Of a stretch of DNA of 56,949 nt, positions 1 to 56,949 are shown piece by piece. Below the pieces are notes generated by a model. The model made no database searches, had not been told where the DNA came from, and saw only the letters and a program-made list of their open reading frames with translations. Positions within the stretch are counted from its first letter, which is position 1, and each line of letters starts with the position of its first letter. The translations under genes and the position numbers were made by a program. This DNA is from an uncultured Alphaproteobacteria bacterium (GTDB taxonomy: Bacteria; Pseudomonadota; Alphaproteobacteria; Puniceispirillales; Marisalimonadaceae), in assembly GCA_937142855.1 (NCBI GenBank), contig CAKZQZ010000009.1, forward strand, positions 1 through 56,949, in the 5' to 3' direction.

Positions 1-111
1 GACCAAGCTTTTAATACAACATCTATGAAAGATAAAATGCTTGAGAAAGTTAGGCGTAAAAACCAAATTGTAATCCAGACAGGCTTCACAGCTTCTGCAG
101 GAGGAGTTTAA
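1..111 (+). CDS. 3' end of an unidentified protein (partial)
   Basis: An open frame runs from the window edge to a TAA at 109-111, giving the last 36 residues of a protein. The tail is basic in the middle and ends in ...TGFTASAGGV. The next gene starts 2 nt after this stop, and its ribosome binding site (GGAGGAG) lies inside the last codons, so the two are probably translationally coupled and in one operon. Too little remains to name a family. Confidence 0.5.
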   Translation, partial: DQAFNTTSMKDKMLEKVRRKNQIVIQTGFTASAGGV

Positions 112-112
112 T

Positions 113-964
113 ATGATTAATTTATTTAGAATAATTTCTTTCTTAATTCTAGCAATGTCTTTATTTTCTTTTAAAGCCTTTTCAGTTACAGCTGAAGATA
201 GTGGTGCATGCAGTACAGGTGCAAATGTTTTTGCTGGTTCAAACACGGCCTGTCGTTTTACACCACAACTTTATAAGGCAAGTATTTTTGAAATGGGTCT
301 TTGTACAGCTAATCCTATGGCAGGTGCAGCACTGGATAGAACTACATGCACGACTGTTTTTACAGCAACTGATCAAACAAATGGTTCAGAACATGATTTT
401 GCTTTGGGTGATGTTGATCTTGTGGGAGCTTCTACTGCACCTGCAATAGGAACATATCAATATCCATATATTATTTTAAGTAATGTTTTTAGTATTAAGG
501 GCCAATTTACTAAAGCAGATGGCACAACATTTTATATAAACAACGATGGTGGAAGTGGATCTTGTGGTACTGTTGATACGACTGGACCTGCTGAGGAATG
601 TACATCCACATTGAATCAATTTAGTCAAACTGCTACTTGTGATGGTGAATATATTGGTGCCGTGGTGGCTGTTGGTACACTTGATGGGTATTTAATGCAA
701 AACTCAACTCTAGACAAAAGAGATGGTGCTGGAGAAACATCTGGTGGCGTTTGTACAAATGTGGACAGATTAGTTGGTGTGATGAGCTTAACAAATCCTG
801 TTGTAATAACTCCATCTACAATGGGATTTAAATTTACGTTTAACGTTACCGGTTATGGGGCCCAATTATTTTCGAGTTCAGCCCCAAGCAACACAGCTGA
901 TGGCGGAGGTGGTAGCGGCCCTTTCTCAGGTTTTTTTACAATAACTGAAGCTCCTCAGCAATAG
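113..964 (+). CDS. Secreted cysteine-containing protein of unknown function
   Basis: A 283-residue protein with a clear Sec signal peptide (hydrophobic stretch about residues 6-20, likely cleavage near residues 22-25). The mature part is low in charge and rich in Gly, Thr and Ser. It has eight cysteines, an even number compatible with disulfides in the periplasm or outside the cell. A glycine-rich stretch (GGGGSG) comes just before the C-terminal FFTITE segment. I do not recognise a named family. A strong GGAGG site overlaps the end of the preceding frame. The gene faces the TPP-enzyme gene with only 8 nt between the stops. It could be a surface or pilin-associated protein, but that is a guess. 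Confidence 0.75.
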   Translation: MINLFRIISFLILAMSLFSFKAFSVTAEDSGACSTGANVFAGSNTACRFTPQLYKASIFEMGLCTANPMAGAALDRTTCTTVFTATDQTNGSEHDFALGDVDLVGASTAPAIGTYQYPYIILSNVFSIKGQFTKADGTTFYINNDGGSGSCGTVDTTGPAEECTSTLNQFSQTATCDGEYIGAVVAVGTLDGYLMQNSTLDKRDGAGETSGGVCTNVDRLVGVMSLTNPVVITPSTMGFKFTFNVTGYGAQLFSSSAPSNTADGGGGSGPFSGFFTITEAPQQ

Positions 965-972
965 ACTGTAAA

Positions 973-2631
973 TTACTTCATTTGGAGTTGAGTTAAAGTA
1001 GTTGTGCTAGTGTTAAGTTCTAGGCTCATTTTAAATTCAATAAGAGATGGACCATCTACTTCCATAGCTTTCTGAATTGTTGGAATAATGTCCTCAACTT
1101 CATTTATAGTAAAACACTGCAGACCAAAACTTTCACCATATTTTGCAAAATCAGGATTTACTAAATTTGTTGCATAGTGATTTCTGGTTGGGAAGTGTAC
1201 TTCTTGATGGTATCGTATTGTTCCATAATGCTGATTGTTTGCAATTATAACTCTAATTTTTGCCTTTTGAGCAACTGCTGTAGCAAGTTCAGAACCTGTC
1301 ATTAGAGCTCCGCCATCACCAACAATTGAAAAAACTTGTCTGTTTGGATATCTTAGTGCAGCAGCAACTCCTGCTGGAATGCCCATCCCCATAGCACCTA
1401 TTTCTGAGCCTATTAATTTCATGGATGACTTAAATGGAAACCGATGATGCATCCAACTTGTAAAATTTCCAGCATCATTAGTTATAATAGCGTCTTCGGG
1501 CGCAAGTTTACCTAAGCTATCTATTAAATGAGCAAAATCCAAACCATCATTAGCATTCCGAGGAGGTTTGGTGGCATCATTTTCTAAATATCTTTTGTGG
1601 CACAATTTAACCCATTCATCTTTATCAGAACTTATTTTATTACCGTCAATTATTGACAATTGTTCTAAAAAGTTTTCACCATCTGCAACTATACTTAAGT
1701 CTGTCCTAAAAATTTTTCCAATACTATTAGGATCAGGTAAAACATGTATAAATTTTTGTTTTGGTGAGGGGAATTTGTAAGCCATGTTTGGTACACCATT
1801 AAATCTGTGGCCTACTACTAATACAAGATCTGCTTCAAGAGCGTTTTGTCTTATGGGCTCTGGTGGCCTCAAACCTAACTCACCTGCATAATGTTTATGA
1901 TTGTGAGAAAAAATATCTTGATGCTCATAAGTACATAAAACAGGTAGATTGTATTTTTCAGCTACAATCTGAACAAGTTTTCTTGCTTTGTCGGACACAT
2001 GAATCTGTCCCCCCACAACAAGAACTGGTCTCTTAGCTGAATGCAATTCGTCAGAAACTTCTTTTACCTTTGACGGAAAAGGTAGTGGTGGGTTTATTTT
2101 AATTTGTTTAACGTCTGCTATTTCAACTTTTGTTTCTAATACATCAGTTGGTATTGCAATAACAACTGGCCCTGGAATTCCACTTTCTGCAATATGAAAG
2201 GCTCTTGCTGTTACGTTTGCTATTTCGCTAGGTGTATTAATTTGCTCAACATGTTTAGCCATGTCTGAAAAAGTTTTAATGAAATCCATTTCCTGCAAAT
2301 GCATTTTGCCAGTACTAATTCTATTTATTTGACCAATAAATAGAACCATTGGGATTCCACCTTGATGTGCAGAGTGTACAGAAATAGAAGCATTAGTCGC
2401 ACCTGGCCCTCTACTAACAAAAGCAACGCCAGCCTTGCCAGTACACTTGGCGTCAGCTACAGCCATGAATCCTGCACCACCCTCGTGTCTACAAGTTACT
2501 ACATCTATACCAGGTGAATGTAATAATTCATCCATTACTGATAAGTAAGACTCTCCAGGTACACAAAAAAACCTGTCTACACCATGATTTTTTAGGGTTT
2601 GTACAAAAACTGACGCAGCTTTTTTAGTCAT
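973..2631 (-). CDS. Acetolactate synthase-like thiamine pyrophosphate enzyme
   Basis: A 552-residue member of the IlvB/POX-type TPP family. The activating glutamate is E50 in the RHEGGAG motif of the N-terminal PYR domain. The TPP/Mg motif GDGG begins at about residue 438 and ends in NN at 465-466. The length is usual for the family. No regulatory small subunit (ilvN) is adjacent, and the gene sits 24 nt downstream of an SDR-fold gene rather than among branched-chain amino acid genes. It may therefore be a catabolic 2-oxo-acid or acyl-CoA lyase/decarboxylase rather than true acetohydroxyacid synthase. The family is certain; the substrate cannot be read from the sequence. Confidence 0.85.
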   Translation of the reverse strand: MTKKAASVFVQTLKNHGVDRFFCVPGESYLSVMDELLHSPGIDVVTCRHEGGAGFMAVADAKCTGKAGVAFVSRGPGATNASISVHSAHQGGIPMVLFIGQINRISTGKMHLQEMDFIKTFSDMAKHVEQINTPSEIANVTARAFHIAESGIPGPVVIAIPTDVLETKVEIADVKQIKINPPLPFPSKVKEVSDELHSAKRPVLVVGGQIHVSDKARKLVQIVAEKYNLPVLCTYEHQDIFSHNHKHYAGELGLRPPEPIRQNALEADLVLVVGHRFNGVPNMAYKFPSPKQKFIHVLPDPNSIGKIFRTDLSIVADGENFLEQLSIIDGNKISSDKDEWVKLCHKRYLENDATKPPRNANDGLDFAHLIDSLGKLAPEDAIITNDAGNFTSWMHHRFPFKSSMKLIGSEIGAMGMGIPAGVAAALRYPNRQVFSIVGDGGALMTGSELATAVAQKAKIRVIIANNQHYGTIRYHQEVHFPTRNHYATNLVNPDFAKYGESFGLQCFTINEVEDIIPTIQKAMEVDGPSLIEFKMSLELNTSTTTLTQLQMK

Positions 2632-2655
2632 TATAATAATCTTCCTTAAGTTTTT

Positions 2656-3435
2656 TTATATTGTTGGTTTCTTTCCACCATCTAGATTAATTTCAGTTCC
2701 TGTAAGGTGACGCATTTGCGGACTGCATAAAAAATAAGTTAACTCAGCAACTTCTTCTGGAGTGCCAAATCTATCTAAACCGATATTTTCAAGCGCTTTT
2801 TTTTCTGCTTCTTCATAACTAATTCCTTCTCTATCAGCATTACTCTGAATAATAGTTATTAATCGGTCTGTTGAAGTCATGCCAGGGTTAATAGAATTTA
2901 CGTTTACCCCATCTGTTAAGCCTTTTTTTGATAAAGCTTTTGTAAAATTTAAAAATGCAGCATTAACAGAACCACCTACCATAAAAAAAGGATCAGGTGA
3001 ATGGCTCATTGCACCATTAATTGAAACTATCCATCCCTTATTTTTGGATAGAGTTGGCCAAAATGCTTTTGATAATCTTACAGCACTATAAAATTTAAGT
3101 GCAAAGCCATCTTCAAAATCTTCAAAGGGCTGAGTTAGAAAGTCACCACTTTTAGTAGCTCCTGCACTAAAAATTAACGTATCAAAACTTTCTAATTCAT
3201 TTTCAATAGTTTTAATTGCGCTCTCACACCCTTCTTTTGTTTTCAAATTTGATGCGTGATAATAAATGTTATTTTTATATTTATTTTTTAATTCAGATGC
3301 AGTTTTTTTTAAATTCTCTTCGTTAGATGCTAATAAAAAAACATCTATATTTTCTTTTGAGAAACGTTCTGCTATAGCTTTCCCAATGCCTTTGCTGCCT
3401 CCAGTAATTACTACTTTTCTATTTATGTTATTCAT
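2656..3435 (-). CDS. SDR-family protein lacking the catalytic triad
   Basis: A 259-residue short-chain dehydrogenase/reductase fold. The cofactor motif TGGSKGIG is at residues 11-18, and the C-terminal half has the usual NPGMTSTDR and LTGTEINLDGG segments. Aligning the FTKAL stretch (164-168) with classical SDRs places G154 where the catalytic Tyr should be, N158 at the Lys and G141 at the Ser, so all three are absent. It is the first gene of a two-gene minus-strand unit with the TPP enzyme. It could bind NAD(P) and act on an acyl or 2-oxo substrate by another mechanism, or be a non-catalytic partner. SDR fold: sure. Activity: unknown. Confidence 0.85.
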   Translation of the reverse strand: MNNINRKVVITGGSKGIGKAIAERFSKENIDVFLLASNEENLKKTASELKNKYKNNIYYHASNLKTKEGCESAIKTIENELESFDTLIFSAGATKSGDFLTQPFEDFEDGFALKFYSAVRLSKAFWPTLSKNKGWIVSINGAMSHSPDPFFMVGGSVNAAFLNFTKALSKKGLTDGVNVNSINPGMTSTDRLITIIQSNADREGISYEEAEKKALENIGLDRFGTPEEVAELTYFLCSPQMRHLTGTEINLDGGKKPTI

Positions 3436-3574
3436 TTATTTCTCCAGGAATAATTTTTTATCTTATAGATGATTTTAAAAAGTGTATATTATTTTTAGTT
3501 AGTATAATTTACATTTAAGGTAACATTATTATTTTTGTCTAAGGAAATCTGAACTATTCAGAAGTGTTGGCTAA

Positions 3575-6235
3575 ATGAGTTTAAATCAGCAAAATTTTTC
3601 AATTTCCAGGCCAAAGGTCAAAGCTATTTTAGGTCCGACTAATACTGGTAAGACATATTATGCCATGGACAGAATGCTTGCCCATACATCTGGCATTATT
3701 GGGTTTCCTTTAAGGCTATTAGCAAGAGAAAACTATGACAAGGCAGTTTCAAAAGTAGGAAAATCTAACGTTGCTCTTGTAACAGGTGAAGAGAAAATTA
3801 TACCGCCTTATGCCAAATATTTTTGCTGTACTGTGGAATCTATGCCGTTGGAAAGAGAATTCTCTTTTTTGTGTGTAGATGAAATTCAATTAGCGGCTGA
3901 CCCTGATAGGGGTTATATTTTTACAGATAGAATTCTGCATTCTAGAGGTAAGGAAGAGACTGTTTTACTAGGTGCAGAAACTATACGTCCATTATTACAG
4001 AAAATTCTTCCGGATGTCATCATAGAAACCAGACCTAGACTATCCACTCTGAGTTATATAGGTGTAAAAAAACTTACTAGGTTAAAACCCAGATCAACGA
4101 TTGTAGCATTTTCTGTACCTGAAGTTTATAAGATAGCAGAATTAATAAGAACTAAAAAAGGTGGAGCGGCAATCGTGATGGGGGCGTTATCACCTAGAAC
4201 TAGGAACTCTCAAGTTGATCTTTACCAAAATGGTCAAGTTGATTATTTAATTGCTACGGATGCTATAGGTATGGGTTTGAACATGGACATTGACCATGTC
4301 GCTTTTGCTTCAGACTCTAAATTTGATGGCAGTATACCAAGGTATCTCACTGCACCAGAAATAGCTCAAATAGCTGGTAGAGCAGGACGAAGTAGTAGAA
4401 ATGGTACCTTTGGAGTCATTGATGAAAGCTTAAAGTTTGATGAAGATACAATTGAACAAATTGAAACCCATTCTTTTTTTCCACTTAAAAATTTATGGTG
4501 GAGAAATACAGATCTAAACTTTAGTTCAGTAAATAAATTAATTAAATCCCTAGATAAAGCTCCCCCTTTTAATTTCATGAGAAAAAAAGTTGGCGCTTTA
4601 GACGCTATTTGTTTTTCACATTTATCCCAACTTGAGACAATAAAAGCTAAAATTGGTGTTAAAGAAAATCTAACTCTTTTATGGAATATTTGTCAAATAC
4701 CTGATTTCAGTAACACCCTTTCAGGGATGCATTTTAGCTTGCTAGAAAAAACTTTTGAATTATTATTATCAAAAGGTAAATTAGATAATGAATGGATCAA
4801 GTCTCAGATTACTCGTCTTGATAGGTATGATGGTGAAATTGATACCTTATTAAACAGAATTTCTAACATTAGAACTTGGACATTTATAACTAATAGAAGT
4901 AATTGGTTGGATGAAACTGAATATTGGCAAAATCAAGCTAAAACAATAGAAGATAAATTATCAGATGAGTTACATGAAAGGTTAACTCAAAGATTTGTAG
5001 ATAAAAAGATTGTTATTTTAAATAAAACATTGAAAGAGTATCATAATTTGGAAGCAATAGTAAGGATTGACGGCAAGGTGCTTGTTGAGGGTGAAGAGGT
5101 CGGAACCTTAAACGGGTTTGACTTTGTGCCAACCTTATCAAATGGAGAGAATGCCGCACCTATTTTAACTGCAGCTAGAAAAACATTACCAAAAGAAATT
5201 GGTAGACGTGTTAAAGAACTCCTTATGTCTGATAATGCAGCATTTAAATTTGGTAATGATGGTACTATTTTGTGGCAAAACAACGTGGTAGCTTCTTTGG
5301 TTAATGGAGAAAATGTATATTCTCCAAAAATTAATATAAATTCTACTGAACTGCTTTCTGATGAACAAATAAAACAAATTCAACTTAGAATAATAGAGGC
5401 TGTTGAGGGTAATATAAGAAATATTTTGTTAGAGGCGATTACCCTTAAATCTCCTTCTTTTGAAAAAGTGTTGAAGATAAATAATGATCAGTCCCAAAAT
5501 GAAGAAAAAATTAGTGAAACAGACAAAGCCTCTAATATTAACTTATCTGGTAAGTCGCTTGGAATTGCGTATGAGGTTTATGAAGGGTTGGGATCTGCAA
5601 AAACAAGTAACCTGTCAATGTCAATTAATACTCTATCCGATAACGAAAAAACACATCTAGCAAAATTAGGATTACGATTAGGTGTTGAAACCATATATTT
5701 ACCAAATCTTCTAAAGCCATCAGCTATCAACTTAAGGGCTTTGCTATGGTCAGTTTTTCATCAAAATTTTCCTGATCATGGCACGCCCCCTGATGGAAGA
5801 GTCAGTGTGGTAATGGCACCTGGCTCAAATTATGACTTCTACAGAGCAATTGGATTTGTGCCATTAGGAGACTTAGCTCTGAGAGCAGACATTGCAGAAA
5901 GACTTTCAGCTCTAATAAGGGTAGAGGCAAGATCTGGCAAGTTTAGAATTAATGATGCTATGTTATCTATTGCCGGAGCTACAAAAATACAAATGGAAAA
6001 AATTTTATATGATTTAAATTATATAAAAGTTGGAGAAGAACCTTCGGACCTTGCTGATCAAGTTCCAATTTTAATTTTTGAACGTAAAAATAAAAACATT
6101 AAATCTAAAACTAAGCACTTAAATAAAAAGAAAGATAAGCCTTTCATACCAAAATCTAAGAAAAATATAAAAAATGAAAAATTACCAGATCCTTTGTCAC
6201 CATTTGCAGTACTGAAATCCTTAAAAAATAAATAA
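3575..6235 (+). CDS. SUV3-like superfamily II RNA helicase
   Basis: An 886-residue helicase of the type conserved in alphaproteobacteria and related to the mitochondrial RNA helicase Suv3. Walker A GPTNTGKT is at residues 20-27 and the DEIQ box at 102-105. Motif VI reads QIAGRAGR, roughly residues 265-275, and the motif V region has ATDAIGMGLNMDID. A long C-terminal part of mixed helices follows and ends in a Lys-rich tail (about residues 835-886). The expected role is ATP-dependent RNA unwinding in RNA turnover. It heads the helicase, S4 protein, fdxA, carD run seen in many alphaproteobacteria; the S4 gene starts 8 nt downstream. RNase E is encoded elsewhere in the window. Confidence 0.9.
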   Translation: MSLNQQNFSISRPKVKAILGPTNTGKTYYAMDRMLAHTSGIIGFPLRLLARENYDKAVSKVGKSNVALVTGEEKIIPPYAKYFCCTVESMPLEREFSFLCVDEIQLAADPDRGYIFTDRILHSRGKEETVLLGAETIRPLLQKILPDVIIETRPRLSTLSYIGVKKLTRLKPRSTIVAFSVPEVYKIAELIRTKKGGAAIVMGALSPRTRNSQVDLYQNGQVDYLIATDAIGMGLNMDIDHVAFASDSKFDGSIPRYLTAPEIAQIAGRAGRSSRNGTFGVIDESLKFDEDTIEQIETHSFFPLKNLWWRNTDLNFSSVNKLIKSLDKAPPFNFMRKKVGALDAICFSHLSQLETIKAKIGVKENLTLLWNICQIPDFSNTLSGMHFSLLEKTFELLLSKGKLDNEWIKSQITRLDRYDGEIDTLLNRISNIRTWTFITNRSNWLDETEYWQNQAKTIEDKLSDELHERLTQRFVDKKIVILNKTLKEYHNLEAIVRIDGKVLVEGEEVGTLNGFDFVPTLSNGENAAPILTAARKTLPKEIGRRVKELLMSDNAAFKFGNDGTILWQNNVVASLVNGENVYSPKININSTELLSDEQIKQIQLRIIEAVEGNIRNILLEAITLKSPSFEKVLKINNDQSQNEEKISETDKASNINLSGKSLGIAYEVYEGLGSAKTSNLSMSINTLSDNEKTHLAKLGLRLGVETIYLPNLLKPSAINLRALLWSVFHQNFPDHGTPPDGRVSVVMAPGSNYDFYRAIGFVPLGDLALRADIAERLSALIRVEARSGKFRINDAMLSIAGATKIQMEKILYDLNYIKVGEEPSDLADQVPILIFERKNKNIKSKTKHLNKKKDKPFIPKSKKNIKNEKLPDPLSPFAVLKSLKNK

Positions 6236-6243
6236 TCTCAGCA

Positions 6244-6636
6244 ATGCTAGAAAAATCAGATAATAAAAGTATAAGACTTGATTTGTATTTATTTTATATA
6301 AGAATTTTTAAAAGTAGAAATCTAGCATCCAAATTTATTAACTCAAATAGGTTGAGGGTGTCTGATAAGGTAACTCAAAAGCCACATAAACTAATATCGA
6401 TAAGTGATATACTTACATTCACGATTCATGACCGAATTAAAGTATTAGAAGTAATTGATATCCCTATGCGCAGAGGTTCTTATGAGGATTCTCTGAATTT
6501 TTACAATGATATTAGCCCTGTTGAAACAAAAGAAGAAAAAGAAGGAAGAGATCCAAAGTTAAAGTTTGTTGATAGGGTTGGTCGACCAACAAAGTTAGAG
6601 AGACGCCAAACAGATAAATTAATGGGGAGAGATTAA
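6244..6636 (+). CDS. S4-domain RNA-binding protein (Hsp15-like)
   Basis: A 130-residue protein with an N-terminal S4 fold: RLDLYLFYIRIFKSRNLASK, then a basic segment with RLRVSD and KPHKLIS. The C-terminal tail is charged. Such heat-shock-15-type proteins bind stalled 50S subunits carrying nascent chains; that role is inferred from the family. It begins 8 nt after the helicase stop without a good Shine-Dalgarno site, suggesting coupling. A 14-nt AT palindrome (AGATTTTAAAATCT) follows the stop but has no loop and does not look like a terminator. Confidence 0.8.
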   Translation: MLEKSDNKSIRLDLYLFYIRIFKSRNLASKFINSNRLRVSDKVTQKPHKLISISDILTFTIHDRIKVLEVIDIPMRRGSYEDSLNFYNDISPVETKEEKEGRDPKLKFVDRVGRPTKLERRQTDKLMGRD

Positions 6637-6702
6637 GATTTTAAAATCTGCACTTGTAATCACTTTTTTTGTGGTTTAAACAAACACTTAAATAGGGTAA
6701 TC

Positions 6703-7038
6703 ATGACTTATATTGTAAACGATAAATGCATTAATTGTAGACACACTGACTGTGTAGAAGTTTGCCCTGTTGACTGCTTTTATCTTGGAGAGAATACTAT
6801 TGTTATTCATCCAGATGAATGTATTGATTGTGGAGTATGTGAACCTGAATGTCCTGTAGATGCTATTCAATCTGACACTGACCCAGGGGCTGATCAATGG
6901 CTAGAATATAATAGAGAAATGTCAGAAATTTGGCCTAACATAACTATGAAAATTGATCCATTACCAGATGCCGAAAAGTATGCAGATGAAGAAGAAAAAT
7001 TTACAAAATATGGATCACAAAACCCTGGTCAATTATAA
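6703..7038 (+). CDS. fdxA: Seven-iron ferredoxin FdxA
   Basis: A 111-residue ferredoxin with cysteines at 9, 12, 17, 21, 25, 40, 43, 46 and 50, the pattern of FdxA-type proteins carrying one [3Fe-4S] and one [4Fe-4S] cluster. [11 protein letters not shown] is the classical 4Fe motif. The acidic C-terminal extension (from about residue 60) is typical of the alphaproteobacterial form. It is a cytoplasmic electron carrier, partner unknown. It lies between the S4 gene and carD, the usual alphaproteobacterial order. Confidence 0.93.
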
Positions 7039-7153
7039 TTCTCATTTACCTAGTGCTGTTTTAGAACTAGTCATTTAACAGATAATATGATATTGTGCCG
7101 TTTCTTTTTAATAGAAATGTTCTGATTTCAAATAGATAAATAGGGAGCACATA

Positions 7154-7678
7154 TTGTCTAAGAACCAAGATCTAGTAAATTCTTTTATACCTGGTGATTT
7201 TGTAGTTTATCCAAGTCATGGTGTAGGAAAAATTATTGGTACAGAAAAACGTAAAGTTGAAGATTTAGAGTTAGAGTTATTAGTTGTTAGGTTTGAGCAT
7301 GAAAGAATGACTTTAAGAGTTCCTCTCTCTAAAGCTAAAGAATCAGGTTTAAGGACTTTATCAAGCAAAGTACAAATGGAAGAAGCTATCGTTACGTTAA
7401 AGGGTAAAGCAAAACTCAAAAAAACAATGTGGTCCAGACGTGCTCAGGAATATGAAACAAAAATTAATTCAGGCAGTCTTGTTTCAATTGCAGAGGTGGT
7501 TAGAGACTTGTATAGAAAAGACGATCAAGGTGAACAATCTTATTCTGAAAGGCAGATGTATCAAGCTGCTATAGAACGTTTAGCAAGTGAGTTTGCTGCC
7601 GTAGATAACACAGATAAAGATAGTGCAGTTACGAAACTTGAAAAAATAATAGATGAAAATGCTGAGGAAGCTGCCTAG
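7154..7678 (+). CDS. carD: CarD-family transcription regulator
   Basis: A 174-residue CarD/CdnL protein. The N-terminal RNA polymerase-interacting (Tudor-like) domain includes FIPGDFVVYPSHGVGKI, and a helical DNA-binding C-terminal half follows. CarD proteins bind the RNA polymerase beta subunit and stabilise open promoter complexes, especially at rRNA and growth-related genes. The start is TTG at 7154, supported by an AGGGAG site ending 6 nt upstream; no in-frame ATG fits the conserved N-terminus. The length matches alphaproteobacterial homologues. Confidence 0.92.
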   Translation: MSKNQDLVNSFIPGDFVVYPSHGVGKIIGTEKRKVEDLELELLVVRFEHERMTLRVPLSKAKESGLRTLSSKVQMEEAIVTLKGKAKLKKTMWSRRAQEYETKINSGSLVSIAEVVRDLYRKDDQGEQSYSERQMYQAAIERLASEFAAVDNTDKDSAVTKLEKIIDENAEEAA

Positions 7679-7704
7679 TTACATTATTTTTTATTAAAAC
7701 GTTA

Positions 7705-8649
7705 ATGTTAAACATCAAACAAAAAGCCAAAACTTTCTTTGAATCATTACCCTCTTATAATGATGGTTATCTTGAAGTAGGTGGTGGGCACTCCATTTAC
7801 TATGAAGAATACGGAAATCCAAATGGTAAACCTATATTATTTCTTCATGGAGGCCCTGGTGCTGGTTTTTCTAATTCTCATAAAGGGTTTTTTGATCCTA
7901 AAATTTTTAGAGTTGTTTTTTTTGATCAAAGGGGTTCTGGGAAAAGTATTCCGTATGCCGAGATTAAAAATAATGACACTGATTTATTATTGTCAGACAT
8001 TGAGGCCTTAAGAGTTTTTTTAAATATCGAAAAGTGGCTTCTATTTGGAGGGTCTTGGGGTAGCACTTTAGCCCTTTTGTATGGGATAAAGTTTCCAGAA
8101 AAGTGTCTTGGATTTATTTTAAGAGGTATTTTTCTTGGGTCTAAAAGTGAAGTTAATTGGTTTTTATACGATATAAAAAAGTTCTTCCCTGAAGCACATA
8201 ACAAATTTATTTCATACGTACCTGAAACTGAAAGAAAAAATATTCTTAGTTGGTTTCATACTCAATTAAATATAAAAGATAGATCTATTAATTTAAAAGC
8301 TGCTTCCGTTTGGGCAGAGTATGAAAACTCATGCTCTACGCTAGAATATGCAGAGCGCCCAATGTCTGGAGAAAACGCTTTGGCAATATCTCGAATAGAA
8401 ACCCATTATTTTGTTAATGATTGTTTTATAAGTAAAGATTTTATTATCAAAAACATCCATAAAATAAATCATATACCTGCAATAATTGTTCAAGGCAGGC
8501 ATGATGTTATTTGTCCTCCATTTAGCGCTATGAATTTATCAAAAAAATGGCAGGCATCTGAAATCCAGATAGTTGAAAATGCAGGTCATTCAGCTTTCGA
8601 AAGTGACATCAGCAGAAAGATTATAAACGGTTTACATATGATAAAGTAA
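7705..8649 (+). CDS. pip: Prolyl iminopeptidase-type alpha/beta hydrolase
   Basis: A 314-residue S33-family peptidase. Oxyanion-side HGGPGAG is at about residues 48-54. The nucleophile elbow GGSWGS has Ser117. The acid residue is probably in GRHDVICPP and the His in the C-terminal ENAGHSAFE. It removes N-terminal proline from peptides in the cytoplasm. It starts 26 nt after carD and precedes xseB by 75 nt. Family assignment is strong; exact substrate range is inferred. Confidence 0.88.
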   Translation: MLNIKQKAKTFFESLPSYNDGYLEVGGGHSIYYEEYGNPNGKPILFLHGGPGAGFSNSHKGFFDPKIFRVVFFDQRGSGKSIPYAEIKNNDTDLLLSDIEALRVFLNIEKWLLFGGSWGSTLALLYGIKFPEKCLGFILRGIFLGSKSEVNWFLYDIKKFFPEAHNKFISYVPETERKNILSWFHTQLNIKDRSINLKAASVWAEYENSCSTLEYAERPMSGENALAISRIETHYFVNDCFISKDFIIKNIHKINHIPAIIVQGRHDVICPPFSAMNLSKKWQASEIQIVENAGHSAFESDISRKIINGLHMIK

Positions 8650-8724
8650 TCAGTTGCGTAAATTATTATGAACAGCTAAATTTAAAAATATCATCTTAAT
8701 TGTAATTGTACGGGTATTAAGTCT

Positions 8725-8976
8725 ATGGCAAGTGATAATATTTTAGATAAAATGACGTTTGAAGATGCTATGAGAGAATTAGAAAAACTTGTTGATTCTC
8801 TAGATAAAGGTGACGTGTCTCTTGATGAAGCTATTGCTGCTTATGATAGAGGTTCGCAATTAAAAGATCACTGTCAGAAGAAACTTAATGAGGCAAAAAT
8901 GAAAGTAGAAACAATACAAGCTTCTGACCCTACCAATTCTACTCCAGACAAATTGACCCCTTTTAATCCAGATTAA
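8725..8976 (+). CDS. xseB: Exodeoxyribonuclease VII small subunit
   Basis: An 83-residue helical protein with the XseB signature: FEDAMRELEKLVDSLDKGDVSLDEAIAAYDRG and then a coiled C-terminal helix. It forms the regulatory filament around the large subunit XseA, which is not in this window. It lies 27 nt upstream of ispA, the common xseB-ispA-dxs arrangement. Confidence 0.93.
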   Translation: MASDNILDKMTFEDAMRELEKLVDSLDKGDVSLDEAIAAYDRGSQLKDHCQKKLNEAKMKVETIQASDPTNSTPDKLTPFNPD

Positions 8977-9003
8977 AATATTATAAAGAAGTCAGATAGT
9001 TTC

Positions 9004-9921
9004 ATGGATGATTTTTTAAAAAAACTTAAAAAAAACTCTCATGATATAGATGAATTTCTGAATAGTTATTTACCTTCTGGAGATACTCTTAACAAAAAAC
9101 TTATTGAATCTATTAGATACTCTGCAATTAGTGGTGGAAAAAAAATAAGAGCTTTTTTGGTTATAGAAACAGGAAAGTTTTTGAGTAGCATTTATAATAA
9201 GAAATTATCAAAGCAAAAATTTAATGAATTAAGAGCTGCTGCATCTGCTATAGAAGCAATACATTGTTACTCATTAATTCATGACGATTTGCCTGCGATG
9301 GATAACTCATCTTTAAGAAGAGGAAAGCCTTCAAATCATGTTAAATTTGGAGATTATACTGCTATTTTAGCAGGAGATGCATTGCTCAGTTGGGCTTTTG
9401 AAATTATTGGAGATGTTAATTTTATTGAAGATGCAAGGCAGAGGTCTGATATTGGATTTGTTATTGCAAAATCAATTGGTGCGAATGGAATGGTTGGTGG
9501 ACAACAAGCAGATATGGATTTTAGCTACCAAAACACTCTTAGCTTATCTGAGATTGAATGGATACAAAGGCATAAAACTGGCGCATTAATAACTACTTGT
9601 TGTCAGGTAGCTTGTATTTTATTAGATGCAAGTGAGGAAGACAAAAAATCCCTAATGGATTATGCAAATAATATTGGTCTTGCTTTTCAAATAGCAGATG
9701 ATTTATTAGATATTAATGGTCATGAAAAATTAATTGGTAAGCCAGTAAAGCAAGATGACAAAAATAAAACGCCAAATTTCGTAACTATACTTGGTAAAGA
9801 AGAAGCCTCAAAAAGAGCACTAAAAACATCGAAAGAAGCAATAGCAATAATAACGAAATACCATCCTAATTCAGAAAATCTTGTATCTTTAGCTAAATAT
9901 ACTGTAAACAGAGATAATTAA
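9004..9921 (+). CDS. ispA: Polyprenyl (farnesyl/geranyl) diphosphate synthase
   Basis: A 305-residue trans-prenyltransferase. The first Asp-rich motif DDLPAMD is at residues 94-100 and the second, DDLLD, near 232-236; GGKKIRA lies near residue 44. It condenses IPP with DMAPP/GPP to give short-chain prenyl diphosphates for quinones and undecaprenyl phosphate. It sits next to dxs, which feeds the same pathway, and 27 nt after xseB. Product length (C15 versus C20) cannot be fixed from the motif alone. Confidence 0.93.
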   Translation: MDDFLKKLKKNSHDIDEFLNSYLPSGDTLNKKLIESIRYSAISGGKKIRAFLVIETGKFLSSIYNKKLSKQKFNELRAAASAIEAIHCYSLIHDDLPAMDNSSLRRGKPSNHVKFGDYTAILAGDALLSWAFEIIGDVNFIEDARQRSDIGFVIAKSIGANGMVGGQQADMDFSYQNTLSLSEIEWIQRHKTGALITTCCQVACILLDASEEDKKSLMDYANNIGLAFQIADDLLDINGHEKLIGKPVKQDDKNKTPNFVTILGKEEASKRALKTSKEAIAIITKYHPNSENLVSLAKYTVNRDN

Positions 9922-9952
9922 TTTTTAGACATTGTTAGGTAAATATTGGTAG

Positions 9953-11899
9953 ATGGCAAACAAAAATAATACATCAAGCTCGACACCTCTTCTTGATCAG
10001 GTCAAAAATCCTGATGATCTAAAGTTTTTAAAAATAGAAGACCTTGATAATTTATGCTCTGAATTACGCTCTGATATGATTAACATTGTTTCAAAAACTG
10101 GAGGGCACTTGGGCGCAGGTTTAGGTGTGGTCGAATTAGCTGTTGCTATTCACTATGTTTTTAATACTCCAGATGACCGTTTGATTTGGGATGTAGGACA
10201 TCAGGCTTATCCCCATAAAATCCTAACTAATAGAAGAGATAAAATGAATACCCTTAGAAAAGCTAAAGGTATTTCTGGTTTTACAAAAAGATCAGAATCT
10301 AAATATGATCCTTTTGGGGCAGGCCACTCATCGACATCTATTTCAGCAGCTTTGGGAATGGCCGTTGCAAGAGACAAATTAGGTAGATCAAATAATGTTG
10401 TTGCTGTTATTGGTGATGGGGCAATGAGTGCTGGTATGGCTTATGAAGCTATTAACAACGCTGGTGCATTAAAAACAAATTTATTAATAATATTGAATGA
10501 CAATGACATGTCTATTGCTCCTGCAGTAGGTGGCTTAAGCAATTATTTATCAAATGTTGTTTCAAGCAGGCCTTTCAACAATGTAAGAGAAATTGCTAAA
10601 CAAATGGTAAATTTCTTACCAAAAGAGATTGGTGAAACTGCAAAAAGAGCGGAAAATTTAGCACGAAATTTTTTAAGTAATTCAGAAGGAACTATTTTTA
10701 GCCAAATGGGAATGAATTATTTAGGACCAATAGATGGTCATGACATATCGTCCTTGGTTAAAATCTTACAAAATTTAAAAGATGGCTCAAATGACAAGCC
10801 TATCTTATTACATGTAGTGACTGAAAAGGGTAGAGGGCACCCCTTTTCAAAAAACTCTCACGAAAAATATCATGCTGTTTCAGAGTTTAATATAATTACA
10901 GGTGATACAGTTAAATCGACGTCTAATGCGCCAACCTATACTAATATTTTTTCAGAGACTTTATGTAAAATTGCTGAGAAAGATGATAAAATTTTAGCTA
11001 TTACAGCTGCAATGCCTTCTGGCACTGGTCTGAATAAATTTGCAGATAAATTTAAAGATAGGTTTTTTGACGTCGGCATTGCGGAACAGCATGCAGTGAC
11101 GTTTGCTGCTGGAATGGCATCAGAAGGTTTAAAGCCTTTCGTTGCAATATACTCAACTTTTTTACAAAGAGCTTATGATCAGGTTATACATGACGTAGTT
11201 ATTCAAAAATTACCGGTGAGATTTATGTTGGACCGTGCTGGTTTTGTCGGAGCGGATGGGGCTACTCATGCTGGGTCATTTGATTTGACTTATCTTTGTT
11301 GTTTGCCAGATGTAGTCGTAATGGCTCCAAGTAATGAAGCAGAATTAGCAAAAATGGTTTTTACATCCTCTAATTATAGTCAAGGGCCAATCTTTTGTAG
11401 ATACCCAAGAGGAGAAGGTGTTGGAGTTGAGATCCCTAATTCTTTAAGTGATATAGAAATTGGTAAGGGACAAATTATTCATCAAGGGACAGGTATAGCT
11501 ATCCTTTCACTTGGCACAAGGTTAAGTGCAGCACTAAAAGTTAGAGATATTTTGAAAGTAGAAGGGTGCTCAATAACCGTTGCTGATGCTCGATTTGCCA
11601 AGCCAATTGATGAAGACCTTTTAATTAAGTTATGGAATGAACACGAAAAACTTATTATTATTGAAGAAGGATCCGTTGGTGGTTTTAGTTCACATTGCCT
11701 TCATTTTTTATCCTCAGGAGGCTATTTAAATCAGAGTGGAAAAGAGATTAGATGCCTTAATATGCAAGATAAATTTCTAGATCATGCATCTCAAACTGAG
11801 CAATTGGCTAAAGCCGGCTTAGATGTAACCGGATTGTTAAATATAATAAATGATATGGTACCATTTTCAAATTTGAATAATAAGGTTGTTCTTAGCTAA
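9953..11899 (+). CDS. dxs: 1-deoxy-D-xylulose-5-phosphate synthase
   Basis: A 648-residue TPP-dependent enzyme that joins pyruvate and glyceraldehyde-3-phosphate, the first step of the MEP isoprenoid pathway. Visible landmarks are GGHLGAGLGVVELAVA in the N-terminal domain, the TPP motif GDGAMSAGMAYEA...NDNDMS, the transketolase-type AEQHAVTFAAGMA containing the catalytic Glu, and the C-terminal domain. It is 31 nt downstream of ispA. Its TAA stop is in the same frame as the downstream tlyA coding sequence. Confidence 0.95.
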   Translation: MANKNNTSSSTPLLDQVKNPDDLKFLKIEDLDNLCSELRSDMINIVSKTGGHLGAGLGVVELAVAIHYVFNTPDDRLIWDVGHQAYPHKILTNRRDKMNTLRKAKGISGFTKRSESKYDPFGAGHSSTSISAALGMAVARDKLGRSNNVVAVIGDGAMSAGMAYEAINNAGALKTNLLIILNDNDMSIAPAVGGLSNYLSNVVSSRPFNNVREIAKQMVNFLPKEIGETAKRAENLARNFLSNSEGTIFSQMGMNYLGPIDGHDISSLVKILQNLKDGSNDKPILLHVVTEKGRGHPFSKNSHEKYHAVSEFNIITGDTVKSTSNAPTYTNIFSETLCKIAEKDDKILAITAAMPSGTGLNKFADKFKDRFFDVGIAEQHAVTFAAGMASEGLKPFVAIYSTFLQRAYDQVIHDVVIQKLPVRFMLDRAGFVGADGATHAGSFDLTYLCCLPDVVVMAPSNEAELAKMVFTSSNYSQGPIFCRYPRGEGVGVEIPNSLSDIEIGKGQIIHQGTGIAILSLGTRLSAALKVRDILKVEGCSITVADARFAKPIDEDLLIKLWNEHEKLIIIEEGSVGGFSSHCLHFLSSGGYLNQSGKEIRCLNMQDKFLDHASQTEQLAKAGLDVTGLLNIINDMVPFSNLNNKVVLS

Positions 11900-11932
11900 T
11901 TATTTAAATTATTAATTAAGGTTTTTACAATA

Positions 11933-12664
11933 ATAAAAGAACGAATAGACAAACTTTTGATTTCGAATGGCTTTGCTAGAAGTAGAGAACAAGCTAATTC
12001 TTTGTTAATGTCAGGAAATGTTTTCGTTAATGGAAAACGAGTGGAAAAATCTGGCCAACAAGTATTAATTGAATCGTCAATTGAGGTTAAATCTAAACCA
12101 CACCCTTGGGTTTCGAGGGGTGGAATAAAGTTAGAGAAGGCTATCTCAGAATTTAATCTAAGTTGTCAAAAAATAATAGCACTTGATATTGGAGCTAGTA
12201 CTGGTGGTTTTACTGATGTATTATTATCTAAAGGTGCAAGTAAAGTTTATTCTGTTGATGTCGGATATGGTCAGTTAGACTGGAAGTTAAGGAATGATGA
12301 ACGAGTTATAGTTAAAGAAAAAACCAACGCACGTTTTTTATCACAAGAAATTATAAAAGATCAATTAGATGCTGTTGTTTGCGATGCTTCTTTTATCTCA
12401 TTAAAAAAAGTTTTACCTTCAGGTCTATCATTTTTAAAAAAAAATGGTTGGTTAGCGGCGTTAATAAAGCCACAATTTGAAGTAGGCAAAGGTTTAGTTG
12501 GCAAAGGTGGGGTTGTAAGGGATGCAAAGCTCCATGAAGAGGTTATAAACAGTATAAGTCATTGGCTTGAGTTCGAAATGAAAATGAATTTGTTAGGAAT
12601 TGTTGAAAGCCCAATATTAGGTCCAAGTGGTAATAAGGAGTTTGTAGTCACTGCAAAAAAATAA
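11933..12664 (+). CDS. tlyA: TlyA-family rRNA methyltransferase (start uncertain, probably ATA)
   Basis: An S4 RNA-binding domain followed by a FtsJ-like SAM methyltransferase domain (LDIGASTGGFTDVLL; KPQFEVGKG). TlyA proteins 2'-O-methylate cytidines in 16S and/or 23S rRNA. The frame upstream of the first usual start (TTG 11957) reads I-K-E-R-I-D-K-L, the conserved TlyA N-terminus, without ATG, GTG or TTG back to the dxs stop. An AAGG at 11918-11921 sits 8 nt before ATA 11930 and 11 nt before ATA 11933. I therefore place the start at ATA 11933 (or 11930). A TTG 11957 start would delete the first conserved S4 residues. It is the last gene of the xseB-ispA-dxs run. Confidence 0.88.
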   Translation: MKERIDKLLISNGFARSREQANSLLMSGNVFVNGKRVEKSGQQVLIESSIEVKSKPHPWVSRGGIKLEKAISEFNLSCQKIIALDIGASTGGFTDVLLSKGASKVYSVDVGYGQLDWKLRNDERVIVKEKTNARFLSQEIIKDQLDAVVCDASFISLKKVLPSGLSFLKKNGWLAALIKPQFEVGKGLVGKGGVVRDAKLHEEVINSISHWLEFEMKMNLLGIVESPILGPSGNKEFVVTAKK

Positions 12665-12669
12665 GACCT

Positions 12670-13767
12670 TTAATTATTTATTGGGCCAACTTGGCTTTCA
12701 TGTTCTAAAATTTGATCTAATAAAGTCACGGCAATCATTGCTTCAGCAACAGGAACCGCTCTGATGCCAACACAAGGGTCATGTCTTCCTTTTGTTTTAA
12801 TTTGTACTGCTTCGTTGTTGATATTCACAGAATTTTTTTCTTTTAAAATACTACTTGTTGGTTTCACCACAAATCTAGAGATAATAGGTTGCCCTGATGA
12901 AATTCCTCCGAGTATTCCACCAGAATGATTGGAGCCAAAGTAATAATCTCCTTTATTGTCTGGAAATATTTCATCATTTGCTTCAAACCCTGTTAAGGAT
13001 GCTAATTCAAAGCCAGTACCAATTTCCACTCCTTTAACAGCATTTATGCTCATTAAGGCTTCAGCAATTTGAGTATCTAATTTTTTATATATAGGACTTC
13101 CAATACCTCTTGGAACATTTTCTGCTATTACTTCAATTATAGCGCCTGTGCTATTACCATTTTTTCTAAGTTCATCAAGCCAGATTTCCCATTCTTTTGC
13201 TGCTTTTGCATCTGCACAAAAAAATGGATTCTTATTAATTTCATCCCAGTCAAAATTCTCTCTATTGATTTTGTTTGGTCCCATTTGAATAACACTAGCT
13301 CTAATGTTTATGGGATTTTCTAATTTATACTCTAGCACTTTAAATGCTATAGCTCCTGCGGCAACTCTTACTGCTGTTTCTCTGGCACTGGACCTTCCGC
13401 CACCTCTATAATCTCTTATTCCATATTTATTTTGGTACGTGATATCTGCATGCCCTGGTCTAAACTGTTTAGATATTTCCGAATAATCTTTGCTTCTCTG
13501 ATCTTCATTTTTAATAATTAAGGCCATAGGGTGACCGGTTGTTTTGCCTTCAAAAGTGCCAGAAAGAATTTCAACAGTATCGCTTTCTTTTCTTTGTGTA
13601 ACAAATTTAGATTGACCCGGCTTTCTTCTATCTAGATAACGTTGAATATCTTTTTCTTCTATTGGAACTAATGGTGGAATACCGTCAACAACGCATCCAA
13701 TTGCCTTACCATGACTTTCACCAAAACTTGTAAATTTAAAATTATGTCCAAAAGAATTACTTGCCAT
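12670..13767 (-). CDS. aroC: Chorismate synthase
   Basis: A 365-residue FMN-dependent lyase making chorismate from EPSP, the last shikimate step. Signature stretches are [38 protein letters not shown] and [18 protein letters not shown]. It follows fabI by 14 nt and is probably cotranscribed with it. The stop faces that of tlyA with a 5-nt gap. Confidence 0.95.
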
Positions 13768-13781
13768 TTTTATCTTTCAAA

Positions 13782-14615
13782 TTAATGGTCTTTTTTATCT
13801 GGAGACATATCAGGAGCATCTATTGCTTTCATACCTACCACGTGATAACCACAATCAACATGATGGTTTTCTCCTGTTACACCAGTAGACAAATCAGATA
13901 AAAGATAAACACCACTTCCACCTACGTCTTCTAGTGTTACATTTCTTCTCAATGGAGAATTATATTGATTCCATTTTAGTATATATCGAAAATCTCCAAT
14001 ACCGCTTGCAGCAAGAGTTTTAATAGGACCTGCAGACAAGCTGTTTACCCTAATTTTATTGTTTCCTAAATCAGCAGCTAGATACCTAACTGAAGATTCA
14101 AGCGCAGCTTTAGCAACTCCCATTACATTATAATGTGGCATAACCTTTTCTGCACCATAATATGTTAATGTAATCATTGAGCCACCATTAGGCATCATTG
14201 CAGCAGCTCTTCTTGCTACGGCTGTAAAAGAGTAGACTGATATATCCATAGTTTTAAAAAAGTTTTCTCTACTTGTGTCGAGGTATTCTCCTTTTAGTTC
14301 CTCTTTATCAGAATAAGCAATAGCATGGACTATAAAATCTATAGTTTCCCAAGATTTCTTGAGGGTATCAAATGTTTCGTCAATAGCTTTATCATTAGAA
14401 ACGTCACAAGGTATTATTATATTAGAACCAACAGATTCGGCTAAGGGTCGAACTCTTTTTTCAAGAGCTTCGCCTTGATACGTAAAAGCAAGCTCTGCAC
14501 CTTGTTTAGCAGCTGCAGCAGCAATACCCCATGCTATAGACCTATCATTTGCAACCCCCATAACGATCCCACGTTTACCATTCATTATGCCATTATTGGA
14601 GTTTGTTCCTTCCAT
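13782..14615 (-). CDS. fabI: Enoyl-[acyl-carrier-protein] reductase (NADH)
   Basis: A 277-residue FabI. Cofactor site GVANDRSIAWGIA is near the N-terminus. The catalytic Tyr/Lys pair is in YNVMGVAK, with a second conserved Tyr in LTYYGAEKV. It catalyses the last reduction of each fatty-acid elongation cycle. The ATG at 14615 has a good GAGGAA site; a second ATG (MNGKRG) lies ten codons in and starts closer to the family core. A TATAAT on the minus strand about 50 nt upstream is a possible -10. First gene of fabI-aroC. Confidence 0.93.
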   Translation of the reverse strand: MEGTNSNNGIMNGKRGIVMGVANDRSIAWGIAAAAAKQGAELAFTYQGEALEKRVRPLAESVGSNIIIPCDVSNDKAIDETFDTLKKSWETIDFIVHAIAYSDKEELKGEYLDTSRENFFKTMDISVYSFTAVARRAAAMMPNGGSMITLTYYGAEKVMPHYNVMGVAKAALESSVRYLAADLGNNKIRVNSLSAGPIKTLAASGIGDFRYILKWNQYNSPLRRNVTLEDVGGSGVYLLSDLSTGVTGENHHVDCGYHVVGMKAIDAPDMSPDKKDH

Positions 14616-14706
14616 AAGTAATTCCTCGTATTAACTAAAATATTCAAAAAAATTAAGTATAATTGTATTATACACAGTTATATAATTAAAATATTTTTTT
14701 TATACA

Positions 14707-15237
14707 TTAATTAAGAGAATAACTTATTTTTTTTGTTAATGTAATTAAATCACCAGGGTTGTATGACCTATTGCTTGTGAAAGAGATTATATCACCATCC
14801 ACTTCTATATTTAATCTATAACCGCTTACTTGCTCTATGGTCTCTGTATGCATAACTTTGGTTACGCGGCAAACCTCTTTTTCAATATAATTTTGATTTG
14901 CTTCTGCTTTTTCATTTCTTACTACCTCTGATCCAATTAGAGCTCCTATAGCAGTAGAACCAGATTTACCTCCACCTGAGCCAAGTTGGTTTCCAATAGC
15001 CCCACCTATAAGAGCACCAATAAAATTATCTGCTCCAAATTTCTGTGCATTTTGATTCACTGGTACTCTTTGTATTGAGCATGTTTTTTCGTTTTTAGGT
15101 ACCCGCTGTTCGGAATATGTTTTAAGGACCTCAACTGAAGATACCGTTCCGGTTACTTGGTAAAAGTTTGTTTTGGAGTAACTGTTACTGGAGAGTAAAA
15201 CAAAAAAACCAAGAATTAGGAAATATTTTTTATTCAT
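14707..15237 (-). CDS. Glycine-zipper envelope protein with signal peptide
   Basis: A 176-residue protein with a Sec signal peptide (NKKYFLILGFFVLLSSNSYS) and a glycine-zipper segment (FIGALIGGAIGNQLG and the following AIGALIGSEV) of the kind found in small outer-membrane proteins. Outside the zipper are two cysteine-containing stretches (KTCSIQRV and KEVCRVTKV). I chose the ATG at 15237 because a GAGG site lies 6 nt upstream; an ATG four codons earlier (15249) has none. Role unknown; probably periplasmic or outer-membrane associated. Confidence 0.82.
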   Translation of the reverse strand: MNKKYFLILGFFVLLSSNSYSKTNFYQVTGTVSSVEVLKTYSEQRVPKNEKTCSIQRVPVNQNAQKFGADNFIGALIGGAIGNQLGSGGGKSGSTAIGALIGSEVVRNEKAEANQNYIEKEVCRVTKVMHTETIEQVSGYRLNIEVDGDIISFTSNRSYNPGDLITLTKKISYSLN

Positions 15238-15334
15238 ATGAAACCTCATTAAATTACTTTAAATACTTATTTGAGTTCATATATGTATAAAATATGGCAA
15301 AATTAGTACCCTTTATAAAAAATGGAGATAGTGA

Positions 15335-15928
15335 TTGGAATTAGATAAAATAGTAGACCCAATATTATTGTTTAAGCAATGGTTATCTGAGGCTGAAAAA
15401 AAAGAAATTAGAGATCCTAATGCTATGCAGTTAGCTACTGTTTCAAAAAATGGAATGCCATCTGTTCGCACAGTTTTATTAAAAGATATTATTAATTGTG
15501 ATTTTGTTTTTTATACAAATTATGAAAGCCGTAAGTCGAATGAAATAAATGAGACAGGGAAAGGGGCGATATGCTTCTATTGGAAAAGCTTAAACCGTCA
15601 AGTTAGATTAGTGGGAGATATAACAAAGGTGTCTGAAGATATATCCGACAAATACTATAAGTCTCGATCAAGAGGAAGCAGAATTGGTGCTTGGGCGTCA
15701 AAGCAATCAAGAGAATTAGAATCTCGTGAAGCTTTGATGGAGGAGGTTCGGTTGTTTGAATCAAAGTATACTGACGATATTCCTAGACCAAGCCATTGGG
15801 GCGGTTTTGCATTGAAGCCTATTGAATTTGAATTTTGGCAAGATAGTGATTTTAGATTACATGATAGATTTATTTTAAAACCCACTAAACAAAATAATCA
15901 GTGGATTGCTAAACGTCATTATCCTTAG
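15335..15928 (+). CDS. pdxH: Pyridoxamine 5'-phosphate oxidase
   Basis: A 197-residue FMN enzyme that oxidises PNP/PMP to pyridoxal 5'-phosphate. Landmarks are DPNAMQLATVSKNGMPSVRTVLLK near the N-terminus, the FMN region FYTNYESRKSNEI, and the C-terminal signature RLHDRFIL...W-KRHYP. The start is TTG 15335 with a GGAG site 7-10 nt upstream; an in-frame TGA directly precedes it, so no longer form exists. The last 20 nt overlap the convergent MFS gene. Confidence 0.92.
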   Translation: MELDKIVDPILLFKQWLSEAEKKEIRDPNAMQLATVSKNGMPSVRTVLLKDIINCDFVFYTNYESRKSNEINETGKGAICFYWKSLNRQVRLVGDITKVSEDISDKYYKSRSRGSRIGAWASKQSRELESREALMEEVRLFESKYTDDIPRPSHWGGFALKPIEFEFWQDSDFRLHDRFILKPTKQNNQWIAKRHYP

Positions 15929-17189
15929 AGCTAAGTTTGTTTTTTCTTATTTCTATAATACTCATAATTATAAAAATAACATAACATATCATGATTAAAC
16001 CTAAAAACAAACCAAAGCCTGCTTGATATGCTTTTATTGAATAACCTGATTGTTTACCTGGCTCAATAATCTGCATTATGAAGCCTATTGCATACTGCGC
16101 TACAAATGCCATTAAAAAACATATTAAGTTTATAGCAGTTGAGGCTCTTGCTGCGTAACTTGTTGGGAAGTGTTGACTTAAACCTGCGTATGCTAAGGTT
16201 GCGGCTAGTGATGTAATACTTAAAACAACCCATGGCCATATAGCTTTGGGTATTAATCCAAAGGTAATTATAGTTAGTGGTATAATAAATACTAGTAAAG
16301 CGCCACCCATTACACCAACAGGAGAAATATTAAATTTTCTTAAATAATCTGTAATGACACCTAAAGATGTTGTCCCAATTGTCATCATAATTGTTGAAAT
16401 AAAAAGGATATTAGCTATTTCTACTTTATTAAATTTTCCTATGTCAGAAAGCCAGGGTCCTGCCCATAACCCTAATATCGCAAGACCTGTGCCTCCAGCA
16501 ATGCCGGATAAGGGTCCAATTCTCCAAAATGCATAACTTGTATATATATGTTTTAATACCTTCATAATAGGTAATGTTTTTTCTTGATTGTGTGTTTCTT
16601 TTTTCTCTGGAACTATAAAAAAGATTAGGGCACCAGTGAATATTGTTACTATGCCTAAAAAGAGATAAACTCCTCTCCAATCTGTAATTTGCAATGCCAT
16701 TTCTAAAGGGGTTGATGCTACAATTGCGCCCATTCCTCCAGCTGACATAAAAATACCTATTAGCAGTGGTAGTCTATCTTTAGGATACCAAACAGCAAAA
16801 GCTTTAAAAGCACCCATTAGAGCACCTGAAACCCCTAAACCTATTAATCCTCGGGCTATTACAAGTGACCAAACATCATTCCCTAAACTAAATAATATTG
16901 CTCCTGTAGCAGCAACTAGAAATAAAATACTTTGGACCTTTCTTGCCCCAAACTTATCAAGCAGAACCCCTAATGGTAATTGAAACAAACCAAATGTTAA
17001 AAAATACGCAGATGTAATTAAGCCTAGTTGTTCTGCGTTTATATTTAGGTCATTACTAAGGTAAGGAGCAAGAACAGCATTTGTTGATCTATAAAGGTAA
17101 GACAGAAAATATCCACAAGCAAAAGGTAAGAAAATAAAAGTAAATTTTTGTATATTATTTTCAGGAATATTTTTGTTTGTTAGATCCAT
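15909..17189 (-). CDS. MFS transporter
   Basis: A 426-residue inner-membrane protein with about 12 hydrophobic segments. The MFS loop motif GVLLDKFGARKV lies between TM2 and TM3, and a charged central loop (PEKKETHNQEK) separates the halves. The substrate cannot be read; the sequence resembles the organic-anion/nitrate-sialate side of the superfamily only in general pattern. The 3' end overlaps pdxH by 20 nt on the opposite strand. Confidence 0.85.
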   Translation of the reverse strand: MDLTNKNIPENNIQKFTFIFLPFACGYFLSYLYRSTNAVLAPYLSNDLNINAEQLGLITSAYFLTFGLFQLPLGVLLDKFGARKVQSILFLVAATGAILFSLGNDVWSLVIARGLIGLGVSGALMGAFKAFAVWYPKDRLPLLIGIFMSAGGMGAIVASTPLEMALQITDWRGVYLFLGIVTIFTGALIFFIVPEKKETHNQEKTLPIMKVLKHIYTSYAFWRIGPLSGIAGGTGLAILGLWAGPWLSDIGKFNKVEIANILFISTIMMTIGTTSLGVITDYLRKFNISPVGVMGGALLVFIIPLTIITFGLIPKAIWPWVVLSITSLAATLAYAGLSQHFPTSYAARASTAINLICFLMAFVAQYAIGFIMQIIEPGKQSGYSIKAYQAGFGLFLGLIMICYVIFIIMSIIEIRKNKLSSKDNDV

Positions 17190-17300
17190 AAATTTTTAAT
17201 CCTTAGATCGTGTAATTGGATTTTGATTAATTAGTTATAAGACTAAAACATAATAATTTAACATATTAAATATTACTTCGATACCCCAATAATTAGAAAG

Positions 17301-17330
17301 TTGACCTTTATCCTTTGGAACAACTATAAT
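17301..17330 (+). promoter_or_regulatory. Sigma-70-type promoter for the M20 amidohydrolase gene
   Basis: TTGACC at 17301-17306 and a perfect TATAAT at 17325-17330, with an 18-nt spacer. A GAGGA ribosome site follows just before the ATG at 17350, so the leader is short (about 15 nt). This is the cleanest promoter in the window. Confidence 0.7.
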
Positions 17331-17349
17331 AAAATTTGAGGAGATTTTT

Positions 17350-18537
17350 ATGCAGATATCAAAAGAGATCACAAACATTATTCCAGAAATAAAAAACTGG
17401 AGACATTCTTTACATGCTCATCCTGAGCTCGGGTATGAAGAAAAATGGACATCAGATTTCGTGGCAGATAAATTGAAATCTTTTGGTTTAGAGGTTCATA
17501 GAGGGTTAGGAGGTACAGGAGTTGTTGGTGTCTTAAAAGGACTTGACGCTGATTTAGGAGGAGGAGGTAATAAAGCTATTGGTTTAAGAGCTGATATGGA
17601 TGCTTTGCCTATGGCAGAAGAAAATGACTTTTCTTACAAATCAAAATTTGATGGTCGTATGCATGCATGTGGCCATGACGGTCATACTGCTATGTTACTT
17701 GGAGCTGCTAAATTATTATCGTCACAAAATAATTTTGATGGGACGGTTTATTTTATATTTCAACCTGCTGAAGAAGGAGGTGGTGGAGGTTTAGCTATGA
17801 TAGAGGATGGCTTGTTTAGACAATTTCCTATGGATAGCGTTTGGGGAATGCATAATTGGCCAGGTATGGAAGAAGGAACTGTAGCTGTCCATAAAGGCTC
17901 TGTAATGGCGGCCGCAGACAGATTCGAAGTTACCGTAAATGGTAATGGTGGTCATGCTGCTATGCCTCAAGCAACAAATGACCCTGTTTTAGCGGTGACT
18001 GGTATCATTCAAGCATTGCAACAAATAGTTGCACGCAAGCAAAATCCTCTTGACGCTGTTGTCGTTTCTGTTACTCAAATTAATGCTGGTTCTGGTTTCA
18101 ATATTATTCCTCAAAAAGCAAATTTTATTGGCACTATTAGAACAGTTAATCCAGAAACAAGGGTAGACGTACATAGGCAATTCAAAGATATTTGTGAAGC
18201 TACTGCGCTAGCTTATGGGTGTGTCGCTGATGCGTCTGTTATAAAAGGTTATCCTGTAACAGTGAATGATATTGAGTCCAGTAGTAGAGCGATTGAAATA
18301 GCATCAAACCTATTTGGTGAAAATGCAGTAAAGACTAATCTTGCTCCTTCTATGGGTGCAGAAGACTTTGCGTATATGTTAGAAAAAATACCAGGAGCAT
18401 ATATATGGCTAGGTGCGGGTGAAGGAAAGTCAGGCTGTATGCTACATAATACTAAATATGATTTCAATGACGATATCTTACCCTTAGGTATATCTTATTG
18501 GGAAGAATTAGTTAAATCAGAATTGCCTCTTAGATAA
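17350..18537 (+). CDS. M20-family amidohydrolase (hippurate hydrolase type)
   Basis: A 395-residue metal-dependent amidohydrolase. Metal-ligand region HACGHDGHT has C107 and H109, and PAEEGGGGG carries the catalytic Glu. The dimerisation-domain insert (GNGGHAAMP) and C-terminal GAEDFAYMLE are present. Family members hydrolyse N-acyl amino acids, hippurate or similar amides in the cytoplasm; the precise substrate is not visible. It has its own promoter and is followed by a small membrane protein gene. Confidence 0.9.
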   Translation: MQISKEITNIIPEIKNWRHSLHAHPELGYEEKWTSDFVADKLKSFGLEVHRGLGGTGVVGVLKGLDADLGGGGNKAIGLRADMDALPMAEENDFSYKSKFDGRMHACGHDGHTAMLLGAAKLLSSQNNFDGTVYFIFQPAEEGGGGGLAMIEDGLFRQFPMDSVWGMHNWPGMEEGTVAVHKGSVMAAADRFEVTVNGNGGHAAMPQATNDPVLAVTGIIQALQQIVARKQNPLDAVVVSVTQINAGSGFNIIPQKANFIGTIRTVNPETRVDVHRQFKDICEATALAYGCVADASVIKGYPVTVNDIESSSRAIEIASNLFGENAVKTNLAPSMGAEDFAYMLEKIPGAYIWLGAGEGKSGCMLHNTKYDFNDDILPLGISYWEELVKSELPLR

Positions 18538-18579
18538 TATTAATAGACTCATTTAGTATTTAGTAATATATATTTTGAC

Positions 18580-18840
18580 ATGAAAAATATTTTATTATTA
18601 ATCACTATGGCATCGTTTGCACTTATAATAGTAACATTTTTTGCTATTAATTTGTGGTTGCAAATGTCAGATGTGACAATCAGTTTTAATGGTAAAATGG
18701 CTATTTTTATAGGTGCTTTTTTTACTATACTTTTGGGTTCTGGTTTAATGTCTTTAGCCTTCTTTTCTTCACGACATGGATTTGATGAACAAGTAGATCA
18801 TGATTTAGAAGCCTTGTTTGAAAAGTTTAAAAATCGTTAA
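18580..18840 (+). CDS. Small two-helix membrane protein of unknown function
   Basis: An 86-residue protein with two predicted transmembrane helices (about residues 3-27 and 40-63), a short loop and an acidic C-terminal tail (FDEQVDHDLEALFEKFKNR). It is in the same direction as, and 42 nt after, the amidohydrolase. No family recognised. A terminator-like hairpin lies about 60 nt downstream. Confidence 0.65.
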   Translation: MKNILLLITMASFALIIVTFFAINLWLQMSDVTISFNGKMAIFIGAFFTILLGSGLMSLAFFSSRHGFDEQVDHDLEALFEKFKNR

Positions 18841-18901
18841 TATATGTATATTGTTTCTTGTCTTTAAAAATATAATTTTACTTTAGAATGTAAGTAAATT
18901 G

Positions 18902-18932
18902 AACAAGTTGTCTTAATACAGACCTTGTTTTT
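18902..18932 (+). terminator. Probable Rho-independent terminator
   Basis: AACAAG (18902-18907) pairs with CTTGTT (18924-18929), and GTCT (18910-18913) with AGAC (18920-18923), across a 2-nt bulge and a 6-nt loop. The stem runs directly into a T-rich tail. It lies between the small membrane protein gene and the SulP gene, so it would end the amidohydrolase transcript. Confidence 0.55.
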
Positions 18933-18984
18933 ATACTTTCTAACTTTTAAGTTTTAATAAATAGGAGCTTTTGTTATACAAAAA

Positions 18985-20583
18985 ATGTTTAAAGAGCTTT
19001 CCGAGAAAATATCAGACAGTGAATTACAAGTCTCTAATTTAAAATTTTCGTCTATATTAAAATTTAAAACAGAAATTTTAGCAGGCTTGACTGTTGCTTT
19101 GGCTCTGGTGCCTGAAGCTGTTTCTTTTTCATTTGTTGCTGGTGTTCACCCGTTAGTAGGTTTATACGCAGCTTTTATCGTTGGTTTAATCACAGCTTTA
19201 ATTGGAGGGCGCCCTGGTATGATTTCAGGTGCTACTGGAGCCTTGGCTGTTGTAATGGTTGCTTTGGTTTCCTCTCATGGTGTTGAGTATTTGTTTGCAA
19301 CGGTAATACTAATGGGTATTTTCCAAATTATAGCTGCTTTTTTGAGGTTAGGTAAATTTATTAGATTAGTGCCTTATCCAGTCATGCTTGGTTTTGTTAA
19401 CGGCTTGGCCATCGTTATATTTTTAGCTCAAATGTCTCAGTTTCAAATAACAGATATATCTGGAAATAAACAATGGATGGAAGGGCAGAACTTGGTTGTC
19501 ATGCTTTTGCTTGTAATTGCTACTATGATTGTAATATGGGGCATGCCTAAAATAACTAATATTATTCCAGCACCCTTAGCTGGTATAATTGTGGTTGCTA
19601 TGATTGTGATTTTTTTAGATATAGATGTACCAAGGGTTGGTGACCTGGCATCTATCAAAGGTGGTTTGCCAACGTTTCATATTCCATTGGTACCATTTAA
19701 TCTAGATACTCTATTAATAATACTTCCATATGCTTTAATTTTAGCAACTATTGGATTAATTGAAAGTTTGTTAACACTTAATTTGGTAGGGGATATTACT
19801 GGAAAAATTGGAGGAGCATCTCAGGAGTGTGTAGCTCAGGGTATTGCCAACACTGTTACTGGTTTTTTTAGTGGTATGGGTGGTTGTGCTATGATTGGGC
19901 AATCAATGATCAATGTGAAGTCTGGTGGACGTACAAGAATATCTGGAATTGCAGCTTCTCTATTTTTACTTCTGTTCATTGTAATTGGATCCTCTCTGAT
20001 TGAACAAATTCCTCTGGCTGCATTAGTAGGAGTTATGTTCATGGTTGTTATTGGTACTTTTGCCTGGCAAAGTATTTTAGTTATCAAGCGTATCCCAAGA
20101 ATAGATGTTATTGTCATGGTAATTGTAACTGTGATTACTGTTATTTATGATTTAGCTATAGCTGTTTTATGTGGGGTTATTATATCGGCACTTGCTTATG
20201 CTTGGAATAATGCAATTCGTATTAGAGGAAGTGTGACTATAGATGAAAACCTTAATACTATTTATTATATCGAAGGTCCTTTGTTTTTTGGCTCTGTTCA
20301 AGGTTTTTCAGAAATATTCAATATAGAAAATGATACTGAAACTGTAATTGTTGATTTCATCAATAGCCGTGTTGTTGATCAATCCGCTTTACAGGCCATA
20401 GAAGACTTAGCCCTTAAGTATGAAAAAAGAAACAAACAGTTACAATTGAGACACTTGTCAACGGATTGTCATTCTCTATTGCGTAAAGCTGGTCAATTAA
20501 TTGTAGATACCGATGACAACCCTAGTTACGGCCTTGCTGTTGATTATGGTGTAAAGCCAGGGGCCTTTAGCAAGAATCATTAA
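18985..20583 (+). CDS. SulP-family anion transporter with STAS domain
   Basis: A 532-residue inner-membrane protein. A SulP membrane domain with about 10-14 hydrophobic segments includes ALALVPEAVSFSFVAGVHPLVGLYAAF, and GGMGGCAMIGQSMIN lies in the middle. A cytoplasmic STAS domain occupies roughly residues 425-515. Family members carry sulfate, bicarbonate or other anions, often with Na+ or H+; which one applies here is unknown. The annotated ATG lies 17 nt after a good AGGAG site. An in-frame ATA at 18976 is 8 nt from that site, so the true start is uncertain by three codons. Confidence 0.9.
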   Translation: MFKELSEKISDSELQVSNLKFSSILKFKTEILAGLTVALALVPEAVSFSFVAGVHPLVGLYAAFIVGLITALIGGRPGMISGATGALAVVMVALVSSHGVEYLFATVILMGIFQIIAAFLRLGKFIRLVPYPVMLGFVNGLAIVIFLAQMSQFQITDISGNKQWMEGQNLVVMLLLVIATMIVIWGMPKITNIIPAPLAGIIVVAMIVIFLDIDVPRVGDLASIKGGLPTFHIPLVPFNLDTLLIILPYALILATIGLIESLLTLNLVGDITGKIGGASQECVAQGIANTVTGFFSGMGGCAMIGQSMINVKSGGRTRISGIAASLFLLLFIVIGSSLIEQIPLAALVGVMFMVVIGTFAWQSILVIKRIPRIDVIVMVIVTVITVIYDLAIAVLCGVIISALAYAWNNAIRIRGSVTIDENLNTIYYIEGPLFFGSVQGFSEIFNIENDTETVIVDFINSRVVDQSALQAIEDLALKYEKRNKQLQLRHLSTDCHSLLRKAGQLIVDTDDNPSYGLAVDYGVKPGAFSKNH

Positions 20584-20622
20584 ATATATTTTAATAGTTG
20601 ACTTTTATCTGTATTTATAAGA

Positions 20623-20637
20623 GAACAAAACATGAAC
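20623..20637 (+). promoter_or_regulatory. LexA (SOS) box over the umuD start
   Basis: GAAC at 20623-20626 and GAAC at 20634-20637 separated by exactly 7 nt. GAAC-N7-GAAC is the reverse complement of GTTC-N7-GTTC, the LexA operator known from alphaproteobacteria. It overlaps the umuD ATG (20632) and lies just downstream of a TTGACT (20598-20603) that could be a -35 element. Confidence 0.75.
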
Positions 20638-21141
20638 AAAATTTATGGAATAAAAAAAATGATGAACTTAGAGGTTACAAAACAAATTTTAGCTCAGAAT
20701 GGACACTATAAGCCATCTACTAAATTAGAAGTTTTTAGGCCATGTTTAAATAAACCACAGATGTTTCCACTTTATAGTTCTAAAGTTTCAGCAGGTTTTC
20801 CTTCCCCTGCAGATGATAACTTAGAGAAAACTTTAGATTTAAATAGTTATTTAATTAAAAGACCTGCAGCAACATTTTTTGTCCGTGTAAATGGAGATTC
20901 AATGATTAATGCTGGCATAAATGATAATGATATCCTCGTTGTAGATAGAAGTATTAAACCGTCACACGGAAAAGTAATTATAGCTGTTCTAGACGGCCAA
21001 ATGACTGTTAAAAGATTACATAAACGTTCTGGTAAGGTTATATTAATGCCAGAAAATGATTTATATAAGCCAATCGAAATTCAAAGTCATATGAGTATGG
21101 AAATTTGGGGAGTGGTTACTAGTTCAGTTCATTTCTTATAA
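20632..21141 (+). CDS. umuD: UmuD-type self-cleaving protein of DNA polymerase V
   Basis: A 169-residue S24 peptidase. The cleavage site is A54-G55 (SAGFPSPA), with nucleophile Ser90 (NGDSM) and general-base Lys127. The spacings (Gly to Ser 35, Ser to Lys 37) equal those of E. coli UmuD, but the N-terminus is about 30 residues longer. RecA-stimulated cleavage would give UmuD', the partner of UmuC. ATG 20632 overlaps the LexA box; ATGs at 20659 and 20662 are alternative starts that would leave the operator wholly upstream. It is 1 nt before umuC. Confidence 0.92.
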   Translation: MNKIYGIKKMMNLEVTKQILAQNGHYKPSTKLEVFRPCLNKPQMFPLYSSKVSAGFPSPADDNLEKTLDLNSYLIKRPAATFFVRVNGDSMINAGINDNDILVVDRSIKPSHGKVIIAVLDGQMTVKRLHKRSGKVILMPENDLYKPIEIQSHMSMEIWGVVTSSVHFL

Positions 21142-21142
21142 C

Positions 21143-22462
21143 ATGTATGGATTAGTAGATTGTAATAATTTCTATGTTTCTTGCGAAAGAGTTTTCAATC
21201 CATTTTTAAGAAACAAACCGGTTGTTGTATTATCTAACAATGATGGGTGCATTATCGCTAGATCAAATGAAGCTAAAGCTTTGGGAATACCTATGGGTGC
21301 CCCATTACACCAGTACAAGAAATTAATAAATCAGAATAAAGTTTTAACATACTCTTCAAATTATACATTGTATGGAGATATGTCATCACGTGTTATGAGT
21401 TCGTTAAAATACTTTGTCCCTGACATAGAAATATATTCTATTGATGAAGCTTTTCTTAATTTAGAAAAAATAAATAGCCTAACCTTACTAGATGAAATGA
21501 TTACAATTAGAACATTGATTTACCAGTGGACGGGAATACCTGTCTCTATTGGAGTAGGACCTACTAAAACGTTAGCAAAGTTAGCAAATAGAATGGCCAA
21601 GAAACATTCATCTAATGGCGTTTATTTTTTACCCATATCAAATCATCTAAATAAAATATTAAAAGATATATGTTTAGAAGATATTTGGGGCATATCAAAA
21701 GGTTGGGCAAATCGTCTAAAATCCCTAGGGATTCATACTCCTTTTGAATTACAGCAGTCAGATCCTCGTAAAATAAGAGATTTAATTTCAGTTGTTGGTG
21801 AACGTATTGTCTACGAGTTAAGAGGAATACCTTGCCTTAATTTAGAAGTAATAGCTGCAAAAAAGTCAATTACTGTGTCTAGATCTTTTGGCAGTATGAC
21901 TAATGATAAGAATGATTTAAAGAAAGCATTGGCAAATTATGCAGCAAGGGCTGCCGAGAAGCTCAGGTCACAAAGTAGTTTGTGTGGTGCAATTTCCGTT
22001 TTTATTAACACTAATCGTTTTAGCAAAAAAGATTTGCAATATAGTAATAGCTCATCAGTTATTTTGGATGATTTGACAGATAGTACACAAATTATAATTC
22101 AAAAAGCATTTAGGTTATTAGAAAATCTTTATCGCCCAAATTATAATTATAAAAAAATCGGGGTTATATTACTCAACATTGAGAAAAGAGGCCAAGATCT
22201 TACCAGTGAAAATTATGTTATCCAGGGTAATTTATTTACATATAGCAATATCCTCCACAAAACCAATAATCAATCTGATATTTGTATGAAAATGTTAGAT
22301 GGTATAAATGCTAAAATGGGAAAAATGACTTTATTTTATGGTTCTCAAGGGATTATGAAACAGCCAAAAAATAAAAAAGAAAAAAATAACTGGCAAATGC
22401 GTTCTAATTACAGATCTCCATTTTACACAACGAATTGGAATGATATATTAAAAGTATCGTAG
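21143..22462 (+). CDS. umuC: Translesion DNA polymerase V catalytic subunit
   Basis: A 439-residue Y-family polymerase. The N-terminal DCNNFYVSCERVF supplies the first metal-binding Asp, and YSIDEAFL holds the catalytic Asp-Glu pair. The helix-hairpin-helix region (around LEDIWGISKGWANRLKSLGI) and the little-finger domain follow, so it is full length. It forms an operon with umuD under the LexA box and copies damaged DNA with low fidelity. Its stop faces that of the D,D-carboxypeptidase gene with a 7-nt gap. Confidence 0.94.
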   Translation: MYGLVDCNNFYVSCERVFNPFLRNKPVVVLSNNDGCIIARSNEAKALGIPMGAPLHQYKKLINQNKVLTYSSNYTLYGDMSSRVMSSLKYFVPDIEIYSIDEAFLNLEKINSLTLLDEMITIRTLIYQWTGIPVSIGVGPTKTLAKLANRMAKKHSSNGVYFLPISNHLNKILKDICLEDIWGISKGWANRLKSLGIHTPFELQQSDPRKIRDLISVVGERIVYELRGIPCLNLEVIAAKKSITVSRSFGSMTNDKNDLKKALANYAARAAEKLRSQSSLCGAISVFINTNRFSKKDLQYSNSSSVILDDLTDSTQIIIQKAFRLLENLYRPNYNYKKIGVILLNIEKRGQDLTSENYVIQGNLFTYSNILHKTNNQSDICMKMLDGINAKMGKMTLFYGSQGIMKQPKNKKEKNNWQMRSNYRSPFYTTNWNDILKVS

Positions 22463-22469
22463 AATAAAA

Positions 22470-23765
22470 TTAAGATTTGTCAGTGTTTTCTGGAAGAGGA
22501 ATGCAGCTAAACCCTGAAGTCCAAAGTTCTGCACACACCGAACGAGCTTGATTTTCAGCTAACTCTACAAACCTCACGCGCCAAAGGTGTTCTATGGTAT
22601 TATTCTTATTATTTGATCTAGTAATTTTACTTAAAGATGCAGGTAAATTAGCAAGTTGTTCTGGGACGATATTTCTTGCATTACGTGCAGCTTTATGAGC
22701 ATTAAGTCTATTCTTGAAAGCTCCTATTTGTATAAACCAATCTTCTTCACTATTATTGGGTGGTAAATTAAGAGTAGGGGGTATATTAAAATTCTTTACA
22801 GTTTTTTCTATAATAGAAATTTTAGGACGAGTTAATGGTAGTTCGGATGGTTTTGCTATTCTCACTAAAGGTTTAGAAGGTTTGGTCTTAAAATGTTTAT
22901 TGAGAAGACTAATCATATGTTTATCACGTGATCTTGCTTTTTTACCACCAAAAACAACGCCAATAATCCTTTGTCCATTCCTTTCTACAGAAGCAACAAG
23001 GTTAAATCCAGAAGCATAGGTGTAACCTGTTTTAATACCATCAGTGCCGGAATAACTACCTAATAAATTATTATGATTAGTGTATTTGACACCTTGATAA
23101 ACAAAATGTTTGGTTTTAAATAATTTAAAAAATTTGGGATGATTACGTCTAATAGCTATTCCTAACGTTGCCATATCTCTTGCAGTAGATAATTGACCTC
23201 TGTTAGGTAATCCAGAAGCATTTTTAAAGGTGGTTCTTGTCATACCTAATTGCTTGGCTTTTTTTGTCATTAATTTTGCAAAATTTCTTTCTGACTTTCC
23301 TAAGTTTTCTGCAACTACCGTGGCTACGTCATTTGCAGATTTAGTTATTAAAGCCATAATTGCATTTTTCACAGTAATTCTAGATCCTGGAGAAAGATGT
23401 AATTTGGATGGAGGTTGTCTTGATGCACGTTTAGATACTTTTAGTTTAGTATTCATAGATATTTTCTTAGACTCCAAAGCATCAAAAATCATATATAAAG
23501 TCATGATTTTCGTAAGTGATGCTGGATAATTTCGAGTGTCTGCATTTGTATTATGATAAATTCGTTTAGTATTCTCGTTAATAACAAAAGAAGCATATTT
23601 AGCATTTGCTGGAAATCCAAAAACGGTTAAAGCTAAAAAAAATATAGGTAATAAAAACAGCTTTCTTGAAATTGAAGAGTTACTAGCCTTTAATATTCCA
23701 AATACAAAGGAATGAGTTGTATTAAAAACATTTTTCAACACAGTTGATATCTCCAACAAAATCAT
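22470..23765 (-). CDS. D-alanyl-D-alanine carboxypeptidase with SPOR domain
   Basis: A 431-residue PBP5/6-type (S11) enzyme. SxxK is S83-K86 in PASLTKIM, SxN is S143-N145 (SAND), and KTG is at 245-247. A signal sequence (about residues 36-55) precedes the catalytic domain. A C-terminal SPOR domain starting near WFIQIGAFKNR (about 343) should target denuded septal peptidoglycan. It trims the terminal D-Ala of stem peptides in the periplasm. The ATG at 23765 has no good ribosome site. A GTG eight codons in (23741) has a GGAG 9 nt upstream and may be the true start. Confidence 0.9.
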   Translation of the reverse strand: MILLEISTVLKNVFNTTHSFVFGILKASNSSISRKLFLLPIFFLALTVFGFPANAKYASFVINENTKRIYHNTNADTRNYPASLTKIMTLYMIFDALESKKISMNTKLKVSKRASRQPPSKLHLSPGSRITVKNAIMALITKSANDVATVVAENLGKSERNFAKLMTKKAKQLGMTRTTFKNASGLPNRGQLSTARDMATLGIAIRRNHPKFFKLFKTKHFVYQGVKYTNHNNLLGSYSGTDGIKTGYTYASGFNLVASVERNGQRIIGVVFGGKKARSRDKHMISLLNKHFKTKPSKPLVRIAKPSELPLTRPKISIIEKTVKNFNIPPTLNLPPNNSEEDWFIQIGAFKNRLNAHKAARNARNIVPEQLANLPASLSKITRSNNKNNTIEHLWRVRFVELAENQARSVCAELWTSGFSCIPLPENTDKS

Positions 23766-24040
23766 TTTAACAATAATAAATGCTTTCGATTATAGTTAAA
23801 ATTTATTCAAAAAGCACATTATTTAGATTTTTTTTTTTTATAAATACTATATTTGGTATAGTTTAGATAAGTCTTTAATAAAGTTTATATTTGAAAAAAT
23901 TATTAATATAAACTTGTTGAACCGGTATGTCGTTCTTATATGATAAGATAAGTAATATTAAGAAAGCTGTAAGTTTGACTATTCAAATAAGAACAAATAT
24001 TCACCAAATACATCTAATAAAAAAGGTGCTACCATTTGTT

Positions 24041-24364
24041 ATGGCTAAAGACGATGAAGATAAAAAAGATATTGATGGAAACATTAAACTAGCTACTAAG
24101 CCAAAAACTAAAACTCCACCTTTATATAGAGTTTTGATGATGAATGATGATTATACACCAATGGAGTTTGTTATTGAAGTACTAGAAAAATTTTTTCAAA
24201 AAAACAGAGAAGAAGCCACACAAATTATGCTTCATGTTCATCAACGTGGAGTTGGAGTTTGTGGTATTTATGCATATGATCTAGCGGAAACAAAAGCAAT
24301 GCAAGTTATGAATTATGCACGTAAACATGAACATCCTTTGCAAGTTCAATTAGAGAAGGAATAA
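24041..24364 (+). CDS. clpS: ATP-dependent Clp protease adaptor ClpS
   Basis: A 107-residue form from ATG 24041, the usual ClpS size. The core [22 protein letters not shown] and the substrate-pocket region [20 protein letters not shown] are present. ClpS delivers proteins with N-terminal Leu, Phe, Tyr or Trp to ClpAP. The same frame is open back to an ATG at 23927, but the extra 38 residues do not look like a ClpS N-terminus. An inverted repeat (ACTATA-N5-TATAGT, 23846-23862) lies in the gap to the divergent carboxypeptidase gene. The stop is 2 nt before clpA. Confidence 0.92.
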
Positions 24365-24366
24365 AA

Positions 24367-26685
24367 ATGCTATCTAAATCTTTAGAAGAAACTTTACGAC
24401 GTGCGATGACTAATGCATCTTCACTAAAACACGAATTTGCAACGTTAGAACATTTATTATTTGCCTTGTTGGAAGATCAGGACGCATTAGAGGTATTAAA
24501 AGCTTGTTCCGTAAATGTAAAAACTCTGGAAGATGATATTAATAAATATTTAAAAGAAGATTTAAAAGCCATAGTTACTTCTGATAATGAAGCAGACACA
24601 CAACCAACAGCTGGTTTTCAGAGAGTTGTTCAAAGAGCAGTTATTCATACTCAATCATCTGGTAGAAATGAAGCAACAGGTGCTAATATTTTAGTTGCTA
24701 TGTTTTCAGAAAGAGACTGTTATGCAGTATATTTACTTCAAAAACAAGACATGAAGCGTCTTGATGCTGTTAGTTTTATGAGTCATGGGCTGGCAAAAGA
24801 TCCTAATTATTCAAAGCCAACATCACCTTCAGGTGCTGATAGCACTGCTGAAGACGTAGAAAATAAAAAACCTGAAAAAGCCTTAGATAAATATGCTGTA
24901 AATTTAAATGAAAAAGCTGCAGAAGGTAAAATAGATCCTTTAATTGGAAGACAGCTTGAGTTAGATAGAACAATTCAAGTTTTATGTAGACGAACAAAAA
25001 ATAACCCTTTGTTAGTAGGTGACCCGGGCGTTGGTAAAACAGCCATAGCAGAAGGTCTAGCAGACAGAGTCGTAAAAGGGAACGTTCCTGAAGTTCTTTT
25101 GAACTCTGAAATCTATGCTTTAGATATGGGAGCTCTTCTTGCAGGAACCAGGTATAGAGGGGATTTTGAAGAGCGCTTAAAGGCTGTAATGAAAGAAATT
25201 GAAGGTAATGAAAATGCAATATTATTCATTGATGAGATACATACTATAATTGGAGCGGGAGCAACAAGTGGTGGAGCTATGGATGCATCAAACCTATTAA
25301 AACCAGCGCTACAAAATGGTGGTTTAAAATGTATAGGATCAACCACTTACAAAGAATATAGAGGGTATTTTGATAAGGATAGAGCCTTGGTAAGAAGGTT
25401 CCAAAAAATTGATGTTTCTGAACCAAATGTTGATGATACAGTAAAAATTTTAATGGGCTTGAAATCTCGCTATGAAGATCATCATAAAATAAAATTTACG
25501 AATATAGCTATAAAAACAGCGGTGGAACTTTCGGCAAGATATATTAATGATAGAAAATTACCTGATAAGGCTATAGACGTAATTGACGAGACTGCTGCAG
25601 CTCAGATGTTAAAAACTAAGTCAAAACGAAAACGTGTTATTGGCAAAACAGAAATAGAAGAGACTATTGCACTAATTGCTAGAATACCACCAAGGAATGT
25701 TTCAACTGACGATAGAAAGGCTCTTTCAAAATTAGAAGATGACCTTAAACGAATGGTTTACGGCCAAGATAAAGCTGTAACCGAATTAGTCGCCAGTATC
25801 AAACTTTCAAGAGCTGGTTTAAGAGAAGGTGAAAAACCTGTAGGCTGTTATTTGTTTTCTGGTCCAACTGGGGTTGGTAAAACAGAAGTTGCTAGACAAT
25901 TAGCTGAGGCAACAGGCGTAAAACTTGTTAGATTTGACATGTCAGAGTATATGGAAAGGCATACTGTATCAAGGCTCATAGGAGCGCCTCCAGGATATGT
26001 AGGATTTGATCAAGGTGGCCTTTTGACTGATGCAATTGATCAAAATCCACACTCTGTCTTATTGTTAGACGAGATAGAGAAAGCTCACCCCGACTTGTTT
26101 AATTTACTTTTACAAGTGATGGATCACGGAAAACTAACTGACAATAATGGAAAATCAATCGATTTCAGAAACACTATATTAATTATGACAACGAATGCTG
26201 GAGCCCAAGAGCTATCAAAGGCTGCAATCGGTTTTAAGCAAGAAAATAGAGAAGGTGCTGATGGTGAAGCGATTGAAAAACTTTTTGCCCCAGAATTTAG
26301 AAATAGACTAGATGCTATTATTCCATTTGGATCTTTGCCTTTAGAAGTTGTTAGAATGGTTGTTGATAAATTCATTATGCAGCTTGAGGCTCAATTATCT
26401 GAAAAAGGAGTTTCGGTGTTATTGACTGACAAGTCCAGAGATTGGTTGGCTAGAAAAGGATATGACAAAACTTTCGGTGCCAGACCACTTGCTAGAGTTA
26501 TTCAAGAACATATTAAAAAACCACTGGCTGAAGAGTTATTATTTGGACGTTTGGTCGATGGTGGTACGGTAAATGTTGATTTATCGAAGGATAAATTAAT
26601 CCTTAAAACTTTAGGTTTAACAAACAAAGAAAATAAAAAGAAACATTCATCGTCTAAACATAAAGATACACCTGAGCTAACCTAA
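24367..26685 (+). CDS. clpA: ATP-dependent Clp protease ATPase subunit ClpA
   Basis: A 772-residue double-AAA+ unfoldase. The N-terminal Clp repeat domain binds ClpS. Walker A of D1 is GDPGVGKT and of D2 GPTGVGKT, with Walker B FIDEIH and LLDEIE. The C-terminal D2-small domain has [17 protein letters not shown]. It works with ClpP (not in the window) and ClpS, encoded 2 nt upstream. The stop codon directly abuts the convergent FemAB-like gene with no intergenic base. Confidence 0.95.
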
Positions 26686-27828
26686 TTAATTTAAAGAATA
26701 AGGAGAGTTTTGTTGATTTACAAACTCGATTTGTTTGTCAACTTGCTTTTCTTCTAATTGAACAAATCTCTTTATAGCATCAGAAAATGATTTGTTTTGA
26801 ATATAGTGTCTGCTGTAAGTTACAGAAGCTAAATAACCCCTTTGTATTTTATGATTACCTTGAGCCCCTGCTTCAACTGTTGTTATTTTGTGATCAATAG
26901 CGTATTCAATAGCTTGATAATAACATAATTCGAAATGTAAAAAGGGGATGTCAACTATAGCTCCCCAATTGCGTCCATATAATGTGTTCTCACCAATAAA
27001 ATTTAGAGCCCCTGCAATAATTTTTTGATTTTGCTTTGCAATGATAAGCAAAATTTTATCTTTCATTGTACTATTTATTAAATGGAAGAAATCTCTGGTT
27101 AAATATGCACCTCCCCATTTTTTATCAATTGTTGTTAGATAGAATTCATAAAAAGCATTCCACATTTCAATATTTAGTTGATCGCCGGTTATTTTTTGTA
27201 TGATTAGGTTATGTTCATTAATTGATCGTCTTTCTTTCTTAATTGATTTTCTCTTTGAACTTTTTAATGTAGATAAAAATTCATCAAATGTATTATAGTT
27301 TTTATTATGCCAATGAAACTGGATTCCTTTCCTTTGAATCCAATTGTTTTTATTTAATTTTGAATTTAAATCTTCAGTTATAAAATTAATATGTGCAGAG
27401 CTTAAATTATTTTTTTGAACTATAGCTTCAAATGTATTTATTATTAGTTCGAATATTTCTTCATTTTTTGGATGATTAGGGTCAATTAGTATCCTAGGTC
27501 CCGTAGCGGGTGTAAATGGAATAGCAGATATTAATTTTGGATAATATTGACCACCAGCATTTTCAAATGCATTAGCCCAAGCATGATCGAAGATATATTC
27601 ACCATAAGAGTGCATTTTTAAAAAATTAGGACAAGCTCCTATTATTTTATTATTTGTATCTTTAACAATTATATGTTTTGGATGCCAACCGGTTTTTGAA
27701 GACACTGATCCTGAAAGTTCTAACGAATTAAGAAAATCAAAAGAGGTAAAAGGGTGATTGAAGAGATTAAGTTTATTCCATTGAGAACGATCAATATCTT
27801 TAAGTTTAGATACTAATTCAACTTTCAT
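26686..27828 (-). CDS. FemAB/GNAT-like acyltransferase (DUF482 type)
   Basis: A 380-residue protein of the FemAB-like GNAT-fold family (peptidoglycan biosynthesis/recognition type). Motifs seen include KHIIVKD near the start, RKSIKKERRSI in the middle, WGGAYLTRDFF, and a C-terminal EAGAQGNHKIQRGYLA stretch typical of the family. Members are thought to attach aminoacyl or acyl groups, but the substrate here is unknown. It is the third gene of a run nrdJ, ridA, this gene (gaps 12 and 24 nt). Confidence 0.8.
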   Translation of the reverse strand: MKVELVSKLKDIDRSQWNKLNLFNHPFTSFDFLNSLELSGSVSSKTGWHPKHIIVKDTNNKIIGACPNFLKMHSYGEYIFDHAWANAFENAGGQYYPKLISAIPFTPATGPRILIDPNHPKNEEIFELIINTFEAIVQKNNLSSAHINFITEDLNSKLNKNNWIQRKGIQFHWHNKNYNTFDEFLSTLKSSKRKSIKKERRSINEHNLIIQKITGDQLNIEMWNAFYEFYLTTIDKKWGGAYLTRDFFHLINSTMKDKILLIIAKQNQKIIAGALNFIGENTLYGRNWGAIVDIPFLHFELCYYQAIEYAIDHKITTVEAGAQGNHKIQRGYLASVTYSRHYIQNKSFSDAIKRFVQLEEKQVDKQIEFVNQQNSPYSLN

Positions 27829-27852
27829 TCTTAATTTTTAAAAAAAGAATTA

Positions 27853-28326
27853 TTAATTTTCAATTTCAAATATGCCTTCGATCTCAACTGGAACATCGCG
27901 GGGAAGTGCAGCAGCTCCAATTGCAAATCTAGCATGCTTTCCTTTATCACCAAAAATATTTACAAACATGTCTGATGCCCCATTTATGATCTTGGGATGG
28001 TCAGTAAAGTTTGGAGCAGATGCAACAAACCCTCCTAGTTTAACTACTTTTTTTACCTTATTAAGGTCTCCATTACATGCGGCTTTAAGTTGGCTTAGGA
28101 TAGCTTTTGCACACGCTTCTGCCATCTTTATACCTACTTCAACTGAAACGTTGTCACCAACTTTCCCTTTTGTGGTTATCTCACCATTTATAAATGGTAA
28201 TTGCCCTGATATAAATACCAAATTACCCGTAATGACGTATGGGACGTAGCTACCTGCAGGTATACTAGCTTCATCCAATTCAATATTTAATTCGTCTAAT
28301 TTTTTATTAATATCGTTATTCATCAT
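27853..28326 (-). CDS. RidA (YjgF/YER057c/UK114) family protein
   Basis: A 157-residue Rid-family protein with GNLVFISGQLPFINGE, the central LGGFVASAPNFTDHPKIINGASD segment and RFAIGAAALPRDVPVEIEGIFEI at the end. Classical RidA deaminates reactive enamines and imines from PLP enzymes using an Arg in the R-x-A-V-G-V region; here the matching stretch is ARFAIGAAALPRDVPVE, the longer-subfamily style. It lies between nrdJ and the FemAB-like gene. Confidence 0.88.
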   Translation of the reverse strand: MMNNDINKKLDELNIELDEASIPAGSYVPYVITGNLVFISGQLPFINGEITTKGKVGDNVSVEVGIKMAEACAKAILSQLKAACNGDLNKVKKVVKLGGFVASAPNFTDHPKIINGASDMFVNIFGDKGKHARFAIGAAALPRDVPVEIEGIFEIEN

Positions 28327-28338
28327 AAAACCTATATA

Positions 28339-31300
28339 TTATGAACATCCTGATGTGCTACCGCAGGTATTACACTTCATACACGTTCCGTTTCTAACAA
28401 GTGTAAAGTTACCACACTCTCCACAAGCTTCACCTTCATAACCTTTTATCTTTGCTTCAATTTCTTGAGACAAACTTGGTCTTGGTGTCTCATTAATAGA
28501 AATTGTTGTATCATTCACCACTTCTTGTGTTTTTTCTTCTTTTAATGAAGTTGTTTGAGGCATCATTGTAACATTGCTTGTTCCACCTGATACAACTTTT
28601 AATTCTCTCCTGACAAAACCTCTACTAGCTACTTTTTCAGATACAAACTCTTTATTTTCACCTGAACCTGTGGTGCTTGAATCTAAGTCTTCGGGACCAA
28701 CATGGCCTAGATCATTTCTATCAAGGTATGAGATTGCGAGTTCTCTAAAAATATAATCTAATATAGAAGTAGACATTTTAATAGTGTCATTGCCGGTGAC
28801 CATTCCTTGTGGTTCAAAGCGTGTAAATGTAAAAGCCTCAACGAATTCTTCTAATGGAACTCCATATTGTAGGCCAATAGATACAGCTATTGCAAAGTTA
28901 TTCATTAGTGATCTAAATGCAGCTCCTTCTTTATGCATGTCTACAAAAATTTCACCTAGTTTTCCATTTTCATACTCACCAGTTCGTAAGTAAACTTTAT
29001 GTCCTCCAACTGTAGCTTTTTGAGTATATCCTTTTCGTCTATGAGGTAATTTATCTCTTTCTGCTCTCACAAACCTTTCAACTATTTTTTCAACAACTTC
29101 GGTAGTTCGGTTAGTTATATCTTGTTCATTGTTAACGCTGTTTTCTTCTTCACTTATATCATCCTCAAGCAATGCGGAGTTAAGTGGTTGACTGAGTTTT
29201 GAACCATCTCTATAAAGAGCGTTTGCTTTAATACCTAATTGCCAAGACAACATGTAGGCATCGCTACAATCTTCTATCGTAGCGTCATTAGGCATATTTA
29301 TAGTTTTTGAAATAGCTCCAGAGATAAATGATTGGGCAGCTGCCATCATTTTTATGTGGCTATCCACTGATAAAAACCTTTTGCCAATTCTACCACATAC
29401 ATTAGCACAATCAAAAACAGCTAGATGTTCTTTATTAAGATGAGGAGCACCTTCTAAAGTCATTGCTCCACAAACATGAATGTTAGCAACATCTATCTCT
29501 TCAGGGCTAAAACCTAAAAACTCTAGCATATTAAAAGAAAAATCATTCATTTGTTCTGAAGATATTCCTAGTTTATTTTTACAAAAATCTTCTCCAAGAG
29601 TAAATTGATTAAATACGAATTTTATATCAAATGCCGATGCTAATGAATTCTCAACGAGTTCAATTTCCTTATTTGTGAACCCTTTTGCTATAAGTGCGTT
29701 ATGACTGATAGCTTGACAGTCTTTTAAGCTACCAGACCCAACTGCATATTTCTGCATATCGTCGATTTGGTCTTTGTCATATCCTAAATGCGCAAGAGCT
29801 TCAGGTACAACACGGTTTATAATTTTAAAATAACCACCACCGGCTAATTTTTTGAATTTAACCATAGCAAAATCTGGCTCAATGCCGGTTGTGTCACAGT
29901 CCATAACTAAGCCAATTGTTCCTGTTGGAGCAATTACGGTTGCTTGAGCGTTTCTGTACCCATGTTTTTCACCAAGTGAAAGAGCTTTAGCCCAAGCATT
30001 TTTTGCTGCAATGATTAAGCTTTGATCTGGACAGTCTTGTCCCATCAGAGGAACTGGGTTTATTGATAAACTCTCAAATCCTCTTGTTTTACCTTCGGAT
30101 GCCCTTTTATGATTTCGTATAACTTTAAGCATGCTTTGAGCATTTTCTTTATATTTAGGAAAAGGTCCTAACTCTTTTGCAATCTCTGCTGATGTTGCAT
30201 AAGATATTCCTGTCATAATTGCTGTTAAAGCAGCACATATAGATCTTCCTTGATCACTATCATAAGGAATACCCCAAGACATCAATAACCCACCTATATT
30301 AGCATACCCTAACCCGAGTGTTCTATACTCGTAAGATCGTTGAGCTATTTCCTTGGAGGGGAATTGTGCCATCATTACAGAAATTTCGAGAGTTAATGTC
30401 CATAATCTAGTTGTATATTCATATGCTTCTATATCAAAAGAAGAGTCTGCTTTTTTAAATTGTAACAAATTAATAGAAGCTAAATTGCAGGCAGTATCAT
30501 CAATAAACATGTATTCAGAACATGGATTGGATGCATTAATTCTTCCAGCTTCTGGACATGTATGCCATTCATTAATAGTTGTATCATATTGTAATCCTGG
30601 GTCGGCACAAGCCCAAGCAGCTTCAGATATTTTTGACCATAGATCAGATGCGTCTAGTGATTTGTGAACCCCACCATCTGTGCGTCTTATAAGATTCCAT
30701 TTACCTTTTTGAGACACTTTTTCTAAGAATTCATTAGTTACTCTCACAGAGTTATTTGAATTTTGACCAGAAACAGTTAAATAGGCCTCACTATCCCAAT
30801 CTGTATCATAAGTTTGAAATTCAATTTCTTTAAAACCTTGTCCAGCAAATTGTATAATTCTTTGAATATAATTTTCAGGTATCATAACCGCACGGCAATT
30901 TAAGATCGCTTTTTTAAGTTCAGTATTTATTTTTGGGTCAAGTCTTTCTTGGTCATTATAATTGTCTGAATTACAGGCATCCATAACTGAACTTAGGTTT
31001 TTTGCAGTTAATTTTGAGCCAGCAACTAATGCAGCTACTTTTTGCTCCTCAACGACTTTCCAGTTTATATATTCTTCAATATCAGGGTGATCTATATCCA
31101 CAGTAACCATCTTAGCAGCTCTTCTTGTTGTTCCACCTGATTTTATAGCACCTGCCGCTCTATCACCAATCCTTAAAAAACTCATCATGCCAGAGGACCT
31201 ACCTCCACCAGACAATCCTTCTGTACTACCTCTTAACTTAGAAAAATTAGACCCTGTTCCTGATCCATATTTGAATAATCTAGCCTCTCTTACCCAGAGA

Positions 31301-31947
31301 TCCATTATTCCACCCTCATTAACAAGGTCATCCTTTACGGATTGGATAAAGCATGCATGTGGTTGTGGGTGTTCGTATGATGATTTTGACTGAACTAATT
31401 TTTTAGTTTTGAAATCTACATAATAATGACCTTGACTAGGGCCATCAATTCCATATGCCCAGTGCAATCCTGTGTTAAACCATTGAGGAGAATTAGGTGC
31501 GCACATTTGAGCTGCAAGCATAAACCTCATTTCATCATAATATATTCTTGCGTCATTTTCAGTAGTAAAGTAGTTGCCTTTCCAACCCCAATAAGTCCAT
31601 GTACCTGCTAATCTATTAAAGACTTGTTTAGCTGATTCCTCTCCTTTAAAACGCTCATTTTCAGGAAGTTCATTAAGTTTTTTTATGTCAGGCTCAGAAC
31701 GATATAACCAGGCAGGTATATTTTCTTCTTTTACTTTTTTTACAAAAACAGGAACACCAGCCTTTCGAAAATATTTTTGGGCTATTATATCCGCTGCAAC
31801 TTGTGAGTAGTTAGCTGGAACCTCAATGTTTGGTGCACTGAAAACAATTGTACCGTCTGGGTTTTTAATTTCGCTAGTTGTTGTTTTAAACTCTAAGCCC
31901 GCATAAGCGTCATTTCCTTTTTTGGTAAATTGTCTCTCAAATTTCAT
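28339..31947 (-). CDS. nrdJ: Adenosylcobalamin-dependent ribonucleotide reductase (class II)
   Basis: A 1202-residue class II ribonucleotide reductase that makes dNTPs using coenzyme B12. Landmarks are [54 protein letters not shown] and [23 protein letters not shown]-terminal zinc-ribbon-like end carries CGECG...[14 protein letters not shown] and would supply the reducing thiols. The cell therefore needs cobalamin, made or imported. No cobalamin riboswitch is evident upstream; two perfect DnaA boxes are. First gene of nrdJ-ridA-femAB-like. Confidence 0.95.
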
Positions 31948-32023
31948 CTTAATCCTCTTTTTAATAAACGGGCAAAAATTTTACTAAAATCCAGAAAATA
32001 TTAATAGTTTATAAATCTAAATC

Positions 32024-32032
32024 TGTGGATAA
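32024..32032 (-). promoter_or_regulatory. DnaA box (TTATCCACA)
   Basis: The plus strand reads TGTGGATAA, so the minus strand carries the perfect consensus TTATCCACA. It lies 77 nt upstream of the nrdJ start, reading in the direction of nrdJ. Confidence 0.6.
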
Positions 32033-32133
32033 GTTGTATAGATTTTGTTTTCTAAAAAAATATTCTAAATATAAATCTTTGTTTTTCCTAAATTTAATAC
32101 GTTATTGTTTTAATATTTTGTATTACCTTTAGT

Positions 32134-32142
32134 TGTGGATAA
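32134..32142 (-). promoter_or_regulatory. DnaA box (TTATCCACA)
   Basis: A second perfect consensus box in the same orientation, 110 bp from the first and 187 nt upstream of nrdJ. A degenerate third site (TGTGGTAAT) follows at 32151. Confidence 0.6.
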
Positions 32143-32323
32143 ACACAATATGTGGTAATTACGAACATATAAACTACATGATTTAGTGGTCACTAGTAAA
32201 GACTATAATTTATTTTTTTTTCTTTTTTTTTTAACTGTCTAATTTTACTTCATTTTTTGATATTGAATGCAAATCTATAATCTATAAAGTGACATTGAAG
32301 ATTTATTATTTTTTCTATTAAGG

Positions 32324-32329
32324 TATAAT
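32324..32329 (+). promoter_or_regulatory. Candidate -10 element for the MlaD-like gene
   Basis: A perfect TATAAT, 31 nt before the ATG at 32361. The -35 region is weak (an AT-rich TTTATT at about 16-nt spacing), so only the -10 is reported. An AGGAAA ribosome site precedes the ATG. Confidence 0.4.
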
Positions 32330-32360
32330 CAGTGAAAATAATAAGATTAGGAAACCACTC

Positions 32361-32807
32361 ATGAGATACAGTCCAATAGAAATATTAATGGGAGCCATGG
32401 TTCTTGTAGTAGCAATTGGTTTTTTAATTTTAGGTATGCAGTCAATAAATAACAATCAAAAGGATGGATACAATATATCTCTAATATTTGGATCAACGTC
32501 AGGTTTGAAAAATGGAGATGACGTTAAAATTTCAGGAATTAATGTGGGTAAAATAACTAAATTAGATCTTGATTTAGAAGATTATAATGCAAGTGTCAAA
32601 GTAAAGCTATTTGATAGTATAAAAATTCCAGATGATTCGTCTGCTCGAATTACATCATCATCTTTATTAGGAGGTAATTATATAGATATTGTTCCTGGCT
32701 CTTCAGAAACTTTTTTAAGTCCCAATGATGTTATATATGACACTAGTGATTCAGTAAGCTTTATGGATATGCTAGGCAAAATAGTATTTTCAGGAAATAA
32801 AGAATGA
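32361..32807 (+). CDS. mlaD: MlaD-like MCE-domain lipid-transport protein
   Basis: A 148-residue protein with one N-terminal membrane anchor (about residues 9-27) and a single MCE domain: YNISLIFGSTSGLKNGDDVKISGINVGKI, then SSLLGGNYIDIVPG. MlaD is the periplasmic substrate-binding subunit of the ABC system that moves phospholipids between outer and inner membrane. The other Mla genes are not in the window. It is followed 27 nt later by a DUF2155 gene, a pairing I recall from other alphaproteobacteria. Confidence 0.9.
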   Translation: MRYSPIEILMGAMVLVVAIGFLILGMQSINNNQKDGYNISLIFGSTSGLKNGDDVKISGINVGKITKLDLDLEDYNASVKVKLFDSIKIPDDSSARITSSSLLGGNYIDIVPGSSETFLSPNDVIYDTSDSVSFMDMLGKIVFSGNKE

Positions 32808-32834
32808 TCTTGTTTTGCATTCTATGATTATGCC

Positions 32835-33248
32835 ATGTTACGATTAAAGGTAATTCTCAGTTTATTATTCATAATTTCCCCTAATATTTTGTTCGGTTCT
32901 CAATGGATTGAAGGCAATAGGGTTGTCATACAAGGTTTGGATAAAATTACTGCTAGGATAAAAACCTTTGAAGTAGATGTTGGTAAGAGTGAAAGCTTTG
33001 GAGTTTTAGATATTTTTGTTGAGAGATGTGTATATTCAAAGCCAATTTTCAAGCCTGAATCTTTAGCATTAATAAAGATAAAAGATAACTCAGACAGACT
33101 ATCTGAGGTAGAATTTAGAGGTTGGATGTTTGCTTCAAGCCCGGCACTTAATGCCTTAGAAAATCCTGTTTATGATATATCAGTTCTGGCTTGTAAAAAT
33201 TCAGTTAAGCAATCAAAAAAATCTTCATCAGTTGAACCTATTGAATAA
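32835..33248 (+). CDS. DUF2155 secreted protein
   Basis: A 137-residue protein with a signal peptide (about residues 1-21) and the DUF2155 core: VVIQGLDKITARIKTFEVDVG, FGVLDIFVERCVYSKP and FRGWMFASSPALNALENPVYDISVLAC. The two cysteines could form a disulfide. The family is periplasmic and its function is unknown. The Lys/Ser-rich tail after the core overlaps the opposite-strand aat gene by 79 nt. Confidence 0.85.
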   Translation: MLRLKVILSLLFIISPNILFGSQWIEGNRVVIQGLDKITARIKTFEVDVGKSESFGVLDIFVERCVYSKPIFKPESLALIKIKDNSDRLSEVEFRGWMFASSPALNALENPVYDISVLACKNSVKQSKKSSSVEPIE

Positions 33249-33844
33249 ATATTTGCGTTTATGCCAATGGCTTTATCTAGTTTTTTCTTAAAATCAGTCT
33301 TTGTTATCTGGTAAGCACCAAATTGGATTAAATGATCGTTTAGAAATTGAACATCTAGTAATCTAAATCTAGTTTTCCATAATCTTGCAACCAAATTTAA
33401 TAACGCAATCTTACTCCCATTAGAAACAGAACTAAACATGGATTCAGCAAAAAAAACTCCACCAATAGCTACGCCATAAACTCCGCCAACTAGTTTGTTT
33501 TCTCTCCAGCATTCTATAGAGTGAACATAATTTTGTTTGTTAAGTTGAATAAATAAAGTTTCAATTTCTTTATTTATCCAAGTATCTTTTCTGTTAATTA
33601 TTGCGCATGATCTAATAACTTCCGGAAATGCATTATTCATGGTTATTTTAAAAGGCCTTTTTCTTACAAAACGTAAAAGGCTTTTTGAAATATGAAATTT
33701 CTTAATTGGAATAATGCCTCTGTGCTCTGGATTAACAAAATATATTTTGTTGTTATTTCTACTGTCAGACATCGGAAAGATGCCTAGCATATATGTTTGA
33801 ATTAGCTGTTCTGGGGTTAGTTTTATGTTAGATTCTTTTGTCAA
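33170..33844 (-). CDS. aat: Leucyl/phenylalanyl-tRNA--protein transferase
   Basis: A 224-residue Aat. Typical pieces are LTPEQLIQTYMLGIFPMSDS at the N-terminus, NPEHRGIIP, and the acceptor region SIECWRENKLVGGVYGVAIGGVFFAESMFS, then FLNDHLIQFGAYQI. It adds Leu or Phe to proteins with N-terminal Arg or Lys, marking them for ClpS-ClpAP, both encoded in this window. Last gene of the rne-to-aat run. Its final 79 nt overlap the DUF2155 gene tail to tail. Confidence 0.93.
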   Translation of the reverse strand: MTKESNIKLTPEQLIQTYMLGIFPMSDSRNNNKIYFVNPEHRGIIPIKKFHISKSLLRFVRKRPFKITMNNAFPEVIRSCAIINRKDTWINKEIETLFIQLNKQNYVHSIECWRENKLVGGVYGVAIGGVFFAESMFSSVSNGSKIALLNLVARLWKTRFRLLDVQFLNDHLIQFGAYQITKTDFKKKLDKAIGINANIYSIGSTDEDFFDCLTEFLQARTDIS

Positions 33845-33865
33845 ATTTATTTTTAAAAATTCTAA

Positions 33866-35209
33866 TTAATTTCTATTTAGTAATTTTGTTTCCAACCATC
33901 TAATGTCATATGTCCCTTTTTGCATAACTTCAGTGTCTAAAATCTGTTTATGTAAGTCTATTGTAGTAGAAATTGGTTCAATTACTATTTCTTTTAATGC
34001 TTGTTTAAGTCTTAACAAGCATTGATCACGGTCATTTCCATGAACAATAAGTTTAGCAATTAGGCTATCATAGTAAGGAGGAACTTTGTAACCAGAATAA
34101 ATACAAGATTCAATCCGTACACCTAATCCACCTGGTGAGTGAAATTGTGTGATTGTACCAGGAGAGGGAATAAATGTTTGAGGATCTTCAGCATTTATTC
34201 GGCATTCAATGGCATGACCCTTAAATTGAACGTCTTTTTGTTGAAACGATAATGGGTAGCCTGCAGCAATCCTTATTTGTTCTCTTACTAAATCTATACC
34301 TGTAATAGCTTCAGTTATTGGATGTTCAACTTGTAACCTTGTATTCATTTCAATAAAGAAGAATTGATTACCTTCATATAAAAACTCAATAGTACCTAAG
34401 CCTAGATAACCCATTTTTGAGACAGCTTTTGACGCAATTTCTCCAATAATATTTCTTGTTTTATCATCAATTACTGGTGAAGGAGCTTCTTCAATCACTT
34501 TTTGATGTCTTCTTTGAATTGAGCATTCTCTTTCACCAAGATGCACGGTATTACCAAATTTATCCGCTATGATTTGTACCTCAATATGTCTTGGTTTTTG
34601 AAGGTATCTTTCTATATAAACTCTATCGTCACCAAAAGCTGCTTTTGCTTCGCTTTTAGCGGAGGTAAATGCAGATTCAAGTTCTTCTTCATTGAGAGCA
34701 ACTTTCATACCTCTACCACCACCACCAGAAGCCGCTTTTATTAATAACGGATAACCAACTTTTTTTGCTTCTTGAAGTGCGGTTTCAAAGTTTATTATGT
34801 CTGTTTTTGAACCAGGGACGAGAGGTATACCTAATTTTTGCGCCGTTATTTTTGCTTCTATTTTATCGCCCATACATCTAATATGTTCTGGCTTAGGACC
34901 AATAAAAACAATATTATGGGCTTCTACTATTTCTGCAAAATCTGCGTTTTCAGATAAAAAACCAACACCCGGATGTATAGCTTCTGCTCCGACTAATTGT
35001 GCAGCAGTTATAATAGCCGGTATGTTTAAATATGATTTAGAAGATGGAGCCGGACCTATACAAACACTCTCGTCAGCTAACCTTACGTGTATGGCTTCGC
35101 TGTCAGCCGTAGAGTGGATTGCAACAGTTTTAATATTCAACTCCTTGCAAGCCCTTAGAACTCTTAAGGCAACATCACCACGGTTTGCTATTAAAATCTT
35201 TGAAAACAT
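33866..35209 (-). CDS. accC: Acetyl-CoA carboxylase, biotin carboxylase subunit
   Basis: A 447-residue ATP-grasp enzyme that carboxylates biotin on AccB. The glycine-rich ATP loop is [13 protein letters not shown], with [21 protein letters not shown] and [24 protein letters not shown] in the active site. It is 10 nt downstream of accB. accA and accD are not in the window. Confidence 0.95.
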
Positions 35210-35219
35210 TAAAAATTCA

Positions 35220-35693
35220 TCATTCTATGATAACTAACAATTCATTAAACTCAACTGGTTGGCTATCTTCAAATCCAATAAAAACAATTTTCCCTGATTT
35301 ATGTGCAGTTATTGTGTTCATTACTTTCATAGCTTCAATAATAAGAAGAGTATCCCCTTTTGATACAGAGCTATTTAATTTAATAAAAGTTTCTTTGCCA
35401 GGCTCTGGTGATGAGTAAGCTGTGCCTACCATTGGCGAGTTAACAGCTCCAGGGTGCTCATTAGTGAATTTTGTGGGTTCATTATCTTTTTTAGGTAAGA
35501 CATCAATTGCTTGTTTTTCTATCTTTTGTATTATTTGATTTTCTGGTTTTTCTTGTAATAAACTTCTACTTACAATTTTAATCTTTAAACCATCAGCCTC
35601 ATATTCTAATTCAGAAAGTTTATCTTTATTAACAATATCTACGAATGTTTGAACTAGATCTACGTTTTCTTTATTTATATTATTTTTTTTCAT
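35220..35693 (-). CDS. accB: Acetyl-CoA carboxylase, biotin carboxyl carrier protein
   Basis: A 157-residue protein with an N-terminal docking region, a flexible linker (about residues 55-80) and a C-terminal biotinyl domain. The biotinylated lysine is K123 in EAMKVMN. It carries carboxybiotin between AccC and the AccAD transferase for malonyl-CoA synthesis. It lies between aroQ (17 nt) and accC (10 nt). Confidence 0.95.
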
Positions 35694-35710
35694 AGCGTTT
35701 ACCTATATAC

Positions 35711-36151
35711 CTAGTCGTCAATTAAATTGTGCATTGCTTCTATTGCTAATAAATACGAATTGACGCCTAAACCAGCGATTATTCCATTAGCAACTGGAGA
35801 AATAAATGATTTGTGACGGAAACTTTCTCTAGCATAAACATTAGTTATATGTATTTCAATTTTAGGTCCATTGAACATCTTTAAGGCATCCAAAACGCCT
35901 ATTGAAGTATGAGTTAACGCTCCTGCGTTAATAATTATTCCAACCCCATCACCAATAGCTTTATGTATTTCATCAATTAAATAACCTTCTATATTAGATT
36001 GAAAGAAATCTAATTCAAAACCGTGAACTTTACATTTTTCTATACAAAGCATCTTTATGTCATCTAAGGATGTCTTACCATATTTTTCAGGTTCTCTTTT
36101 ACCAAGCAGATTTAAGTTTGGTCCATTAATAATATATAATTTTTTTTGCAA
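35711..36151 (-). CDS. aroQ: Type II 3-dehydroquinate dehydratase
   Basis: A 146-residue AroQ, full length. NGPNLNLLGKREPEKYG near the start includes the catalytic Tyr; INAGALTHTSIGVLDAL, HITNVYARESFRHKS and ANGIIAGLG follow. It catalyses the third shikimate step in the cytoplasm. Its place just before accB-accC is a conserved alphaproteobacterial order. aroC, also in this window, works later in the same pathway. Confidence 0.94.
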   Translation of the reverse strand: MQKKLYIINGPNLNLLGKREPEKYGKTSLDDIKMLCIEKCKVHGFELDFFQSNIEGYLIDEIHKAIGDGVGIIINAGALTHTSIGVLDALKMFNGPKIEIHITNVYARESFRHKSFISPVANGIIAGLGVNSYLLAIEAMHNLIDD

Positions 36152-36210
36152 AGTTTTTCTCCTTCAGATTTTTATAATCTAAAATTGACTATTTTTGAGA
36201 GTTTTTTCAA

Positions 36211-36918
36211 TTAACTTTCACGAACTTTTTTTATAATTTCTTTTAGATTTTCCTTTGTTAATGCCCCTGGATAAACAACGTTTCCAATAATAAATGCAGG
36301 TGTACCATTCAAATTCAAGAGTTTTGCAATTTCACGGTTTTTATTTAATCGTTTTGAAATATCAGAGCTATTCATGTCAATTTTAAGTTTTTCAATATTT
36401 AATCCAATTTCGTTTGCTGTCTTGAAAACTTTTTCATTATCAACTTTACCTCTAATTTTCATAAGAGAAAGGTGAAATTTATTATAGAGGTTTTGTTTTT
36501 CAGAAGCTAGAGCTGCAACAGCTGCTGTATAAGATTCTTGAGATAAAATTGGGAATTCAACAAAAACAACGTTTATTCTCTTATCTTCTGAAATAGTTTC
36601 CATAATCGTTTTAACAACTGATTTACAATATCCACAATTATAGTCAAAAAATTCATAAATCGTAATATCTGCATTTTTTTGAAAAATACCTGGATTTTTA
36701 AATGACTTAAGAGACTGAATAGCCTTTTTCTTTTTTTCTAATTCAGTATTTTTTTTATAATTATCTAAAACAGACCTTAATAATTGAGGGTTTTTTATAA
36801 GAAAATTTTCTATGATTTTTTCTATATTTTCTTGGCTCATTTGATTTGCATGAGAAGGTAATGCAAACATAAATAAAATACTAAAAATAGATAGTGTATT
36901 TAAAATAATTTTTTTCAT
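36211..36918 (-). CDS. DsbA-family thiol:disulfide oxidoreductase
   Basis: A 235-residue secreted protein: signal peptide about residues 1-24, helical N-terminal segment, then a thioredoxin-like DsbA domain with active site C95-G-Y-C98 and the cis-Pro loop GTPAFIIG. It resembles the Com1/BdbD-like class that oxidises cysteines in the envelope. It lies between the M48 protease (17 nt) and aroQ (59 nt). Confidence 0.88.
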   Translation of the reverse strand: MKKIILNTLSIFSILFMFALPSHANQMSQENIEKIIENFLIKNPQLLRSVLDNYKKNTELEKKKKAIQSLKSFKNPGIFQKNADITIYEFFDYNCGYCKSVVKTIMETISEDKRINVVFVEFPILSQESYTAAVAALASEKQNLYNKFHLSLMKIRGKVDNEKVFKTANEIGLNIEKLKIDMNSSDISKRLNKNREIAKLLNLNGTPAFIIGNVVYPGALTKENLKEIIKKVRES

Positions 36919-36935
36919 AATATATCATTAGAACT

Positions 36936-38297
36936 TTATCTTGTCTTTATTCTAGACAGAATGTCCAAACCTCTCAGTTTATAAGAATTTGTTATAGTTT
37001 TTTGTTTGAGAGCTAAATCTACATACTTTTTAGCTTTAATAAAGTTTTTTTTAAGTAAGGATTCTTCAGCCAATGCAATATAAGTAATTCCTTTTTGACC
37101 TAATTTACCTGATGATTTGGCTAATAATCTCCATAGTAGTTTCCATTTTGGACTATTGTGAAGCATTTGTTCTAAGATTTGTATTGATTCCTCTAAATCT
37201 TGGGCTTTATTTGTTTGTAAATAAGATTTTACTAGAGAAAATTTAATTAAATCATCAGCGTATATATACTTTTCATTAAGGTTGTTTAAGGCTTTTTTAT
37301 ACTCTCTTATAGACTTGTTATAGCTACCTTTAGAAAAGTAAATATCACCAGCTAGTTCATAGTAGAAAGGATAATCAGGATATTTATTCTGTAATACTTT
37401 TAATGTATCAATAGCTGGTTCATATTCACCAGTTTTTTTATATGCTATAATGCGAGAATAATTAGCAAAGAAGATATTATTATTATTATCTTTTTTATTT
37501 AAGATCTCAAAGGGATCACTTCCATAAGCTCTGATCTTATTTTTTATATAATCCAGTGAAATATTAAAATTATTTATGTATATATCCTCATTGTTTTTAT
37601 TAGAAATGTAATTACTAGATTTATATTTTTTTAACTGCTCCAATCTTTGTTTGGAAAATGGATGTGATCTATAATATCCTACGACAGAATTATTTGTAGA
37701 AACCTCACGTTGACTTAACCTTAATAATAAGTTTTCCAGACCTGTTAATGATATTTTTTTTTTTCTAAAAGTATCTAATGCATATTTGTCAGCTTGCTGT
37801 TCTTGAATGCGTGAAAATTGAAAAGCTGATTTGATCGCAATATCTTGGGTTCCTAAAATTAAACCAAGGGCGGAATTTGAATCTAATTTTCCACCTGCAG
37901 ATAGAGCTATACCAGCAATAGTAGCAAATTTTGAGTATTTGGATAAATTAGATGTGTTTATAGATCTAGAAGAATTATGGTTTAAAATTAAATGCCCGAT
38001 TTCATGGGCTAAAACACCTTGAATTTCATTTATAGATTTTGACTTATTAATTAAACCGGTATTAATAAAGATTTTATTCGATCCAGTTACAAATGCATTG
38101 TATTCATTATTGGAAATTAAAACTGGTTGGAAAGGTTGAGTATTTCTAAAATAGCCATCGCTGACAGTCAATATTACTTTATATAAGAAATATTCAATTT
38201 CTGCGTCTCTAATAATTATATTTTTTTGAGCAGAGTAAGCATTACATGAAAAAATTACTAAAAGAATGGAAATTATTAATTTTATTTTGACCACCAA
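36936..38297 (-). CDS. M48-family metalloprotease with TPR repeats (BepA-like)
   Basis: A 453-residue envelope protein: N-terminal signal sequence, M48 zinc protease domain with HEIGH at 98-102 and a third ligand in the QEQQADKYALD stretch, and a C-terminal TPR-like helical half (about 270-450). This layout matches BepA/YfgC, which edits outer-membrane protein assembly. The listed start (TTG 38297) overlaps the last 16 nt of rne. GTG 38294 and an in-frame ATA at 38285 (giving an I-K-L-I-I-S-I-L signal sequence) are alternatives. Confidence 0.88.
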   Translation of the reverse strand: MVVKIKLIISILLVIFSCNAYSAQKNIIIRDAEIEYFLYKVILTVSDGYFRNTQPFQPVLISNNEYNAFVTGSNKIFINTGLINKSKSINEIQGVLAHEIGHLILNHNSSRSINTSNLSKYSKFATIAGIALSAGGKLDSNSALGLILGTQDIAIKSAFQFSRIQEQQADKYALDTFRKKKISLTGLENLLLRLSQREVSTNNSVVGYYRSHPFSKQRLEQLKKYKSSNYISNKNNEDIYINNFNISLDYIKNKIRAYGSDPFEILNKKDNNNNIFFANYSRIIAYKKTGEYEPAIDTLKVLQNKYPDYPFYYELAGDIYFSKGSYNKSIREYKKALNNLNEKYIYADDLIKFSLVKSYLQTNKAQDLEESIQILEQMLHNSPKWKLLWRLLAKSSGKLGQKGITYIALAEESLLKKNFIKAKKYVDLALKQKTITNSYKLRGLDILSRIKTR

Positions 38298-40372
38298 CCT
38301 TTTTTCTTAGGTTTTTCTTTTGTTACTTTGTCCTCAATTGTAACAACTTCAATAGGAGCAGATGACTTTATTTCCCTAACCTCAAGATTATCATTTTTTT
38401 CTTTAGCGCTACTATTTTTTTCTATGACTTGTAATTCTTCTTCATCTTTATTAATTTTTTTAGACTTTTTAACCTTCTTGATTGTTTTCTTCTCTGTTTT
38501 AGTTTTTACAGGCTTGTCTATTTCTTTATTGATATCGTTTTTTTCATTTTTGGTATCTTTGTTTTTGTTATCATCATTCATACTTAGCTCATGATCACTT
38601 TTAATAACAGCCTCAGAGCTTTGATGTGATGTATTTTCTATATCTGAATTTCTTCTTCTTTTTGTTGATTTCTTATTTCTTCTTCTTTTGTTTTGTTTTT
38701 CATCGTTTTCGAGATTATTATTCTGAGATTTTTCTTGAGGTTGTGATTGAGGTGCTTGTCTAGGGGTAGATTTTTTAATAGCTTCTATCTTTTTTAAAGG
38801 AGGAATTATTGTATTATCATTGATGAAATCTATTATAATTTTATATCTACTTTCAATCTCATTTAGTTGAGATCTTTTTTTGTTTAAAATATGTAAAACA
38901 ATATCTGAGTGAGCAGAAACCTTGACTTCAATAACATCATCAGATGCTCCTTCCTCTTCAATCCCTCTTAGCACTTGAACAGCACTTACTTCTATAGATT
39001 GAACCCTTCCAGATCCAGCACAATGAGGACATAATTCAGAGGAGTTTTCTACTATAGAAGGTCTAAGACGCTGACGAGATAGTTCCAGTAAACCAAAACT
39101 ACTAATTTCTCCAATTTGAATTCTTGCCCTATCCTTTTTCATTGATTCTTTCAATTTTTTTTCAACATTGATACGATTTTTGTTTTCTTCCATATCAATA
39201 AAATCAATGACAATGAGCCCTGAAAGATCTCTTAACCTAGCTTGTCTTGCAAATTCTTCTGCAGCCTCTAAATTATTCTTTAATGCCGTGTCCTCTATAG
39301 TTCTTTCTCTTGTTGATCTTCCAGAGTTCACGTCTACTGCAACCAAAGCCTCAGTTTGATCTATAATAATGTAGCCACCAGATTTTAATGTGACTTTGGG
39401 ATTAAAAATATCTTGTAATTGTGTATCTAGATTATATTTCTGAAATAAATGATTTTTATCATCTAAGTATTGTTGAACTTTTTTAGCATGGCTAGGCATA
39501 AGCGCTTTCATATAATTTTTGCATACCTTGTAGGCTTCACTGCCTTCAACTAGAACTTCGTCAATATCACTATGATATAAATCTCTAATAGCTCTTTTAA
39601 CTAAAGAACCTTCTTCATGAATTAGAAAAGGTGCATTCGATTCTAATGTCAGTTTTTTAACGTTTTCCCAAATAGTCATTGAGTTAAGGTAGTCTCTTTT
39701 TATTTCAGTTTTAGTTCTTTTAGAACCAGCTGTCCTTACAATCACAGCCATTCCTTGTGATACATCTAGATCATCAACTACCTTTTTTAATCTTTTTCTA
39801 TCAGTAATATTGGCAATTTTTCTACTAACTCCGCCACCTCTAGGAGTATTAGGCATAAGGACACAATATCTGCCAGCAATTGAAATATAGGTAGATAGTG
39901 CAGCACCTTTTGATCCACGCTCTTCTTTAACGACTTGAACTAATAAAATTTGACGCCTTGCTATAACTTCTTGTATTTTATAGTTTCTGTAGAGATTCCT
40001 CTTGATTTTCTTAAATGCTTCTTCATTAAAATCATCAATATTATCTTCATTAATATCTTCATTTGGAATTAACTCTTCATCAGTTTTAGCTGAAGCTTCG
40101 GCAAGTAATTTATTTTTATCTTCAATAGGTATTCGGTAATAGTCTGGGTGAATTTCACTAAAAGCCAAAAACCCTTGCCTGTTTCCTCCATACTCTACAA
40201 AGGCAGCTTGAAGGCTAGGCTCAACTCTAGTGACTCTCGCTAAATAAATATTACCTTTAAGTTGTCTTCTGGAATGGACCTCATACTCAAAATCATCAAT
40301 AAGATTATTAGTGGTAGAGATAACTCTTGTTTCTTCGGATTGTCTTGCATCTATTAGTAATCTTTTGCTCAT
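38282..40372 (-). CDS. rne: Ribonuclease E/G family endoribonuclease
   Basis: A 696-residue RNase E. The N-terminal S1 domain contains GNIYLARVTRVEPSLQAAFVEYG. Catalytic Asp residues lie in VAVDVNSG and VIDFIDMEENKNR, and the zinc-link is CPHCAGSG. The Lys/Glu-rich, low-complexity C-terminal region (from about 530) ends in KKKGWWSK and would hold the degradosome scaffold. It is shorter than E. coli RNase E (1061), with a reduced scaffold. It leads the seven-gene minus-strand run, and its leader carries several hairpins. Confidence 0.93.
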   Translation of the reverse strand: MSKRLLIDARQSEETRVISTTNNLIDDFEYEVHSRRQLKGNIYLARVTRVEPSLQAAFVEYGGNRQGFLAFSEIHPDYYRIPIEDKNKLLAEASAKTDEELIPNEDINEDNIDDFNEEAFKKIKRNLYRNYKIQEVIARRQILLVQVVKEERGSKGAALSTYISIAGRYCVLMPNTPRGGGVSRKIANITDRKRLKKVVDDLDVSQGMAVIVRTAGSKRTKTEIKRDYLNSMTIWENVKKLTLESNAPFLIHEEGSLVKRAIRDLYHSDIDEVLVEGSEAYKVCKNYMKALMPSHAKKVQQYLDDKNHLFQKYNLDTQLQDIFNPKVTLKSGGYIIIDQTEALVAVDVNSGRSTRERTIEDTALKNNLEAAEEFARQARLRDLSGLIVIDFIDMEENKNRINVEKKLKESMKKDRARIQIGEISSFGLLELSRQRLRPSIVENSSELCPHCAGSGRVQSIEVSAVQVLRGIEEEGASDDVIEVKVSAHSDIVLHILNKKRSQLNEIESRYKIIIDFINDNTIIPPLKKIEAIKKSTPRQAPQSQPQEKSQNNNLENDEKQNKRRRNKKSTKRRRNSDIENTSHQSSEAVIKSDHELSMNDDNKNKDTKNEKNDINKEIDKPVKTKTEKKTIKKVKKSKKINKDEEELQVIEKNSSAKEKNDNLEVREIKSSAPIEVVTIEDKVTKEKPKKKGWWSK

Positions 40373-40393
40373 TCTTCATCTCCAAAAAAGTTA

Positions 40394-40415
40394 GTTTTCA
40401 AACAACTTTGAAAAC
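40394..40415 (-). promoter_or_regulatory. Hairpin plus T-run in the rne leader
   Basis: A perfect 9-bp stem (40394-40402 with 40407-40415) closed by a 4-nt loop. On the minus strand it is followed by TAACTTTTTT and at once by the GGAG ribosome site of rne. The shape suits attenuation or RNase E autoregulation at its own leader, as known for E. coli rne; that function is inferred. Confidence 0.55.
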
Positions 40416-40453
40416 ATATTTTTTATGAATGAGTCTTTAAAAATTAATTTGAT

Positions 40454-40477
40454 TTTAGTTCTAATAATAGAACTAAA
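40454..40477 (-). promoter_or_regulatory. Second leader hairpin upstream of rne
   Basis: A perfect 10-bp inverted repeat (40454-40463 with 40468-40477) with a 4-nt loop, about 40 bp upstream of the first hairpin. If the rne transcript starts beyond it, both form a stem-loop array in the 5' UTR. Confidence 0.5.
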
Positions 40478-40628
40478 CTATTAAATTTGATAATTATATT
40501 TATTACACTTAAAATATTTACGTTCGATTAAAATAATTAAACTATTACAACTTTCCTAAAACTAAAATTACCAGTATTTAATATTAACTCATTCCAAAAA
40601 TTCTTTAGCATTTTATATGCTCAAATAA

Positions 40629-40672
40629 TTTGTTTGGTAGAGCTTTTCCTAGTATAATTTCTATCAAACAAA
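40629..40672. promoter_or_regulatory. Long inverted repeat around a candidate amidase promoter
   Basis: Arms 40629-40641 and 40660-40672 match over 13 positions (one G-T pair). The 18-nt centre contains TATAAT (40653-40658), and 17 nt upstream is TTGTTT (40630-40635), a partial -35. The arms thus cover the -35 and the start point, as an operator would. Alternatively it is a third hairpin of a long rne leader. Confidence 0.45.
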
Positions 40673-40772
40673 ATTAAATTCCTTTAACAGTTATATATTG
40701 TTAATGAAACCAAGACAAACTTTATTTTGTATTGTATCAGATGTTAAATATATTTAGATATAAGTTGGAATT

Positions 40773-42050
40773 GTGCTTAGACTAAAGAAAAATTTTATTT
40801 ACTTACTCAGCCATTTTATTTTTTGTTTACTTATTTTTTCATATTTGAATCCAGCTTACTCGAAAGAATTAAATAAAAAAATAACCGTTTCCAATACTAA
40901 TGATACTAAATGTGAAATTAACTTGGATATTATAAATTGTTTTAATTATAATATTGATAATGATTTAAAGGTTAGATTATTTGAAGATCCATACAGAATT
41001 CGTATAGATTTTGACGATTATATAACTTTTACCAAAAATTCATTTCAAAATAATTTAATTAGAGAAATTCGGTATAGTCATCAAAATATAAAGGGTTCTA
41101 GATTAGTTTTAGATATGTCTAAACCTGGAATTATAACCGATATAATTTATGAAAAACATATTAATGGAATTAATAATTTAAAAATAAAAATAAAAAAAAC
41201 TACTGCCGCTAAATTTGCTATTGCTAAGTACATAATTAAAAATAATAACGGTAATTTAGAATCATTAAATGCTAATATAATAATATCAAAACAACAAAAA
41301 AAAATAAGTCCAGAAAGCCAGATTTTACCACAAGAAAAACCAATTATTTTTAACAAAAATAAATCTTACAAAAAATATATAGTTTTTATTGATCCAGGTC
41401 ATGGTGGAAAAGATCCTGGGGCAATAGGGCAATTAGGAACGCGTGAAAAGGATATCACTCTTAAAACCTCTATCTTATTAGCTAAAAAATTAAGAAATAT
41501 TAGGACAATAACCCCAATATTATCTCGTAATAAAGACATTTATTTACCATTAAGACAAAGAACAAAATTAGCAAAAAAAAATAATGCTGATATTTTTATT
41601 TCCATACACGCAGACTCAAGTAGAAATAGAAAAGCAAAAGGGCTTTCCGTTTTCAGCCTTTCAAACAAGGCTTCAGATAAAGAAGCTGAGATGCTAGCTA
41701 AAAGAGAAAACAATGTAGATAATATACTTGGTAATAAAAACGTTATAAATGATCCATTAATTTATGGATCTTTAATTAAAATGTTTCAAAGAGAAGCTAT
41801 GAATGAAAGCTCATTTTTAGCGAGAAAAATTTTGATGAATTTGGAAAAAACTAAACTGACTGTGAATAGAGGTCATAGATTTGCTGGCTTTGCTGTATTA
41901 AAATCATATGATATTCCCTCAATACTTCTAGAAATAGGTTTTTTATCTAACAAAAGCGAAGAAAAAAGACTTTTGAATAGACATTATCTTAATGAATTAA
42001 CAGATGGTTTAACCAATGCAATCGAAGATTATTTCAAGAGTTTTAAATAA
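40773..42050 (+). CDS. amiC: N-acetylmuramoyl-L-alanine amidase (AmiC type, AMIN domain)
   Basis: A 425-residue periplasmic amidase: signal sequence (about residues 6-28), N-terminal AMIN domain for septal or envelope targeting, basic linker, and a C-terminal Amidase_3 domain with IDPGHGGKDPGA (zinc His), a zinc Glu region, ISIHADSS, and SILLEIGFLSN with the catalytic Glu. It cleaves the amide between MurNAc and the stem peptide during cell separation. GTG start. It is followed 43 nt later by PBP1A, a conserved pairing opposite rne. Confidence 0.92.
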   Translation: MLRLKKNFIYLLSHFIFCLLIFSYLNPAYSKELNKKITVSNTNDTKCEINLDIINCFNYNIDNDLKVRLFEDPYRIRIDFDDYITFTKNSFQNNLIREIRYSHQNIKGSRLVLDMSKPGIITDIIYEKHINGINNLKIKIKKTTAAKFAIAKYIIKNNNGNLESLNANIIISKQQKKISPESQILPQEKPIIFNKNKSYKKYIVFIDPGHGGKDPGAIGQLGTREKDITLKTSILLAKKLRNIRTITPILSRNKDIYLPLRQRTKLAKKNNADIFISIHADSSRNRKAKGLSVFSLSNKASDKEAEMLAKRENNVDNILGNKNVINDPLIYGSLIKMFQREAMNESSFLARKILMNLEKTKLTVNRGHRFAGFAVLKSYDIPSILLEIGFLSNKSEEKRLLNRHYLNELTDGLTNAIEDYFKSFK

Positions 42051-42093
42051 AAAATGTCCTAAAATTGTCTAATTTATATTTTAATATTAAAAA

Positions 42094-44826
42094 ATGAAAT
42101 TTCTAGCCTACTTAATGACATCAATGTTTCTAATAGTTTTATCTGGAATATTGGTTTTTTTTTATATTTTATGGTTCTATGGAAAAGATTTGCCTGATTA
42201 TCAGGAACTGTCAAAATATAACCCTAAAGTAGTCACAAGAATTCATGCAGGAAATGGTGCTTTATTAGCAGAGTATGCGACCGAAAAGAGAATTTTTGTC
42301 CCTGTAAATGTAATTCCCAAAAAATTAATTAATGCATTTATTTCTGCTGAGGATAAAGATTTTTATGAGCATTTTGGTTTAGATTTAAAAGCTACTTTAA
42401 GGGCAGTGATAACAAACATAAAAAATATAGGCTCACAGAAAAGGCTCATAGGCGCTTCTACTATAACTCAACAAGTAGCAAAAAACTTTTTATTAACCTC
42501 TGAGGTTTCTTTTGAAAGAAAAATTAAAGAAGCAATACTTTCAATTCGGATAGAAAGAGCTTTTTCAAAAAATCAAATACTCGAATTATATTTAAATGAG
42601 ATTTATTTAGGTTTTGGATCTTATGGTGTGGCAGCTGCTGCGTTAAATTATTTTGATAAAAGTTTAGACAATCTTGATCTTGCAGAAGTTGCTTTTCTTG
42701 CTGCTTTGCCAAAAGCTCCTAATAATTATCATCCAATAAAAAAATATAACAAAGCTCTTGAAAGAAGAAATTGGGTTTTGTCCCAAATGAAAAAAAATGG
42801 TTTCATTGACAATAATATTCAAGAAAGGGAGAGTTTGAAGCCCTTAAATATTCGTAATTCGAGTGGCATTGATAAAGGCTATGCCCCTTATTTTACCGAA
42901 GAAGTTAGACGGCTGCTTGTGCAGAACAAACAAATTGGTCTAAAAATATATACTAATGGCTACTCAGTTAGAACAACCCTTGACCCGAAAATGCAATTCT
43001 ACGCTGATAATGCTTTAATTAGTGGCTTAGAAAATTTAGATACAAGACAGGGCTGGAGAGGGCCAATTCATAATCTAGATTTATCAATACTTCCTAAAAA
43101 TCAAATTGTTCAATATCTAAAACAAAATCAAACACAATTACCTTTTGGAAGAAAAATTGTGGTTGTAAAAGAAGTACAAAAAAATTCTATAAAAGTTTTA
43201 CTAGTTGATGGTCAGGTTAAAACAATAGATTTTAAAAATGCTTCTTGGGTAAGACCACAGAATATTCAAAAGGACAAAAATAATAAATTAAATTTTTTTA
43301 CAGCTCCTAAGTATAAAAATTTTAACCAATTTTTAAATGTAGGCGATGTGATAGTTATTAAACAAAACTTTTCTAAAGAAGGTGAGTTTTATTCGTTATC
43401 ACAAATACCTAACGTAAACGGTGCTATTGTCGTTCTTGATCCAAATAATGGTAGAGTTTTGGCAATGAGTGGTGGATACAATTTTGAAAATAGTAAATAT
43501 AACAGAGCAACACAAGCTAAGCGCCAACCAGGATCTGCATTTAAACCTTTTGTTTACCTTGCTGGCCTTGAAAGATTTTACAAGCCAACCGAACTAATTC
43601 TTGATGCTGCGTTAGCTTATGAGCAGTGCTCTGGTTGTCCAAAATGGAAACCTGCCAATTACACTAAGAAGTTTTACGGTCCAAGTCCAATAAGGCTTGG
43701 TATAGAAAAATCTAGAAATCTAATGACAGCAAGGCTGGCTATTAAACTCATTGAAGAAGAAGAACTAGTCAAAGAGTACATGGATCAAGGTTACTCAAAT
43801 TCATTAATTGCTGAGAATATGAACAAAAGCATAAATTTTGTAAATTACTTAGTAAAAGATATTACTAACAGGCAAAAAAATAAAAAACTATTAAATCAAA
43901 AATTCATCAATGACTTTTCGATTAAACATAATATTAATGAGGATGACTTAATTAAATACATAAATCAAAAGTTAACAATTGATGAAATAGTTACCTTAAC
44001 AAATATAGAGAGGAAAGAGGTCAGCAAGCTAATTTTATCCTTAACTCCTAAAAATATAATTCAAGACTATGCGTTAAGGTTTGGTATTAGTAAAAATCTT
44101 CCTCCATTCTTATCTATGTCTCTTGGTGCAGGAGAAACTGATCTATTAAGCTTAACTAATGCTTACGGCATGATTGTTAATGGAGGAAAGAAAATATTAC
44201 CCACCCTGATTGACCGTGTTCAAGATAGAAGGGGAAGGACTATCTTCAAACATGATGAACGTAACTGTAAAGATTGTAACGGAAGTAAAATTAAAGTTAA
44301 TGAACTTCCTAAGTTAGCAATGAAGGATGAAAGAGAGAAAATTGTTTCAGCTGGTTCTGCTTACCAGATGGTATCAATGCTTAAAGGAGCAGTAGATAGG
44401 GGTACTGGAATAATAATAAAATCACTTGGAAAAAACTTAGCTGGGAAAACTGGTACCACAAATTCAAACACAGATGCATGGTTTATTGGGTTTTCGAGTG
44501 ACTTAGTTGTAGGCGTTTATGTGGGGTTTGATAACCCAAAACCCCTTGGTTTGAAGGAAACAGGCAGCTCAGTAGCCGCACCTATTTTCAAAGATTTTAT
44601 GAGTAAAGCACTTGAAAATATGCCTGACATACCTTTTAGAAGACCTCCAGGAATTAAACTGATTTCAGTCGATTTAAACTCTGGTACTCAAGCCAATGTG
44701 AAAAACAAATCGAGTATTTTGGAGGCTTTTAAAACTGGTCAAAAACCTAATATTAGCTATGATATTAATAATAGTGGTTTTGGAAGCTCAAAAAAAACAA
44801 TCAAGAACTTGTCCCCTCTATATTAA
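42094..44826 (+). CDS. mrcA: Bifunctional penicillin-binding protein 1A, with inserted segment
   Basis: A 910-residue class A PBP that polymerises and cross-links peptidoglycan. TM anchor at about 7-28. GT51 domain with catalytic E86 in AEDKDFYEHFG. OB-like region. Transpeptidase domain with S481-x-x-K484, S540-R-N542 and K785-T-G. The last catalytic motif lies unusually far from SRN: about 100 residues (roughly 554-653) are inserted where homologues go directly from NLMT-RLA to the xxEYAxRFGV stretch. The insert is helical and HTH-like. All active-site motifs are intact, so the enzyme is probably active. Confidence 0.93.
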   Translation: MKFLAYLMTSMFLIVLSGILVFFYILWFYGKDLPDYQELSKYNPKVVTRIHAGNGALLAEYATEKRIFVPVNVIPKKLINAFISAEDKDFYEHFGLDLKATLRAVITNIKNIGSQKRLIGASTITQQVAKNFLLTSEVSFERKIKEAILSIRIERAFSKNQILELYLNEIYLGFGSYGVAAAALNYFDKSLDNLDLAEVAFLAALPKAPNNYHPIKKYNKALERRNWVLSQMKKNGFIDNNIQERESLKPLNIRNSSGIDKGYAPYFTEEVRRLLVQNKQIGLKIYTNGYSVRTTLDPKMQFYADNALISGLENLDTRQGWRGPIHNLDLSILPKNQIVQYLKQNQTQLPFGRKIVVVKEVQKNSIKVLLVDGQVKTIDFKNASWVRPQNIQKDKNNKLNFFTAPKYKNFNQFLNVGDVIVIKQNFSKEGEFYSLSQIPNVNGAIVVLDPNNGRVLAMSGGYNFENSKYNRATQAKRQPGSAFKPFVYLAGLERFYKPTELILDAALAYEQCSGCPKWKPANYTKKFYGPSPIRLGIEKSRNLMTARLAIKLIEEEELVKEYMDQGYSNSLIAENMNKSINFVNYLVKDITNRQKNKKLLNQKFINDFSIKHNINEDDLIKYINQKLTIDEIVTLTNIERKEVSKLILSLTPKNIIQDYALRFGISKNLPPFLSMSLGAGETDLLSLTNAYGMIVNGGKKILPTLIDRVQDRRGRTIFKHDERNCKDCNGSKIKVNELPKLAMKDEREKIVSAGSAYQMVSMLKGAVDRGTGIIIKSLGKNLAGKTGTTNSNTDAWFIGFSSDLVVGVYVGFDNPKPLGLKETGSSVAAPIFKDFMSKALENMPDIPFRRPPGIKLISVDLNSGTQANVKNKSSILEAFKTGQKPNISYDINNSGFGSSKKTIKNLSPLY

Positions 44827-44844
44827 ATTATTGGATAATTAAAA

Positions 44845-45951
44845 ATGCAGTCTGAAATTCAATTAAAATTTAATGAGATAGATAGTATCATAAAAACACT
44901 GAAAAAACATTTGAATTGGGACACTTCTATAAACCGAATTATTGAATTAAATCAACTAATTGAAAAACCAGATTTTTGGAATGATGCTTCAAAAGCTCAA
45001 TCAATAATGAGGGATAAAACAAATCTTGAAAAAACAATTGAAAGCATAAAAAATATTGAAAATGAAAAAATTAACTTGTTTGAACTTATAGGTTTAGCAG
45101 AGGAAGAAAATGATAAATCTTTTTTAAATGAAACTATTTTGAACATAGATAGTCTTGTAGTTAAATGCGAAAAACTTCAAATTGAAAGTTTGTTATCTGG
45201 AGAAGCTGATTCAAATAATGCATATCTTGAAATACATGCAGGAGCAGGAGGTACAGAAGCTCAAGATTGGGCGTTAATGTTACAAAGAATGTATTTAAGA
45301 TGGGCTGAAAAAAAAGGTTTTAAATTGTCTTATGTTGAAGAAAGCTCTGGAGATGAGGCTGGTATAAAATCTTGTACTTTATTATTAGAAGGTTTTAATG
45401 CTTATGGATGGAGCAAATCTGAGTCAGGAGTACATAGATTAGTTCGTATTTCTCCATTTGACTCTTCTTCTAGGAGGCATACAAGCTTTGCCTCAATATG
45501 GGTTTTCCCACAAATAAGTGATGAGATAGATATTGAAATAGAGGATAAAGATTTAAGAATTGATACATATCGTGCGTCTGGTGCAGGAGGGCAGCATGTT
45601 AATAAGACAGATTCCGCAATAAGGATAACTCATATACCTACAAATACTGTTGTTCAATGCCAAAATGATAGATCTCAGCATAGAAATAGAGCTCAAGCTA
45701 TGTCTATGCTTAAAGCAAAATTATACGAAATTGAACTTAAAAAAAGAGAAGAAAAAAACACTCAAAATGCAAATGAAAAAGGAGAAATAGGTTGGGGTAG
45801 TCAAATAAGATCTTACGTGTTACATCCCTACCAAATGGTCAAGGACCTTCGTACAAATGTTGAAGTTGGAAATACCCAATCTGTATTAGACGGAAATATT
45901 GATTTATTTATAGAGTCTGCACTAGCTCTTAAAGTTGGAATGAAAAGGTAA
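44845..45951 (+). CDS. prfB: Peptide chain release factor 2
   Basis: A 368-residue RF2. The stop-codon recognition SPF tripeptide is in RISPFDSSSRRHTSFAS, and the catalytic GGQ is in GAGGQHVNKTDSAIRI. It ends translation at UAA and UGA. The reading frame is continuous, so there is no programmed +1 frameshift as in E. coli. It is 18 nt downstream of mrcA and ends 1 nt before the convergent bcp gene. Confidence 0.95.
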   Translation: MQSEIQLKFNEIDSIIKTLKKHLNWDTSINRIIELNQLIEKPDFWNDASKAQSIMRDKTNLEKTIESIKNIENEKINLFELIGLAEEENDKSFLNETILNIDSLVVKCEKLQIESLLSGEADSNNAYLEIHAGAGGTEAQDWALMLQRMYLRWAEKKGFKLSYVEESSGDEAGIKSCTLLLEGFNAYGWSKSESGVHRLVRISPFDSSSRRHTSFASIWVFPQISDEIDIEIEDKDLRIDTYRASGAGGQHVNKTDSAIRITHIPTNTVVQCQNDRSQHRNRAQAMSMLKAKLYEIELKKREEKNTQNANEKGEIGWGSQIRSYVLHPYQMVKDLRTNVEVGNTQSVLDGNIDLFIESALALKVGMKR

Positions 45952-45952
45952 A

Positions 45953-46420
45953 TTAAGAATTATTTAAATCTTTTACAGCTTGTAACACTTCATCTGCATG
46001 TCCTGGAACCTTAACTTTCTCCCAAACCTTTTTAATAGTCCCTTTTTCATCACATAAAAAAGTAGATCTCTGTATACCCATGTATTTTTTTCCATACATT
46101 GATTTTTCTACCCAAACTCCAAATTGTTCACAAATATTATTCTCAAAATCAGCACCAAGTTGGCAGGTGAGATTATATTTTTCTCTAAATTTAGACTGTT
46201 TTTTGGGATTATCTTTTGAAATACCAATAACTACACAATTTAATTTATCAAAATCTCTTTGCAAATTTGTAAAAGCAATAGATTCAGCGGTACATCCTGA
46301 AGTATCTGCTCTAGGAAAAAAGAATATGACTATTTTTTTGCCAAGATAATCTGGCACTTTAAAAGGATCTTTGTCAGTTAAAATTTCAAAATTTGGAATT
46401 TGATCATTAATTTGCAACAT
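45953..46420 (-). CDS. bcp: Thioredoxin-dependent peroxiredoxin (Bcp type)
   Basis: A 155-residue peroxiredoxin. The peroxidatic Cys is in PRADTSGCTAES; the usual neighbouring resolving Cys five residues on is absent (position is Ala/Phe), so it may be a 1-Cys type or use another Cys. Further landmarks are GISKDNPKKQSKFREKYNL and MGIQRSTFL. It reduces hydrogen and organic peroxides in the cytoplasm. Confidence 0.92.
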   Translation of the reverse strand: MLQINDQIPNFEILTDKDPFKVPDYLGKKIVIFFFPRADTSGCTAESIAFTNLQRDFDKLNCVVIGISKDNPKKQSKFREKYNLTCQLGADFENNICEQFGVWVEKSMYGKKYMGIQRSTFLCDEKGTIKKVWEKVKVPGHADEVLQAVKDLNNS

Positions 46421-46521
46421 TTTAGTTCTCTAAAAATTAGTATTTATTTACTTATTAGTCTATATTAATTCATCATAATATATCAACAAAGTTTGTTAGA
46501 TTTATTTAGCGAAGAGCATAA

Positions 46522-49500
46522 ATGTTAAAAAAAACTCTTATATCATTTTTTATTTTCATTTCTTTAGCTCTGGTTTCCTTGTCAATAATATTTGTCTATT
46601 CTGAACAATCTAGAAATTTTATTATAAGTAAATTAAATATCACGCATTTTATTAATAAAAAACTTGAAAACTACCTTTCAAACAAAATTAATAATGATGA
46701 CATTGCAATACAAATTGAAAACATAGAATTCTTAAAGCCTAAATTGCCTAACATTATACATTTAAGGCTAAATAATATTGATATAAATTCAATTACAAAT
46801 AACAGCAAGTCAGAAATAGGGTTTGTTGAGATAGGATTTAATTACAAGAGCCTTATTAAAAATATATTTAGTGATGATGGTATTTACTTTGACAACCTCA
46901 ATTTCAAAAATTTAACTTTAAACGCCCAATTTCAAAAAGATAAGATAACACTTGGTCCTTTAATCAAAATTTTTTCGGTAGTTAATCAAAATGGTGTAAA
47001 TAAAAATAAATCGATTGCTAATATTTTAGAAAAAGAAATTACTGTTGGCAACATTCAACTAAAAATTAGTGATAACAGAAACCCAATTAAAGAATTAATT
47101 TATGTAGTCAATTGTCAAAATGTTTTTATTTCAAGGTACATAGACAAAGAACGTAAATTAAATATGCAATGCCAAGAAAAAAATAAGTTAGAGTTTTCTC
47201 TAAACGCTATTTTCAAAAAAGACTCCAATTTTTTTATAGGAAAAATTAACAATTTTAATCCTGAAAAAATTTTAGATAAAGAAATAATAAATTCTTTAAA
47301 TTTTTTTAATCAAAAAATTTCAATTAATTTAAATGGGAATTATAGCTTTTTTACTGATAAGAATTTTAAATTAAGTAATGTAAATTATTCATCTAAAAAC
47401 TCTAATTTAATTTTAAATGAAAAATTCAATGGAAAGCTATTAAGTAATAATTTTGATGGAAATTTTTCCTGGAATTCAAAAGATAATATTTTAAAGTTTG
47501 ATGAAATTTTTATTAATAATAAATTACTTAGTTCTGGAGAAATTGATCTCAAAGAAAAAGTAGGATTTGTAAATGTTAGCGCACAAAAACTATCAATCAA
47601 AAATGTTAAAACACATTTAAAAAATCATCAAAATTTTTATAACCAATTTATAAACTTAGACTTTTATGAAAGTTACAATGAAAAGTTCAGAGCTGGTAGT
47701 TTAAATGATATAAATCTCAATTTAGAATATGATTTCAAACAAAAATTCAATTTAAAAAAATTATCCGCAGAGTTAAAATTTAGTAACAGTAGATTTGCGG
47801 ATAGTAATAAAATTTTTAAAAACATTTTTGCAACTGTTTCAGGTAGTAGCTCATTTAATCTTAAATTCAAGGGTAATAAAATTGATGTTAATGAAAGTAA
47901 AATATCATCAGATATAGTTGTGTCTAATGGAGGAGTATCGTTTAAAGAATACGTATCTCAGTTTAAATTTGAAAGTGGATTGATAAAAGCTAATTTTGAT
48001 AAAGGAATTAATAATATATCTGAGATTAAATTACATAATAAAAATAATATTAGTTATTTTTTAAACGATATAAGTTTTAAAAATCAAAATTATAAAATAT
48101 CTAAAGCTGCTTTATTCAAAAATAAAAATATAAAATATATATTTGAAGATACCGAGATCGATAAATTTAATAAAATCAGGGCCAAAGTTAAGATAAAAAA
48201 TAATGAAGAAATATCAAATTATCTAAAAGACAAACTAAATATAGAATTAGTAGGGAATGCAACTAGTAATGTAACGGTTGAAGGTGACTTAAATACTTTT
48301 GACTTTACTTTAAATCTTAAATCAAATCTAAAAAATTCATTTTTTAATATAAGTTCTTTTAGTCTGGAAAAACAAATAGGTACTTCCTCATCCATACAAA
48401 CCGAAATAATTTATAAAAACAGTGAATTAAAGTTCTTAAGAAATATAGATTTAGAAATAGAAAGAAATAAATTTAAAATTGGGAGGGTTGATTTAAATAA
48501 TAATCCTCAAAGGATCATTTTATCAAAAATCAATACTCCAAATTTTGACTTAAACAAAATTTTATTAACTAAAAACAATCAAAAAGTTTCTTTATTAATT
48601 GATGGGACAAAACTGAATTTATCTACTTTTAAAAATAATTTACGTAAAACAATACTAAACGATAAAATTGAATTTGACATTACAGCAGATCAAATTTTAT
48701 TGGACTCAAAAATTTCTATGTCAGGTAATTTAAAGGGTGAGATAAAGAATAATATTATTAATTCTGTTGTTTTTGGAAAAATGAATTTAGGTGAATCCTC
48801 ACTATTAGATAGTGGAGAGTTTAAAATTTATTTAGATAATAAAATTTCCAAGTTGAGTGGTATTGGTTTAGTAGGAGGAGCACAAACCAAGATAGAGATT
48901 GTCCAGGAAAAGAATAAACTACCACAAATTTATTTTGATACTATTGATGGTGGTAAATTACTCAATAGTCTTGGTTTCACGAAAAATATAAAGAGTGGCA
49001 AAATGAAGATGCAAATAAACTTTTTGAATGATTCTTATAGCCATTATAATGGTACAGTTGAATCAGAGAAGTTTAGTCTCATTAATGCTCCTGGTATTAT
49101 AAATTCCTTGTCAGTTTTAAGTTTTGCAGGCGTGCAATCAATTATAACAGGAGAAGGTATTTTATTTGAAAAAGGTAGAGCTATTATAAACGTAAAAGAT
49201 AATTTGTTTAATTTTGATAAGGTTTTTTTGACTAATCAGTCTCTGGCAATTAAGGCTAAAGGAACAATAAATGAGAACACCAAAACTTTTGATATTACAG
49301 GAACAGTTGCTCCTATCAGACTTGTATCAAGGGTTTTAAGTTTAGTCCCAGCTGTAGGTGAATTATTAACAGGTTTGAAAAAAGATGGCCTGATTGCAGG
49401 TCAATTTAAAATGAGTGGTCTAATAGACAAACCTAAAACTAAGCTAAACAAAATGTCATTTGCACCAGGTATTCTAAGAGATATATTTGCAAATGATTGG

Positions 49501-49536
49501 CTTAATGATAATAAATTACTTTTACAAAATAAATAA
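46522..49536 (+). CDS. AsmA/YhdP-like envelope protein
   Basis: A 1004-residue protein with an N-terminal membrane anchor (about 5-27) and a long, repetitive beta-rich body high in Asn, Lys and Ile. The AsmA-like C-terminal domain includes SGKMKMQINFLND, GEGILFEKGRAIINVKDNLF and GTVAPIRLVSRVLSLVPAVGELLTG. The family forms bridge-like proteins that carry phospholipids between membranes; which branch this one belongs to is inferred only from the C-terminus. It stands alone on the plus strand and ends 1 nt before tyrS. Confidence 0.85.
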   Translation: MLKKTLISFFIFISLALVSLSIIFVYSEQSRNFIISKLNITHFINKKLENYLSNKINNDDIAIQIENIEFLKPKLPNIIHLRLNNIDINSITNNSKSEIGFVEIGFNYKSLIKNIFSDDGIYFDNLNFKNLTLNAQFQKDKITLGPLIKIFSVVNQNGVNKNKSIANILEKEITVGNIQLKISDNRNPIKELIYVVNCQNVFISRYIDKERKLNMQCQEKNKLEFSLNAIFKKDSNFFIGKINNFNPEKILDKEIINSLNFFNQKISINLNGNYSFFTDKNFKLSNVNYSSKNSNLILNEKFNGKLLSNNFDGNFSWNSKDNILKFDEIFINNKLLSSGEIDLKEKVGFVNVSAQKLSIKNVKTHLKNHQNFYNQFINLDFYESYNEKFRAGSLNDINLNLEYDFKQKFNLKKLSAELKFSNSRFADSNKIFKNIFATVSGSSSFNLKFKGNKIDVNESKISSDIVVSNGGVSFKEYVSQFKFESGLIKANFDKGINNISEIKLHNKNNISYFLNDISFKNQNYKISKAALFKNKNIKYIFEDTEIDKFNKIRAKVKIKNNEEISNYLKDKLNIELVGNATSNVTVEGDLNTFDFTLNLKSNLKNSFFNISSFSLEKQIGTSSSIQTEIIYKNSELKFLRNIDLEIERNKFKIGRVDLNNNPQRIILSKINTPNFDLNKILLTKNNQKVSLLIDGTKLNLSTFKNNLRKTILNDKIEFDITADQILLDSKISMSGNLKGEIKNNIINSVVFGKMNLGESSLLDSGEFKIYLDNKISKLSGIGLVGGAQTKIEIVQEKNKLPQIYFDTIDGGKLLNSLGFTKNIKSGKMKMQINFLNDSYSHYNGTVESEKFSLINAPGIINSLSVLSFAGVQSIITGEGILFEKGRAIINVKDNLFNFDKVFLTNQSLAIKAKGTINENTKTFDITGTVAPIRLVSRVLSLVPAVGELLTGLKKDGLIAGQFKMSGLIDKPKTKLNKMSFAPGILRDIFANDWLNDNKLLLQNK

Positions 49537-49537
49537 A

Positions 49538-50779
49538 TTAAGAAAATTTTAAAAGACCATGTTTTTTTTTGCCTGATGAAATTTTAATTGATTTTTTTTC
49601 GTAATCTTCAATTTTTAAAATTTGATTTTCGTCAGTTATTACATAATCATTAACCTTGGCGCCATTACCTCTAATTAATCTTCTTGCTTCACCATTTGTT
49701 TGAACAAAATTTAGAGATTTCAATGCGTCTATTAATGAAATTTGATTATCAGCAACATTTATACTAGGTAAAGTTTCATTAGTTTCTTTTCTATTAAAAA
49801 CGTTTTCTGAAGAAACAGAAATTTTATTCGCTGCTTCTTCACTTCGACATAACTTAGTAACTTCATTAGCTAAGATTATTTTAGCTTGATTAATTTCAGC
49901 ACCTTTTAGTTTTTCTAATCTATTAATCTCATCCAAAGGAAGTTCGGTAAATAATTTTATAAACTTAATGACATCTAAGTCTTCAGTATTTCTCCAATAC
50001 TGCCAGAAATCCCAGTCTGATAATTGATTACTATTTAACCATACGGCTCCACTAGCAGTCTTACCCATTTTTGCGCCACTACTTGTTGTTAATAGTGGAG
50101 ATGTAAGTCCATAAACGCTCTCAGAAGTTTTTTTTCTAACTAATTCCACTCCAGTAACAATATTACCCCATTGATCTGAACCTCCCATTTGGAGTTTGCA
50201 AGAATAATCCTGATTCAATTTTAAGTAATCAAAAGCTTGTAACAATGAATAATTAAACTCTAAGAAAGATAGGTTTTGTTCTCTTTCTAATCTAATTTTA
50301 ACACTCTCGAGATTAATCAACTTATTAATAGAGAATGAAGAACCAAAATCTCTGAGGAATGAAATATAATTTAGTTTTTCTAACCATTCTGAATTATCCA
50401 GCATAACAGCATCATTTTCAGCATTTCCAAAGTTTAAGTACTTGTCAAAAACTGTTCGTAAACTATTTTGGTTTTCTTTTATTTTTTCGTTCGAAAGAAG
50501 AGGTCTTGCTGTATCTTTTCCTGATGGGTCTCCAATTTTTGTAGTTCCACCTCCCATGAGAACTATAGGTTTATTGCCAGTTTTTTGAAACCAACGGAGC
50601 ATCATTATCTGGACTAGCGACCCAACATGTAATGATGGGGCTGTACAATCAAATCCAATATACCCTGGAATACAGCCTTTATGTATTGCTTTTTTAAGGT
50701 TTTCTTTATCAGTAACTTGATGAATAAAGCCACGTTCATACATTATGTCTAGGAAATCAGAATTAAAATTTATATTCAT
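49538..50779 (-). CDS. tyrS: Tyrosyl-tRNA synthetase
   Basis: A 413-residue class I synthetase. The HIGH-like motif lies in FDCTAPSLHVGSLVQ and the KMSKS-like motif in GAKMGKT. The tyrosine pocket has YSLLQAFDYLKLN and MGGSDQWGNI, and a C-terminal S4 tRNA-binding domain ends the protein. It is followed, upstream on the same strand, by the alpha/beta hydrolase gene (25 nt). Confidence 0.95.
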   Translation of the reverse strand: MNINFNSDFLDIMYERGFIHQVTDKENLKKAIHKGCIPGYIGFDCTAPSLHVGSLVQIMMLRWFQKTGNKPIVLMGGGTTKIGDPSGKDTARPLLSNEKIKENQNSLRTVFDKYLNFGNAENDAVMLDNSEWLEKLNYISFLRDFGSSFSINKLINLESVKIRLEREQNLSFLEFNYSLLQAFDYLKLNQDYSCKLQMGGSDQWGNIVTGVELVRKKTSESVYGLTSPLLTTSSGAKMGKTASGAVWLNSNQLSDWDFWQYWRNTEDLDVIKFIKLFTELPLDEINRLEKLKGAEINQAKIILANEVTKLCRSEEAANKISVSSENVFNRKETNETLPSINVADNQISLIDALKSLNFVQTNGEARRLIRGNGAKVNDYVITDENQILKIEDYEKKSIKISSGKKKHGLLKFS

Positions 50780-50804
50780 TTTTAATCTCTTTTTATTAGC
50801 AATA

Positions 50805-51464
50805 TTAAATTTCTAAATATTCTGAAGAATCTAACGCACTATTTAAGTATTTTCTTATCACTTCCATTAATTCTTGATCATTATTAGAGAACATATGATT
50901 GGCTTCTTTAACATATTCAACATCTATTTTAATTCCTTTTTGTATGGATATTTTATCAACAATCTTATGGATTGCTTCAATGGGAACTCTTTTATTATTT
51001 TCTCCATGAACAATTAGGCCAGATGCTGGGCACGGTGCAAGAAATGCAAAATCGAATTTATCTGCGGGAGGGGAAACTGCGATAAAACCAGAAATTTCTG
51101 GTCTTCTCATCATTAATTGCATTCCTACCCAAGAACCAAAAGAGAAGCCTGCTATAAATGTATATCTTGAGTGAATGTTTTGTGACTGAACCCAGTCTAG
51201 AACAGCAGCTGCGTCTGCTAACTCACCTTCTCCGCCTTCATATATACCCTCACTTCTTCCTACTCCCCTAAAATTGAATCTTAAGACCGTAAATCCTCTG
51301 TTTCTAAATTCATGATACATTCCGTATGAAACTTTATTGTTCATGCTTCCACCTTGATTGGGTTCAGGGTGCAGTATAAGGGCAATTGGGCTGTCAGAAG
51401 AAGCTCCTCGATGATATCTGCATTCTATTCTTCCATGTGGGCCATTTAGGATTACCTCAGGCAT
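50805..51464 (-). CDS. Alpha/beta hydrolase of unknown substrate
   Basis: A 219-residue serine hydrolase. ALILHPEPNQGG near the start forms the oxyanion side, the nucleophile elbow is GFSFGSW, an Asp probably lies in the SGLIVHGENNKRVP region, and His is in KEANHMFSNN. It resembles a conserved alphaproteobacterial family without known substrate. Cytoplasmic, no signal peptide. Likely cotranscribed with tyrS. Confidence 0.85.
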   Translation of the reverse strand: MPEVILNGPHGRIECRYHRGASSDSPIALILHPEPNQGGSMNNKVSYGMYHEFRNRGFTVLRFNFRGVGRSEGIYEGGEGELADAAAVLDWVQSQNIHSRYTFIAGFSFGSWVGMQLMMRRPEISGFIAVSPPADKFDFAFLAPCPASGLIVHGENNKRVPIEAIHKIVDKISIQKGIKIDVEYVKEANHMFSNNDQELMEVIRKYLNSALDSSEYLEI

Positions 51465-51685
51465 TTATCACCTCCATTAAATTTATTAATCATTTTAATT
51501 AACATAAAATTATTAGATTATGAAACTGTCGAATATTTTATAATATCGTGCATATCGAATAATTATTAAATTTTGTTATGTCAATATTAATGAATTATAT
51601 TGAAAAAATCTTTACTGATTAGATTTTGAATTATTATTTTTAATATTATGTTATAAGTTTATATCGTTGTTTATGGATAAAATAA

Positions 51686-52372
51686 ATGAGTATAAATAAT
51701 TTTTTTAAAGAAATAGATTCCATTATAGCTCGAGATCCTGCGGCAGGGAGTAGGTGGGGGGTAATTTTTCTATATCCTTCTTTTCATGCAATGATTTTTT
51801 ATAAAATAGGGAATGCATTTTGGAGATATAATTTAAAATTTTTAGCAAGGCTAATAATGCATTTTGCAAGAATTTTTACAGGTATTGAAATTCATCCAGG
51901 AGCAAAGATAGGATCTAACTTTTTTATGGATCATGGATTAGGAATAGTTATTGGTGAAACAACTGAGATAGGAGAAAATGTTACAATTTATCAGGGTGTT
52001 ACACTTGGAGGTATCATGCCGTCTATTGAGAGCGATTCACAAAGAAATCAGAAAAGACATCCCACTATAGGTAACAATGTCATTATTGGATCTGGAGCAC
52101 AAATACTTGGTTCTATAACAGTTGGTGATTATGCAAGAATTGGAGCTAATTCAGTGGTTTCTAAAGATGTACCTTCAAATGTTACAGTTGCAGGTGTGCC
52201 AGCAAGAGAGTTTGCAAGGTCAGCAGAAAAACAAAACTTTAAGCCATATGGCGTTTCTGTGAGTGATACTGATCCAAGAGAAAAGACATTAAATTTATTA
52301 TTAAAAAAAGTAGAAAATTTAGAAAAAAAAATCAGAATTATTGAAAAAAAAAATAACAAAACAAAAACTTAA
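51686..52372 (+). CDS. cysE: Serine O-acetyltransferase
   Basis: A 228-residue CysE of the short, EpsC-like class. An N-terminal helical part is followed by a left-handed beta-helix (GIEIHPGAKIGSNFFMDHGLGIVIGETTEIGENVTIYQGVTLGG, with the catalytic His pair) and a Lys-rich coiled tail. It makes O-acetylserine for cysteine. It leads the cysE, desulfurase, ferredoxin, mnmA run. The 221-bp upstream gap contains two TCGAATA copies (51529, 51555) that could bind a regulator. Confidence 0.93.
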   Translation: MSINNFFKEIDSIIARDPAAGSRWGVIFLYPSFHAMIFYKIGNAFWRYNLKFLARLIMHFARIFTGIEIHPGAKIGSNFFMDHGLGIVIGETTEIGENVTIYQGVTLGGIMPSIESDSQRNQKRHPTIGNNVIIGSGAQILGSITVGDYARIGANSVVSKDVPSNVTVAGVPAREFARSAEKQNFKPYGVSVSDTDPREKTLNLLLKKVENLEKKIRIIEKKNNKTKT

Positions 52373-52404
52373 TTATTCATAAATTAAAAAATAAAGCTTT
52401 CATC

Positions 52405-53523
52405 GTGACTAAATCAATATACCTAGATTATAACGCAACAGTTCCCATATTAGCTGAAGTCAAAAAATCTTTATTAGAATGTATGGATTTGGGACCAGTC
52501 AACGCATCATCAGTTCATTATTATGGAAGAACAGGTAAAAGCATTATTCAGCTTGCCAGGTTAAATATTGCAAATTTAATAAATACAAAAAGTGAAAATA
52601 TAATATTCACAAGTTCTGCTACTGAAGCCATAAATTTACTCTTTGGTTCTTTTAAAGAAATAATAGTAAGTTCTATTGAACACTTGGCAGTATTAAATTC
52701 TTCAAAATCTGATTTATTTATACCAGTAGATCCAAGTGGAGTTATAGACTTAAATTATTTAGAAAAATTATTAAAGGAAGTTTCCAAGGGTAATCAGGAA
52801 ATTCTTGTTTCAGTGATGATGGTTAATAATGAAACAGGAGTAATTCAACCAATTAAACAAGTAGTGGATCTAACCAGAAAGTATGGAGGTTTAATTCATT
52901 GTGATGCTGCACAAGCCTTAGGTAAAATAAAAATAGATTTTGAAGAGTTAGGATTAGATTTTCTTACAATATCAGGTCATAAAATAGGTGCTCCAACTGG
53001 AATAGGAGCATTAATTTTTAATAATAATTTTAATTTATCACCTCAAATATTAGGTGGGGGTCAAGAAAATGGGATTAGAGCGGGCACAGAAAATATACTT
53101 GGTATTAGAGGGTTTGGAGAAGCAGCAAGTATTATGTCTAAAATGCCGGAGAATAATTTTTCAAAAGTAAATTTTTTTAAAAACTATCTATACAATAAAA
53201 TTCGTGAGCTTAGACCAGACACAATTTTCTTTGGTCAAGAAGCAGAAAAGGTTTGTAATACTCTTTTGATGGCCTTGCCAAACACTCCTGGCGATCTGGC
53301 TTTGATGAAATTAGATCTCGAAAATTTTTCTGTTAGTTCTGGCTCTGCGTGTAGTTCGGGTAAAATAAGTAAGAGTCATGTTGTTAGCGCTATGGGACAT
53401 AATCATCTGGCTTCTAATTCAATAAGAATATCATTGCCACCCAATGACTTTATACTAGAAACAGAAGGGTTGATTACTATAGAAGAATTAGATAGGTTGG
53501 CGGAATGTTGGTCAAACATATAA
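52405..53523 (+). CDS. Cysteine desulfurase (NifS/IscS type)
   Basis: A 372-residue PLP enzyme. The PLP lysine is in SGHKIGAPTG, the reactive cysteine loop SSGSACSSGKIS, and HCDAAQALGK binds the cofactor. It takes sulfur from cysteine as a protein persulfide for Fe-S clusters or tRNA thiolation. GTG start; 32 nt after cysE and 30 nt before the ferredoxin. No IscU, IscA or Hsc genes accompany it here, and mnmA follows, so tRNA thiolation is a likely use. Confidence 0.92.
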   Translation: MTKSIYLDYNATVPILAEVKKSLLECMDLGPVNASSVHYYGRTGKSIIQLARLNIANLINTKSENIIFTSSATEAINLLFGSFKEIIVSSIEHLAVLNSSKSDLFIPVDPSGVIDLNYLEKLLKEVSKGNQEILVSVMMVNNETGVIQPIKQVVDLTRKYGGLIHCDAAQALGKIKIDFEELGLDFLTISGHKIGAPTGIGALIFNNNFNLSPQILGGGQENGIRAGTENILGIRGFGEAASIMSKMPENNFSKVNFFKNYLYNKIRELRPDTIFFGQEAEKVCNTLLMALPNTPGDLALMKLDLENFSVSSGSACSSGKISKSHVVSAMGHNHLASNSIRISLPPNDFILETEGLITIEELDRLAECWSNI

Positions 53524-53553
53524 ATAAAATTAATAAATTTTACGGAGTAAGAT

Positions 53554-53865
53554 GTGCCTAAACTTATATTTCAACAGCCAGATGGAACTGAGAAATCAAT
53601 AGAAGCAGAAAACGGATTATCTTTGATGGAAGTAGCAAGAGATAATGACTTAGGTATTGAAGGCACATGTGGTGGATCGATTTCCTGTTGTACATGTCAC
53701 GTAATAATTGATAAGGATTGGTTTTCTATAGTTGGTGGTCCAAACCCAGATGAAGAAGATATGTTAGATTTAGCTTTAGGTTTAAAACCAACCTCTAGAT
53801 TAGGGTGCCAAATAGAAATTACTGATGAATTAGATGGTCTTAGAGTTTCAATCCCAGAAGAATAA
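53554..53865 (+). CDS. fdx: [2Fe-2S] adrenodoxin-type ferredoxin
   Basis: A 103-residue ferredoxin of the ISC/adrenodoxin type. Cluster ligands are C39, C45, C48 (GTCGGSISCCTCHV) and C85 (RLGCQ); C46 is an extra Cys. Such ferredoxins give electrons for Fe-S assembly. GTG start with a GGAG site. It sits between the cysteine desulfurase and mnmA (5-nt gap). Confidence 0.93.
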   Translation: MPKLIFQQPDGTEKSIEAENGLSLMEVARDNDLGIEGTCGGSISCCTCHVIIDKDWFSIVGGPNPDEEDMLDLALGLKPTSRLGCQIEITDELDGLRVSIPEE

Positions 53866-53870
53866 CTATT

Positions 53871-55040
53871 ATGATTAATTGTAGTCAATTAATTGAAGAC
53901 ATGGATTTAGAGGGCAATCCCTCTGATCATAGGATAGTAGTTGCTATGTCTGGTGGTGTTGACTCATCAGTTACCGCAGCTTTACTCGTTAAAGCAGGTT
54001 TTAATGTTGTTGGCTTAACTATGCAATTATATGATCATGGCAAAGCTCTCCAAAAGAAGGGAGCCTGTTGTGCTGGGTCTGATATAAATGATGCAAGGTC
54101 TGTAGCTAATAAACTTGGAATAGCTCATTATGTTTTGAATTACGAAAATCTTTTTCAGGATCAAGTAATGGAAGATTTTGCAGACTCTTACCTTAAGGGC
54201 GAGACGCCTATACCTTGCATAAGGTGTAACCAAACTGTAAAGTTTACAGATATGTTTGATAGAGCAAAAAAGCTTGGTGCAAGTGCTATGGCAACAGGCC
54301 ATTATATTAGACGAAAAAGAAAGTTTGGAAAACCAGCCCTATATAAGGGTATAGATAATTTTAAAGATCAATCATATTTTCTATTTGCAACTACTAATGA
54401 ACAGCTTGAATTCTTAAGATTCCCTCTTGGATCCTTGACCAAAGATGAAACTAGAAATATTGCAAAATTATACGAACTTAATGTTGCTGAAAAACCAGAT
54501 AGCCAAGATATTTGTTTTGTTCCAGAAGGCAAATATGCAGATGTAGTAAGAAAGTTAAGGCCAGGTAGTATTGATAAGGGAGATATTGTCGATATTAAAG
54601 GTAATATCCTGGGCCAACATAATGGTATAATTGATTACACTATAGGACAGAGAAAAGGCATTGGTATAGGTGGTAGAAAAGGCGTCGAAGACAAAGACAC
54701 AATATTATACGTTATTGAACTAGATCCATATAAAAACCAAGTAATTGTTGGTCCTAAAGAGTATCTTAAATGTAAAGAGATAGTAATTAATGAATGTAAT
54801 TGGATTACTGAGAATCCTCAAAAAATGAAATCTAAAGTTTGGGTAAAATTAAGAAACTCATCTGATCCTGTTTCAGGAAAAATTAATGTTGATTTAGAAA
54901 CTGGGTCATCTGCGCTACTTTTTGATGAACCTCAGTATGGTGTATCCACAGGTCAGGCGGCTGTTGTTTATAATCCAGAAGATACAGAACATGTTTTAGG
55001 TGGTGGTTGGATTACTAAAGCTCCAAATATGTTGAGTTAG
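53871..55040 (+). CDS. mnmA: tRNA-specific 2-thiouridylase MnmA
   Basis: A 389-residue enzyme that makes 2-thiouridine at the wobble base of tRNA-Lys, -Glu and -Gln. PP-loop SGGVDSSV is near residue 28. The first catalytic Cys is in PIPCIRCNQTVKF and the second in SQDICFVP, with KDQSYFLF between them; a C-terminal beta-barrel follows. Full length. It would receive sulfur from the desulfurase two genes upstream, with or without Tus relay proteins (none seen here). Confidence 0.95.
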   Translation: MINCSQLIEDMDLEGNPSDHRIVVAMSGGVDSSVTAALLVKAGFNVVGLTMQLYDHGKALQKKGACCAGSDINDARSVANKLGIAHYVLNYENLFQDQVMEDFADSYLKGETPIPCIRCNQTVKFTDMFDRAKKLGASAMATGHYIRRKRKFGKPALYKGIDNFKDQSYFLFATTNEQLEFLRFPLGSLTKDETRNIAKLYELNVAEKPDSQDICFVPEGKYADVVRKLRPGSIDKGDIVDIKGNILGQHNGIIDYTIGQRKGIGIGGRKGVEDKDTILYVIELDPYKNQVIVGPKEYLKCKEIVINECNWITENPQKMKSKVWVKLRNSSDPVSGKINVDLETGSSALLFDEPQYGVSTGQAAVVYNPEDTEHVLGGGWITKAPNMLS

Positions 55041-55051
55041 AAAATATAAGA

Positions 55052-55720
55052 ATGCACAGATTAGATCATATTGTTTTAGGATCCCACACTCTTCAAGAAG
55101 GTGCAGATTTTGTTAAAAACAAATTAGGATTGTCATTAAGTGAAATTGGTTATCATCAAGATATGGGAACTCATAACCGTGTCATTAAAATTAGCGATAA
55201 TATTTATCTTGAGGTTATTGCCATAGATCCTGACTCCAAAACACCTCAAAATCCTAGATGGTTTAATTTAGACAACAAAAAACAACAAGCTAAGTTAAAA
55301 ATATCACCACAAATAATTGGTTATGTAATAGAAAATAACAACCCAGACATGCTTAATCTTTATGCCCCTTTTTTTGAAGCTAGTAGGGGAGATTATCACT
55401 GGGAATTTGCATTTCCTAAAAGTGATAATAATCTCATCGATAACAAATTAATTGAAAGTGGATTGGTCCCAAGTTTAATCAAATGGAAAAGTAAGAAACC
55501 AGTTTCTGAAATGGCTGATAATTATTTTCACTTAGAAAAATTTCAAATTGAATTAACTCAAAGCCAAATGGAATATAAGTCTTACTTTGACTTTCTAGGA
55601 AATGTTGAAAAACTTGAATATAAAGTTAAAGATCAATCTGATATTATATCTATAAAAGATTATCCGAAATTAAGTGTTTTTATAAGAGATATCAAAAACA
55701 ACCGTATCATTACATTATAG
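55052..55720 (+). CDS. Glyoxalase-like (VOC) domain protein
   Basis: A 222-residue protein starting MHRLDHIVLGSHTLQEGADFV, the Glyoxalase_3-type VOC start with a metal-ligand His, then GTHNRVIKISDNIYLEVIAIDP with a second ligand region. The family includes metal-dependent lyases and dioxygenases; the substrate is unknown. It is 11 nt after mnmA and ends the run. A 16-nt AT palindrome spans the stop codon. Confidence 0.82.
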   Translation: MHRLDHIVLGSHTLQEGADFVKNKLGLSLSEIGYHQDMGTHNRVIKISDNIYLEVIAIDPDSKTPQNPRWFNLDNKKQQAKLKISPQIIGYVIENNNPDMLNLYAPFFEASRGDYHWEFAFPKSDNNLIDNKLIESGLVPSLIKWKSKKPVSEMADNYFHLEKFQIELTQSQMEYKSYFDFLGNVEKLEYKVKDQSDIISIKDYPKLSVFIRDIKNNRIITL

Positions 55721-55743
55721 TATAAATTTATACTCTAATTAAC

Positions 55744-55772
55744 TTGACTGAAAATTAATTTATATTTACTAA
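55744..55772 (+). promoter_or_regulatory. Candidate promoter for tRNA-Met
   Basis: TTGACT at 55744-55749 matches the -35 consensus at five of six positions. Seventeen nt downstream is a weak -10 (TACTAA). The predicted start is about 8 nt before the mature tRNA. Confidence 0.4.
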
Positions 55773-55787
55773 CAAGAAATAATTTTT

Positions 55788-55864
55788 GGCGGAGTAGCTC
55801 AGCTGGTTAGAGCATCGGAATCATAATCCGGGTGTCGGGGGTTCAAGTCCCTCCTCCGCTACCA
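55788..55864 (+). tRNA. tRNA-Met (CAT), elongator type
   Basis: A 77-nt cloverleaf: acceptor GGCGGAG with CTCCGCT (G-U at the first pair), D stem GCTC/GAGC, anticodon stem TCGGA/TCCGG around loop ATCATAA (anticodon CAT), T arm with GGTTCAAGTCC, discriminator A and encoded CCA. The body matches the alphaproteobacterial elongator methionine tRNA; it lacks the initiator C1-A72 mismatch. tRNA-Ile2 (lysidine) is the less likely alternative. Its 3' 48 nt recur 1,043 bp downstream. Confidence 0.95.
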
Positions 55865-55865
55865 A
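55817..55865 (+). repeat. Direct repeat copy 1 (within tRNA-Met): left att site
   Basis: These 49 nt, from the anticodon stem to one base past CCA, are identical to 56860-56908. Identity starts exactly inside the anticodon arm and ends just after the tRNA, the usual extent of tRNA attachment sites used by tyrosine recombinases. Confidence 0.85.
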
Positions 55866-56003
55866 AATTCCAATAAAATCAAAAGTTTACAAAATCATTG
55901 CTTCCTGATCTAGAGTTTGACACAGTTATGCACTAATATTAGTATTATGAATCAGAACTTAGTAATAAATATATTCCCAATTTACTAAAATTAAATTTAC
56001 CAA

Positions 56004-56402
56004 TTAAAAATCTAACTTAATCCCATAAAATATAGTGTCCTTATTTATAGTAAAATATGAAAAAGGAGTTGTATTATAAATAATTTGACTATCAATATTT
56101 GTAGGATTTATTTGCAGAGATTGCCCATTTCCAAAACTATAGACCGCTTTGTTTTTAGACTTAATTTTAAAAGATGGTTTTGAAATTTTAGTAATACTTT
56201 TAGACAAATCATATTGTGTTTTAGACGACTTATTGTTCTTTTTACTCCCAAAAGAGAAAAAGGATTTTAAATAATTGTTTATTTTATCATCGTATTCATA
56301 GTGATTAAATAGTTTATTTGCAAACCCGCCTATGTCATCTGAAATTGCAACAGAGGGATAAATCATCAATTTCGCTATAATTAATAAACTTACTAACTTC
56401 AT
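56004..56402 (-). CDS. Small secreted protein of unknown function
   Basis: A 132-residue protein from ATG 56402: signal peptide KLVSLLIIAKLMIYPSVAIS, then a polar, Lys/Ser/Asn-rich body, ending in FYGIKLDF. A C-terminal Phe after alternating hydrophobic residues is typical of an outer-membrane beta strand, but the protein is short for a barrel. A TTG five codons upstream extends the frame. It is the only clear gene inside the tRNA-flanked segment. No family recognised. Confidence 0.6.
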   Translation of the reverse strand: MKLVSLLIIAKLMIYPSVAISDDIGGFANKLFNHYEYDDKINNYLKSFFSFGSKKNNKSSKTQYDLSKSITKISKPSFKIKSKNKAVYSFGNGQSLQINPTNIDSQIIYNTTPFSYFTINKDTIFYGIKLDF

Positions 56403-56681
56403 TAAATCAATTTCCAATATAGATATAATAAAATGTTAAATGTATTTATTTAAGAGTCAAATGCTTGTTATTTTTATTTCTATAAAAATACATGTAATTA
56501 AGAGAATAATAATCCAATAGAAATAAGAGTCTCTTTTATCTTTGTTCAAAACTAAATTTTTCAGAACTCTATTAATAACAAATATGTAGAAACAGAAAAT
56601 AGAATTGTTGTTTTCTAGAATGATACTTTTTCTAATTGCCTTTTGAGATTTTAATTATTCTTTAAAAGAAAGGATTAATAG

Positions 56682-56771
56682 ATGAAATATAATCAGTCTA
56701 AAGGTTTATTAAGTAGATCTAATAAAATATTATTTGATTTTAATATACCAGATTATTTGAAAATTTTATAG
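56682..56771 (+). CDS. Possible 29-residue small protein
   Basis: ATG at 56682 preceded by AAAGGA with 8-nt spacing, open to TAG at 56769-56771. The product is basic at the start and hydrophobic at the end (...FNIPDYLKIL). It may be a real small gene, the broken 5' end of a longer one, or chance in AT-rich DNA. It lies inside the tRNA-flanked segment. Confidence 0.25.
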   Translation: MKYNQSKGLLSRSNKILFDFNIPDYLKIL

Positions 56772-56779
56772 ACACAAAA

Positions 56780-56802
56780 AGTTATACACAAGAGTTATAC
56801 AC
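56780..56802 (+). repeat. Tandem AGTTATACAC repeats
   Basis: AGTTATACAC at 56780-56789 and again at 56793-56802, a 13-bp period. The first includes TTATACACA, a match to the relaxed DnaA box TTATNCACA. They lie 58 bp before the second att copy and could be recombinase arm sites or replication-initiator sites. Confidence 0.4.
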
Positions 56803-56859
56803 TTTAGATATTAATCGTATAAATTATTGATATCATTAATAAAAATAATATAGGAAAAG

Positions 56860-56908
56860 GGAATCATAATCCGGGTGTCGGGGGTTCAAGTCCCTCCTCC
56901 GCTACCAA
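56860..56908 (+). repeat. Direct repeat copy 2: displaced tRNA-Met 3' end (right att site)
   Basis: An exact copy of 55817-55865. It lacks the tRNA 5' half (the preceding bases do not match), so it is not a functional tRNA. It marks the right end of the tRNA-flanked segment, 41 bp before the window edge. Confidence 0.85.
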
Positions 56909-56949
56909 TAATTCAATATTATTTAAAATAGAAAAGTTAAATTATCTTG

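Follow-up and report, generated by a model that had tools for sequence, protein, structure and literature searches.

A 1,043-bp probable remnant of a tRNA-Met-specific integrative element in a SAR116 bacterium

The described systems closest to the locus studied here are CIMEs (cis-mobilizable elements) and the tandem accretion of ICEs and IMEs. A CIME is devoid of integration and transfer genes, retains both attL and attR, and sits beside other elements in a tandem array at a tRNA 3' end (PMC5704250). In marine bacteria, Prochlorococcus among them, tycheposons are elements linked to tRNA genes (tRNA-Met included) that encode a tyrosine recombinase and carry cargo (PMC10872708, PMC11389934), with quoted sizes of 4-200 kb (PMC10872708). 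Finally, MITEs and CALIN arrays are derivatives that lack a transposase or an integrase (PMC11389934).

We analysed a window of 56,949 nucleotides, the entire contig C9 of a 2.32-Mb SAR116 genome in 122 contigs (G000), and examined a 1,043-bp integrase-less segment (55865-56907) that follows a tRNA-Met gene near its right end. Like a CIME, this mini-element has no recombinase or transfer genes, retains both att sites and belongs to a tandem array; it differs in that the units here are 1-3 kb long and in that no conjugation or mobilisation genes were recognised among the scanned ORFs of the parent type. Judged by its anatomy it may be described as CIME-like, a remnant within a tandem accretion array; formal membership would call for an ICE or IME as parent. 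With tycheposons the SAR116 elements have in common a marine, tRNA-linked setting, a tyrosine recombinase in the larger relatives and the presence of cargo, and these integrase-bearing relatives resemble one; the window element itself was rejected as a tycheposon, having no recombinase and, at 1,043 bp, falling below the quoted range. As in MITEs and CALIN arrays, it is short and carries recognition ends without an enzyme, but these are putative lambda-like att arms at a tRNA gene rather than transposon ends or attC sites. The features that mark integrative elements at tRNA 3' ends were all found: a direct repeat at both borders, an integrase of the family beside the att site (in relatives), and an empty site. 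This kind of element is already known, and the window element adds a member to it.

The attachment target is an intact tRNA-Met gene (CAT anticodon; 55788-55864, + strand; ARAGORN), which we take, from its sequence and general knowledge, to be of the elongator type. Its 3' half plus one base (55817-55865, + strand) forms the left core copy of an identical 49-bp direct repeat, consisting of 48 bp of tRNA and one A, whose right copy (56860-56908, + strand) is the displaced 3' half and gave no tRNA call with ARAGORN. A first-pass annotation, made from the letters alone, had reported this repeat, its 1,043-bp start-to-start spacing and the absence of a recombinase from the enclosed DNA; we recovered the same coordinates and spacing and found no recombinase-like ORF between the copies. 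A chance origin of a 49-bp exact match is excluded. The only sizeable ORF between the copies encodes a 137-aa cargo product, no integrase match was obtained anywhere on C9, the Rfam scan found the tRNA with all else below threshold, and the phage records searched returned ordinary tRNA matches only. We consider it very probable that the segment is a decayed tRNA-Met-specific integrative element of SAR116, belonging to an integrase family for which we coined the label IntA, shortened by internal deletion and situated in a tandem integration hotspot.

Both ends of the segment are attP-like. At the left, an IHF-consensus box, AATCAAAAGTTTA (55877-55889, + strand), occupies the same position as in eight other left ends and is followed by an arm of two worn AGTTATACAC copies with 2 and 1 mismatches (55914-55933, + strand). 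Homology of 79-83% to the elements of relatives (55871 to ~55965, + strand) passes through these worn repeats into the start codon (55947) of the relatives' integrase gene, the reading frame of which has been lost in the window. At the right, two perfect AGTTATACAC repeats with a period of 13 (56780-56802, + strand) precede an IHF-consensus box that is inverted relative to the left one (56820-56832, - strand). The att sites are therefore retained unevenly, with exact cores, a perfect right arm and a worn left arm.

The same architecture recurs across relatives. Left ends read core, IHF-consensus box, paired AGTTATACAC repeats with a period of 10 that begin 49-61 nt past the core, and integrase start codon; right ends read paired repeats with a period of 13 at -80 and -67, inverted IHF box, and core. 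Of the 14 left ends, 9 have the box at +12 to +15, and of the 14 right ends, 10 have it at -39/-40, against a background of 1-2% of 60-nt windows; these counts are not independent because the ends are related by descent. The arm repeat varies with the integrase lineage, being TTATACAC in relative G055, TTAGACAC in G044 and TTGACAC in G059, and the N-terminal region of the integrase is far less conserved than its C-terminal half. In phage lambda, the attP core acted on by Int lies between IHF boxes and directly repeated arm sites. The SAR116 elements appear to share this combination of core, IHF boxes and direct arm repeats, while their sequence motifs differ from those of lambda; by analogy, the candidate IHF and arm motifs, whose roles are assigned from consensus and position, may be bound as in lambda. 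Three genes of the HU/IHF family are present in G000. We also weighed DnaA boxes as an explanation of the TTATACACA repeats but discarded it, as the motif shifts with the integrase lineage and keeps fixed distances to the core.

The enzyme missing from the window is found intact in related genomes. The right end of the window segment precedes a partial tRNA in G000 (three times) and in five relatives of the genus, G001, G010, G013, G049 and G055, and in a diverged form in G026, G032 and G044. In G055 an intact 392-aa integrase gene follows tRNA-Met, with the matching right end 25.8 kb further on, and intact homologues lie directly after tRNA-Met in G047 (85% identity), G044 (77%) and G059 (55%). 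This family of intact recombinases of ~392 aa, present in four relatives, begins right past the left arms. Members of the family match the Pfam integrase SAM-like domain, and that of G044 matches a PHROG integrase (6e-24); the G055 protein, by contrast, matches no Pfam family and is identified as an integrase through its homologues. A PDB sequence search yielded nothing useful, and AlphaFold gave a poor model of IntA (pLDDT 50), with the N-terminal part alone fairly confident. The IntA-family integrase presumably acts at the tRNA-Met core.

The scanned ORFs of the 25.8-kb element in G055, all shorter than its largest (984 aa, between the restriction-modification genes), include MORN-repeat proteins, a second tyrosine recombinase and components of type I restriction-modification, and no conjugation, relaxase or capsid families were found among them. 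A 123-aa ORF just upstream of its Arc-like gene (locus L102, 6848-7216) has a sub-threshold match to an ORF2/G2P replication protein. Neither of the two marks of a phage satellite, matches to viral contigs or phage-like genes, was found: neither the right-arm pattern nor IntA matched viral contigs, and the PHROG matches of the larger relatives comprise integration genes, weak regulator- or antitoxin-like hits and unknowns only.

How the window element lost its interior can be read from its right half. A stretch of 118 bp (56645-56762, + strand) shares 95.8% identity with an internal part of the element in G055; it contains the 5' fragment of an Arc-like gene, 27 codons from an ATG at 56682. 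The G055 counterpart is an intact 116-aa gene inside the element, with the Arc-like identity drawn from a weak PHROG match. In the window this gene is cut and joined to the right end at 56761-56762, fusing points that are ~20 kb apart in G055, and the right end itself is 88-90% identical to that of G055. Since the element fragment is 95.8% identical whereas the core gene mnmA of G000 and G055 is 76.6% identical, and since the gene is cut at the right end, the element entered horizontally and its interior was then deleted. Of the options left by the first-pass annotation, that of a remnant is thus borne out, by the truncated gene fused to the right end and by the worn integrase-proximal end. 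For the stretch 55966-56644 the G055 element offers nothing comparable, from which it follows that the parent differed from that element and that a separate step brought in the cargo. A search for an intact parent of the window element itself found none.

These features fit a scenario in which an ancestral element similar to the 25.8-kb one of G055 would have entered tRNA-Met by means of its tyrosine recombinase, the integration restoring the tRNA gene and pushing the old 3' half to the far end. An internal deletion would then have taken out the integrase together with most other interior DNA, so that the two recombination ends and a single cargo gene were left, and the remnant would sit in a tRNA-Met hotspot at which related and unrelated elements accrete in tandem. 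One point against this reading is that no IntA gene was found in the G000 genome; the window unit is thus probably unable to move today, although it might still be excised in trans if an IntA element entered the cell.

An old tandem duplication of the tRNA 3' half, without any integration, could by itself yield a partial tRNA copy. The first-pass annotation had proposed that related genomes sharing both copies at one distance, with no empty site, would point to such a duplication. Instead, spacings range from 1.0 to 25.9 kb, the right end is common across species while contents and spacings vary, intact integrases occupy the same position, and G022 is empty; we consider this explanation refuted and its probability negligible. 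At the empty site of G022 the tRNA is joined directly to the flank that is found after the last core copy in relatives, with identities of 87% over 1.9 kb to G001, 90% over 1.9 kb to G055 and 93% over 1.2 kb to G010. Empty, occupied and integrase-bearing variants of the syntenic locus thus coexist among relatives, in agreement with the integration at tRNA-Met first proposed for the window.

The window ends 41 bp past the right core copy (56909-56949), and the suggestion that its segment might be the first unit of a tandem array extending to the right could be followed only on another contig. C92 (10,534 bp) of the same genome carries core copies at 163-210 (100%) and 2218-2263 (93%), spaced 2,055 bp apart; between them are an ORF of 81 aa and an ATP-grasp gene of the D-Ala-D-Ala-ligase-like type. 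Past this unit lie GST, HI0933-family and Ppnp-family genes. As the HI0933-Ppnp block is also found past the final core copy of G001, G013 and G055, and behind the tRNA itself in G022, C92 holds the far side of the locus. An array is thereby supported for this genome and for its relatives, whichever way C9 and C92 are arranged. The last C92 core is also followed by the remains of another ATP-grasp gene, a 3'-end relic (L009, 2377-2430) that is 81% identical to the end of the preceding unit's gene.

The 42 nt at the end of C9 (56908-56949) agree at 41 of 42 positions with those after the last C92 core copy (2266-2307); they represent either chromosome or the start of a further unit, and the two contigs stem either from two haplotypes or from two units within a single array. 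The stop of C9 so soon after the repeat, together with this agreement, which suggests two haplotypes or a repeat, could also be taken to mean that C9 and C92 come from two strains binned together, the repeat at the contig end being a misjoin. We regard such an artefact as very unlikely, given that C9 contains the 1,043-bp unit complete with its two ends and that it has equivalents elsewhere, some of them in probable single cells; a two-strain origin would alter the order of C9 and C92 alone and leave the element unaffected.

The decayed element retains one gene, the 137-aa cargo ORF (56004-56417, - strand), which has no Pfam match and whose product, from its hydrophobic N-terminus, is likely an exported protein. 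Homologues occur in 19 of 136 genomes of the order, its own included, and in the relatives inspected they occupy a conserved chromosomal site beside an SDR gene or an alpha/beta hydrolase gene, mostly between both. In G000 the gap between these two genes (contig C39; L140, 5938-6365) is short and holds no cargo match, and the single copy found in the genome is the one in the tRNA-Met element. The closest relative, on contig C46 of G003, is 87.5% identical at the DNA level over 56197-56517, compared with 74.2% for mnmA, and that contig also has an integrase gene. The coding comparison gave 21 differences at 203 sites, 12 of the 21 at third codon positions, a weak hint that the cargo gene may be under selection.

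Integrase-less units are not confined to the window. Measured core to core, they span 1,043 and 2,055 bp in G000, 2,982 bp in G013, 1,842 and 1,942 bp in G049, 2,538 bp in G010, 1,935 bp in G001, 1,562 bp in G055 and 1,654 bp in G026, and two of them (in G013 and G049) keep a broken integrase gene start. The 2,982-bp unit of G013 also contains a right arm without a tRNA tail (contig C3, 159945-160017; L051 19946-20000 into L052 1-18), which looks like a fusion of two units whose intervening core was lost.

It is possible, though doubtful, that these 1-3 kb units are active minis that are moved in trans by passing IntA elements, much as MITEs or integrase-less cassettes are moved. At least nine units with very few genes each, in seven genomes (three of them probably single-cell) and two families, would be in keeping with such activity, as would right ends that are well kept despite the loss of the integrase. 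One mini, which carries a GFA-domain gene, has an interior that G013 and G049 share at 99-100% identity, compared with 82-98% for the flanking genes, which favours a recent transfer of the unit or its cargo; this near-identical pair in two species suggests that 1-3 kb minis may move in trans. However, near-identity can also result from homologous recombination or from co-transfer with a larger element, and the h161+h100 mini has diverged about as much as core genes, which favours inheritance. Furthermore, the left arms of the window unit are worn and that of the C92 unit is mostly gone, and the truncated gene and integrase fragments resemble decay. A broader and unlikely proposal is that of a SAR116 cassette-like system at tRNA-Met, in which 1-3 kb integrase-less units with complete lambda-like att ends and very few genes would be shuffled in trans by occasional IntA elements and could take over genes of the chromosome, in this case a conserved one now found nowhere but inside the unit.

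For the window element, decay following integration remains our preferred reading, and it outlines a route to single-gene gain in a streamlined ocean bacterium, whereby a large element arrives, shrinks to its ends and one gene, and then remains as a docking place for the next. It also links a lost chromosomal gene to a homologue inside a tRNA-Met unit. The IntA family is represented in four forms, empty, full, mini and stacked, and its arm motifs shift with the integrase; the four forms and the lineage-specific motifs together make site recognition and mobility in trans directly testable.

The same tRNA gene also hosts a second class of elements (G003, G013, G014 and G019), which have their own integrase and a different right end. 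In the loci of G003, G014 and G019 and at L051 17147-17971, the tRNA match is longer and the integrase lies at the far end. In G000 itself, a 427-aa tyrosine recombinase on contig C45 (L020, 5082-5936) is a distant relative of IntA (33% over 117-378); about 0.6 kb separates it from a sequence that matches the conserved 5' portion of a tRNA (C45, 6489-6509).
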